Shown here: positions 1-42,327 of the stretch, in pieces
How the letters are laid out: every line of letters starts with the position of its first letter
How positions within the stretch are numbered: position 1 is the first letter of the stretch
The notes under the pieces: generated by a model
The model's input: only the letters and a program-made list of their open reading frames with translations
The model's database searches: none
What the model was told of the DNA's origin: nothing
Made by a program: the position numbers and the translations under genes
From: Clostridia bacterium
GTDB taxonomy: Bacteria > Bacillota > Clostridia > Christensenellales > Aristaeellaceae
Direction of reading: 5' to 3'
Assembly (NCBI GenBank): GCA_017397765.1
Contig: JAFQIB010000118.1
Span: forward strand, 1 to 42,327
DNA length: 42,327 nucleotides

Positions 1-31
1 CAGCGCCGAGCTTGTCTCGGTGATGGCCGAT
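1..31. repeat. Direct repeat copy 1 (31 bases), with internal hairpin
   Basis: Bases 1-31 are identical to 91-121. Each copy holds a small hairpin (CCGAG/CTCGG). The left copy touches the window edge, so the repeat may be longer. The spacer between the copies holds another hairpin at 38-54 (GTCGGGC/GCCCGAC). No coding frame fits the region, so this is intergenic repeat DNA. Confidence 0.8.
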
Positions 32-90
32 TAGGAGGTCGGGCATAGCCCGACTAGCGCAGCTCATTGCTTGCATTGAGCAAGCGTAGC

Positions 91-121
91 CAGCGCCGAG
101 CTTGTCTCGGTGATGGCCGAT
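91..121. repeat. Direct repeat copy 2 (31 bases)
   Basis: Exact second copy of bases 1-31. From here to about 260 the DNA continues as non-coding, hairpin-rich sequence, including a GGGCTT/AAGCC hairpin near 184-196. It resembles interspersed intergenic elements of clostridial genomes. No gene is seen in 1-401. Confidence 0.8.
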
Positions 122-260
122 ACTGTTGTTAGCCAAAGCGGAGAGCAATCTATGATTGCGACTCGGACAGCTGGATTCGCGAAGGGCTTGAAAAGCCTTG
201 AGCGAAGACTGAGGGAGTTCCCGTAGCTGCTGTATACATCAGCCGTAAAGGAATCGCGAT

Positions 261-372
261 CCCACCACAAATCCCAGTTTATCGAACACCCCCGGCTGCA
301 TGTCCGCCTCCCCGGCATCCACAGCACCCACACAAAAGAGCATCCGGTTTGTTCGCCGGATGCTCGTGCGTA
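261..372. repeat. Intergenic repeat, right-end copy 0, with terminator hairpin
   Basis: The stretch at 261-287 (CCACAAATCCCAGTTTATCG and on) resembles the inverted-repeat ends at 4122-4180 and 4931-4955. It is followed by a hairpin, GAGCATCCGG at 338-347 with CCGGATGCTC at 356-365. The same hairpin arm recurs at 4253-4288 and 5032-5068. On the minus strand the stem is followed by TTTTGTG, so it can serve as a weak terminator for the gene ending at 402. Confidence 0.65.
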
Positions 373-401
373 TTCTTCGATGGGACGGACATGCTTCCGC
401 C

Positions 402-824
402 TTATTGCTTTTCTTCAATGGGGCAGTCCGCATAGCGCTTCACCAGCGGCAGCAGCTCCACGCTGCCGACGAAGAAGGGCTTCTTCCCCGCCGGATGGAA
501 GGTCAACCCGGTATTCTTCCAGAAGCTGACCCGGTTGTACACCGTCACCTTCTCCAGCTCCTCCCAGGTGAAGGATACGGTGCTCCAGGCCTGGGTCATG
601 GTCAGACCCTTTTCATCTGCGGTCAGGCGATAACGCATCCAGATCACGGCATTGAGCAGGCTGGCTGCCGCGCAGATCCAGCTGAATACCACCAGAAGGC
701 CGCCCTCGCCCTCCGTCATGCGCAGCACCGACTGCATCGCCCACACCAGGCCGATGAATCCCCAGATCCAGCACAGGGGGCTGCCCTGCGCTTCATAGCG
801 TTCTTCCGTCACAGTCTTTTTCAT
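402..824 (-). CDS. Membrane protein with two helices and a PH-like C-terminal part
   Basis: A protein of 140 residues. Two hydrophobic segments at about residues 17-35 and 43-62 form a membrane hairpin. The rest (about 63-135) is a small beta-rich soluble part of the kind seen in bacterial PH-domain membrane proteins; that assignment comes from its layout, not from a clear motif. It starts 3 bases after the stop of the GDSL esterase gene. Its ribosome site (GGGAGG, 8 bases before ATG) lies inside the end of that gene, so the two are probably co-translated. No enzyme motif is visible and the function is unknown. Confidence 0.7.
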   Translation of the reverse strand: MKKTVTEERYEAQGSPLCWIWGFIGLVWAMQSVLRMTEGEGGLLVVFSWICAAASLLNAVIWMRYRLTADEKGLTMTQAWSTVSFTWEELEKVTVYNRVSFWKNTGLTFHPAGKKPFFVGSVELLPLVKRYADCPIEEKQ

Positions 825-827
825 CCG

Positions 828-1898
828 TCAATCCTCCCACACGCCGGGGATGGCCTCGATGAAGCCCGCCAGCTCCTTGGCCATGACGGCGGCCTCGCTG
901 CCGCGGATGTGACCGGGCGTGCCGCAGCCGTTCTTGGTGTAGAGGAAATGGTGGATGCGCGCGTCGCCGGAGGAAATGATCACCTCATCGATGGCGCGAT
1001 CCCAGGCCGGATCATGGCCGAGGATGGTGGTGGTACAGACGATGTGGGCCTTGGGATACTTCTCCCGCAGCAGCCCCAGGAAGCGGCGGTATTCCGCCCG
1101 CCAGTGCCTGGACGCCTCGCTGTCGTAGTCCTCCGCCATGATGTTGACCGGGTTGTGGTCGTTCTGTCCGATGGCCACCACCACCGCATGGGGCGTCCAG
1201 CGGGAGAAATCCCAGGGCGTGGCCGGGCCGAAGGGCGGATAGTAGTTCACCTTGTCCCAGCTGCTGAGCATACCGATGTAATCCGGGCCGAAGAAATAGC
1301 CGGTGCCGTCCTGCAGCGCCATGCCGCCGGTGGCGATATCGTGCAGCTCCGCGTTCATCAGCCGCGCCGCCTGCCAGGCGTAGGACAGCCAGCTGTTGGA
1401 GTACAATCCGTTATGGCCCTGAGGATCGGGCTGGGCGCAGGCAAACTCCGCCTCGGAGACCTCGCCGGCGGACACACTGTCCCCATACACCTCAATGCGC
1501 CGGGCCGGACGCTGCGGCAAGGGCAGCAGCTCCGCCGCCGCATCCACGATAAAGCCCTGCAGGGTATAGGCATGGCAGCAGTCCTGGCGCTTGAAGAGCA
1601 GCACGTCGTTCACGCCGTCGGTCAGGCGGTCGCTCAGGTCGATCACCTGCGCCCCCTTCTCCAGCAGCACGGCAGACTGCTCTCCGTTGACGATCACGCC
1701 CAGGCGGTTCTCAAAATAGGAATGCTGATTGGTCAGCGCAACCTTCAGCGTCCTGCCCGTCATCCGCAGCTGCACGGAGGAGCAGGGGAAAATGAAGAAG
1801 GGATTCTGCGGATCTTCCGTCCCGATGCGGCCGGTCAGGCGTAGCGCCGGATCGGTCATGGGGATCAGCCTTTCGCCGGCATTCAGCGGCAATTTCAT
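828..1898 (-). CDS. GDSL/SGNH esterase, carbohydrate esterase 2-like
   Basis: A protein of 356 residues from the start chosen here. The N-terminal 130 residues look like the beta-sandwich that precedes the catalytic domain in CE2 acetyl esterases. The SGNH domain then has block I with the nucleophile in VYGDSVSAGE (Ser about 141), block III in AIGQND (Asn about 246) and the catalytic His in GTPGHIRG (about 330). CE2 enzymes remove acetyl groups from xylan or mannan oligosaccharides. No signal peptide is seen, so it probably works in the cytoplasm on imported sugars. A longer frame starts two codons earlier, but that ATG is only one base from AGGAGG; the ATG at 1898 has a normal 7-base gap. 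It is the middle gene of a DUF1836-esterase-membrane protein operon. Confidence 0.85.
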   Translation of the reverse strand: MKLPLNAGERLIPMTDPALRLTGRIGTEDPQNPFFIFPCSSVQLRMTGRTLKVALTNQHSYFENRLGVIVNGEQSAVLLEKGAQVIDLSDRLTDGVNDVLLFKRQDCCHAYTLQGFIVDAAAELLPLPQRPARRIEVYGDSVSAGEVSEAEFACAQPDPQGHNGLYSNSWLSYAWQAARLMNAELHDIATGGMALQDGTGYFFGPDYIGMLSSWDKVNYYPPFGPATPWDFSRWTPHAVVVAIGQNDHNPVNIMAEDYDSEASRHWRAEYRRFLGLLREKYPKAHIVCTTTILGHDPAWDRAIDEVIISSGDARIHHFLYTKNGCGTPGHIRGSEAAVMAKELAGFIEAIPGVWED

Positions 1899-1912
1899 TT
1901 GCATTCCTCCTT

Positions 1913-2452
1913 TTACGGGGCGGCAGGCGGCGCGATATGGCCCGCCGCGCCGTTCTCCTCCGGGCTCTGCATGCAGGCAAACCGGTTGGAGAGATAGATG
2001 ATGTGCGTCACCGCGATGATGGTGGAGCGCAGCATCGTCTTGGTTTCGGACTTGTCCTCCGGCGTGCCCACCTCGTCGATCCGATCCTTCAGCCCGAAGG
2101 TGTACTGGAGCATATTCTCCAGCTCGGCGCAGAAAAAGTCATAGGCGATCTCCGCCGTGTACATCTTCTTCTGCATATCAAAGAGCCGGGCAATATTGTC
2201 CATCGACAGCACGGACTTCGCCACGCTGATAAAGAACAGATAGGCGATCTGATCCGCCGCATACTGCTTGTGCACGGGGTTGGAAATGTACCCCTTCTTG
2301 ACATAGTTGGACACCATGGACGAGGTGATCTCCATGCAGCCCAGCGGCGCCAGATACCGGTTGACATACTTCACCGTCTGATCCAGATACAAGCCCACGT
2401 CCGGGATCTCCCGATAGCGGGGCATACGAAACTGTTCAATGCATGCTTCCAT
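1913..2452 (-). CDS. DUF1836 family protein (putative regulator)
   Basis: A protein of 179 residues that matches the DUF1836 pattern: an N-terminal helix-turn-helix-like stretch at about residues 38-62 (ITSSMVSNYVKKGYI, then HKQYAADQIAYL), followed by a helical C-terminal half. The family resembles MerR-type winged helices and is thought to be regulatory, but I know of no defined target. It heads the operon with the GDSL esterase (14 bases between the stop and the esterase start). The ribosome site AGGAGG lies 9 bases before the ATG and a strong promoter lies upstream. Regulation of the esterase or of itself is an inference from position. Confidence 0.8.
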   Translation of the reverse strand: MEACIEQFRMPRYREIPDVGLYLDQTVKYVNRYLAPLGCMEITSSMVSNYVKKGYISNPVHKQYAADQIAYLFFISVAKSVLSMDNIARLFDMQKKMYTAEIAYDFFCAELENMLQYTFGLKDRIDEVGTPEDKSETKTMLRSTIIAVTHIIYLSNRFACMQSPEENGAAGHIAPPAAP

Positions 2453-2475
2453 CCTGATCTTCCTCCTTTCCTGCC

Positions 2476-2504
2476 ATTATATCGGTTTCTGCATCAGCCG
2501 TCAA
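2476..2504 (-). promoter_or_regulatory. Sigma-A promoter of the DUF1836 operon
   Basis: Minus strand: -35 TTGACG (2499-2504), 17-base spacer, -10 TATAAT (2476-2481). It lies just upstream of the ribosome site of the DUF1836 gene. Confidence 0.85.
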
Positions 2505-2589
2505 GAGACGCCATTTGTGTTTCTACGGCTTTCTGTAAACCGTTCATCCGGCTTCTGCCTGCGCAAAAAAGAAAATCATTCCTGCGGAC

Positions 2590-2618
2590 TTGATGAATTT
2601 TGCCGATTCCTGTATAAT
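2590..2618 (+). promoter_or_regulatory. Sigma-A promoter of the C39-like peptidase gene
   Basis: -35 TTGATG (2590-2595), 17-base spacer, -10 TATAAT (2613-2618). The start codon is at 2655 with GGGAGG at 2641-2646. It is divergent from the DUF1836 promoter about 85 bases away. Confidence 0.85.
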
Positions 2619-2654
2619 ACAGAGGAATGAGCAAATCACTGGGAGGGAAATCCG

Positions 2655-3506
2655 ATGCGCAGATTGCTGACGCTGCTGCTGATGCTGTGCCTGCTGACCG
2701 GCAGCTGCCTTGGCGAAGAAGCCATTTTGTCCGCGCCCTCCATCCGTAAGGCCGTTACGCCCGAGGAAGCCGAAACCTACCTGATGATGCCCAGCAGATA
2801 TAACCTGGCGGGCGTTGAGCGCGGATACCTCCGTTATATCGGGCAGAACGCCGAAAAGGACGATATGTTCCGCAAGGGCTATTGGCTGGGCGGCAAGGAG
2901 GGCTCCGTGCTGGACCTGACCGTCAAAGCCCGCGACGGCGTGCCCTATGCCTTCCACGCCGGCACCATGTGCTCCCGGGCCGCCTATTCCATGGCGATGA
3001 GCTATCTGGGCATTGACATCACCCCCGGAGAGATGTCCGAGATGATGCATTCCCGCAATCTGGACGAGCCCTATGACATGATCTCCTGGCTGCTGGGCGT
3101 CGAACGCCTTCAGGGCAGCTATAAATCCTTCAACGACATGGTGGAGAATTATCTCACTGACGAGCGCTACTCCCCCGTTTATATCTACCTGCGCAAGCCC
3201 AGCGGCGCCTATCACGCGCTGCTGGTCGTCGGCGTCATCCCCGACAAGGGCCGCTTCATCGTGGTGGACTCCAACCCCATCCGCTCCGGCGGCAAGCTGC
3301 AGCGGGTGTACTTCATCTCCTTCAACAAGGCCCGGACGGAAATCATCAATAGCTCCTTCAAGAAGGAATGGGTCGGCAGCGAGCTGCTGCAAATCCATCA
3401 GTGGCGGCTGCCGGAGATTGTCACGGAGGACCCCGCCGCCACCCCGGCACCGGACATCGCAGCCCTCACGCCCCTGACTCCCGCCCCGACCGCAGAAACG
3501 CCCTGA
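2655..3506 (+). CDS. Secreted C39-like (papain-fold) peptidase family protein
   Basis: A protein of 283 residues with an N-terminal signal (hydrophobic residues 4-16). Cys18 in LLTGSCLG could be a loose lipoprotein attachment site, but the -3 to -1 residues are not ideal. The soluble part fits the Peptidase_C39_2 fold, with candidate Cys106 in GTMCSRAAYSMAMSYLG, His187 in AYHALLVVGV and Asp205 in VVDSNP. The C-terminal 40 residues are rich in Pro, Ala and Thr, as in a wall or linker segment. It is a single-gene unit with its own strong promoter and a terminator at 3571-3609. A role as a peptidase or transglutaminase-like enzyme at the cell surface is inferred; the substrate is unknown. Confidence 0.75.
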   Translation: MRRLLTLLLMLCLLTGSCLGEEAILSAPSIRKAVTPEEAETYLMMPSRYNLAGVERGYLRYIGQNAEKDDMFRKGYWLGGKEGSVLDLTVKARDGVPYAFHAGTMCSRAAYSMAMSYLGIDITPGEMSEMMHSRNLDEPYDMISWLLGVERLQGSYKSFNDMVENYLTDERYSPVYIYLRKPSGAYHALLVVGVIPDKGRFIVVDSNPIRSGGKLQRVYFISFNKARTEIINSSFKKEWVGSELLQIHQWRLPEIVTEDPAATPAPDIAALTPLTPAPTAETP

Positions 3507-3570
3507 GCCCTGACAGATGCCTTCACACGGCCAGCAGGCACAATATGAAGGACATATTTTCCACAGTTAC

Positions 3571-3609
3571 AGCAGCAAGCGATATTGGTTGTATCGCCTG
3601 CTGCTTTTT
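3571..3609 (+). terminator. Rho-independent terminator after the C39-like gene
   Basis: Stem AGCAG..GCGAT (3571-3583) with ATCGC.CTGCT (3593-3605), followed by TTTTT. Confidence 0.75.
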
Positions 3610-3610
3610 G

Positions 3611-4292
3611 GTTCTATGATAGAATGTGCGACAAACTGGAATTGGCAGTGCCAAAGGCTCTCCCTCCGGGAGAGCTCCCGCGTCAGCGGGTGAGAGGGCA
3701 TCCTCTGTATATAATCACGCGATTGCTTATCTTCAGAAGCAAGACTGTATTGCAGCTCGGTATCCACTTTCGCGCGTCGAAGGGTCATCGACCCGCGCGC
3801 ACAAAGCCGCCGGGGGAAGCTAAAGTAGCTTCCCCCCGGTCCCCCTCTGTTCTCCTGAGTAGGCGAAGTGGCGGCTGCATCCGGGGCGGCTCGATTGCAG
3901 AGGATTGCTTGAATTTCCGCTAAAGCGGAAGCAATCCTCTGCAAAATCGCCGCATCGTTCCTTTTGAGGTCTCGCTGCAGCCGATGCGGCTTGAATATAC
4001 GGTAGTCTGGAATGAATGGAAATAACCAGGGCCGCGGGACTTCAAAACCTTCCCCCTCGGGGGAAGGTGGCACGGCGTAAGCCGTGACGGATGAGGCCGT
4101 TAGCGGCAATCCTCCATCTCCCTGCCAATTCCAGTTTGTCGGAATGCCAAATCCCAATTTGCCAAGCAGACAAACACCCCATTCTTCCGCCATTGGATTT
4201 GGCGCAACACTCCGCGATGTACCATCGCATTACGTTTGTTCAGCCCCATAAGCAAATGAGCATCCAGCCATCGCCGGATGCTCATTTGTTTG
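3611..4292. repeat. Non-coding, hairpin-rich unit bounded by a 20-base inverted repeat
   Basis: A perfect 20-base inverted repeat is formed by 3629-3648 and 4122-4141 (CGACAAACTGGAATTGGCAG and its complement). Inside are two copies of a two-hairpin clostridial intergenic element (about 3656-3697 and 4047-4097), a GGGGAAGC/GCTTCCCC hairpin near 3815 and a long hairpin near 3896-3945 (CAGAGGATTGCTT..AGCAATCCTCTG). The right part continues through conserved sequence to a 13-base-pair hairpin at 4253-4288. There is a TGATAGAATG box at the left end. No gene is seen in 3507-4475. It could be a non-autonomous mobile element or a large structured RNA. Confidence 0.6.
4253..4292 (+). terminator. Terminator-like hairpin of the repeat family (copy A)
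   Basis: Thirteen-base-pair stem CAAATGAGCATCC (4253-4265) with GGATGCTCATTTG (4276-4288), followed by TTTG. Its core GAGCATCC..GGATGCTC is shared with 338-365 and 5036-5064. Confidence 0.6.
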
Positions 4293-4341
4293 TTCATTGT
4301 GGGAATCAATTGATCTTGAAGCATTTTCTCGCCAGGGAGGG

Positions 4342-4421
4342 TGATGTAAAGGATGGTGTTATCCAACACTTTACATCATGCAAATAACGAAACCGCAAGC
4401 CCTTGTTGGCTTGCGGTTTCG
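4342..4421. repeat. Two further hairpins before the acetyltransferase gene
   Basis: The first hairpin pairs TGATGTAAA (4342-4350) with TTTACATCA (4370-4378) and has an inner GTGTT/AACAC stem. The second pairs CGAAACCGCAAGC (4388-4400) with GCTTGCGGTTTCG (4409-4421). Both are non-coding. The second could end transcription coming from the left before the acetyltransferase promoter. Confidence 0.55.
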
Positions 4422-4440
4422 TGTACTGTTGTGATAGAAT
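4411..4440 (+). promoter_or_regulatory. Possible promoter of the acetyltransferase gene
   Basis: -10 TAGAAT at 4435-4440 within TGATAGAATG, and a possible -35 TTGCGG at 4411-4416 (18-base spacer). The TGATAGAATG box is repeated at 3617-3626 at the left end of the neighbouring unit, so it belongs to the repeat rather than to the gene. Confidence 0.4.
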
Positions 4441-4475
4441 GAATACGATAAACTTGAATTTGTGGAGTTGTATCT

Positions 4476-4931
4476 ATGAAGATTGAATATAGAAAAGCGG
4501 ATATAGCAGATGCGAAATTGCTAATAGATATTTACAATGCTGCATTTTATAGTGATTATGTTAAATATGGTGAATGTCCTGCATATGGAAGGACCAAAGA
4601 AATGATGGAAAAATCCATCTTAGATTATCCTAAGTTTATTATTTTGTGCAATAATAAACCAGTCGGTTGTGTTTCTTGTAAAAAGGTAGAAGCGAGAACT
4701 TATGAAGTTGGTTGCTTGTGTGTTATACCAGAGTTTCAGGGTAAAGGAATTGGAACGCAGGCAATTAAGTATGTAAAATCGCACTACGGGGATTGGGATA
4801 GATTTACCTTAATCACGCCCATAGACAAAACACAAAATGTAAAGTTTTATACCGAAAAATGTGGATTTGATATCGTGTCTACTGAGATGGATGGAAATGT
4901 GCAAGTAGTACGATTTATTTTAGAGAGATAA
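4476..4931 (+). CDS. GNAT family N-acetyltransferase
   Basis: A protein of 151 residues. The acetyl-CoA binding motif A is clear: VIPEFQGKGIGTQAI at about residues 83-97, after the beta4 strand YEVGCLCVI. The C-terminal FYTEKCGFDIV is the usual end of the fold. It moves an acetyl group from acetyl-CoA to an amine, but the substrate cannot be told. The gene is much more AT-rich than its neighbours (AAA, ATA and TTA codons are common), which suggests recent transfer. It lies between a left repeat end (4430-4463) and a right repeat end with terminator (4931-5074), as a cargo gene would. Confidence 0.9.
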   Translation: MKIEYRKADIADAKLLIDIYNAAFYSDYVKYGECPAYGRTKEMMEKSILDYPKFIILCNNKPVGCVSCKKVEARTYEVGCLCVIPEFQGKGIGTQAIKYVKSHYGDWDRFTLITPIDKTQNVKFYTEKCGFDIVSTEMDGNVQVVRFILER

Positions 4932-5074
4932 ATCCTAATTTGTTGAGCAAACGAAAGCGGATTCCTTCCTCTCAGGAGGGCGCAATTATACGCACTGTAT
5001 CCGTGCATTGCGTTTATTGGGACACATAAGCAGACGAGCATCCGATCTTTTTCACCGGATGCTCGTCTTTTTTG
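4931..5074. repeat. Intergenic repeat, right-end copy B
   Basis: Diverged copy of 4147-4292. Shared parts are AAATCC(T/C)AATTTG at the start, GCATT(G/A)CGTTT about 70 bases later, CATAAGCA and the GAGCATCC hairpin. It directly follows the acetyltransferase stop codon. 5075-5155 holds nothing recognisable. Confidence 0.65.
5032..5073 (+). terminator. Strong rho-independent terminator (copy B of the repeat hairpin)
   Basis: Stem AGACGAGCATCCG (5032-5044) with CGGATGCTCGTCT (5056-5068), loop of 11 bases and a run of six T (5068-5073). It ends the acetyltransferase transcript. Confidence 0.85.
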
Positions 5075-5155
5075 TTGATGGATAAATGTTCCTTAACAGT
5101 TCTCCCACCGTGCGGAGGCTTTTTCCTGTGTCAGCTGCCGTCGGGTCGCTCTTCC

Positions 5156-5800
5156 TCAGCGGCGGCGCTTGTAATCCGCCTCCACTTTGTGCTTCCAGTC
5201 TGCCGCCATGGGGGCGCAGGCGCGCACCTGGCAGACGGCCTCGTTCACCGCGTCAAAGGTGGCTCGGGTGCCTTCGCCGTCCGCGACGTAATTCGCCGCC
5301 CGGTCTGCCTGGATGCCGATCCGCTCTGCCGTGTCCACCGCGTCGATGTTCGCGCCCAGGAAGATGAACTCCCAGCCGTACCTTTCCTGCTGCCGGCCGA
5401 TCATCTCCCGCACCCTCTGCGCCGTGTATCGGCGGGAGGCGTTCTCCATGCCGTCAGTGGTGATGACGAAGAGGGTATGCTCCGGCACATCCTCGGCCCG
5501 GGCGTACTTGTGGACATTGCCGATGTGATGGATCGCATCGCCCACCGCATCCAGCAGCGCCGTGCAGCCACCCACCTGATAATCCCGTCGGGTCATGGGA
5601 GGGATCGTCTGCACGTCCGCCCGGTCATGGATCACCCGGCTGTCATTGCTGAACAGCACCGTGGAGACATAGGCCTCGCCAGCCTCCGCCCGCTGCTTTT
5701 CGATCATGGCGTTGAAGCCGCCGATGGTGTCTGCCTCCAGCCCGGCCATGGAGCCGCTGCAATCCAGAACAAACACGAGTTCCGTCAGATTCTTCTTCAT
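5156..5800 (-). CDS. VWA domain protein, partner of the macrodomain gene
   Basis: A protein of 214 residues that is almost entirely a von Willebrand A domain. The metal-ion adhesion site is complete: DCSGS (residues 13-17), Thr80 in GGCTALLDAVG and Asp116 in TTDGMEN. No signal peptide or membrane helix is seen, so it is cytoplasmic. Similar VWA proteins occur in TerY-type stress loci. It follows the macrodomain gene on the same strand after 97 bases. Its own ribosome site AGGAGG lies 8 bases from the ATG, and a weak hairpin in the gap (5877-5893) may tune its expression. The role is unknown; binding a protein partner through the metal site is what the family usually does. Confidence 0.85.
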   Translation of the reverse strand: MKKNLTELVFVLDCSGSMAGLEADTIGGFNAMIEKQRAEAGEAYVSTVLFSNDSRVIHDRADVQTIPPMTRRDYQVGGCTALLDAVGDAIHHIGNVHKYARAEDVPEHTLFVITTDGMENASRRYTAQRVREMIGRQQERYGWEFIFLGANIDAVDTAERIGIQADRAANYVADGEGTRATFDAVNEAVCQVRACAPMAADWKHKVEADYKRRR

Positions 5801-5875
5801 CCTGGTATCCTCCTGATGCTTTTTCGGCGTTTCCCGCCTGACAATTCAAAGGATACCAGCTTTCATCCGCCAAAA

Positions 5876-5893
5876 GGTCGCCTGCGCGGCGAC
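5876..5893 (-). terminator. Weak hairpin between macrodomain and VWA genes
   Basis: Minus strand stem GTCGCC/GGCGAC (5877-5893) followed by CTTTTGG. It is too weak for a certain terminator and may act as an attenuator within the operon. Confidence 0.35.
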
Positions 5894-5897
5894 ATTT

Positions 5898-7022
5898 TCA
5901 CCCCACATTGCTCCCCAGCAGCGGCTGATCGTACACAAAGAGCACCTGATTGATCGCATCCACGTCATAGCAGCCTTTGCTGATGAAGTATTCCAGGATC
6001 ACATCAAACATATTGGCGCGGGACAGGGCATACCCGGCCCGGGCCAGCAGCTCCTCCGTCTCCGCCAGGGGCAGCTCCAGCGCGACGCAGAAGGCGGCGG
6101 CGGTGGATTTCTTCGGCGTATACCCTGGCACATTCTTGATTTTGCTGAACAGCTTGCGGTCCACATTGGCCCGGCGGTAGCAGACGGAATCCTTCATGCC
6201 CCGCTCGTCGATCAGGCGCAGGAGCATGTCCGCGAAGCCCTCGTCCAGCTGATGCAGCCGCCGGGCCAGTCCCGGCGGCACTGCCCCCGGCGCAGGCGCA
6301 GAGGCCATCATTTTGGGCATGCAGGGAGCAGGCGCTTCCTCAACGGGCGCAGTCTTCACCTCTGTTGCGCTGCACGCCTCCATGCACAGTGCATCCGATT
6401 CCTCTGTCCGGTCCGCCTCCTCTGCACCGGCGAAGCGCTCAAAGGCCCAGTCCTCCTCCCGGCGGCTGCGTGGCACATAGCGTTCATCCACATAGTGCTG
6501 GTCGATGAACTGCGTCACGTCCGCAACCAGGGCCGATCCGGCCAGGAAGGCCTCCTTGTCGTACACGACCAGGTAAACCGTCATGTCATGATCGCGCAGA
6601 AAGCCGCGGATGGCGCTGACGGCAACCCGCAGAGCCTCCGCCTTGGGATAGCCATACTTGCCGCTGGAGATCAGCGGAAAGGCAATGGAGGCCAGCTGCT
6701 TCCGCGCCGCAAGCGCCAGCGCCGACGCGTAGCAGGCCCGGAGCTGCCTTTCCTCTCCATGGCTGCCGCCCTGCCATTTCGGCCCGGCTGTATGGATCAC
6801 ATAGCGGCAGGGCAGATCATACCCCTCGGTCAGGGTCGCGCCGCCGGCGCGGATGCCGCCCAACCTTCGCAGCGCTGTCAGCAGACCGGCCCCGGCCTTT
6901 TTGTGGATGCTGCCGTTCACGCCGCCGGTGGGCGCAGGCGTGCCCGGTCTGGCGCTGCCTGCGGCGACGATGGCGTCCACCGGCATGCGCGTGATGTCCT
7001 CCCGGATGATATGCAGCGGCAT
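5898..7022 (-). CDS. Macrodomain protein with helical C-terminal domain
   Basis: A protein of 374 residues. Residues 1-165 are a macrodomain (ADP-ribose-binding fold): EDITRMPVDAIV at the start, GGVNGSIHKKAG at about 33-44, and the second phosphate loop PLISSGKYGYP at about 116-126. The usual NAAN after VDAIV is replaced (VAAGS), so a key ribose-contacting Asn is missing. A low-complexity linker (190-250) joins a conserved helical domain (about 262-374) with ML.LIDERGMKDS, LFSKIKN and the end YDQPLLG, which I recall from other Firmicute macrodomain proteins and which looks helix-turn-helix-like. Macrodomains bind or remove ADP-ribose. It has its own promoter (7051-7079) and is followed by the VWA gene. 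Confidence 0.85.
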   Translation of the reverse strand: MPLHIIREDITRMPVDAIVAAGSARPGTPAPTGGVNGSIHKKAGAGLLTALRRLGGIRAGGATLTEGYDLPCRYVIHTAGPKWQGGSHGEERQLRACYASALALAARKQLASIAFPLISSGKYGYPKAEALRVAVSAIRGFLRDHDMTVYLVVYDKEAFLAGSALVADVTQFIDQHYVDERYVPRSRREEDWAFERFAGAEEADRTEESDALCMEACSATEVKTAPVEEAPAPCMPKMMASAPAPGAVPPGLARRLHQLDEGFADMLLRLIDERGMKDSVCYRRANVDRKLFSKIKNVPGYTPKKSTAAAFCVALELPLAETEELLARAGYALSRANMFDVILEYFISKGCYDVDAINQVLFVYDQPLLGSNVG

Positions 7023-7050
7023 GTTTTCACTTCCTTACACGGTTTTCCCC

Positions 7051-7079
7051 ATTATAGCACAGCTTTCCGCCAATGAAAA
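7051..7079 (-). promoter_or_regulatory. Promoter of the macrodomain gene
   Basis: Minus strand: -10 TATAAT (7051-7056), 17-base spacer and a weak -35 TTTTCA (7074-7079). Confidence 0.65.
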
Positions 7080-7118
7080 GCAGCTGCCCTTCACAGGACA
7101 GCTGCATGAGATGCGTAT

Positions 7119-7478
7119 TTATCTGCCGAATTTGAACAGGAGCAAGCCGGTTTCAACCCCGATGATGCCAAAGAGCAGGATCTCCAGCGCATGCAGGAGC
7201 GCGAACCGCTCCACGCTGTTGGTGCTGGTCAGGTTGACCTTGTCGCCCGCCAGATCATCCAGGAAGGAGGTGAGGGTGAATTTGCCCCCCGTCCACTGGT
7301 TGAGCCGATCGTCTGCCGCGGAGACAGCGCTGTCAGCATATTCCAGCACGGTTTCCGCTGCATTCAGCACAGCGGGAGAAACGCCGCTGGCACTTTGCAG
7401 AGAAAAGCCCCAGATGCCGCCAGCAATGCCCACGATCCCGATCAGGATCAGCACCACCGCAAGAATCGTTCGCATCAC
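7119..7478 (-). CDS. Small membrane protein, unknown
   Basis: A protein of 119 residues with one hydrophobic helix at each end (about 4-25 and 95-115) and a polar middle of about 70 residues that probably lies outside the membrane. No family is recognised. The start is either GTG at 7478, 8 bases from GGGAGG, or the next codon, ATG at 7475. It lies 31 bases after purC on the same strand, so it may ride on the purC transcript. A link to purine synthesis is not supported by anything else. Confidence 0.55.
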   Translation of the reverse strand: MMRTILAVVLILIGIVGIAGGIWGFSLQSASGVSPAVLNAAETVLEYADSAVSAADDRLNQWTGGKFTLTSFLDDLAGDKVNLTSTNSVERFALLHALEILLFGIIGVETGLLLFKFGR

Positions 7479-7509
7479 CGGTCATCCCTCCCCGCCGCAT
7501 TCAGGCCGA

Positions 7510-8199
7510 TCAGGCAAAGAACAGCTTGTTCAGCGTCATGGGATCGACGTACTCGCCGTCCTTGAACACGCGCATGTTGCCGGAGGCGATCTCGTCGATC
7601 AGCATGACATTGCCCTCCTCGTCATAGCCGAACTCGAACTTGATGTCGTACATCTCCAGGCCCTTTTCCTTCAGATCATCCGCAACGATCTTGGTGATCG
7701 CCTGGGTCATGGCCTTCAGGTCATCATACTGCTTGGCGGTCATCACGCCCAGATCCACCAGGCCGTCCTTGGTGACGAGGGGATCGCCCTTCTCGTCGTT
7801 CTTGAAGGTCGTCTCCACATAGGCGGGCAGATCCTGGCCCAGGGTGCAGTAATCAGAGTAACGGCGATAGAAGGAGCCCACAGCCTTGTAGCGGCAGATG
7901 ACCTCCAGGCCCTTGCCGAACACCTTCGCAGCCTTGACCTCCATGGTGGTGTCATCCAGATTCGCGCTCACATAGTGGGTGCGGATGCCGGCGGCGTTGA
8001 TCTTCTCGAAGAAGTAGATGGACATGCGCAGATTCACGTCGCCCACACCTTCAATGGTCAGGCCGACGCTGTTCTCGCCGGGATCGAACACGCCGTCCTT
8101 GCCGGTGCAGTCGTCCTTGAACTTCAGCAGGCAGTTGCCGTTCTCCAGCGCGTAGACGTTCTTGGTCTTGCCGGTGTAAAGAAGCTTCAGGTTCTCCAT
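7510..8199 (-). CDS. purC: Phosphoribosylaminoimidazole-succinocarboxamide synthase (SAICAR synthetase)
   Basis: A protein of 229 residues, close to the usual bacterial PurC length. It joins CAIR and aspartate using ATP in purine synthesis. Visible family marks are the start [20 protein letters not shown], the GSFYRRY segment and the nucleotide-site stretch [14 protein letters not shown] near the end. An upstream in-frame ATG at 8325 is rejected because the ATG at 8199 has GAGAGG 8 bases away, begins where the family begins, and the promoter lies between the two. No other purine gene is present here, so it stands alone apart from the small membrane protein behind it. Confidence 0.95.
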
Positions 8200-8253
8200 A
8201 ATCGTACCTCTCCGTTTCTGTATGTCAGGTTTGGTTTTGCTTGGAACGTTGAT

Positions 8254-8282
8254 AGTATAACGCCGAAAAGTCCTGTTTGCAA
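8254..8282 (-). promoter_or_regulatory. Sigma-A promoter of purC
   Basis: Minus strand: -35 TTGCAA (8277-8282), 17-base spacer, -10 TATACT (8254-8259). No purine riboswitch is seen in the short leader. Confidence 0.8.
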
Positions 8283-8437
8283 GTGTTTTTTGCCTGAACT
8301 CCGAATCTTTTTGATGATTTCGCATTTTTCATTCGGACTGCGGAAAATTTCCGACCAGATTGTGCAGGGCTGTTTCCGGCCTGAAGCTTTCTATTTTGTT
8401 TCTCATTTTCTTCTAATTCAACCTTCAGCCGTCTCAC

Positions 8438-8466
8438 ATGACAAAACGCTCCAACTGCGGTATGAT
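8438..8466 (+). promoter_or_regulatory. Promoter of the DUF4342-like gene
   Basis: -35 ATGACA (8438-8443), 17-base spacer, -10 TATGAT (8461-8466). Confidence 0.75.
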
Positions 8467-8513
8467 ATGACCGTACCAAACAAACACACCACATCAACAG
8501 GGAGGAACACACC

Positions 8514-8813
8514 ATGTCCAGCGAAAAGACCAACCACATCTTCAACAAGCTCTATGCCAACCGCATCGTCATCAAGCGCAGCGGCAATCCCATCGTCAAC
8601 CTGAGCCTGCTCTTCTGCCTCATCGCCTTCCTGACCGCCCCCTGGCTGGTGATCGGCGGCCTGATCGCCGCGCTGGCGCTGGGCTATACCTTCAGCTACG
8701 TCCGCAATGACGCAGCCTTCCTCAGCAATTTTGACGACGTTGTGCAGGACGCCAAGCAGAACGTCCGCAGCGTCGTGGATGCGGTGAGCGACCATCACGA
8801 AGCCCAGAACTGA
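8514..8813 (+). CDS. Small DUF4342-like protein
   Basis: A protein of 99 residues. A charged N-terminus leads to NRIVIKRSGNPIVNL, a hydrophobic stretch (about 30-58, APWLVIGGLIAALALGY) and an amphipathic C-terminus. This layout (a short strand with IVIK, then a hydrophobic Ala/Gly/Leu hairpin) is that of DUF4342 proteins, whose role is unknown. It is a single-gene unit with its own promoter, GGGAGG ribosome site and a strong terminator (8826-8858). Confidence 0.7.
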   Translation: MSSEKTNHIFNKLYANRIVIKRSGNPIVNLSLLFCLIAFLTAPWLVIGGLIAALALGYTFSYVRNDAAFLSNFDDVVQDAKQNVRSVVDAVSDHHEAQN

Positions 8814-8825
8814 TCCAACGGAAAC

Positions 8826-8858
8826 GCCGGAGCGCCGCAAAGCGCTCCGGCTGTTTTT
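8826..8858 (+). terminator. Rho-independent terminator between convergent genes
   Basis: Stem GCCGGAGCGC (8826-8835) with GCGCTCCGGC (8842-8851), then TGTTTTT. It reaches the stop codon of the convergent mannosidase gene. Confidence 0.85.
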
Positions 8859-11739
8859 ATGTGCGGACGATCCGCAGCGTCCGGATCTCGAAGGGCTTCA
8901 GCCGCAGGGGCACCTCCCTGCCCTCACCCAGCAGCGCACCGGTCTCGCTTTCGTCCATGGCGGATTCGTATACCTTTGCCGCAAAGGGCAGCCGCAGCAC
9001 GCCTGCCGCATGGGTGCGCAGGCTCTCGTACAGGCGGAGGATGATATCGTCCGAGCCGTCGTCGGCGGGCTTGACGGTTTCGAGAATGATCGCATCGCCG
9101 CTGACCGTGAAGCCCGCGTCCTCCCGGCAGGGCTCGGCAAAGGCCATGCCCGCCTTGACCACTCCTGCATCCTTGAAGCCTGCCGCAAAGGGCAGGATGG
9201 CAAAGCTGAAGCCGTGATGCCAGCGGTCCGCCGTGTCATCGGGCACCAGCGGCGCACGCAGCAGGGACAGGGCGATCTCGCCGCCTCCGCCAGCCGGGCA
9301 CCGGCTGGTGCTGACCGCGCGGGAGCCGGATTGCAGAATCGCAAAGCCGCGGTTCTCCTCGCACAGAGCCGTCCAGCGGTTGGAGCAGCTCTCATAGCGG
9401 TCCGCCGCAAAGGGATGGCTGGCATGGCAGGGCCGCTTCACATGGCCGAACTGGATCTCATGCAGCGCGTCCTCACACAGCACATTGGATTCAAAATGCA
9501 CCTTCAGCAGCCTGTGACGCTCGTTCCAGTCCACGCCGGCGCTGATCTCGATCCGGTCGCCGCGCAGATAGATGCACAGATTCACGCCGCTCCGGCTGAA
9601 ATCATAGTCCGCCTCGATGAAGGGCTCGCCGCTTTCATCTGCAAAGACGCCGCATTTGGCATGCAGATCAATATCCAGCCTGCACTTTTGCCAGTCGCGG
9701 CTCAGCTCCCAGGCGTCGTACACGGCTTCGACGTTCTCGTACAGCCGCCAGTCGTTCATCTTCTGGCCGGGATTCAGCAGCGCCACGCCGTTACGCTTGT
9801 CGAAAATCTGCGTGATCGCGCCCCGCCTGTCCACCGTGACGCGCAGGAGGCTGTTTTCCATCAGGAATCCATCCGCCGTTTCGGTGACAGCTGCGATTTC
9901 CGCCGCGGGCTGCAGACTCGCCGTGGCCTTCGGCAGCCGCGCCAGAAGCGCCTCCAGCGCATGCAGCTGGGCCGACAGAGAATCCTCCGCCTCCCGATGC
10001 ACCCGCTGGATGCCCACGCCGCCGGCCACATCGTGGAACTGGCAGAACATCAGCGCATCCCAGGCCTTCTCGATGGTCGGCATGTACTCCGCCCGCTCCT
10101 TGCCGGGCAGCAGCGCGACCAGCGCCTCCGCATCATGGAGCAGCAGCTCCACAGTCTTCATGAGCTGCTTGGTTTTCACCTGAGTCGTCCAGGTGCCCCG
10201 GTGCCAGCTGAGGTACAGCTCGCCCACCCAGCGGTTGCCCTCCGCCTGCCGGGCCGTCTCCTCAAAGAAGCCGCGCAGACTGCCGTAATGGGCGCGGGGC
10301 AGGCCCTCCAGGTCCTCCATGCGGCGCACGGCCTCCAGCATGTCGCGGGTCGCGCCGCCGCCGCCGTCGCCAAAGCCGAAGGGGTACAGGAGCGTGTCGA
10401 TATTTTCCGTCTGCACGCGATCCTTATTCCACCGCTGCATGAACTGGGCCGGGCTCACCTGCGCATTGTTCTTGAAGAAGGACAGCGCGGTCACCGTCGA
10501 GCCGTCCATGCCCTCCCAGATGAAATTCTGATAGGGGAAGCGCTCGCACTCCGGGTCGGCCCGCAGGAGCTTCTGGGTCGCGAAGTACGGGATGTTCAGC
10601 TTGCGCAGCAGCTGGGGCAGCACGGCGGAATAGCCGAAGGTATCCGGCTGCCAGGCCACCTGGGAATCCACGCCGAAATGCTCGCGGAACCACTTTTTGC
10701 CGCGAACGAGCTGCCGAATCAGGCTCTCGCCGGAGGGCAGATTGGTGTCGCATTCAATGTAGAACGCCCCCTCCGGGTCGATCTGCCCGCGTGCAAAGGC
10801 TTCCTTCACCCGCTCCCACAGCGCCGGATGCTGGCTGCGCAGCATGTCCAGCAGCCGGGGCTCGCACAGAAGGAAGCGGTACTCCGGGTATTCCTCCATC
10901 AGCGCCAGCTGATTGGCATAGGTGCGGGCCACCTTGTGCCAGGTTTCCTCCTCCGGCCAGAGCCAGGCCAGATCGATATGACTCTGGCCCAGCAGCCACA
11001 TCGTGGGCGCGGTGGAGCCGTTGCGGCATGCCAGCGCCGCCTTCAGCGCCGCCCGGGCCCTGCGGAAGCTTGCATGGCGCTCCGCCGCAGGCAGCTCGAA
11101 ATCCGCCGTATAGGTGAAGTCCATCAGCGCTTGGGCGACCCGTTGGTAGCGCAGGGATCTTTCCTCCAGCTGACCGAGCAGATCGCAGAGGATCTCCACG
11201 TCCATATGCAGCTGATAGGCGTCCTCGTTCCACAGCGCCAGGAGGCTTGGCTTCACAGTGCACTGGGCCTCCGGCACCGGTGGGATTGCCGCGCGCTCCG
11301 GCGGGCAGGGGCCCAGGTTCTCCAGCCGCGCGCCGTGCCCGGCATAGCTTTCGATCAGCACACAGATCCGCTCTCTGGCCCGGGCTGCCCGGCGCAGCGT
11401 CACATGATCGCGCCCCTTGTCGTTGGAGCCTGCTGCCAGGCCGTCCACATAGATCAGCTGCTCGCCGCCCAGGCCGGGCAGCAGGATCACCCGGCGGCCC
11501 TCGCAGCCCTCCGGCAGCACGATTTCCGTCCGGAACCAGGCATATTCCCAGCACTTCCCCCATTTTTCACCCACGGGAAAAGGCCGCATCGGCATGGATG
11601 CGGCACTTTCGGGGGTCAGGCGGTCAAAGGTGGTGAAACCGGCAAAGTCCACCGTCCCGACCGGGGTAAACAGGTGGTTCTTCAGCTCCCTCCGCCAGGC
11701 TTCAAGCCGCTGGCGGTTCTGTCGGGGCAGGCGGTTCAT
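8857..11739 (-). CDS. Alpha-mannosidase, glycoside hydrolase family 38
   Basis: A protein of 960 residues from the ATG at 11739, chosen because GGAGG lies 7 bases before it; an in-frame ATG 21 bases earlier has no site. The N-terminal beta domain (to about 240) precedes the GH38 catalytic barrel. Its marks are WLLGQSHIDLAWLW (metal-binding His-x-Asp at about 254-256), WQPDTFGY (nucleophile Asp about 366) and NLPSGESLIRQ. A helical linker and long C-terminal beta domains follow. These zinc enzymes cut alpha-mannose from oligosaccharides by a retaining mechanism. It has no signal peptide and is therefore probably cytoplasmic. It lies 27 bases behind the large CotH gene with no terminator between, so the two are probably co-transcribed. 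Confidence 0.92.
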   Translation of the reverse strand: MNRLPRQNRQRLEAWRRELKNHLFTPVGTVDFAGFTTFDRLTPESAASMPMRPFPVGEKWGKCWEYAWFRTEIVLPEGCEGRRVILLPGLGGEQLIYVDGLAAGSNDKGRDHVTLRRAARARERICVLIESYAGHGARLENLGPCPPERAAIPPVPEAQCTVKPSLLALWNEDAYQLHMDVEILCDLLGQLEERSLRYQRVAQALMDFTYTADFELPAAERHASFRRARAALKAALACRNGSTAPTMWLLGQSHIDLAWLWPEEETWHKVARTYANQLALMEEYPEYRFLLCEPRLLDMLRSQHPALWERVKEAFARGQIDPEGAFYIECDTNLPSGESLIRQLVRGKKWFREHFGVDSQVAWQPDTFGYSAVLPQLLRKLNIPYFATQKLLRADPECERFPYQNFIWEGMDGSTVTALSFFKNNAQVSPAQFMQRWNKDRVQTENIDTLLYPFGFGDGGGGATRDMLEAVRRMEDLEGLPRAHYGSLRGFFEETARQAEGNRWVGELYLSWHRGTWTTQVKTKQLMKTVELLLHDAEALVALLPGKERAEYMPTIEKAWDALMFCQFHDVAGGVGIQRVHREAEDSLSAQLHALEALLARLPKATASLQPAAEIAAVTETADGFLMENSLLRVTVDRRGAITQIFDKRNGVALLNPGQKMNDWRLYENVEAVYDAWELSRDWQKCRLDIDLHAKCGVFADESGEPFIEADYDFSRSGVNLCIYLRGDRIEISAGVDWNERHRLLKVHFESNVLCEDALHEIQFGHVKRPCHASHPFAADRYESCSNRWTALCEENRGFAILQSGSRAVSTSRCPAGGGGEIALSLLRAPLVPDDTADRWHHGFSFAILPFAAGFKDAGVVKAGMAFAEPCREDAGFTVSGDAIILETVKPADDGSDDIILRLYESLRTHAAGVLRLPFAAKVYESAMDESETGALLGEGREVPLRLKPFEIRTLRIVRT

Positions 11740-11766
11740 GTGCTCCCCTCCTGACGTCATTTGCAG

Positions 11767-13728
11767 TTAATCAAAGGTTGCAGTCAGCGTAATCATCCGG
11801 CTGAAGGAGACCTCCGTGGTCAGCGCAGCAGGATCGGCGATGACCGCAGAATCGTGGGAAACGCTCCAGCCCTTGAAGGTCGCGCCCTCGGCCGGCACAG
11901 CCGTCACCGTCACGCCGGTCTCGGCAAAGAGGCGGAGACGGTCGTTGTTCTTCACCTCAATGTCGCGCCCGTTGATATAGACGGCGCCCTTGTCCCGGTT
12001 TTCAATGCGGATATTGACCGCCACCGGATTCTCCAGATCAAAGGCCGTCTTCACGATGTCCGGGAAGGTCGAGGCGCGCTTCTGGAAGAACCGTTCCAGG
12101 TTGTCCAGATGGGAATCATAGTGGCTTTCCGGATGCCAGGTGACCCACTGGGGGCCGAAGCGGCGCAGCGTATCCGGCACATAGGGCTCATACTGGGCGC
12201 GCATCTCGTCCAGAATCTGCTCCGAGCGGGCGGCGCTGAAGTACAGGTTGCTCACGTCGCAGCAGGCGCGGATCAGCTCCAGGCGGAATTCCTCGCTGAG
12301 CATCAGGTTCTGCAGCATGAGCGCCGGATTGTATTCCTCATAGTCCTCGCCGTACAGCACCGGGCTGATGTTGTCCAGATCAAAATTGCCGCCGTTGACA
12401 TACACGCCGGAGGAATAATCCGTATCGTAGAGCATCATGCGCCACTTGCCGTCGGCATAGGGATGGACGGAGGGATCAGGCTCCCGGACGCACCACATCT
12501 CCCAGTTGTTGTTGTGGAAGGGGCCGTCCTCATTGACGATGAAGAACTGCATCGCACAGTAGTCGGCAAATGCACCCATGTCCAGAATCTCGCAGGCCTG
12601 GGCATAGACCTCCGGGTCCTCCATGTCCTCCCAGGCGATGAACTCATACATCTCCAGGAAGCGGTCGAAGTCGCCCTCTTCACCCTCTTCCAGCTCGCTG
12701 GTCTTGACCATGATCACGTTCTTATCATCAATCCCGTAGTGATACTGGATGTACTTGTCGGTGTACTCCTCATTGAGGGTGTACATGCCCCAGAATTCGC
12801 CGTTGATGAAGGCGATGGCCGGCATGTTGGCCGCCGTTTCAAAGCGCAGGCCCTTGGAGAGATTGGTGATATAGGGATCGCGGATCTTGGCAAACTGCAC
12901 ATCGTTGGCGCCCGAGCGCAGCGTCACGGACTTGTACTTGGCCAGCAGCTCGCCGTCCGCCTCGCAGATCTCGTCCGGATAAATGGCGAAATTCACATTC
13001 TTGTCGCCGTATTCAGAGCGGGCGATCAGACGGATGGATTTCTGATGATAGCCGCGGGAGGCGCCGCCCTTGATGCGCATGCCCATGTTCTGGGTATGCA
13101 CGTCGCCGTTGGCTGACATGAAGGTGACGGAGACGGGACGCTCCCACTCCTTGCCGTGCTGGGTGAAATTGCCCTGGGCCTCCCAGTCCTCAAAGGGCTC
13201 GGTCTGCTGGGCCGCCCACCGCTCGAAAATATTGCCCAGCACATAGATGCCCGTTTCCGGATCAAAGAGGTTGTCCGCATCGGTCACCAGGCAGACGATC
13301 GCCGTATCGCCGTACAGCGCCTTCCGGTCGTAGCCGATGAAGTAGGTGCCGCTGAGCACCGCGCTGGCTTCCCCCTTTTTGTTCACCGCCACCGCGCTCA
13401 CCACGCGGCCCGTGGGGAAATCCGTCGTCGGGATATAGTCCTCGGCAGAGTTGATGCCCGTCTCGCGCACCAGCACGTCCACCCGCTGACTGGAATCCGT
13501 CAGGGACAGCGGACCGGCGTAGACCGTGCTCTTCTCATCCGGCATGGAACCATCCAGGGTATAATAGATGGTCGCTTTTGGATCATCACAGGTGATCTCC
13601 AGGGAGATCTCCGATGCATAGAAGCCGCTGGGCTCGGAGAAGGTCAGCACCGGCGCATCCGCCAGCGCAGGCAGCACCGGCAGGCACACAAGCAGGGTCA
13701 GCAGCAGCACGCGAATCAATGTCTTCAT
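11767..13728 (-). CDS. Secreted CotH-type kinase protein with chitobiase-like and repeat domains
   Basis: A protein of 653 residues. A signal peptide (1-24, cleaved near ALADA) is followed by a small beta domain with IYYTLDGSMP (about 54-63), the pattern of chitobiase C-terminal-like modules. The CotH domain spans about 135-550: GMRIKGGASRGYHQKSIRL, FINGEFWGMYTLNE, and the metal/catalytic segment MLYDTDYSSG (432-441). The last 80 residues resemble an InlB-type beta repeat (FKGW). CotH proteins are atypical kinases first known from spore coats; secreted forms are common in gut and cellulosome-forming clostridia. It has its own promoter and AGGAG 9 bases before the ATG. The substrate is unknown. 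Confidence 0.88.
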   Translation of the reverse strand: MKTLIRVLLLTLLVCLPVLPALADAPVLTFSEPSGFYASEISLEITCDDPKATIYYTLDGSMPDEKSTVYAGPLSLTDSSQRVDVLVRETGINSAEDYIPTTDFPTGRVVSAVAVNKKGEASAVLSGTYFIGYDRKALYGDTAIVCLVTDADNLFDPETGIYVLGNIFERWAAQQTEPFEDWEAQGNFTQHGKEWERPVSVTFMSANGDVHTQNMGMRIKGGASRGYHQKSIRLIARSEYGDKNVNFAIYPDEICEADGELLAKYKSVTLRSGANDVQFAKIRDPYITNLSKGLRFETAANMPAIAFINGEFWGMYTLNEEYTDKYIQYHYGIDDKNVIMVKTSELEEGEEGDFDRFLEMYEFIAWEDMEDPEVYAQACEILDMGAFADYCAMQFFIVNEDGPFHNNNWEMWCVREPDPSVHPYADGKWRMMLYDTDYSSGVYVNGGNFDLDNISPVLYGEDYEEYNPALMLQNLMLSEEFRLELIRACCDVSNLYFSAARSEQILDEMRAQYEPYVPDTLRRFGPQWVTWHPESHYDSHLDNLERFFQKRASTFPDIVKTAFDLENPVAVNIRIENRDKGAVYINGRDIEVKNNDRLRLFAETGVTVTAVPAEGATFKGWSVSHDSAVIADPAALTTEVSFSRMITLTATFD

Positions 13729-13765
13729 GGCAGAAAGCTCCTGTCAAACGAATTTTTCTGCCTGT

Positions 13766-13794
13766 ATTATCCCATGAATACCGGTTTGTGTCAA
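13766..13794 (-). promoter_or_regulatory. Promoter of the CotH-mannosidase unit
   Basis: Minus strand: consensus -35 TTGACA (13789-13794), 17-base spacer, -10 GATAAT (13766-13771). Confidence 0.85.
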
Positions 13795-13847
13795 TCAAAA
13801 AGTAGCCCTGCGCCAGCTTTCACCCAGCGAAAAAAAGCATTGAAGGC

Positions 13848-13885
13848 AAAACAACAGCAGGGGCAGCAAGCCGCCGCCCCTGCTG
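13848..13885 (-). terminator. Terminator after the XRE/membrane regulator gene
   Basis: Stem CAGCAGGGGC (13855-13864) with GCCCCTGCTG (13876-13885). On the minus strand it is followed by TTGTTTTG. Confidence 0.65.
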
Positions 13886-13912
13886 AAACGCTCACGCGCC
13901 TCCTGCGCCTGA

Positions 13913-14557
13913 TCAGGTTTCTCTTTGGGCTGCTTTCCTTCGCCAGAGGCTGCCGGTCAGAAGCCCGCAAATTGCCAGCCCAATGCCCACCGCCATATAC
14001 GGCAGATTGGGAAAGCGGAAGGTAAACACAGCTTCCCCCGCCACCTCCATATATGCCGTATAGGGAACCGTCAAAAAGGTCACGCCTGCAAACAGCAGGC
14101 AGAGCCAGTTGCCCTTTCCCCAATAATCCTGCTTTGCCACAGCCGTCGTTGCCGCAAGCAGCAGCAGCGGCAGCAGCAGCCATCTGAAAATCACATCCAG
14201 TGCCGCCGTCGCAGGGCCCTTTGCCAGCCAGAAGACGAGCATCGCTGCAGTCCAGGTGATGAAGTAAGCGGCCATCAATACGATCTTTCCCAGATTCTTT
14301 TTGGCCTTGACGGTGTTTGTGCTCTCCTCCAGAAACTCCTGATAGGTCTGCTTCACGTCTTTTTCCTCCTTGAGCAGATGGTCAAGGCTGACGGCATAGA
14401 CGTCGCTCATTTTGATCACGCTCACAATATCAGGATAGGATTTGCAGTTCTCCCAGTTTGATATTGTCTGCCTGCTGACGCCCAGCAGCTCCGCCGCCTT
14501 TTCCTGCGTCAGTCCCCGGTCATTCCGCGCTTTTCTGAGTTTGCATCCAATCTCCAT
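13913..14557 (-). CDS. XRE-family regulator with four membrane segments
   Basis: A protein of 214 residues. Residues 1-65 are an XRE/Cro helix-turn-helix (KLRKARNDRGLTQEKAAELLGVSRQTISNWE). After a charged linker there are four hydrophobic segments at about 90-110, 120-140, 150-172 and 185-205. Such membrane-bound XRE proteins are frequent in Firmicutes and are thought to respond to the envelope. AAGGTGG lies 7 bases before the ATG, and a -10 TATACT lies at 14603-14608 with a poor -35. It is flanked by its own terminator and so is a single-gene unit; no partner gene is evident. Confidence 0.82.
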   Translation of the reverse strand: MEIGCKLRKARNDRGLTQEKAAELLGVSRQTISNWENCKSYPDIVSVIKMSDVYAVSLDHLLKEEKDVKQTYQEFLEESTNTVKAKKNLGKIVLMAAYFITWTAAMLVFWLAKGPATAALDVIFRWLLLPLLLLAATTAVAKQDYWGKGNWLCLLFAGVTFLTVPYTAYMEVAGEAVFTFRFPNLPYMAVGIGLAICGLLTGSLWRRKAAQRET

Positions 14558-14602
14558 CTGCTGACCACCTTCTGTTTATTCTGCTCCGGCCGAAGCATCC
14601 CC

Positions 14603-14608
14603 AGTATA
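14603..14608 (-). promoter_or_regulatory. Possible -10 element for the XRE/membrane gene
   Basis: TATACT on the minus strand, about 45 bases before the start codon. The -35 region (TGGAAA at 17 bases) is weak. Confidence 0.4.
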
Positions 14609-14708
14609 CAAAATTTCCGGTTCTTTTCCACCAAATCTCTTTTACATCCGGCAAAAAGACTTGTCAAAATCCTTTTACAAGGCCGGAAACGCAGCGTTTT
14701 CCCCGCCT

Positions 14709-15656
14709 TCAGCCGCCGAACTGCGCCACAAACCGGTCCGTGCCGGTCACGATCTCCTCTGCCGAAAGCCGGCCCGAGAGCTCCAGCACCTTGATCGGGC
14801 TGCGCAGGATGTAGTCCCGGTAGGGGGCAAGTACAGGATATGTGCCGGGCTCCGGCCCCGACAGCGTGCAGGGCGCATAATGATCCAGCGCATCCACAGC
14901 ATCGTGGATGTGCATGCCCACGATCATGTCGGCCGCCTTGTCGGAGAGGGGCAGCTGCTGCAACCCCATCTCCTCCATCATGATGGCATGGCCGGTATCC
15001 AGCCAGATGCCCACCGGGCCGCCCGCAAAGCGGTCTGCAATCAGATCAAACTCCGCAAATATCGGTGCCTGATGGCACATCGCCCGGTTCTCCATGCCCA
15101 GCCTGACCGGCAGATCGTACTTTGCCACATAATTCGCCAGTTCGTCGATGGATTTCATCATCCGGTCCAGATAGGGCTGGGCCCGGCGGGCGGCAAGCAT
15201 CTGCGCATGCAGCGTGCGGTATTCCTCCGTGTCCTGCCGGTGGGCAGCGATCAGCTGCTTGAGCGGCACGTCGTATGCCTGCGGGTCAAGGGGCACCTCC
15301 GTGGGGTGGAACACCACCGCGCCGGCTCCCAGCACGCAGGCCCATTCGATGCTGCCCTTGGCCAGCTCCACCGCCTGCTGACGGAGGCCTTCGTCCTCGT
15401 AGCCCAGCATGACCGAATCGGTATCAAAGCGCTTGTCCAGCGTTTTGGGGAAGACATTATGGACGCTGGACACGCTGATGGCGCCCTCCCGGATGCGGCG
15501 GCGGATGCCGGAAAGCCATTCGGTGCGCACCTGATAATTCAGCTCCACCCGGGAAAAGCCCAGAGCGGTCAGCTGATCGATCAGCTCCTCGCCGCTATGA
15601 GCCTTGCGGAAATTCCACATGGTCGAGATCGCCAGATCTGATTTGGTGAAGGACAT
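14709..15656 (-). CDS. Sugar phosphate isomerase/epimerase-like TIM barrel
   Basis: A protein of 315 residues of the xylose isomerase-like TIM barrel (AP endonuclease 2) superfamily. Likely metal ligands are Glu189 in LGMENR, Asp220 with His223 in WLDTGH, the His residues of MHIHD (249-251) and Glu292 in VLELSG. Members isomerise or epimerise sugars or keto-sugars, but the substrate cannot be read from sequence. It follows the Cof-type phosphatase gene by 24 bases with AAGGAGG ahead of its ATG, so the two form an operon, which suggests a shared sugar-phosphate substrate (inference). Confidence 0.82.
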   Translation of the reverse strand: MSFTKSDLAISTMWNFRKAHSGEELIDQLTALGFSRVELNYQVRTEWLSGIRRRIREGAISVSSVHNVFPKTLDKRFDTDSVMLGYEDEGLRQQAVELAKGSIEWACVLGAGAVVFHPTEVPLDPQAYDVPLKQLIAAHRQDTEEYRTLHAQMLAARRAQPYLDRMMKSIDELANYVAKYDLPVRLGMENRAMCHQAPIFAEFDLIADRFAGGPVGIWLDTGHAIMMEEMGLQQLPLSDKAADMIVGMHIHDAVDALDHYAPCTLSGPEPGTYPVLAPYRDYILRSPIKVLELSGRLSAEEIVTGTDRFVAQFGG

Positions 15657-15680
15657 GGGATCGCCTCCTTGTCGTCGGTG

Positions 15681-16493
15681 TTACAGGATATGCAGGATAT
15701 GCCGGAGGGCATGGGCAATGCCGCCCTCGTCGTTGGGGAGCGTCACATGGGCTGCTGCGGCCTTGACTTCCGCCACGCCATTGCCCATGGCGACGGAGAC
15801 CGGGTAGCTCCGGATCATATCCAGGTCATTGAGGTCGTCGCCGAAGACCGCAATCTCCTCCTTCGCCAGCCCCAGCGCCTTTCGCACCCGTTCGATGCCC
15901 GCGCATTTGGAGGATTCCCGGCTGACGATCTGGATCGTCGCGCCCTGATCGGTCAGATACATGGTCATCCCGTCGCCGCAGCGTGCCAGCAGCCGGGGAT
16001 AGAGCTCCGCCGGCAGCGGCCGGGTCGAGTTGACCAGCTCCCGGTAGAAAATCAGCATCTTCGTGGCAGAGATGACGGCCTTTTCGTCCAGGGGGTGAAT
16101 ATTGTCCGGCGTGATGCCCCAGGGGCCCATCATGCTCTGCGGCGGAACGAAGTTGAAGGCATGCTCCGCGCCCTCGCCGTTGACGGAAAGGTGCAGATCG
16201 GGATAGCGGCTCACCTCGTCGATCACCGTGCGGACGGCTTGCGGATCAATGCAGACATAGCTGATCTGTCCGTCCAGCTGAATGCACGCACCGTTGCAGT
16301 ACACGCCGCCGTCAAAGAGGGTCATTTCCCGATCCCAGCCCAGCATCCGGTCCACCCGCAGGGAGCGTCCGGTACAGACAAAGACCTTCACGCCCCGGGC
16401 TCGGACAGCCAGCAGCGCCTCCGCAGCAGAGGACGGGATCTTCTTCCCGCTGTCCAGCAGCGTTCCGTCCAGATCAAAAAACAGCGCTTTCAT
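15681..16493 (-). CDS. Cof-type HAD phosphatase
   Basis: A protein of 270 residues. Motif I is FFDLDGTLLD (Asp8, Asp10), motif II is CTGRS and motif IV is GDDLNDLDM near residue 210, with a large C2 cap between. This is the Cof/YidA class that dephosphorylates sugar phosphates and similar metabolites. The ATG at 16493, with GGGAGG 7 bases before it, is preferred to an in-frame ATG 96 bases upstream that would lie inside the terminator of the opp operon. It is the first gene of a pair with the TIM-barrel gene. Confidence 0.88.
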   Translation of the reverse strand: MKALFFDLDGTLLDSGKKIPSSAAEALLAVRARGVKVFVCTGRSLRVDRMLGWDREMTLFDGGVYCNGACIQLDGQISYVCIDPQAVRTVIDEVSRYPDLHLSVNGEGAEHAFNFVPPQSMMGPWGITPDNIHPLDEKAVISATKMLIFYRELVNSTRPLPAELYPRLLARCGDGMTMYLTDQGATIQIVSRESSKCAGIERVRKALGLAKEEIAVFGDDLNDLDMIRSYPVSVAMGNGVAEVKAAAAHVTLPNDEGGIAHALRHILHIL

Positions 16494-16564
16494 CACAGAC
16501 CTCCCGACATTTCTTCCCAATCCATCATTCCAGCCCGGAGGGGCGGATTCCTGCCGGAGGGCTG

Positions 16565-16599
16565 AAAAAAAGGGAGCGTCCCCTTGCAAGGACGCCCCC
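16565..16599 (-). terminator. Terminator of the opp operon
   Basis: Minus strand stem GGGGGCGTCC (16590-16599) with GGACGCTCCC (16572-16581), one G-U pair, followed by seven T (16565-16571). Confidence 0.88.
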
Positions 16600-16611
16600 G
16601 GAAAGCATGCT

Positions 16612-17628
16612 TTACTGCATCTCGTCGTAATTGAAGCCGCGCAGGGACAGCTCCTCCGCCCGGTGGCAGGCGACCATGCGGCCGTCCACCTCGTGCAGCT
16701 CGGGCGCTTCTGTGACGCAGCGCTCGGTGCAGTAGCGGCAGCGCTCGTGGAAATAGCAGCCGCTGGGCGGGTTGGCCGGATTGGGGATCTCGCCCTGCAG
16801 GGGGATGCGGTCCATCTTCACGTCCGGATCTGCCACGGGCACGGCAGAGAGCAGCGCCTCGGTGTAAGGGTGCTTCGGGCTGGCGAAGAGCTTCTCCGTC
16901 TCGCCAAATTCCACCATCCGGCCCAGATACATCACGCCCACCTTGTCGGAGATATGCTCCACGACGGACAGGTCATGGCTGATGAAAATGTAGGTCAGCT
17001 CCAGTTCCTTCTGCAGATCGCGCAGGAGGTTGATGATCTGCGCCTGAATGGACACGTCCAGCGCGGAAACCGCCTCGTCGCACACGATGATCTGGGGATT
17101 GAGGATCAGCGCGCGGGCGATGCCGATGCGCTGACGCTGGCCGCCGGAGAAGGCATGGGGGTAACGCATCAGGTAGGTAGTGTTCAGCCCGACCTTGGCA
17201 GCGATCTCCTTGATCAGCTGCTCCCGCTCCTTCTTGGGCATCTTGGGATAATTGGCCCGGATCGGCTCGCCGATGATATCCAACACCGTCATGCGGGGGT
17301 CCAGCGAGGAATAGGGGTCCTGGAAGATCATCTGGATCTCCTTGCGGATGGGCTTCATCTGCTTCTTGTCCAGGGTGAGGAAGTTGACCTCCTCGCCGGC
17401 CAGGGTCTTGTAGATGACCTCGCCCTCGCTGGCGTCAATCGCCCGGACGATGCAGCGGCCCAAGGTCGTCTTGCCGCAGCCGGATTCGCCGACGATGCCG
17501 ATGGTCTCGCCCTTGCGCACGTCAAAGGACACATTGGTCACCGCGCGCACATTGACGCCCTTGGAGGAAAACACCTTGGAGACACCCCGCACCTGAAGGA
17601 TCACGTCTTTTTCCCTGATCTCGCTCAT
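16612..17628 (-). CDS. oppF: Opp-type ABC transporter ATP-binding protein (OppF-like)
   Basis: A protein of 338 residues. Walker A is GESGCGKTT, the signature is [10 protein letters not shown] and Walker B is [14 protein letters not shown]-terminal cysteine cluster ([14 protein letters not shown], later CHR) matches the extension of Opp/Dpp ATPases that can hold an iron-sulfur centre. It powers uptake together with OppD. Its start overlaps the oppD stop by four bases (ATGA), so translation is coupled. It is the last gene of the operon, followed by a terminator. Confidence 0.92.
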
Positions 17629-18653
17629 TCCGTGACCGCCTCCTTTTCAGCCGCCCGCTTGCAGCGGTGGCAGGCTACGCAGTGGGTGCCGCCCAGGTTG
17701 ATGGTTTCCGGGTCGATCTTGTTGCAGACGCCCTCAATCCTGTCGCCGCAGCGCTCATAGAAGCCGCAGCCCGGCTGCAGGTTCAGCGCCAGCGGCACCG
17801 TTCCCTCGATGGAGAAGAGGCGGTCCGCCTTCAGGCTGCCGATCTTGTGCACCGAGCCCATCAGGCCCTTGGTATAGGGATGCTGGGGGTTCTTGTAGAT
17901 TTCCCGGGCCGTGCCGGTCTCCACGATCTTGCCCAGATACATCACCGCCACCCGGTCGCACATCTTTGCCACCGTGCCCAGGTCATGGGTGATGAAGAGG
18001 ATGGCCATGCCCAGCTCCTTCTGCAGGCTCTGCATCAGCTCCAGGATCTGCGCCTGGATGGTCACGTCCAGCGCCGTGGTGGGCTCGTCCGCAATCAGCA
18101 TGCGGGGCCGGCACACCAGCGCCATGGCGATCAGCGCGCGCTGCAGCATGCCGCCGGAGAACTCATGGGGATACTGGTCATAGCGCTTCTCCGCATTGGC
18201 GATGCCCACCATCTTCATCATCTCCAGGCTGATTTCCCTGGCCTTCTTCTTGTCCCTGGTGATGTGCAGCAGCGTCGCCTCGTTGATCTGGCTGCCAATG
18301 GTGTACATAGGACTGAAAGCCACCATGGGCTCCTGGAAGATCATCGAAATCTGCTTGCCGCGGATGGCGCGGATCTCCTTGCCCCGGGGATTCAGCTTCA
18401 GCAGATCGACGACCTTGTCCGTTTCATCGCGGAAGAGGATCTCGCCGGTGGAGGTGCACTTCTTGTCGTTAATACCCAGGATGGCCTTGCTGGTCAGGGA
18501 CTTGCCGCATCCGGATTCGCCCACCAGGCCCAGCGTCTCGCCGGGATAGATTTCAAAATCCACGCCGCGCACGGGGGTCAGAAGCCCCTCGTCCATTTTG
18601 ATGTTCACACCCAGGTTCTTCACCTGAATGATGGGCTGCTTCGTTTCACTCAT
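17625..18653 (-). CDS. oppD: Opp-type ABC transporter ATP-binding protein (OppD-like)
   Basis: A protein of 342 residues. Walker A is [14 protein letters not shown], the signature is [10 protein letters not shown] and Walker B is [12 protein letters not shown]. The C-terminal oligopeptide-transporter extension carries several cysteines ([16 protein letters not shown]). It lies 14 bases after oppC with AAGGAGG ahead of the ATG. Together with OppF it forms the ATPase pair on the cytoplasmic face. Confidence 0.92.
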
Positions 18654-18667
18654 GTCTTCAGCCCTCC

Positions 18668-19819
18668 TTACTTGTAGGGGTCAGCCGCGTCGCGCAGGCC
18701 GTCGCCCAGGAAATTGAACGCCAGCACCGTGACGATCACGAAGATCAGCGGGATCATCTTCCAGGGGCACTGCGCCACAGAGACCAGATCCTCCGTCTCC
18801 TTGAGCAGCACGCCCCAGGAAGTCGCAGGCGCCTTCATGCCCAGGCCCAGGTAGCTCATGGACGTCTCGCCCAGGATGGAGCCGGGGATGCCCAGCGTCA
18901 GGTTCACGATCAGGTAGCTCAGGAAGCCCGGCACCAGATGCTTGGTGATGATCTTCAGGTCGCTCACGCCGGCCAGGCGGGCAGCGGTCACATAATCCTC
19001 CTTGCGCAGGGAGATGAACTTGCCGCGCACCACGCGGGCCAGGCCCGTCCAGCCGATGAAGGACAATATGATCGTGATGTACAGATACATGGAGGAGACC
19101 GGGATATCCGGCGGGATCGCCGCCGACAGCGCCATCCACAGCGGGATGGAGGGGATGGCCGACAGCACCTCGATGATGCGCTGGATCACATTGTCCACCA
19201 CGCCGCCGAAGTAGCCGGAAATGCCGCCCAGCAATATGCCCAGCACAAAGGAGATGGCCGCCGAAACGAAGGGGATCGTCAGCGACACCCGGGCGCCGAA
19301 GAGCACGCGGGAGAAGATGCAGGCGCCGGTGGAATCCGCGCCGAAGAGATGGATGCGGGCCAGCGCCTTGCCGTTGGCGTCCCGGGCAGGATTGCCCGCT
19401 TCATCCACCAGACCGAAGAGGTGCGTATTGCTGGGGATCACACCGAAGAGCTTGTACTCCATGCCCTCGGCAAAGAGGTCGATGTAGTACTTTTTCGTGG
19501 TGTCCTCGGTGATGATGACCTTGAAGGTCTTGCGGTCATTGACCTTCTTCAGACCATAGACATAGGGGCGGGAAAAGCTGCCATCCTCGTCCTGCCAGTA
19601 GATTTTCGTGGGCGCGGTATTCTTGTACAGCGCGGAGAACTCCTCCAGGCCATAGGGCGCAAAAAAATCCGCAAACAGCGCGCCGAGATACAGGATCGCC
19701 AGGATCACCAGGGAGAACTTTGCCAGCTTGTGCTTCTGCAGCTTGCGCCACATCAGCGTCCACTGCGACGCCATGTAGTAGGATTCGTCGCTCGCCGTCT
19801 TTTTCCTGAACAGTGCCAT
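18668..19819 (-). CDS. oppC: Opp-type ABC transporter permease (OppC-like)
   Basis: A protein of 383 residues. The N-terminal helix (about 37-55) is followed by a large insert (about 60-170) of mainly charged sequence before the permease core, which makes it longer than the typical 300-residue OppC. The core has GADSTGACIFSRVLFGARVSL, the usual OppC/DppC pattern, and the EAA loop ARLAGVSDLKIITKHLVPG. About five more helices follow. It lies 5 bases after oppB with its own AAAGGAG site. Confidence 0.92.
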   Translation of the reverse strand: MALFRKKTASDESYYMASQWTLMWRKLQKHKLAKFSLVILAILYLGALFADFFAPYGLEEFSALYKNTAPTKIYWQDEDGSFSRPYVYGLKKVNDRKTFKVIITEDTTKKYYIDLFAEGMEYKLFGVIPSNTHLFGLVDEAGNPARDANGKALARIHLFGADSTGACIFSRVLFGARVSLTIPFVSAAISFVLGILLGGISGYFGGVVDNVIQRIIEVLSAIPSIPLWMALSAAIPPDIPVSSMYLYITIILSFIGWTGLARVVRGKFISLRKEDYVTAARLAGVSDLKIITKHLVPGFLSYLIVNLTLGIPGSILGETSMSYLGLGMKAPATSWGVLLKETEDLVSVAQCPWKMIPLIFVIVTVLAFNFLGDGLRDAADPYK

Positions 19820-19824
19820 CGTCC

Positions 19825-20820
19825 TCAGCTCCTTTCTGCGAAGCGGATTCGCGGATCAAGCCATGCCAGCGCAATATCGCTCAGCAGCGTACCCACCAGC
19901 ACCAGCACCGCCTGGATCAGCACGATGGTGCCGGCCAGGTACATGTCCTGGGATTTGAGGGCTGCAAGCAGCACCGGGCCCTGGATGGCCAGGTTCATCA
20001 CGATGGCGGAGACAGTGGAGCCGGAGAAGATGGTGCGCAGCGAGCCCGCCAGGCCGGAAACAACCGGGTTCAGCGCCGCGCGCAGGCAGTACTTGTAGGT
20101 GATCGTCCATTCCGAGCAGCCCTTGGCGCGGGCGCACAGGGTATACTGGCGCGCCTGCTCATCCAGCATCTGGGCACGGACTGTACGGATGATACCGCAG
20201 GTGCCGGAGGTGCCGATGACGATCAGCGGGATCGCACAGCGGCCCAGGAATTCGGGCACATACTCCCAGCGCATGCCGTTTTGCAGCATCTCCGTGGAGA
20301 ACAAGCCCAGATACACATTGCCGGTCTTCACATAGATATAGTACATGATAATGATGGCAAGCAAAAAGTTAGGCGTAGCGGTGCCGATGAAGCCGAAGAA
20401 GGAAAGCACATAATCTCCGGCGGAATACTGATGATTGGCACAGTAGATGCCAATGGGCAGCGAAACGCCATACTGGAAAATCAGAATGATGAAGGAGACC
20501 GCCAGCGTCAGATACAGGCGATCCATGATAACGTCCCAGACGTCCCGGCCATACTCGAAGGAGTAGCCGAAATCGCCCTCGGTGACGATGCCCTTGACCC
20601 AGTTGAAATACTGGATGAACCAGGGATCATCCAGGCCGAACTGTACGCGCAGATCCGCAATCTGCTCAGCCGTAAAGATCTCGCCCTCCGCCGCCATGGC
20701 CGCCACATAGGAGGTCACATAGTCACCCGGGGGCAGCTGGATGATGAAGAAGATCAGGAAGGAAATGATGATCAGCGTAGGGATGAACATCAAGATGCGT
20801 TTGCCGATGTAGCTTAACAT
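19825..20820 (-). CDS. oppB: Opp-type ABC transporter permease (OppB-like)
   Basis: A protein of 331 residues from the ATG at 20820, where the family start MLSYIGKRILMFIPTL lies; an upstream in-frame ATG at 20889 would fall in the hairpin after oppA. Six membrane helices are expected, with the EAA loop ARAKGCSEWTITYKYCLRAALNP. GAGG close to the ATG and AAAGGA slightly further off can serve as the ribosome site. It follows oppA after a 137-base gap that holds a large hairpin. Confidence 0.92.
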   Translation of the reverse strand: MLSYIGKRILMFIPTLIIISFLIFFIIQLPPGDYVTSYVAAMAAEGEIFTAEQIADLRVQFGLDDPWFIQYFNWVKGIVTEGDFGYSFEYGRDVWDVIMDRLYLTLAVSFIILIFQYGVSLPIGIYCANHQYSAGDYVLSFFGFIGTATPNFLLAIIIMYYIYVKTGNVYLGLFSTEMLQNGMRWEYVPEFLGRCAIPLIVIGTSGTCGIIRTVRAQMLDEQARQYTLCARAKGCSEWTITYKYCLRAALNPVVSGLAGSLRTIFSGSTVSAIVMNLAIQGPVLLAALKSQDMYLAGTIVLIQAVLVLVGTLLSDIALAWLDPRIRFAERS

Positions 20821-20876
20821 ATTCCTCTGTATCCTTTCTGAGGATGAAAAGGCTGTGACCGTGGTGATTGGAGAAA

Positions 20877-20918
20877 GTGCGGGAGGCACTTCCGCGTAGA
20901 ACGGAGCACCTCCCGCAC
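20877..20918 (-). promoter_or_regulatory. Intercistronic hairpin between oppA and oppB
   Basis: Minus strand stem GTGCGGGAGG (20909-20918) with CCTCCCGCAC (20877-20886) and an inner TCCG/CGGA stem, followed by only TTTC. It is probably a partial terminator or RNA-stabilising hairpin that lets the binding protein be made in excess, a common arrangement. Confidence 0.65.
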
Positions 20919-20957
20919 CTTACATCGGATGATTGCTTGTGCGGGATCAACCCGGGA

Positions 20958-22826
20958 TTACTCCTTGATGAACCAGCACTGGCAGTGGGCAATGCCCAGA
21001 TCACGGTAGATGTCGGAAGCAACAGCGCCATCGGGGAAGTTCTTGATGCGGTCGTTCACAGCCCAGTACTGCAGGTCAGACTGCACATAGGCCAGCGTCC
21101 ACTGATTCTCCTGATGGAGCTTGAGCATCTGCAGCTCCAGATCCTGACGGGCAGCAGCATCACCGGTCTTGGCCAGCTGCTCATACAGCTCGATCAGCTT
21201 GAGCAGATCACCGGTCGCATTTTCCTTCTTCATCGTGCCGTACCAGGCAACGTTGGTGGCCTTGCCGGGGATCATGGCGTTGGGCTTCAGAGCAATGGAG
21301 ACATCACCGATGCCGGTGACAGGAGACAGCATGCACTGCACTGCGTTGGCCATCAGGTCATTATCGATGTTGCCGCGGTCAGAATCCTTGAAGGTGCACT
21401 TGATGCCTGCAGCGCGGAAGTAGGGCTCCAGGATCTTGTAGGTGTCGGCAGCGCCATTGTCTGCAACGGAGACGATGTTCAGCACGAAATCAGTGCCGTC
21501 AGCGAAATCATAGAAGTTGTCGCTGCCCATGACCAGACCAGCCTGCTCAAACAGGGTCTTGGCCTTGTTCACATCATACTCGATCCACTGGTTCGCCCAC
21601 TCCTCGGAGTAGCCCAGCGCGCCGATCTGGGGCGCAGCCTGACCAGGCAGGCACCAGCCGCCGGAGTAGATGCCTGCAACCTCTTCACGATCCACGCAGA
21701 TGGACATACCCTGACGGAAATCCTTGTTGTTGAACAGTGCCTTCAGGTTGGCGTCGTCCACATTCAGGTTGAAGTGCAGCTGAGAGCCGGTGTCGCCCCA
21801 GCCGGTGGTGCCCCACTGATAGATGTTGATCTTGGTCTTGGATTCCAGGACGGTGGGGATGTCTTCCATGGCAACGGTCTGGAAGTCAACCGTGCCGTCC
21901 AGCAGGAGCATCAGCTGCTGATCCACGTTGGACACAGTCAGGCCGGTGATCTTGTCGATGTAGGGCAGCTGCTGGCCGTTAGCATCCACCTTCCAGTAGT
22001 AGGGGTTACGGACATACTCATAGTACTCGCCCTTGATGTTGTTCTTGCCCGCCTCGGTGGAGAGGACGTAGGGGTTCAGGGTGGGCACACCGGGGTAATT
22101 CCAGAAGTAGTAGAGCAGTTCCTTGCCCATCTTGCCCACGTCCACGAAGGAACCGCCGCAGATGGCGTTGCCCTCAGCCAGCGCAGTCTCGGTATCGCCG
22201 TCGATGACCGCCTGCACCATCTTTTCAAAGATGTGCTTGGGCGCATAGTGCCACTTCAGGTCAACCGTCAGGTCGGCCGGGAAGTTGTACTTGGGGGTCT
22301 CGAAGGTCACGGTGAAGGTGTAATCATCCACCTTCTCGACCTTGGCGGGATTCTTGGTTTCTGCATCCTTATGGCAGTCGCGCACGCCCTTGCCATCGAC
22401 CTTGTTCAGGCATACAGCATTGTAGAACCACACGCAGTCCTCCGCCGTGAAGGGCACACCGTCAGACCACTTCATGCCTTCGCGCAGGTAGATGGTCCAC
22501 ACGGTGTAATCCGCATTGGGCTCCGCCTTCTTGGCTACGTTGGGCTCCACGGTTCCGTCGGTCTTGAAGCGGAACAGGCCTTCCTCGATGGGCTTGCCGT
22601 TACCCCAGTTGCCGGTATCGGCCGCGCGCTTCAGCTCGCCGCCGTAGGTGCCGATCTCAAGGTATGCAGCATCTTCCACCATGGGTTCCAGGGGCAGGCG
22701 CTCTGCCACGGGCGGCAGGCCCTTGTCGGCCCAATAGGGCGCCTCGGTGTAGGTCGCTTCAGCAGAGGCAGGGATCATGCTCAGAACCATGAGCAGCGCC
22801 AGAGCCAGGGAGATGAGTTTCTTCAT
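20958..22826 (-). CDS. oppA: Family 5 extracellular solute-binding protein (OppA-like)
   Basis: A protein of 622 residues with a type I signal peptide (1-23, ending MIPASAEA). No lipobox cysteine is present, which is unusual for a Gram-positive binding protein. The body fits SBP family 5: EEGLFRF, LREGMKWSDGVPFTAEDCVWFYNAV at about 115-137, and DFRQGMSICVDREEV in the second lobe. The family carries peptides but also oligosaccharides such as xylo- or cello-oligomers. The surrounding glycan genes favour sugars, by inference only. AAGGAGG lies 8 bases before the ATG. It is the first gene of oppABCDF. Confidence 0.9.
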   Translation of the reverse strand: MKKLISLALALLMVLSMIPASAEATYTEAPYWADKGLPPVAERLPLEPMVEDAAYLEIGTYGGELKRAADTGNWGNGKPIEEGLFRFKTDGTVEPNVAKKAEPNADYTVWTIYLREGMKWSDGVPFTAEDCVWFYNAVCLNKVDGKGVRDCHKDAETKNPAKVEKVDDYTFTVTFETPKYNFPADLTVDLKWHYAPKHIFEKMVQAVIDGDTETALAEGNAICGGSFVDVGKMGKELLYYFWNYPGVPTLNPYVLSTEAGKNNIKGEYYEYVRNPYYWKVDANGQQLPYIDKITGLTVSNVDQQLMLLLDGTVDFQTVAMEDIPTVLESKTKINIYQWGTTGWGDTGSQLHFNLNVDDANLKALFNNKDFRQGMSICVDREEVAGIYSGGWCLPGQAAPQIGALGYSEEWANQWIEYDVNKAKTLFEQAGLVMGSDNFYDFADGTDFVLNIVSVADNGAADTYKILEPYFRAAGIKCTFKDSDRGNIDNDLMANAVQCMLSPVTGIGDVSIALKPNAMIPGKATNVAWYGTMKKENATGDLLKLIELYEQLAKTGDAAARQDLELQMLKLHQENQWTLAYVQSDLQYWAVNDRIKNFPDGAVASDIYRDLGIAHCQCWFIKE

Positions 22827-22845
22827 GACGGGTTCCTCCTTGTTT

Positions 22846-22874
22846 TATATCATCCGCAATGCCTTTGCGGACAA
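22846..22874 (-). promoter_or_regulatory. Possible promoter of the opp operon
   Basis: Minus strand: -35 TTGTCC (22869-22874), 17-base spacer, -10 GATATA (22846-22851). Moderate match only. Confidence 0.45.
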
Positions 22875-22882
22875 GTACAAGT

Positions 22883-23056
22883 TTAATTAGGAATGATGAA
22901 TTAGGAATTAGGAATTGAGTTACATGCAACCAAATTCCCGATTCATCATTTCCTTTGCCGCCCCGCATCCCCGGAGCCGCTTTATCCGGAATCACGAACG
23001 ATGCATTGCGCTTCACAAACCAAATTCCGAATTCCGAATTCCGAATTCATAATTAT
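22883..23056. repeat. AATTAGG / TTCCGAA tandem repeats flanking a short non-coding stretch
   Basis: On the left, AATTAGGAAT-type repeats run from 22883 to 22917. On the right, ATTCCGA is repeated three times from about 23023 to 23047. The two arms are roughly inverted relative to each other. The 100 bases between them hold no gene. A similar TTCCGAA array recurs at 27013-27053. Confidence 0.7.
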
Positions 23057-23057
23057 C

Positions 23058-24716
23058 TTACAGGTGTCTGTCCTTGCGCTTTGCCCGGATCTTCACGATC
23101 CGTTCCACCGGGGTGTAGGCGGTGAAGTATACCGTGTAGTGCTTGTCGCTCAGGGGGTATGCGCCGCCCATGCGGTCGGTGAAGTCGTGCCCGGAGAAGG
23201 CCGGGCCGAGGGTGATGCACGCTCCGTCGGGACCGCAGGCCTCGACTGTGCCGTCGATCACGTTGATGCTTTCGCCCGGCTTGGCGCGCTGGAGAAAATG
23301 CTCGGTGCGCACATAGCCGCCGGGCAGGAAGGAGAACTCCATGCGCAGGGGCAGCTGATCGATGCCCTCGGTGCGGATGTGCAGATCGACGCCGTCGGGG
23401 CGCTTGACGATCTCCAGGGTGGTGTCCAGCGGCAGGCCCTCGGTTTTGGGCCGGCGGTTGGGATTGTCCATCGCCCACCAGTCGGAGGTCTCCGGCTTTT
23501 CGGGGAAGGGCAGATAGTACCAGCCTGCGGCATGGGCCCTCATCCGGTAGCCGGTTTCCGTGCGCTCCAGGGTGTCGGCGAGGAAATTGCGCCGGTCGCA
23601 CAGATTGGAGTAGATGGTCATGTACATGGCGAAGGCGCCGTGCTGGAAGTACAGGCAGTTCGCCTTGCCCCGCAGGAGCGAGCAGGACCATTTGTCGTTG
23701 CGGATGCGGGCAATATCGCTGTCCGGGAAGAGGCGGTCCACCTGCTCAAAGGGCCGCATGAAAGCTGCATCCGCCCCGTAGCCGTCCATCTCCGGGAAAA
23801 GCAGCAGCCACAGCGCCGCATCGGGCGTCACACCCCGGCAGCTGCAGTCCTGCCAGATCCATTCCGCCATCGCGCCCAGATCGGGCCGCTTCAGAAAGTA
23901 GCCCACCATCAGGTAGAGGCTGTAATAGCTCTCCGCATAGACCTTCCGGCCCAGGTCCTGCCTGGTGGAGTTGTTGGTGAACACGGAGTTGTCCGGATCG
24001 AAGTAGCAATACATCATTTCCAGATTCTTCGCCGCGGCCTCCAGGAAGGTCTGATCCCCGGTGGCCAGATACAGGCGGATCATCTGGTCGTCGTTGACCT
24101 GATTGTAATTGCCGGCGCTGCGCTCGGCAAATTCGCCATCCTGATTGATATCCAGGCCCTCGCGCAGAAACTCCCGCGCCCTCTCGCCCAGCGCCGGATT
24201 GCCGGTGATCTTCTCGCAGCACAGCAGGCAGGAGGCGATGGCCCAGCGGTGGTTGGGCGTATGGAAGCCGCCCGCCGCAATGCCCCGGGAGGCGCTGTCG
24301 ATCAGGCGGTACACCGGCGCGCGCATGAACTCCGCCTCCGGCGCTTCGCACTTCTCCAGCAGCCACCAGCCGTTCAGCAGTGCGTTGATCATGAACGCCG
24401 TATCCGGCGGGGATGCGTAGTTGCAGGGGGTCAGGTCAAAGCAGCCGTCGGGCCGCTGATGGGTTTCCATATAGGTCAGCACCGCCCGGATACCCTCCGC
24501 CAGACGGGCGGAAAGATACCAGCGGCTGTCGCTTGTACAGAAGGCGGCAATCATCTCGCCCAGAAAGAAGCCGCTCTGCCGCGGCTCCACATGAAAGCTC
24601 TCCGTCCAGAAGCCGCCGTACCGGGGATCTGACGGCTCCCGGATCTGCCGCTCCAGCAGTCCGGCCACCGATCCGTCCAGCTGGCAGAGGGCCGCTTCAC
24701 GATGACCGATCATCAT
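23058..24716 (-). CDS. Probable (alpha/alpha) toroid glycan-active protein, family not recognised
   Basis: A protein of 552 residues, not secreted. The N-terminal 360 residues are helical with repeated aromatic patches (GGFWTESFHVEP, GGFHTPNHRW at 149-158, NYNQVNDDQM, YAESYYSLYLMVGYF), the look of (alpha/alpha) toroid enzymes such as heparinase II/III-type lyases or hydrolases. The C-terminal 180 residues are beta-rich, as in the sandwich domain of those lyases. I could not place it in a named GH or PL family. It starts at 24716 with GAGG 8 bases away. It is divergent from the fucosidase gene and lies behind the opp operon, all pointing to glycan breakdown. Confidence 0.6.
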   Translation of the reverse strand: MMIGHREAALCQLDGSVAGLLERQIREPSDPRYGGFWTESFHVEPRQSGFFLGEMIAAFCTSDSRWYLSARLAEGIRAVLTYMETHQRPDGCFDLTPCNYASPPDTAFMINALLNGWWLLEKCEAPEAEFMRAPVYRLIDSASRGIAAGGFHTPNHRWAIASCLLCCEKITGNPALGERAREFLREGLDINQDGEFAERSAGNYNQVNDDQMIRLYLATGDQTFLEAAAKNLEMMYCYFDPDNSVFTNNSTRQDLGRKVYAESYYSLYLMVGYFLKRPDLGAMAEWIWQDCSCRGVTPDAALWLLLFPEMDGYGADAAFMRPFEQVDRLFPDSDIARIRNDKWSCSLLRGKANCLYFQHGAFAMYMTIYSNLCDRRNFLADTLERTETGYRMRAHAAGWYYLPFPEKPETSDWWAMDNPNRRPKTEGLPLDTTLEIVKRPDGVDLHIRTEGIDQLPLRMEFSFLPGGYVRTEHFLQRAKPGESINVIDGTVEACGPDGACITLGPAFSGHDFTDRMGGAYPLSDKHYTVYFTAYTPVERIVKIRAKRKDRHL

Positions 24717-24844
24717 AGCTTACACCTCGTCCTCATGGATCGTCATGATCACAGACATTGTTGTGCACTTATTCGTTAGATAGTATCTGTATTTTATCAT
24801 ATCCGGCAAAGGAATGCAAGGGGGTATCTTCCGCCGCGCCAATG

Positions 24845-24858
24845 TATACAGCTGTATA
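24845..24858. promoter_or_regulatory. Perfect 14-base palindrome between divergent glycan genes
   Basis: TATACAGCTGTATA reads the same on both strands. It lies in the 321-base gap between the toroid gene and the fucosidase gene and may be an operator for a dimeric regulator. No regulator is encoded beside it. Nothing else was found in the gap apart from the fucosidase promoter. Confidence 0.45.
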
Positions 24859-24951
24859 ATGCTCGGCATTCCATAACCGTTTTTATCAGCAACGGCCTTC
24901 CTTACATGCGTTTTTGCACAAGCAGTGTGCCCTCCTGCGAACAAATTCCGC

Positions 24952-24980
24952 TTTACAGAATCGCAAAACCCCGTTACAAT
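24952..24980 (+). promoter_or_regulatory. Promoter of the fucosidase gene
   Basis: -35 TTTACA (24952-24957), 17-base spacer, -10 TACAAT (24975-24980). Confidence 0.75.
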
Positions 24981-25037
24981 GGTGCACAGAAGAAAGCTGC
25001 GGCGCTTCCCTGCCGCCCTGAATACAGGAGGTTCAAT

Positions 25038-26516
25038 ATGTACGACATGAAGCCCTATCTGCAGGAGATCGACCGGGTGATCGAAAAAGGCCCCTACAAG
25101 GACACCTGGGAATCCCTGACCGCATTCCAGCCGCCCAAGTGGTACCGGGACGCCAAGTTCGGCATCTTTATCCACTGGGGCGTCTATTCCGTGCCCGCCT
25201 TCGCCAACGAGTGGTACTCCCGCACGATGTATATTGAGGGTACCCGTGAATTCGAGCATCATGTGAAGACCTACGGTCCCCACAAGGACTTCGGCTACAA
25301 GGATTTCATCCCCCTGTTCAAGGCGGAAAAGTTCTCCGCCGACGCCTGGGCGGAGCTGTTCCGGAAGGCCGGCGCAAAGTATGTGGTGCCGGTGGCGGAG
25401 CATCACGACGGCTTCCAGATGTACAAGAGCGATATCTCCCACTGGAACGCCGCCGAAATGGGCCCCTGCCGCAACGTGCTGGGCGAATTGAAGGAAGCGG
25501 TTGAAAAGCGCGGCATGACCCTGGGCGCCTCCACCCACCGCGTGGAGCACTGGTTCTTCATGGGCCACGGCAAGGATTTTGATTCCGACATCAAGGAACC
25601 GCTGCAGCGCGGGGATTTCTACTGGCCCGCCATGCCCGAGCCCGCCAATCACCACGACCTGTTCTCCGAGCCCACCCCCACCCAGGAGTTCCTGGAGGAC
25701 TGGCTCTGCCGCTGCTGCGAGATCGTGGACAAGTATCAGCCCAAGCTGGTCTACTTCGACTGGTGGATTCAGCATCACGCGGTGAAGCCCTACCTGAAGA
25801 AGTTCGCCGCCTACTACTACAACCGCGCGGCGGAATGGGGCGTCGAGGTTGCCATCACCTACAAGCATGAAGCCTTCATGTTCGGCTGTGCCGTGCCGGA
25901 CGTGGAGCGCGGCCAGTTTGCCGACATCAAGCCCTTCTTCTGGCAGACGGACACCGCCATCGCCACCAACTCCTGGTGCTACACCGAGGGCAATTACTTC
26001 AAGTCCCCCAAGGGCCTGATCTGCGACCTGGTGGATATCGTCGCCAAGAACGGCACGCTGCTGCTGAACGTGGGCCCCAAGCCGGACGGCTCCATCTCCG
26101 AGCAGGATACCGCCGTGCTGACCGAGATCGGCGAGTGGATGGCGGTCAACGGCGAAGCGATCTACGGCACCAAGGTCTGGCGCAAGTACGGCGAGGGCCC
26201 CACGAAGGTCAAGGAGGGCCAGTTCACCGACGGCGTGGAGAAGGTCTTCACCGCCGAGGATATCCGCTTCACCGTCAAGGGCGAAAACCTGTACTGTACA
26301 GTACTGTCCTGGCCGGAGGACGGCAAGGTCGTCATCAAGTCCCTGGGCCACTCCGAGGACGCGAACCTGCCGGAGTTCCACGGCATCGTGAAGGATGTGG
26401 ACGTGCTGGGCTGTGCCGAAAAGCCCGTCTGGAGCCGCGAAAAGGGTGGCCTGCATGTCAGCGCCCCGTCGGTCAAGACGGACAAGCCGGTGGTCATCCG
26501 GGTCAAGATCGATTAA
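25038..26516 (+). CDS. Alpha-L-fucosidase, glycoside hydrolase family 29
   Basis: A protein of 492 residues that cuts alpha-L-fucose from oligosaccharides with retention. GH29 marks are KFGIFIHWGVYSVPAF.NEWY (40-60), VAEHHDGFQMY (119-129), and the nucleophile Asp241 in LVYFDWWI; the stretch NGTLLLNVGPKPDG ends the barrel. The last 90 residues form the usual beta-sandwich. No signal peptide is present. The start at 25038 has AGGAGG 7 bases before it; longer in-frame starts would fall upstream of, or in, the promoter. A small anchored protein gene follows after 10 bases. Confidence 0.95.
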   Translation: MYDMKPYLQEIDRVIEKGPYKDTWESLTAFQPPKWYRDAKFGIFIHWGVYSVPAFANEWYSRTMYIEGTREFEHHVKTYGPHKDFGYKDFIPLFKAEKFSADAWAELFRKAGAKYVVPVAEHHDGFQMYKSDISHWNAAEMGPCRNVLGELKEAVEKRGMTLGASTHRVEHWFFMGHGKDFDSDIKEPLQRGDFYWPAMPEPANHHDLFSEPTPTQEFLEDWLCRCCEIVDKYQPKLVYFDWWIQHHAVKPYLKKFAAYYYNRAAEWGVEVAITYKHEAFMFGCAVPDVERGQFADIKPFFWQTDTAIATNSWCYTEGNYFKSPKGLICDLVDIVAKNGTLLLNVGPKPDGSISEQDTAVLTEIGEWMAVNGEAIYGTKVWRKYGEGPTKVKEGQFTDGVEKVFTAEDIRFTVKGENLYCTVLSWPEDGKVVIKSLGHSEDANLPEFHGIVKDVDVLGCAEKPVWSREKGGLHVSAPSVKTDKPVVIRVKID

Positions 26517-26526
26517 GGACGCCAGC

Positions 26527-26958
26527 ATGAAAATACTTAGACAGCTGGCGATCATCCTGTTGACAGCAGCCATCGCCATCGGTGCCTATGAAACCTACTG
26601 GCACTGGACCGACGCCACCCACTTCCACAAGCAGTATCTGCGCAGCTGCATCAGCACCTATGAAAAGCATGCAGATATCCTGCAAGCCGTATTGCCCCGG
26701 CTGCGGGATCAGGAGATCCCTGCAAACCCGCGCGAGATGATCCTTGATCCATTGGTCGCCTACATACGCGGCGATACGCCCGAAAGCCGCGTTATTGAGA
26801 TCCCCTTGGAAAGCATCGGCGATTTCTACCGGCACACCTACCTCTACGGCCTTGTCTGGGCGGCAGATTACGATCTTCTCCTGGCCAAGAACCCCGAAAT
26901 GATCCTCATCTCCCTTGAAAACGGCTGGTGCGCCTACGTCACCACCCACCCCCAATAA
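26527..26958 (+). CDS. Small anchored protein, unknown
   Basis: A protein of 143 residues with one N-terminal hydrophobic helix (about 6-22) and a soluble domain beyond it, so it is either anchored or exported. No family is recognised. It begins 10 bases after the fucosidase stop. Its ribosome site is poor (AAGGA right at the fucosidase stop), so it probably depends on translation of the fucosidase gene. A strong hairpin at 26961-26996 ends the unit. Confidence 0.55.
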   Translation: MKILRQLAIILLTAAIAIGAYETYWHWTDATHFHKQYLRSCISTYEKHADILQAVLPRLRDQEIPANPREMILDPLVAYIRGDTPESRVIEIPLESIGDFYRHTYLYGLVWAADYDLLLAKNPEMILISLENGWCAYVTTHPQ

Positions 26959-26960
26959 CC

Positions 26961-26996
26961 AAAAGGCTGCACCCCACCCCGGGATGCAGCCCTTTT
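26961..26996. terminator. Bidirectional terminator
   Basis: Stem AAAAGG..CTGCA (26961-26971) with TGCAG..CCTTTT (26985-26996). Either strand ends in a T run, so it can serve both convergent units. Confidence 0.7.
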
Positions 26997-27012
26997 CATT
27001 TGCCAACACACT

Positions 27013-27053
27013 CAATTCCGAATTCCGAATTTCGAATTCCGAATTCCGAATTC
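27013..27053. repeat. TTCCGAA tandem array
   Basis: About five units of ATTCCGA, one with a single change. They lie directly before the stop codon of the GH105 gene. The same unit is found at 23023-23047. Confidence 0.8.
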
Positions 27054-27055
27054 CC

Positions 27056-28105
27056 TTACATAACCTCCGTCAGCATCAGAAACACCAGTCCCTGCCCATA
27101 CGCCGTAGCCTCAATCGGTACGGTGCGGTAGAAGTCCAGATCATGCCCCATGGGCGTGCCGTAGGACACGCCGCCGACGATGCCGTCCTCGCCCACCTGA
27201 GCAATCACACCCTGCAGGGCCTTCTCTGCCGCTGCCCTGCATCGGTCATCCAGCAGCCCCAGCCGCACGCCCTTGAGCAGCCCATAGGCAATCGCCGCGC
27301 TGGCGGAGGTCTCCAGATAGCTGTCTGCATGGTCGAGGAGGGTATGCCACAGGCCGGTCTCCCCGTCCTGCAGCTCCACCAGCTTCAGGCACTGCTCCTT
27401 CCAGGCGTTCAGGATGAACCGCTTCACGCAGTCATTGGCCTCGTCGTACTGATTCAGCCACTCGATGAAATCCACCGCGCCGCAGGTGAACCAGCTGTTG
27501 CCCCGGCCCCAGTAGGCCTCGCCGAAGTGATGCCTGCCGATGAAGCACCAGCCGTGATACCACAGCCCGGTCTTCTGGCTGTGCAGATACTTGATGTGCA
27601 GCAGGAACTGGTACTTGGCTTCCTCCCGCCATTCCCGGCGGTTCAGCGCCACACCCGCCCGGTACAGGAAGAGCACGGTCATGAAGAGGGTGTCGTCCCA
27701 GAGCTGCTCCTCGTTGACGTCATGGGTGGTGATGTGCTGGAAGCCGCCCTCCTCCGTGCGGGGCAGGCCGGTCATGACCCAGTTCGCCCAATCCTCGATG
27801 AGGGGACGGTAGACCTCGTCCTTCGTTTCCTCGTAGAGCATGGTCATGGCCAGCATGGGCGCAGTGGTGTTGATGTTGCGCACCGGCAGCCCGCGCTGCA
27901 TGTGCCGGGCATACCAGTCCCGGATATCTTTCAGGTCGCACTCGCTGCGGGTCTTCAGATAGACCTTCATCATCGCATACATCGCCACCCCCTGGGGCCA
28001 TTCCCAGGTGGAGAGGTTCATATGATCCTCCGGGTTGCCTGCGCCGCCGTCCTTCGTGGCGACGAGGCGGCTCATGACCAGCTTGGCGATCTCATTGTAA
28101 TTCAT
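27056..28105 (-). CDS. Unsaturated glycuronyl hydrolase, glycoside hydrolase family 105
   Basis: A protein of 349 residues, the usual GH105 length. It removes the 4,5-unsaturated uronic acid left at the end of oligosaccharides by rhamnogalacturonan or pectin lyases. Marks are NEEQLWDDTLFM (catalytic Asp at about 137), EAYWGRGNSWF (about 196-206) and DSYLETSASAAIAYGLLKG, all on an (alpha/alpha)6 barrel. No signal peptide is present. The start at 28105 has GGAGG 8 bases away and a consensus promoter upstream; a longer open frame to 28363 would read through that promoter and is rejected. Confidence 0.93.
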   Translation of the reverse strand: MNYNEIAKLVMSRLVATKDGGAGNPEDHMNLSTWEWPQGVAMYAMMKVYLKTRSECDLKDIRDWYARHMQRGLPVRNINTTAPMLAMTMLYEETKDEVYRPLIEDWANWVMTGLPRTEEGGFQHITTHDVNEEQLWDDTLFMTVLFLYRAGVALNRREWREEAKYQFLLHIKYLHSQKTGLWYHGWCFIGRHHFGEAYWGRGNSWFTCGAVDFIEWLNQYDEANDCVKRFILNAWKEQCLKLVELQDGETGLWHTLLDHADSYLETSASAAIAYGLLKGVRLGLLDDRCRAAAEKALQGVIAQVGEDGIVGGVSYGTPMGHDLDFYRTVPIEATAYGQGLVFLMLTEVM

Positions 28106-28141
28106 TCTGCATTCCTCCGTCACAGCGGATTTCTTACGGTC

Positions 28142-28170
28142 AGTATAACAGATTTCCTTCGGGTTGGCAA
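28142..28170 (-). promoter_or_regulatory. Promoter of the GH105 gene
   Basis: Minus strand: -35 TTGCCA (28165-28170), 17-base spacer, -10 TATACT (28142-28147). Confidence 0.8.
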
Positions 28171-28193
28171 CTCCGCAGGCTGTCAAAACACCC

Positions 28194-28222
28194 TTGCGCA
28201 GCCCGCTCCGGCATGCTATACT
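28194..28222 (+). promoter_or_regulatory. Promoter of the MBL-fold gene
   Basis: -35 TTGCGC (28194-28199), 17-base spacer, -10 TATACT (28217-28222). It is divergent from the GH105 promoter, with only 23 bases between the two -35 boxes. Confidence 0.75.
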
Positions 28223-28289
28223 GACAGCAGCAGCATGCGTTTCCCCGATTATGACAACATGGCCCGACCGGCCGGCAGGAGGTATTTTC

Positions 28290-29048
28290 ATGACGTTCCA
28301 GCGCGCCAATATCAAGCAGCCCCTCCCCAACGTGTATCTCATCGACGATGCAGGCGAAAGCACCTGTTACCTGGTCTGCGGCAGCGAACGCGCGCTGCTG
28401 ATCGACACCGCCAACGGCATGGAGGACCTGCACGCCATCGTCCGCAGCCTGACGGAGCTGCCCGTCACCGTCGTCAATACCCACGGGCACGGCGACCACA
28501 TCCTCGGCAATGTATACTTTGACGAGGCCTGGATGCATCCGGCCGATATCGGTCTGGCGGAGATGTTCTTCGGCTATGCCAAGGAAGAACTGGACAAGCA
28601 CGGCCTGAAGCCCTGTCCCCTCCGTGCGCTGGAGATCGGACAGGTGTTCGACCTGGGCGGCGTGCAGCTGGAGGTGGTCGATCTCAAGGGCCACACCGCC
28701 GGCTCCATCGGCCTGCTGGACAGGGACGCCCGCGTCCTCTACACCGGCGACGGCCTCAACACCCACCTGTGGATGCAGCTGGATCATTCCCTGCCCATGG
28801 AGACGATGCTGGAGACCTTCCTGGCCCTGAAGGCACAGCACGGCGCGGACTTCGATCACATTCTCCACGGCCATGCCCGGGAGCTGCGCGGCCGGGAGGT
28901 GCTGGACTGGATGATCCGGGGCTGCGAGGACATCCTCGCCGGCCGCACCGAGAACGACCCGCCCTACGAGTATTTCGGCGGCGTATGCCGTCAGCATCCC
29001 ATCAGCGACGTCCCCGGTGAGGTCATCGTCTATTCCGGCAAGCAGTAA
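28290..29048 (+). CDS. MBL-fold metallo-hydrolase
   Basis: A protein of 252 residues. The metal site is complete: NTHGHGDHILGN (His65, His67, Asp69, His70), GHTAGSIG, YTGDGL and HGHA near the end. These two-metal hydrolases act on thioesters, lactones, phosphoesters and others, and the substrate here cannot be told. AGGAGG lies 7 bases before the ATG. It shares a divergent promoter region with the GH105 gene and so may be controlled with it. A strong terminator follows. Confidence 0.88.
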   Translation: MTFQRANIKQPLPNVYLIDDAGESTCYLVCGSERALLIDTANGMEDLHAIVRSLTELPVTVVNTHGHGDHILGNVYFDEAWMHPADIGLAEMFFGYAKEELDKHGLKPCPLRALEIGQVFDLGGVQLEVVDLKGHTAGSIGLLDRDARVLYTGDGLNTHLWMQLDHSLPMETMLETFLALKAQHGADFDHILHGHARELRGREVLDWMIRGCEDILAGRTENDPPYEYFGGVCRQHPISDVPGEVIVYSGKQ

Positions 29049-29079
29049 GCCGCGTCCTGCCAGCGCTTTCCCGGCAGCA

Positions 29080-29122
29080 AACCGCCCTGCATCAGCACAG
29101 ATGCAGGGCGGTTCCTGTTTTT
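29080..29122 (+). terminator. Terminator after the MBL-fold gene
   Basis: Thirteen-base-pair stem AACCGCCCTGCAT (29080-29092) with ATGCAGGGCGGTT (29101-29113), then CCTGTTTTT. It touches the end of the convergent nitroreductase gene. Confidence 0.85.
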
Positions 29123-29843
29123 ACAGCGTCACGCTGCCGATATAAATCTGTCCGTCCAGCGTGGGCGGGTTTTCCTCCCGGAAGAAGCGGAAGGTCTCCG
29201 GGTGGGTCACATACAGATGGCACAGGCCGATGCCCATGTCGATCTTATTCATCCGTCCGTGGGTACGCTGCTTGATGAGCCCCAGCTCCTCGCGCCAGAT
29301 CCGCAGCGTCTCCCCCGCATGGGTCACGAACCAGGGCTGGCTGTTGGTTGCCGAAGGGGCCAGGCGCAGCGCCTCCAGGCGCTCATCCGGCCAGTCGGTG
29401 ATCTCCGCCATGGCCTTGCGCTTGAAATCCGCCGCGCCGGTGCGCCGGGCAACACCGTCCGGTACGCCGACGGCCATCATCACCGCCACCTTCATCCCCG
29501 CCGGAATGGGTTCGCCGCCCTCCAGGCTGCCAAGACCCACCCAGCAGGTGCCAAGGCCCAGGGACTGGGCATACAGATCCAGCTGCTGATACATGAAACC
29601 TGCGTTCAGCAGCCCATCGTCGGTGGGCTCGGAAAAGATCACGATGAAATGGGGCGTGGCCCATTTCTGCAGGAAGCTTCCATGCCTGGTGGGGATGATG
29701 CGTCCCTCGACCTTCGCGCCGGGAATCAGCGGCACAAGCTCCGCCATGCGTTCCTGCAGCGCTGCAAGCGTCTCCGGTGCAACGGCTTCGTTCCTGTAGG
29801 CGCGCACCGAACGGCGATGCAGAATCATCTCAGCGATATTCAT
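29121..29843 (-). CDS. Nitroreductase family protein (TM1586-like)
   Basis: A protein of 240 residues. It opens with the nitroreductase FMN-binding pattern LHRRSVRAYRNEAV (about 8-21) and has GLGTCWVGLGSL in the middle. The second half contains LAPSATNSQPWFV, as in the TM1586-type nitroreductases that carry two half-domains in one chain. It probably reduces a quinone, nitro group or other acceptor with NAD(P)H and FMN. The ATG at 29843 is preferred because AAAGGAG lies 10 bases before it; the in-frame ATG 21 bases upstream has no site. Confidence 0.83.
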   Translation of the reverse strand: MNIAEMILHRRSVRAYRNEAVAPETLAALQERMAELVPLIPGAKVEGRIIPTRHGSFLQKWATPHFIVIFSEPTDDGLLNAGFMYQQLDLYAQSLGLGTCWVGLGSLEGGEPIPAGMKVAVMMAVGVPDGVARRTGAADFKRKAMAEITDWPDERLEALRLAPSATNSQPWFVTHAGETLRIWREELGLIKQRTHGRMNKIDMGIGLCHLYVTHPETFRFFREENPPTLDGQIYIGSVTL

Positions 29844-29936
29844 GAATGCAGCACTCCTTTCCATCAGGCAGGCTTGCCCCTTGTCGTCCGGCTCAACGCA
29901 CGGGGCTTCACCTTGTATACGTCCAGGTCCGGCAAA

Positions 29937-31457
29937 TTATTTCACGCCGCTGCGGTTCGCGGTGTGCCAGTGGGCATTGAGGAAGTCCACCCGGCGCTCC
30001 AGCCACCACTGCAGGTGGGCCGCAGCCTCCTGCTGCGTGCTGCACCGGGCCGCCATCGGCGAAAGCTCGTGGGCAAATTCCTCATTATGCACCAGATTGT
30101 CCCACTTATCATAATTGCGCGCAAAGGCATCGCTGTACTGCTCTGCATCCCGGCCAATCATCTCCAGCACGCGGCTGAAGACTCCCGCATCGTAGGCAGC
30201 CGTCCACTTCTCCGCGATGATCTCCTGGAACCAGTCCTCGTACATCAGCACGGCGAGCCAGGGGTTGATGGATTGAAAGCTGTCATTCACGTCAAAGAGG
30301 ATATTGGCGGCATAGAAGCCCTGCGCATCCGCACAGCGGTTCTTGTTGCCCATGGCGGAGTCGAAATCCCAGGGCGCCTCAAAGGTCAGCCGCCGGTCTC
30401 CCCCTTCGCCGAAATCCGCCCGCATGAAGAAGCTGGTCAGATACACATCCGCATCGCAGACCACCTCATTGAGCAGATACAGATCCGCCAGGGAGTCGAC
30501 ATTGATCGCCCGTTCGACAGCTTCCCGGGGGGTGATCTCCGTCGTCCGTTTGATGCGGGTGCAGGCGTCGTTGAAAACATAGGCTTCGTCCCGGTACGCA
30601 GCGTGGTACAGGACGCGGTACACATTGTCCACATAATCGGCGATGAAATTCCGCTGCTTTGCAGAATATATATCGCTCTTGATGGTAAAGCCCCTGGTCG
30701 TACCTGCCAGCTTGCGGCCGCTGCCGTCGTTTCCGTCATAGGGCACCAGGCGCGCGTTGTTGGCATAGGAGACGGTAAAGCGGTTCAATTCCTCTTCGTT
30801 GACATAGTAGTCGTCAAACTCAAGGAAATAGCCGATATCCGTCCCCTGATAATCCGCCTTGGGCTTGGTGATATTCACCCGGTCGGCATTGACCTGCTGA
30901 TGCTCGCTGAGCAGATACACGCCCATGTATTCGCCGTTGATCGCCACCTCAACCAGCCTGGCGTCGGCTGCATACAGCCCATCCGGAGCCAGAAGGCCCG
31001 CCGCAATCGCCAGCGCAGCTTTGTTCCGGAGCATGGAGCCGTCCTTGTATTCCGCCAGCAGCACCCAGTTCTTCATCGCCGCCCCATCGTTGAGGCCAAG
31101 CATGCTCTGCGCCTCGCCGAAGCGGATGCGCAGGGGCTTCTTCGGGTATGAGGTCGTCCAGTTGCCCCTGACCTTGACCTCTGCCTCCGCCCCGTCGATC
31201 AGCCGTGCGCCGTCCTCATCAAAAACAGTGATCCGGCAGGGCTCATACCAGGGCTCCGGCGGGATCACATAGCCGGGCGTCCAGGTCACAATCTGGGCGG
31301 AAACATGCCCTGCGACAGGCTGCATCACAAAATCAAGTGCATTATCCGCCTGAGAGACCGTGGCGATTTCAATCCGGGCCATTTCCGCCGCCTGCGCCGC
31401 ATTGAAAAGCAGCGCCGCCAGCATCAGCAAAACCGTCAGGCACAGCCGTTTTTTCAT
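29937..31457 (-). CDS. Secreted CotH-type kinase protein
   Basis: A protein of 506 residues with a signal peptide (1-24, AAQAAE). The CotH domain is full length: VKVRGNWTTSYPKKPLRIRF (95-114), WVLLAEYKDGSMLRNK (131-146), EVAINGEYMGVYLLSEHQQ, and the catalytic/metal segment APWDFDSAMGN (361-371). Unlike the CotH protein at 11767-13728 it lacks chitobiase-like and repeat modules. AAAGGA lies 9 bases before the ATG. It is a single-gene unit, divergent from the cstA leader. The substrate is unknown; other CotH proteins phosphorylate proteins. Confidence 0.88.
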   Translation of the reverse strand: MKKRLCLTVLLMLAALLFNAAQAAEMARIEIATVSQADNALDFVMQPVAGHVSAQIVTWTPGYVIPPEPWYEPCRITVFDEDGARLIDGAEAEVKVRGNWTTSYPKKPLRIRFGEAQSMLGLNDGAAMKNWVLLAEYKDGSMLRNKAALAIAAGLLAPDGLYAADARLVEVAINGEYMGVYLLSEHQQVNADRVNITKPKADYQGTDIGYFLEFDDYYVNEEELNRFTVSYANNARLVPYDGNDGSGRKLAGTTRGFTIKSDIYSAKQRNFIADYVDNVYRVLYHAAYRDEAYVFNDACTRIKRTTEITPREAVERAINVDSLADLYLLNEVVCDADVYLTSFFMRADFGEGGDRRLTFEAPWDFDSAMGNKNRCADAQGFYAANILFDVNDSFQSINPWLAVLMYEDWFQEIIAEKWTAAYDAGVFSRVLEMIGRDAEQYSDAFARNYDKWDNLVHNEEFAHELSPMAARCSTQQEAAAHLQWWLERRVDFLNAHWHTANRSGVK

Positions 31458-31632
31458 CTTCCATCATCCTTTTCACCGCTCTGGCAGAAGCGCCGGTGCA
31501 TCTCCCAGCGCCCTGCAGATATTTTACCCCAAATCCTGCCGCAAGTCCAGCCGGGCACCGGATCATTTCAGCAACTCGGAGCGCCGCTGCGCTTTTCCGA
31601 TTGTTTTTACAATGTTTTTTGTCCCGCAGCTA

Positions 31633-31662
31633 TTGACATTGCCCCCCATGAAGGCGTATTTT
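31633..31662 (+). promoter_or_regulatory. Promoter of the T-box/cstA transcript
   Basis: Consensus -35 TTGACA (31633-31638), 18-base spacer, -10 TATTTT (31657-31662). The start of the transcript would be near 31669, which leaves room for a full T-box stem I. Confidence 0.6.
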
Positions 31663-31668
31663 ATTGGC

Positions 31669-31978
31669 GTAAACCACATAGTCAATGCGTTGATTGAGAC
31701 AAGCGCGCTTTCACAGCGTCCCCAGAGAAATGCCACTTGGTGCGAGGCATGACGAGCATGAAAGGTCAGCGTATCCCTCATGAGCAGTCCGCCGAAGCCT
31801 GCCCGGGAACGGGGGCGGTAGGTCAGACCGTCGTCTCCACGTTACAGGAGAGCACATTCACCGCTTGCGGTCGATGTGACAGAGAGGCTGCACCGGGTGC
31901 AGCAATGAGAGTGGTATCGCGGGAATTACAGCCCGTCTCTTGCAGATCTGTTTTCAGATCGGTGAGGGACGGGTTTTT
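31669..31978 (+). promoter_or_regulatory. T-box riboswitch upstream of cstA
   Basis: The T-box sequence is at 31907-31922 (AGAGTGGTATCGCGGG) with the tRNA-end bulge TGGT. Stem III (GCTGCACC/GGGTGCAGC) directly precedes it. The stem I tip is also present: AGAGA, then ATGCC (31730-31734), loop ACTTGGTGCGA, GGCAT (31746-31750). A terminator follows at 31932-31978. Bulge base U fits a tRNA with discriminator A, such as tRNA-Val or tRNA-Ala. The specifier lies near 31765-31771 (GTCAGCG), where GTC (Val) and GCG (Ala) are possible; I cannot settle it because the usual AGTA motif is not seen. Uncharged tRNA would allow cstA transcription. Confidence 0.8.
31932..31978 (+). terminator. T-box regulatory terminator
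   Basis: Stem CCCGTCTCT (31932-31940) with AGGGACGGG (31965-31973), inner GATCT/AGATC stem, then TTTTT. Its 5' side would compete with the antiterminator at 31907-31935. Confidence 0.8.
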
Positions 31979-32067
31979 ATATACATACGCTTTCCCCGAC
32001 GGATGCGACCGCGGCGCATATGCCAGAGAAGCGCGAGAAGACACAAAGCAGAAAGGATGTTTTGCAA

Positions 32068-33756
32068 ATGAATGGGATCACCATCATGCTCATCGCTCTT
32101 GTTGTGTTGGGAGCGGGTTATCTTCTCTACGGCCGTTGGCTGGCCAAAACCTGGGGCGTAGACCCCAAGGCCAAGACCCCTGCCTATGAAATGGAGGACG
32201 GCGTGGATTATACCCCCACCGCACCCGGCGTGGTCTTCGGCCACCAGTTTGCCTCCATCGCCGGCGCCGGCCCCATCAACGGCCCCATTCAGGCCGCCGT
32301 CTTCGGCTGGGTGCCCGTGCTGCTGTGGGTGCTGGTCGGCGGCTTGTTCTTCGGCGCTGTGCAGGACTTTGTGTCCATGTTCGCCTCCGTCCGCAACAAA
32401 GGCCGTACCATCGGCTATATCATTGAGCTGTACATCGGCAAGATCGGCAAGAAGCTCTTCACCCTGTTCACCTGGCTGTTCTCCATCCTGGTGGTTGCCG
32501 CCTTTGCGGACGTGGTCGCCAACACCTTCAACGGCTTTGCCGCTACGCCCGATGTTTCCCTGGCCAACGGCCAGGTAGCGACCACCTCCATGCTGTTCAT
32601 CCTTGCAGCTGTTACGCTGGGCATCGTGCTGAAGGTGTGCCGCTTCAAGCCGCTGGTGAATACCGCCGTTGCGGTGGGTCTGCTGGTGCTGTGCATCGTG
32701 CTTGGCATGGCGCTGCCCATGTATGTGCCCACCGGCACCTGGCATCTGCTGGTGTTTGTCTACATCGCCATCGCCTCCGTCGTGCCCGTATGGGCGCTGC
32801 TGCAGCCCCGCGACTACCTGAACAGCTACCTGCTGGTGGCGATGATCGCCGCAGCGGTGGTGGGTGTGTTCGTTGCCAATCCCCAGATGAACCTGAACGC
32901 CTTCAACGGCTTTACCGTCAATGGTCAGCACATGTTCCCCATCCTCTTTGTGACCATTGCCTGCGGCGCTGTGTCCGGCTTCCATTCGCTGGTGTCCTCC
33001 GGCACCGCCTCCAAGCAGGTGCAGAACGAGAAGCACATGCTGCCCATCTCCTTTGGCGCCATGCTGATGGAAAGCCTGCTGGCCGTGATCGCACTGATCG
33101 CCGTGGGCGCAGTGTCCAGCGGTGCGCAGGTGGCCTCCGGTACCCCCGCCGTGGTGTTTGCCTCCGCCATCTCCGGCTTCCTGGGTAAGATCGGCATCCC
33201 GCAGAATGTGGCCTTTACGCTGATCAACCTGGCTGTTTCCGCCTTTGCCCTGACCTCCCTGGACTCCGTGGCCCGCGTTGGCCGTCTGGCCTTCCAGGAG
33301 TTCTTCCTGGATTCCACCGACACCGAGGAAAACATGAGCCCCGTCAAGAAGTTCCTCACCAACAAGTACACCGCCACCGTCGCTACCCTGGTGATGGCGT
33401 ATGCCCTGGCCAAGGCCGGCTATGCCAACATCTGGCCCCTGTTTGGCTCTGCCAACCAGCTGCTCAGCGCGCTGGCGCTCATCGCCTGCGCCGTGTTCCT
33501 CAAGCGGACCAACCGCAAGGGCTGGATGCTGTGGGCGCCCATGGGCATCATGCTGGCAGTGACCCTGACCGCCCTGTCCATGACCATCGTGGGCAAGTTC
33601 GGCGGCATCTTCGCCGGCACTACCGCCAACCTGGGCGGCGATTTGCTGCAGGGCAGCTTTGCCGTGGCGCTGTTCGTGCTGGGCGTGCTGGTTGCCGTGC
33701 AGGGCGTGAAGAAGCTCTTTGGCAAGCAGGCAGCTGACGAAACCGTGCAGGGCTGA
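32068..33756 (+). CDS. cstA: Carbon starvation CstA family transporter
   Basis: A protein of 562 residues with about 14-16 membrane helices. The CstA mark GVVFGHQFASIAGAGPINGPIQA is near residues 54-76, and SLDSVARVGRLAFQEFF is near residue 405. E. coli members carry peptides or pyruvate; this shorter Firmicute form fits the same family. An in-frame ATG 48 bases upstream is rejected because the family start MNGITIMLI lies at 32068, with AAAGGA 10 bases away. A T-box leader controls it, which points to a product linked to the supply of one amino acid. A strong terminator follows. Confidence 0.9.
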   Translation: MNGITIMLIALVVLGAGYLLYGRWLAKTWGVDPKAKTPAYEMEDGVDYTPTAPGVVFGHQFASIAGAGPINGPIQAAVFGWVPVLLWVLVGGLFFGAVQDFVSMFASVRNKGRTIGYIIELYIGKIGKKLFTLFTWLFSILVVAAFADVVANTFNGFAATPDVSLANGQVATTSMLFILAAVTLGIVLKVCRFKPLVNTAVAVGLLVLCIVLGMALPMYVPTGTWHLLVFVYIAIASVVPVWALLQPRDYLNSYLLVAMIAAAVVGVFVANPQMNLNAFNGFTVNGQHMFPILFVTIACGAVSGFHSLVSSGTASKQVQNEKHMLPISFGAMLMESLLAVIALIAVGAVSSGAQVASGTPAVVFASAISGFLGKIGIPQNVAFTLINLAVSAFALTSLDSVARVGRLAFQEFFLDSTDTEENMSPVKKFLTNKYTATVATLVMAYALAKAGYANIWPLFGSANQLLSALALIACAVFLKRTNRKGWMLWAPMGIMLAVTLTALSMTIVGKFGGIFAGTTANLGGDLLQGSFAVALFVLGVLVAVQGVKKLFGKQAADETVQG

Positions 33757-33785
33757 CCTGTCCGGCAAAGCAACTGAACAAACCG

Positions 33786-33826
33786 CACCGGAAGCCGGCA
33801 GAAGCTGGCTTCCGGTGTTTTCTTTT
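33786..33826 (+). terminator. Terminator after cstA
   Basis: Stem CACCGGAAGCC (33786-33796) with GGCTTCCGGTG (33807-33817), then TTTTCTTTTT. Confidence 0.88.
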
Positions 33827-33844
33827 TCGCCTGCGCTTCAGAAC

Positions 33845-33878
33845 AAAAAACGGAACGCCTGGGCATCCCGGCGTTCCG
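33845..33878 (-). terminator. Terminator after the HIT gene (minus strand)
   Basis: Stem CGGAACGCC (33851-33859) with GGCGTTCCG (33870-33878). On the minus strand it is followed by six T. It stands back to back with the cstA terminator. Confidence 0.85.
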
Positions 33879-33926
33879 CATCCCTGCCGCAGCCCGGTCA
33901 ATTACTTCGGGTGCTGCAGCAGCATA

Positions 33927-34346
33927 TTACAGGTTTTCCTTGATCTTCCGGATCATTTCGTCATATTCGGCGTCCGTCAGCCTGACCGCGCCGGGATTCA
34001 TGGCAAACACGCCGCCCCACTCAAATTCATCCTTGTATTTGGGCACGAGGTGGAAATGCAGATGGCAGCCGGTGTCGCCATAGGCGCCGTAGTTGATCTT
34101 GTTGGGGTGGAATGCCGCATGGATCGCCTTGGCTGCCCGGGCAATATCGGCAAAATAGTCATTGCGCTCCGTTTCCGTCAGGTCAACCAGCTCGCTGACA
34201 TGATCCTTGTACGCCACGATGCAGCGCCCGGGATGGCTCTGCTCCCGGAACAGGATCAGCGTGGAAACGCTCAGCTCGCAGATCACAATGCCGAATGCAT
34301 CCAGCAGTTCCCCTCGCGCACAGTAGCCGCAATTCATATCCTTCAT
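33927..34346 (-). CDS. HIT family hydrolase
   Basis: A protein of 139 residues. The histidine triad is HLHFHLV at 95-101. An N-terminal CGYC (6-9) may be half of a zinc site, as in several HIT proteins. HIT enzymes cleave nucleoside phosphoramidates, dinucleotides or AMP conjugates. The ATG at 34346 has AGGAGG 7 bases before it; a longer in-frame start lies upstream of the promoter and is rejected. It is a single-gene unit. Confidence 0.9.
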   Translation of the reverse strand: MKDMNCGYCARGELLDAFGIVICELSVSTLILFREQSHPGRCIVAYKDHVSELVDLTETERNDYFADIARAAKAIHAAFHPNKINYGAYGDTGCHLHFHLVPKYKDEFEWGGVFAMNPGAVRLTDAEYDEMIRKIKENL

Positions 34347-34374
34347 CACGATTCCTCCTGTACAGGTTTTTCTC

Positions 34375-34403
34375 ATTATACCGTTTCGGCGCTCAGGATG
34401 CAA
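34375..34403 (-). promoter_or_regulatory. Promoter of the HIT gene
   Basis: Minus strand: -35 TTGCAT (34398-34403), 17-base spacer, -10 TATAAT (34375-34380). From here to 34569 no gene is seen. Confidence 0.82.
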
Positions 34404-34569
34404 GAAAAATCTGACCGTGCAGCCGGAGGAAGCGGTCCGCCGCAATCCAGCTGCCCTTCATGAAACGCAAAAAGCGCACCCGCACACAGGTCTGACGGCC
34501 TGGGCAGGCGCGCGCTGTCGCCCTTTCCTGCGCCGGGGAAGGCTTAGTCCCCGCGCTCGAAGGCACCGT

Positions 34570-35826
34570 TTACGCCGGCAGATGCTGCAGCATCCAGCCC
34601 AGCATCCTCTGGTTGACCTCGAACACATCCCTGTACTTGCTGCTGCCGGCAAAGGCCGCCAGCGCCAGCAGCTCGTTGCCGATGAGCATCGCAGGCACCG
34701 CAGCCCGCTCCGCCGCCGTCAGCGAGGACACGCTGTCATAGCCCGCCAGCACCGAGCGGACAAACACGGGCCAATTCTCCGCCCAGGGCAGCTCCTCCCG
34801 GCCAAACACCTCCGAGAGCACTGCTGTCGCCGTGTAGCAGGGATCGAAGATCCGTGCGCAGCGGCGGGACAGGTCAAAGTCGATGAAGCCGATCCCGCTG
34901 CCCGTATCGATCAGATTGGACGGATTGGGGTCCCGGTGGATCAGCACCGCCGGCAGCGCCCGCAGCTTTTCCGCCTGCTGCGCATAATCCGCAGGGAAGT
35001 CCGCCGGCAGCGCTTCCCGGGCATTGGGCAGCGCCCAGTTCAGCAGATGATCGGCATAGGGTTCGTCATCCGCCAGGGCCATATCCTCCACCCGGGCTGC
35101 AGCCCGATGGAAAACGGCCAGCGCCTCGCCGATCCTGCGGCCCTTTTCCGGACTGCGGATCAGCTCGTCCGCGCGCAGGGGCTTGCCGGGCAGCCGTCGG
35201 CACAAGGTGATCTGCCAGCCCTCCGCCGCCGGCACGGACAGCTCCCCCGAGGGCAGCGGCAGCAGCAGCGCTGCCGGGAGTCCCTCCACCTCCAGCGCCC
35301 TGGACAGCTCATCCGCCAGGCGGCAGGCATAGCCGTCCCGGTACGCCTTGAGCATCAGCTCCTCCCCGGCGTACATCGCTGTTTCGCTGATATGCCCGGA
35401 AGGATAGGTGACAGGCGCCAGGGGCAGATCCAGGCCCCACCGGGTCAGCGCCTGCTGAAAAACGTCGCGGTTCAGCATGCTGAAAACCTCCTCCTTCAAA
35501 AGGGGGACGGTCGGCTGCACAGCCCGGTGCGCCTTCAGCCATGCCCTGGGCGAAGCGCCGTACTCCCGGGCAAAGGCCCGGTAAAAGCCGGAATGACTCC
35601 CGAAGCCCCAGCGGAGCGCCGCATCCGTCACGCCCATGCCCCGGCTGACCGCATAGATCGCATGGGCGAGCCTGCGCTTTGTCCGGTAGCGGCACAGGGG
35701 CATGCCGACCTCCTGACGGAACCGGTGCAGAAAATGCCACAGCGAGTATCCCGCCCGATCCGCCAGCTCGGCAGGATCGATCTCCGCCTCCAGCGTTTCT
35801 TCGATCCAATCCAGCACGCGCTGCAT
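34570..35826 (-). CDS. AraC-type DNA-binding domain fused to an aminoglycoside phosphotransferase-like kinase
   Basis: A protein of 418 residues in one unbroken frame. Residues 1-105 are an AraC/XylS double helix-turn-helix (LADRAGYSLWHFLHRFRQEVG, then ALRWGFGSHSGFYRAFAREYGASPRAW). Residues 150-410 are a phosphotransferase of the APH/choline kinase fold, with the catalytic loop LIHRDPNPSNL (295-305) and the metal motif IDFD (315-318). The usual AraC sensing domain is thus replaced by a kinase-like one, which may bind ATP and a small molecule as the signal. AAGGAGG stands ahead of the ATG. The inverted repeat at 35850-35867 may be its operator. Confidence 0.87.
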   Translation of the reverse strand: MQRVLDWIEETLEAEIDPAELADRAGYSLWHFLHRFRQEVGMPLCRYRTKRRLAHAIYAVSRGMGVTDAALRWGFGSHSGFYRAFAREYGASPRAWLKAHRAVQPTVPLLKEEVFSMLNRDVFQQALTRWGLDLPLAPVTYPSGHISETAMYAGEELMLKAYRDGYACRLADELSRALEVEGLPAALLLPLPSGELSVPAAEGWQITLCRRLPGKPLRADELIRSPEKGRRIGEALAVFHRAAARVEDMALADDEPYADHLLNWALPNAREALPADFPADYAQQAEKLRALPAVLIHRDPNPSNLIDTGSGIGFIDFDLSRRCARIFDPCYTATAVLSEVFGREELPWAENWPVFVRSVLAGYDSVSSLTAAERAAVPAMLIGNELLALAAFAGSSKYRDVFEVNQRMLGWMLQHLPA

Positions 35827-35849
35827 GGCCGTCCCTCCTTTCCTGATTG

Positions 35850-35882
35850 ATCAGGCTGCCGCCTGATACTGGGAAGAGTATA
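35850..35882 (-). promoter_or_regulatory. -10 element and inverted repeat before the AraC-kinase gene
   Basis: Minus strand -10 TATACT (35877-35882) with a poor -35. Between it and the start codon lies an inverted repeat ATCAGGC/GCCTGAT (35850-35867), a possible site for autoregulation. Confidence 0.45.
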
Positions 35883-35941
35883 GCATCCCGCGCCGGGAAA
35901 AACCTTGCGCCCTTTGCGGACTTTCCTGCAAAATCAAGCAG

Positions 35942-35973
35942 GGGGCTGCCGGCAGGTTCGTCCCCGCAGCCCC
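35942..35973 (-). terminator. Possible terminator after the small XRE gene
   Basis: Stem GGGGCTGC (35942-35949) with GCAGCCCC (35966-35973). On the minus strand it is followed by CTGCTTGATTTT, a weak T tract. Confidence 0.4.
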
Positions 35974-35983
35974 GAATGCGGCA

Positions 35984-36187
35984 TCAGCCCTCGGTTTCCG
36001 GCCAGAAAAGCTCGTCCAGCGTCTTGTCCAGCGCCTTGCAGATGGCCACGCACAGCTTCAGCGTCGGATTGTAGGAGCCGGATTCGATCAGCCCGATGGT
36101 CTGCCGCGTCACGCCCAGCTGCTCCGCCAGCTGCTCCTGGCTGAGATCCTTTTCGATCCGGGCGATCTTCATCTTCTTATTCTTCAT
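35984..36187 (-). CDS. Small XRE-family regulator
   Basis: A protein of 67 residues that is a bare helix-turn-helix (ARIEKDLSQEQLAEQLGVTRQTIGLIESGSYNPTLKL), of the short kind found behind small membrane-protein genes in Firmicutes. It overlaps the end of the membrane-protein gene by 11 bases. It probably represses its own operon through the TGCAA inverted repeat at 36901-36918. Confidence 0.88.
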   Translation of the reverse strand: MKNKKMKIARIEKDLSQEQLAEQLGVTRQTIGLIESGSYNPTLKLCVAICKALDKTLDELFWPETEG

Positions 36188-36842
36188 GCTCTGCCTCCGC
36201 AGCGGCCTTATCCGCCTGCTTCTCGCCCACCTTCAGCAGGGCGGTGAACATCAGGTAAAACAGGACACCCCACATCGCGCCCATGCCGATGATCTTCACG
36301 ATACCCATGGGGTCGAACGCGCCGTCCCGGATGCAGGACGGGCCGCCCATCACAATACCGAAGAACAGCGCACCCAGGGCCGTGGACTTCGCCAGCTGCA
36401 CCTTGCCTTTTGTCTCCGCCTTCTTGCCGCCCCACTGGAACAGGCCGTTCTTCACCGCCGCCACCGTGTAGATCAGCGCCGGGATCGACCAGACGATCAG
36501 CGACGCAGCATACCAGCCGGCATGGGCTTCATCCAGTAGGATCAGCAGGAACTCGCCGATCAGCAGCGTCATCAGCATCGCCATGAAGGCCTTGTTCAGG
36601 CAGGCATTGCGGATCTCCCGGAGGATCTCATCCCCGGCGTGCCACACGCCCCTGACGGTCATCAGCACCGCCGCCGCTCCCAGGCCCACGACCAGCGCCA
36701 GCACGTCCAGCAGGCAATACGCCCCGCCGCCCAGGCACACCTTGACGATCAGCACGATCACCTGCAGCGCGATCATCACCCACAGCAGCTTTGCCGCCAG
36801 GGCGTTGCTGCTTTTTTCAATCCGTTCATCGATCTGCTTCAT
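36177..36842 (-). CDS. Multi-helix membrane protein paired with the XRE regulator (DUF6773-like)
   Basis: A protein of 221 residues with about six hydrophobic segments (19-36, 43-62, 85-108, 112-130, 155-172, 182-205) and charged ends. The start MKQIDERIEKSSN and the pairing with a 67-residue XRE gene resemble DUF6773-type proteins; this is recalled, not proven. The ATG at 36842 has GGAGG 9 bases away and a consensus promoter upstream, so a longer frame to 36971 is rejected. The function is unknown. Confidence 0.75.
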   Translation of the reverse strand: MKQIDERIEKSSNALAAKLLWVMIALQVIVLIVKVCLGGGAYCLLDVLALVVGLGAAAVLMTVRGVWHAGDEILREIRNACLNKAFMAMLMTLLIGEFLLILLDEAHAGWYAASLIVWSIPALIYTVAAVKNGLFQWGGKKAETKGKVQLAKSTALGALFFGIVMGGPSCIRDGAFDPMGIVKIIGMGAMWGVLFYLMFTALLKVGEKQADKAAAEAEHEE

Positions 36843-36876
36843 GGGAAATCTCCTCCTTCGTTCGATTGACAGGGAC

Positions 36877-36918
36877 AGTATAGCATAACGCCTTGCATTT
36901 TGCAATATATATTTTGCA
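36877..36918 (-). promoter_or_regulatory. Promoter with overlapping TGCAA inverted repeat
   Basis: Minus strand: -35 TTGCAA (36900-36905), 17-base spacer, -10 TATACT (36877-36882). A near-perfect inverted repeat (TGCAA..TTGCA, 36901-36918) covers the -35 box, and another TTGCATTT lies at 36893-36900. This is a good candidate operator for the small XRE protein. Confidence 0.7.
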
Positions 36919-37058
36919 TTTTGTTTGATATAAATATTTTTGTGAACAACTTTGCTTGCACACGAAGACACTTACCGCAGAAAAAAGCGGCAGGCGTCAG
37001 CCCGCCGTGCCGTTCCTGCGGCATGGACATCACAGCAGCGGAGTCAGGCGACCTTCGC

Positions 37059-37430
37059 CTATTCCTCAGGCAAAAAGAACCGCCGCCCGCTGACCGTCTC
37101 GCCCCGCACATGCAGCGCCAGCCCCTTGCCCTTCTCCCAGGCATCCAGGAAGGCCTGCCCCTCCAGCAGCACCACATCCACCCACGCGCAGGACGGCGCC
37201 TCAAACTCCAGGCAGATCCGATCCAGGCGACACAGGCAGCTGACCTTGCGCCCGGAATCCGGCATGCACAGGCAGATGAGGGGCGTGGTGCCCTCGCCGT
37301 CCAGCCGGAAGGCCATGGGCACGACATAGGGCTGCTCCCCGTCGCAGAAGGCAGCGCGGGTGACATGGGCCGCGCGAAGCACATCCAGGCATTCCGCCGG
37401 GGTCAGGGGCTGATATACCAGCTGGGGCAT
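37059..37430 (-). CDS. Pyridoxamine 5'-phosphate oxidase-like FMN-binding protein
   Basis: A protein of 123 residues that fits the small split-barrel flavoprotein fold: AAFCDGEQPYVVPMAFRLDGE at about 25-46 (strand-turn-strand with PYVVP), then KVSCLCRLDRICLEFE. Firmicute members of this size bind FMN, but few have known reactions. AGAGGTG lies 7 bases before the ATG. It is a single-gene unit between the XRE/membrane pair and the terminator at 37554. Confidence 0.78.
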   Translation of the reverse strand: MPQLVYQPLTPAECLDVLRAAHVTRAAFCDGEQPYVVPMAFRLDGEGTTPLICLCMPDSGRKVSCLCRLDRICLEFEAPSCAWVDVVLLEGQAFLDAWEKGKGLALHVRGETVSGRRFFLPEE

Positions 37431-37553
37431 TGCACATCACCTCTGCTGGCAGGGTATGCGCAAGGGGGCTGAGGAGTGCAAAACAGCGCGCCCCGAAGAA
37501 GCCATTTGTCAAGGATAGATTTATCCAAAGCAGATGGTATTCCCCAAAGTCCC

Positions 37554-37589
37554 AAAACAAGCCTCCTGTTTTTGCAGGAGGCTTGTTTT
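37554..37589. terminator. Strong bidirectional terminator
   Basis: Fifteen-base-pair stem AAAACAAGCCTCCTG (37554-37568) with CAGGAGGCTTGTTTT (37575-37589), loop TTTTTG. T runs follow on both strands. It ends the sigma/ABC operon on the minus strand. Confidence 0.85.
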
Positions 37590-37631
37590 TGTTTGGTGCA
37601 TATTTGGTCTGTCAGATACAGGAAGTTGATT

Positions 37632-38414
37632 CTATACGATTGATATGTCTTCTTTCTTTAACGTAATACCAGTGATGCCATAGAGCAACAGGATAGGCAG
37701 CGCATACAGGACAGCTTCGGCATACTGATTGCTGCCGCTTCTGATGTCATTGAGCATCAGCGAGGCAGGACGAAGCTCTGTGTCCGGCAACAGGATCAGT
37801 GGTAGTTCCACCAGATTCCATGCCTCGGCAAAGCACAAAAGTGTCAGCACGGCAAGACCGGGCAACAGTTGAGGCATGATTGCTCGGCAGAAGATAGTCA
37901 ATTGAGATTTGCAATCCAGTAGTGCAGCTTCCCAATGCTCGCCGGGAATAGCGCGGATCAGCAGCCAAGCAATCAGCGGACCCAGAGGTGAGAACGCCTG
38001 CATCAGGATCACCGCAAGCTGCGTGTCGTACAGATTCAGCCAGCGACTCATTTTGAACACAGGTACCATGATGCTCTGGAAGGGCAACAGCAATAGCAAT
38101 AGCAACAACACACGAATGAGCCCGACGCCTTTGATACTGCTGCGAGCCAGGAACAGACCACCAAGCACCGACAACGGCAATTGCAAAATCAGCGTACTCA
38201 GTGCGATCTTGATGGAGTTCATCAGCTGAATAAGCAGTTCTTCGTTATCAAACATGATGGTATATCGCTGCCAGGAAGCTTGCAGAAAAACCGTTTCGCC
38301 TTTCAGGAAAGAAATCAGATCCCCTTGAAAGAAGGAAGCAGCGAACAGCATCAGCATCGGCAAGGCAAATGTCAGAAGCAGAACAACCAGCACACATGCG
38401 GTGATTTTCTTCAT
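37632..38414 (-). CDS. Sugar-type ABC permease (MalG-like)
   Basis: A protein of 260 residues with about six membrane helices. The EAA-like loop is EAALLDCKSQLTIFCRAIMPQLLPGLAV (about 162-189), weaker than usual: the family glycine after the EAA is replaced. It overlaps the preceding permease by four bases, with AAGGAGG ahead of its ATG. It is the last gene of the sigma-sensor-permease operon. No ATP-binding protein gene accompanies it, so a shared ATPase such as an MsmK type would be needed for transport, or the permease pair does not transport at all. Confidence 0.85.
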   Translation of the reverse strand: MKKITACVLVVLLLTFALPMLMLFAASFFQGDLISFLKGETVFLQASWQRYTIMFDNEELLIQLMNSIKIALSTLILQLPLSVLGGLFLARSSIKGVGLIRVLLLLLLLLPFQSIMVPVFKMSRWLNLYDTQLAVILMQAFSPLGPLIAWLLIRAIPGEHWEAALLDCKSQLTIFCRAIMPQLLPGLAVLTLLCFAEAWNLVELPLILLPDTELRPASLMLNDIRSGSNQYAEAVLYALPILLLYGITGITLKKEDISIV

Positions 38415-39208
38415 GCCAGCCGCCTCCTTTTCATGATCAGAAACGCTGCCCCGTACAAAATCAGCGCAAAGAGTACCAGCAAGACCGCACAGGCAGCGAC
38501 ATACTGGAAATTCATCTTCACATACTGATGGTTCATGTAATGCTGAAGCATGTATACCTTGGACGATGGATAATCACCAAAGAGAAGATAGCTTTCTTTA
38601 TAGCAGCGGAACATGAACATGGTCAGAAAGATCATCACGCCAGCCAGTTGTTCTCCGGCCATGGGTAAACGAATGGCAAAGTATGTCCTGACAGCGCCTG
38701 CCCCATCCAACGCGGCAGCGTCGGTAATAGCTTGTGGGATTTTCTGCAATGCCGTGTAAAGCAGAACAGCACCTACACCAGCATACTTCCAGAGATAGAG
38801 TGTTATCAGTGCGGCCTGAGAGGATGCTGACGCCAGCATGGACCGAGTGTCGAACACCGCTGACCACAGGCTGACTGCCGAAACCGAAGGGATCAGCAGC
38901 GGAAGAAGCAGAACGGCCATGCCCAGCCCAGTCAGCTTCGGATGCCGATACAGCAGCGGTGCTATCACCAATGAGGCCAGCAATGCCGCCAGAATCATTC
39001 CACCACCCAGCAAAGACAGGTTCTGCATTCCCATCTGGAAGTACTGATTGCTCATTACATAGCTGAAATTATCAAGTCCGGCAAAGCGATCATCGAAAGC
39101 ACTGTTTACCAAAGCGTAATAGACCGTCATTCCCAGCGGAACCAGATAGCATGCAGCGAATCCCAACAAGGGAAGTGCGCCGATCAGAAGTAATTTCTGC
39201 TTCTTCAT
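38411..39208 (-). CDS. Sugar-type ABC permease (MalF-like)
   Basis: A protein of 265 residues with about six membrane helices. YLVPLGMTVYYALVNS and the F..LDNFSYVM stretch are typical of MalF-type permeases. The EAA loop is DAAALDGAGAVRTYFAIRLPMAG (about 164-186), well conserved. It starts only 2 bases after the binding-protein gene and overlaps the next permease by 4, so all three are translated together. Confidence 0.88.
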   Translation of the reverse strand: MKKQKLLLIGALPLLGFAACYLVPLGMTVYYALVNSAFDDRFAGLDNFSYVMSNQYFQMGMQNLSLLGGGMILAALLASLVIAPLLYRHPKLTGLGMAVLLLPLLIPSVSAVSLWSAVFDTRSMLASASSQAALITLYLWKYAGVGAVLLYTALQKIPQAITDAAALDGAGAVRTYFAIRLPMAGEQLAGVMIFLTMFMFRCYKESYLLFGDYPSSKVYMLQHYMNHQYVKMNFQYVAACAVLLVLFALILYGAAFLIMKRRRLA

Positions 39209-39210
39209 GG

Positions 39211-41313
39211 TCAGCCACCTATGAGCATATCTGCCTTCTGTTGCATTGTATCAGCATATTCCTGAGGCGTAATGTCACCGTTCATCAGCATTTCCAGCAG
39301 ACCTTCAGTAATCTGCAGACGCATCAGCTCCAGGTCACGAAGCTGCGGGACACCGTGCTCCAGCACGAAATTGTAAAGGTACTCATTTTGCGCAGAAGGC
39401 GGTGTGCGCATATCATGCTGCTCGCCGTAAAGGGATTTGTCCTTCAGCCACTGACCACAGTTGAGATAAAACTGATTTGAAGTCGCTTCCACCGAAGCGT
39501 AGCATGCCAGAAAATAGGCTGCTTCTTCCGGGTATCTGGAGTTGGCATTAGCCATCAAACACCAGGAATCCACCAGGAAGAGCGGATTCTCAATATCATA
39601 GACAGGAGGTAATACATAGGTATCATTTCCCAGTTTGCCCAATGCATGTTCTTCCGCCCAAAGCAGGGTGTTATCCGGCATGTCGAAGCTGAGGTCATGG
39701 GGATCCTTTATATAGATCAAGCCTCTCACGCTCAGATCCTGGATACGTTCCAGCAAGGCCAGGTATTCCGCCGTTTGGAAGTCCGCGGTGCCCAGGTAGT
39801 AGTCGGTGTGCGTTGCTTCGTATTGCCAGCGCATATTGGTCAGCACATTCTCGCCAGCCAAATAGATCGGTTTTTCGGCGGTCTGGTTATAGGCGTATAC
39901 TTTATCAGCCAAAGCATCGAAGTCTTCCCATGTCCACACACCGGTAGGAATCTCCCACCCCACAGCTTCTGCCAGTTTGGGATTTACCTGGAACAGATCC
40001 ACGCCTGTCTCCCACAGCACACCGTATTGCCGCCCATGAGTGGACATCAATCCCCAGATATCCCGGTAATCATCCCGGAGTGCTTGCATTTCAGGCATAT
40101 CGGTCAGATCAATGATGGCACCGTTTGCCAATAAGCCAGGAGCTGGCGTCATACCATACATGCCCTGCATGGCAAACACATCCACGCCGCCTTCGTCCGC
40201 CATCATTTCAGTGGCCAGAACGCGGTTGTCAAGAATATCCCGGCGAACCACTTCCACATTCGGATACTTCTTGTTAAACATTTCGATAGCAATAGCCATC
40301 GAAGGTTCTTCAAGGTGCGGGCCATCAACGATCGTCAGCAGGTGGTCAACTTTTTTGCCGCTAAGCTGTAAGATATTATAGCAACCAGTTTGTTTTCCAT
40401 CGAAATCATAGGTATACAGATTGGTTTCGTCACGGCTCATGCTCTCCGTATTCTTGTCTATCCGCTGACCCGAATAGAACATTTCACCCGTACGGGCATT
40501 GAGGATCATCAACCGTCCTTCTTCGTTGATCACAAAAGCATACTGATCGCCGTCCTTTTCAAAGCCTGCCACGATTTCCAACAGACCTTTCACTTTTACA
40601 GGGGAACAGTACAACTGGCGTGTCCGCAAATTGATCGCAGCCAGTTCGCCTGTTTCCCTGTAAGCAAACAGCACATCACCGTGCAGCGAAAGATTGCTCA
40701 CTCGTTTGTTGGTCCAGCCCTCGATATGAAGAGCTGCGTCAAACTCTGCTTGATCAGGGTATACACTTATGCGATATATGCTGTTCCTGATCTGCTTGTT
40801 ATTCACCACAGCATATACGCTGCCTCCCGCAGCGACCATATCCGTGATGTTGAACGAAATGTCGAGATCACGACCGGGTGTCATGGGTAGCCCGTAACTG
40901 GTGGTAGACAGCAACCGCTGGCCTTCCTCCGACCAGGTAACGTAGTACAGCGTTCCGGGCATATCCACATCCGCTGCCATTGCAACGATGCTGTCGTTCT
41001 CCAGCACCACCTGAGGTCGTTTTGCACCTGAGCGCTGGAACATAAGCTTGTCTTCCTCATATGTCCACACGCCTCCATCATCCATAGCACGCATGGGACG
41101 CATCAGCGCAAAGGCGGTAACGGTAAACAACATCAACACCAGAGCAAACACGACGATGTTCTTCGCCTTCTGCGGAAGGGAAAGCCAATAACCGCCTTTG
41201 CGTTTTTCATCCTGCCGATGGTGATGCTCAGCAATGATCTTATCTGCCAGAAACTCATTTGGTTTCAGTCCGGCATGAGTGTTCTCAATTGCCTGATGAA
41301 TTCGCTTATTCAC
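39211..41313 (-). CDS. Membrane-anchored propeller and solute-binding fusion, probable anti-sigma sensor
   Basis: A protein of 700 residues. Residues 1-51 are cytoplasmic (MNKRIHQAIENTHAGLKPNEF), followed by a single membrane helix at 52-71. Residues 80-325 look like a beta-propeller (strand repeats with WTYEEDKLMF, LYYVTWSEEGQRLL, VYAVVNNKQIRNSIYRI). Residues 325-700 are a family 1 extracellular solute-binding domain (EEPSMAIAIEMFNKKYPNVEVVRR, VDVFAMQG, GVWTWEDFDALADKV). There is no signal cleavage site or lipobox. The GTG start with AAAGGAG 9 bases away overlaps the sigma gene by 8 bases. Position and layout suggest that the short cytoplasmic part holds the ECF sigma factor and the outside part senses a sugar; this is inference. 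Confidence 0.85.
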   Translation of the reverse strand: MNKRIHQAIENTHAGLKPNEFLADKIIAEHHHRQDEKRKGGYWLSLPQKAKNIVVFALVLMLFTVTAFALMRPMRAMDDGGVWTYEEDKLMFQRSGAKRPQVVLENDSIVAMAADVDMPGTLYYVTWSEEGQRLLSTTSYGLPMTPGRDLDISFNITDMVAAGGSVYAVVNNKQIRNSIYRISVYPDQAEFDAALHIEGWTNKRVSNLSLHGDVLFAYRETGELAAINLRTRQLYCSPVKVKGLLEIVAGFEKDGDQYAFVINEEGRLMILNARTGEMFYSGQRIDKNTESMSRDETNLYTYDFDGKQTGCYNILQLSGKKVDHLLTIVDGPHLEEPSMAIAIEMFNKKYPNVEVVRRDILDNRVLATEMMADEGGVDVFAMQGMYGMTPAPGLLANGAIIDLTDMPEMQALRDDYRDIWGLMSTHGRQYGVLWETGVDLFQVNPKLAEAVGWEIPTGVWTWEDFDALADKVYAYNQTAEKPIYLAGENVLTNMRWQYEATHTDYYLGTADFQTAEYLALLERIQDLSVRGLIYIKDPHDLSFDMPDNTLLWAEEHALGKLGNDTYVLPPVYDIENPLFLVDSWCLMANANSRYPEEAAYFLACYASVEATSNQFYLNCGQWLKDKSLYGEQHDMRTPPSAQNEYLYNFVLEHGVPQLRDLELMRLQITEGLLEMLMNGDITPQEYADTMQQKADMLIGG

Positions 41314-41803
41314 CCAACATTTCTCCTTTCAGCATGTCTTTGAGCTGCTTTCGGGCCCGTTTCAGTCGTTCTGAAACAGATGGCTGACGGATGCCCAGTA
41401 TGCTTGCGATTTCGTTTACATTGAAGTTCTGGTAATAGTACAGAAGAATGACCTCTCTGGATTTGTCAGGCAGGTGATGGATCGCCATACTCAGAGAAAT
41501 CTCGTCATCGTCGGGTGGTGAACTTTCATCCGGAAGAAGCTCCGGTGTGACATGCCGGTTGATCCGTTTGAACCAGCCTGAACGCAGCATATCACGGCAG
41601 ACATTGAGCGCGATGCGATACACCCATGCCTTCTCATGCCCGTCGTCACGGTAGTCGGGAAGGGCGTTGTAAACCTTCAAAAAGGTTTCCTGCACAGCAT
41701 CTTCAGCTTGCATTCGATCCTGCAATCGCACATAGCAAAACCGTAGAAGCTCCGCTTGATAAGCGCTTACCAATTCACGCAGCTTCTGTTCTTGCTGATC
41801 CAT
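41306..41803 (-). CDS. ECF-type RNA polymerase sigma factor
   Basis: A protein of 165 residues with sigma region 2 (ELLRFCYVRLQDRMQAEDAVQETFLKVY, then AWVYRIALNVCRDMLR) and region 4 (HLPDKSREVILLYYYQNFNVNEIASILGIRQPSVSERLKRARKQL). There is no region 1 or 3, as in ECF factors. The ATG at 41803 has GGAGG 8 bases before it; an in-frame GTG three codons earlier sits on the ribosome site and is rejected. It heads the operon and overlaps the sensor gene, the usual sigma/anti-sigma order. The AT-rich upstream region (41820-41870) has no clear sigma-A promoter. Confidence 0.92.
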   Translation of the reverse strand: MDQQEQKLRELVSAYQAELLRFCYVRLQDRMQAEDAVQETFLKVYNALPDYRDDGHEKAWVYRIALNVCRDMLRSGWFKRINRHVTPELLPDESSPPDDDEISLSMAIHHLPDKSREVILLYYYQNFNVNEIASILGIRQPSVSERLKRARKQLKDMLKGEMLGE

Positions 41804-41933
41804 GTCATTCACCTCCCTTCACTTATAATAACGTACTTCATGAACATAATATAGGTATCGATGCTTATTTTCTGTTAGGAATTGTAAAATGCAAAATCAC
41901 GAGTGCGGATTGTTGCTCTCAAAGAATTGAAGA

Positions 41934-41975
41934 GAAAAAAAGCTCTGCGATCTATTTGCTGCAGATCGCAGGGCT
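41934..41975 (-). terminator. Strong terminator on the minus strand
   Basis: Stem AGCTCTGCGATCT (41941-41953) with AGATCGCAGGGCT (41963-41975), one G-U pair. On the minus strand it is followed by seven T (41934-41940). It ends whatever is transcribed from the right edge. Confidence 0.85.
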
Positions 41976-41978
41976 TTG

Positions 41979-42092
41979 TCATAAGGTTTCATTGTGCTGA
42001 TGTTGTTTGGTATGCTGCGTTATCTCGTTGTTGGGATCGGCAATTTGTTTCGCCGTTTGCACTAACAGGTTTGACAGTTCATTGGTACTCAT
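41979..42092 (-). CDS. Possible small protein of 37 residues
   Basis: An open frame MSTNELSNLLVQTAKQ and on ends 4 bases before a strong terminator. It has no good ribosome site. A second short frame of 21 residues (42079-42144, MLKQERNLIP) with GGAAAGAG ahead of it overlaps its start. They may be small genes or the decayed tail of one gene; the evidence is thin. Confidence 0.25.
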   Translation of the reverse strand: MSTNELSNLLVQTAKQIADPNNEITQHTKQHQHNETL

Positions 42093-42158
42093 TCGTGATG
42101 AAGCGATGAATGTTTGGTATCAAATTGCGTTCCTGCTTTAACATCGCTCTTTCCACTC

Positions 42159-42326
42159 CTAAATCTGCGGATTCTGCAAACTTGCGATCCTCTGTCGTGC
42201 ATAAACCACCAGTTTTTTGACGCATTCCAGTTCTTCTTCGCCGGGGTTATGGAACTCAAAATCAATGGGAGCGCAGCACACATGTTCCAATGGCTGCCCA
42301 AAGAAAGTAACGTTCTTTCCCGGTGC
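42159..42326 (-). CDS. C-terminal 55 residues of a protein cut by the window edge
   Basis: An open frame entering from the right edge, ending in TAG at 42159-42161 (visible part contains APIDFEFHNPGEEELECVKK and ends SLQNPQI). The reading frame looks coding, but no family is recognised from this tail. Its transcript would end at the terminator at 41934-41975. Confidence 0.5.
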   Translation of the reverse strand, partial: APGKNVTFFGQPLEHVCCAPIDFEFHNPGEEELECVKKLVVYARQRIASLQNPQI

Positions 42327-42327
42327 G

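Follow-up and report, generated by a model that had tools for sequence, protein, structure and literature searches.

The window, a whole contig of 42,327 bases (C80) in a draft genome of 3.13 Mb, carries a four-gene unit in which the gene following an ECF sigma factor encodes a short N-terminal segment, one transmembrane (TM) helix, a beta-propeller and a complete solute-binding protein (SBP). This fusion protein is probably an anti-sigma factor anchored in the membrane that uses the importer's binding protein as its sensor, the rest of the importer being encoded downstream, and the sigma factor would be released by proteolysis. The reading is based on the conservation of the gene order, the recurrence of the N-terminal segment beside ECF sigma genes, and the coupled divergence of this segment and the sigma factor.

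Gene organization and domains of the fusion protein

The four genes form a single unit on the minus strand in the order sigma, fusion, P1 and P2, the last two being ABC permease genes, and the unit is flanked by terminator-like hairpins (Table 1; the hairpin scan of the region found 8, compared with a mean of 4.5 and sd of 2.5 in shuffles). The sigma and fusion genes overlap by 8 bases, as the preliminary description had claimed along with this gene order, and P1 and P2 overlap by 4 bases. The sigma factor matched PF04542 and PF08281 above the cut-off and contains regions 2 and 4 only, which places it among the ECF sigma factors. Within the unit itself, neither a separate anti-sigma gene nor a second SBP gene was found. 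A Clostridia MAG from goat colon contains a protein closely related to the fusion, with identities of 88% and 94% over two pieces.

Table 1. Features of the four-gene unit and its flanks (positions in the window)
Feature	Position	Strand	Basis
16-pair hairpin 3' of the unit	37554..37589	listed on + only	inverted repeat; either strand can form it
ABC permease P2, 260 aa	37632..38414	-	Pfam scan and motif; EAA-type loop retained (DG is DC)
ABC permease P1, 265 aa	38411..39208	-	Pfam scan and motif; EAA-type loop retained
Fusion gene (anti-sigma-type segment, TM, propeller, SBP), 700 aa, GTG start	39211..41313	-	ORF, Pfam scan, structure model
Solute-binding protein fold, residues 322-700	39214..40350	-	SBP fold recognized
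Six-bladed beta-propeller, residues 74-318	40360..41094	-	structure model, domain folded alone
A-F-A, residues 67-69, possible signal-peptidase site	41107..41115	-	AxA[LF] in 11/11 orthologues with intact N-terminus
TM helix, residues 48-69	41107..41172	-	model helix 48-69, partly pLDDT <50; hydropathy 2.77
N-terminal anti-sigma-type module (putative), residues 1-47	41173..41313	-	E 3e-10 to profile of 25 sibling modules; sigma gene 5' of siblings
ECF sigma factor, 165 aa	41306..41803	-	Sigma70_r2 and r4_2 above cut-off; TIGR02937 100 bits (cut-off 42.9)
Candidate promoter, CTATATT and CGTTAT elements	41828..41854	-	upstream comparison of orthologues
Terminator-like hairpin 5' of the unit	41945..41971	-	hairpin scan

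The domains first proposed for the protein were all recovered: the short segment at the N-terminus, the single TM helix, the propeller, which is six-bladed, and the full SBP. The structure model and fold search assigned the SBP part to a complete fold of the oligosaccharide type. Because Foldseek and VIA searches with the whole model returned SBPs and nothing on the propeller, the propeller was folded alone. Two helices (residues 2-12 and 20-38) were predicted ahead of the TM helix with low confidence, mostly at pLDDT <50.

No Pfam family matched the N-terminus in a scan at E up to 10, in which filters drop most matches above 0.1. Likewise, a Pfam scan of 25 sibling modules gave no meaningful match, and the PDB sequence search with the N-terminal profile yielded chance-level matches only. 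The motif HxxxCxxC marks class I zinc anti-sigma domains; it is absent here, since residues 1-47 contain no cysteine.

The N-terminal segment is a recurring module beside ECF sigma genes

In a search of the family genomes, the first 60 residues of the fusion also matched proteins of very different length. An ECF sigma gene lies just 5' of 53 of the 55 distinct module proteins, at an offset of -40 to +66 bases (a raw count). These 55 proteins, 6 of which are fusions of the SBP kind, were retained after leaving out module matches above E 0.05, repeats, lower-ranking matches, and N-termini of the G194 type, which the profile does not recognise. In a second set, obtained by search with a profile of 25 siblings, the sigma gene is 5' in 29/30 loci (again a raw count); the two sets share at least two loci (G006:C48 and G000:C28). 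The exceptions to adjacency were L078, at a contig edge, L089, with no recognised sigma ORF in 1.6 kb, and L127, a lipoprotein-like ORF of another family that is probably a false match.

The profile of the 25 sibling modules, none of which carries an SBP, matched the N-terminus of the fusion at E 3e-10 and those of its orthologues at 1e-10 (G006), 5e-10 (G009) and 3e-7 (G004); these matches are reciprocal rather than independent, as it was the fusion that led to the siblings in the first place. What is independent is the presence of a sigma gene beside the sibling modules. In the source genome, all seven module loci examined, this unit included, are sigma/module pairs (8 matches at E 1e-4 or better). 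The six further pairs sharing this 50-residue module, of the sigma/anti-sigma type, are L117, L128, L140, L159, L160 and L161.

Pfam scans of 20 siblings, some of them partial proteins, found DUF4179, peptidoglycan-binding and weak PepSY matches among the outside domains. For DUF4179 (PF13786; cut-off 30.1), L144 scored 41.4 bits and lies above the cut-off, and L085 (27.8) and L088 (24.0) lie below it. As the module, nearly always with a sigma gene upstream, is common to proteins that differ widely in their outside domains, the N-terminus of the fusion is well supported as an anti-sigma segment with putative sigma binding. The fusion gene, with this segment ahead of its TM helix, forms an ECF sigma/anti-sigma type pair with its neighbour by the sibling-profile match and the adjacency seen in the siblings. 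The preliminary description had inferred that the cytoplasmic segment binds the sigma factor. Both adjacency counts, the profile and the coupled divergence described below support this interpretation in part, in that the segment is a recurring sigma-partner module; its binding to this particular sigma factor and the release by ligand are putative.

Two further loci were noted in genomes that carry the fusion. A second sigma/module pair (L057:1952-4913; G196), whose module protein has 811 aa and a weak PepSY match, lies divergently beside the SBP unit, and 3' of P2 in G016 (L016:5902-7334) another ECF-like sigma gene precedes one for a protein whose N-terminus resembles a C-x2-C zinc finger (by eye).

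Sigma factor and N-terminus diverge together

Mantel analysis of nine orthologues gave a rho of 0.88 (p 4e-4) between the sigma factor and the N-terminus, and 0.84 (p 6e-4) with propeller and SBP held fixed; all of these p-values are rough, because the compared parts are operon neighbours with a common history. The corresponding values were 0.23 (p 0.14) for the propeller and 0.64 (p 8e-4) for the SBP, the latter falling to 0.40 (p 0.04) once the N-terminus was removed. When close pairs were taken out (n=6), the N-terminus gave 0.87 (p 0.009), the propeller 0.13 (p 0.34) and the SBP 0.49 (p 0.09). Among 33 sibling pairs without an SBP, from a total of 47 after exclusion of sigma ORFs <120 aa and of sigmas >=85% identical, the sigma factor correlated with the N-terminus at 0.53 (p 2e-4) and with the TM helix at -0.12 (p 0.96). 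In the sequences compared, the divergence of the sigma factor tracks that of the N-terminal segment and hardly that of the propeller.

The sigma factors of G194 and G195 share only 36-40% identity with their counterparts in six other orthologues and 31-33% with the one in G224. Their N-termini are 5-25% identical to those of the other orthologues, and propeller and SBP are 28-43% identical. From these values, the sigma factor and its partner segment look as if they had been exchanged together on the same propeller-SBP-permease body. A very different sigma factor and N-terminus on the same body, as if a cassette had been swapped, were also noted at L055, L057 and L058 (G194/G195/G196).

Distribution in the family and module-less relatives

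A search with the N-terminus and propeller found the fusion in 12 of the 308 family genomes, the source included, in four genera (G000, G004, G006, G009, G016, G151, G194, G195, G196, G198, G216 and G224). The sigma gene is directly 5' of the fusion in all 11 genomes in which this could be judged, the contig of G016 ending inside the fusion, and both permeases are 3' in 12/12, P2 of G195 being truncated where its contig stops. In G006 the fusion gene is split across two contigs, one with the sigma gene and the other with the permeases; G196 has two partial copies, C157 with the sigma gene upstream and C225 with the permeases downstream. The neighbourhood survey for sigma/SBP fusions that had been suggested found the order conserved across 12 genomes, all from a single family. 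The original claim that an ABC binding protein stands where a sensor would be describes a real and conserved arrangement. Outside the family, no fused form was recognised in sparse samples of the order (396 genomes), class (391) and phylum (398), surveyed at strict cut-offs (1e-15, 1e-10, 1e-4) and in part with two candidates scored per genome.

Relatives without the module were found at five loci. L060 (G275) and L101 (G169) have plain signal-peptide-like starts and L102-L104 lipoprotein-like ones (by eye), and in all five P1- and P2-like permeases come next. No tandem sigma gene is present 5' of these genes in the stretch covered, which is 0.5 kb only for L102; for L101, an ECF-like ORF lies divergently on the opposite strand. 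The propeller profile matched, among the module-less relatives, only L060, and in addition L061, whose start lies beyond the contig edge. Of seven neighbourhoods taken from the wider surveys, four (L105-L108) showed no clear SBP-plus-permease unit, the SBP frames of L105 and L106 being short.

According to the preliminary description, homologues occurring without any sigma gene would refute its proposal. Homologues with no tandem sigma gene do exist, in the form of these five relatives, yet they lack the N-terminal module too, and the joint absence of module and tandem sigma gene favours the anti-sigma idea. Since the module-less relatives combine signal-peptide or lipoprotein-like starts with permeases and no tandem sigma gene, the signal peptide of an importer's binding protein seems to have been replaced by the sigma-partner module.

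Two observations by eye concern the same loci. The sigma-less propeller-SBP importer of G275 (L060:2154-4788) is preceded by a LytTR-like regulator, a membrane kinase-like protein and an AgrB-like protein, and the SBPs at L060:5922 and L101:3636 have no evident lipobox.

Membrane topology and a putative cleavage site

By the positive-inside rule, the positively charged side of a TM helix lies inside. The 12 residues before the TM helix of the module proteins contain 225 K+R, compared with 62 in the 12 residues after it, and this excess favours an N-inside orientation. An AxA followed by L or F is found near the end of the TM helix in all orthologues with an intact N-terminus. In the ectodomain, AxA occurs in 11.9% of 16-aa windows; because this comparison is not matched in composition, shuffles and permeases served as further controls. 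AxA occurs at the TM end in 53/55 module proteins, compared with a mean of 24 and a maximum of 32 in 1000 composition-kept shuffles, and with 20 of 148 permease TM ends.

Signal peptidase cuts RsiV between residues 66 and 67, only when ligand is bound, and RasP acts next (PMC6066255); the putative AFA site of the fusion stands at residues 67-69. RsiP is cut by SipP at a non-canonical site (PMC8844934). The AxA at the TM end suggests an RsiV-like cleavage by signal peptidase. A site-2 protease (TIGR00054 family) and signal peptidases (S26) are among the proteins of the source genome. Given the AxA enrichment, the precedent of RsiV and these proteases, ligand-triggered cleavage is taken as the leading mechanism, as a candidate only.

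Transport function and candidate promoter

The EAA loop is a motif of ABC permeases. With two permeases carrying such loops and an SBP fold, the unit has the permeases and binding protein of an importer with a family 1 type SBP. The unit contains no ATPase gene; elsewhere in the genome, five of six OB_MalK matches are above the cut-off (MalK-type). The kept EAA loops and the five MalK-type ATPases indicate that transport is likely retained by the fusion importer. Because the genes beside the unit look different between orthologues (by eye), no substrate is named.

A CGT is typical of ECF -10 elements. A post hoc comparison of the orthologues' upstream regions shows an element with CGT a short distance ahead of GGAGG in 10/11 cases, the eleventh region (that of G195) being truncated at the contig edge; the GGAGG in use falls just within the open frame in G198, G216 and G224. 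The element fits, and does not prove, autoregulation of the unit from this candidate promoter. The promoter motif search proposed earlier found no wider regulon: the pattern CTATATT-N12-16-CGTTAT had a single match in the genome, at the unit's own promoter. As the reversed control also matched once, no regulon is claimed.

Comparison with known systems

The preliminary description had likened the unit to the RsgI sensors of cellulosomal clostridia. The likeness holds for the layout, as SigI/RsgI of cellulolytic clostridia also combines a cytoplasmic inhibitor, a TM helix and an outside carbohydrate-sensing domain, with the sigma and anti-sigma genes in one operon (PMC10575876), but membership was rejected. 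RsgI_N was matched neither by the whole protein at E up to 1 nor by the N-terminus at E up to 10, and the Pfam scan of the fusion found no CBM, SBP and propeller being there instead. SigI is described as having no homology to sigma-4 (PMC10575876), whereas the ECF sigma factor here has region 4 together with region 2.

RsiV/sigma-V and the DUF4179 anti-sigma factors share with the unit an ECF sigma factor, a short N-terminus, one TM helix and a sensor outside (PMC6066255), and sibling L144 provides a link to the DUF4179 proteins. They differ in that RsiV senses as a lysozyme receptor (PMC6066255), whereas the fusion has a propeller and an SBP, with permeases in the unit. Membership of DUF4179 was rejected for the fusion itself, from which PF13786 is absent although siblings match it. 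By this comparison, RsiV and the DUF4179 anti-sigma factors are a closer parallel than RsgI.

In FecA-FecR-FecI, a part of the transporter reports its substrate to an ECF sigma factor, the outer-membrane FecA touching a separate anti-sigma factor. Transport-coupled signalling would be common to both systems; in the fusion, the binding protein itself would be the anti-sigma factor. CnrY belongs to a metal response. This class II anti-sigma factor also has a very short segment, whose two helices wrap the sigma factor (PMC7406223); two helices are predicted in the fusion as well, but with low confidence. ECF52 SCO4117 of Streptomyces coelicolor likewise ties an outside carbohydrate-binding domain to an ECF sigma factor, but carries it on the sigma factor itself, with neither anti-sigma factor nor SBP (PMC8999054). 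The module-less importers share a related SBP and the P1- and P2-like permeases with the unit and differ in the type of start and the lack of a tandem sigma gene. In the titles and opening abstracts of the papers listed by the literature searches, no anti-sigma factor fused to an SBP is described. The type of switch is known; what appears new is the SBP as sensor and its location within an importer operon.

Proposed mechanism and alternative explanations

We propose that residues 1-47 would keep the adjacent ECF sigma factor bound on the cytoplasmic face of the membrane. On the outer side, an oligosaccharide-like solute would be taken up between the lobes of the SBP, which the propeller separates from the membrane. 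Binding of the ligand, or docking of the loaded SBP on P1/P2, may alter the membrane-proximal region and expose the AxA site at the TM end to signal peptidase, after which the site-2 protease would free the sigma factor. The freed sigma factor would transcribe its own four-gene unit, perhaps little else. It counts against this mechanism that transport would suffer if activation shed the SBP. The low-confidence model of the N-terminus, its lack of a Pfam match, the absence of DUF4179 from the fusion, the correlation of the sigma factor with the SBP and the single genomic match of the promoter pattern also weigh against it.

Alternatively, the protein could be only a sensor, an anti-sigma factor with a borrowed SBP ectodomain that no longer feeds the permeases, P1 and P2 using another SBP or being regulated cargo. 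The SBP is held by a TM helix with a propeller where a lipid anchor would be usual, which would suit such a role, as would the other SBP-like proteins in related genomes. We nevertheless consider it unlikely, for both permeases are directly 3' of the fusion wherever it occurs, with their EAA loops kept, the unit has no SBP gene besides the fusion, and related SBPs with ordinary starts precede the same kind of permease pair. A response of opposite sign, in which the ligand-bound SBP would lock the anti-sigma factor and the empty SBP would trigger release in scarcity, giving a starvation-induced scavenging importer, is judged to be just as unlikely; the sequence does not fix the sign and an importer induced by scarcity would be plausible, but RsiV, the best-studied mechanistic parallel, is ligand-activated (PMC6066255).

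The remaining alternatives are less probable still. The propeller, which is conserved and sits between the membrane and the SBP, could be the part that senses, for example, a cell-wall fragment, while the SBP merely transports; this is improbable, as L060, which lacks the sigma module, has a similar propeller, so that this domain may predate the switch. The N-terminus could also be no anti-sigma segment at all but the long n-region of a signal peptide or a plain anchor, with the sigma factor controlled otherwise. An AxA after a hydrophobic stretch does resemble the end of a signal peptide, and the model has no confident fold for residues 1-47. This explanation is very improbable in view of the adjacency of module and sigma gene in both sets, their joint divergence, and the absence of a tandem sigma gene from relatives with plain signal peptides. 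A ligand-activated, membrane-anchored anti-sigma factor built on a functional importer component is the reading that we prefer.

Transport and gene control are usually linked through separate proteins, but in this unit the anti-sigma factor appears to be part of the binding protein. In a stronger version, which we offer tentatively as quite possible and somewhat short of probable, one polypeptide would be both the working SBP and the anti-sigma factor of the importer's own sigma factor, the loaded or transport-engaged SBP would be the inducer, and clades would exchange the sigma factor and its 50-residue partner as a cassette while the transporter stays as it is (the clade of the fusion versus G194/G195). 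The unit would offer a ligand-specific switch of two genes whose sensor comes from one of the best-understood classes of ligand-binding proteins, and how an anti-sigma factor reads an outside ligand could then be tested on a domain with known open and closed states. A modular design rule is also suggested, in which sensors may be swapped on a fixed 50-residue partner, or partner and sigma factor on a fixed sensor.
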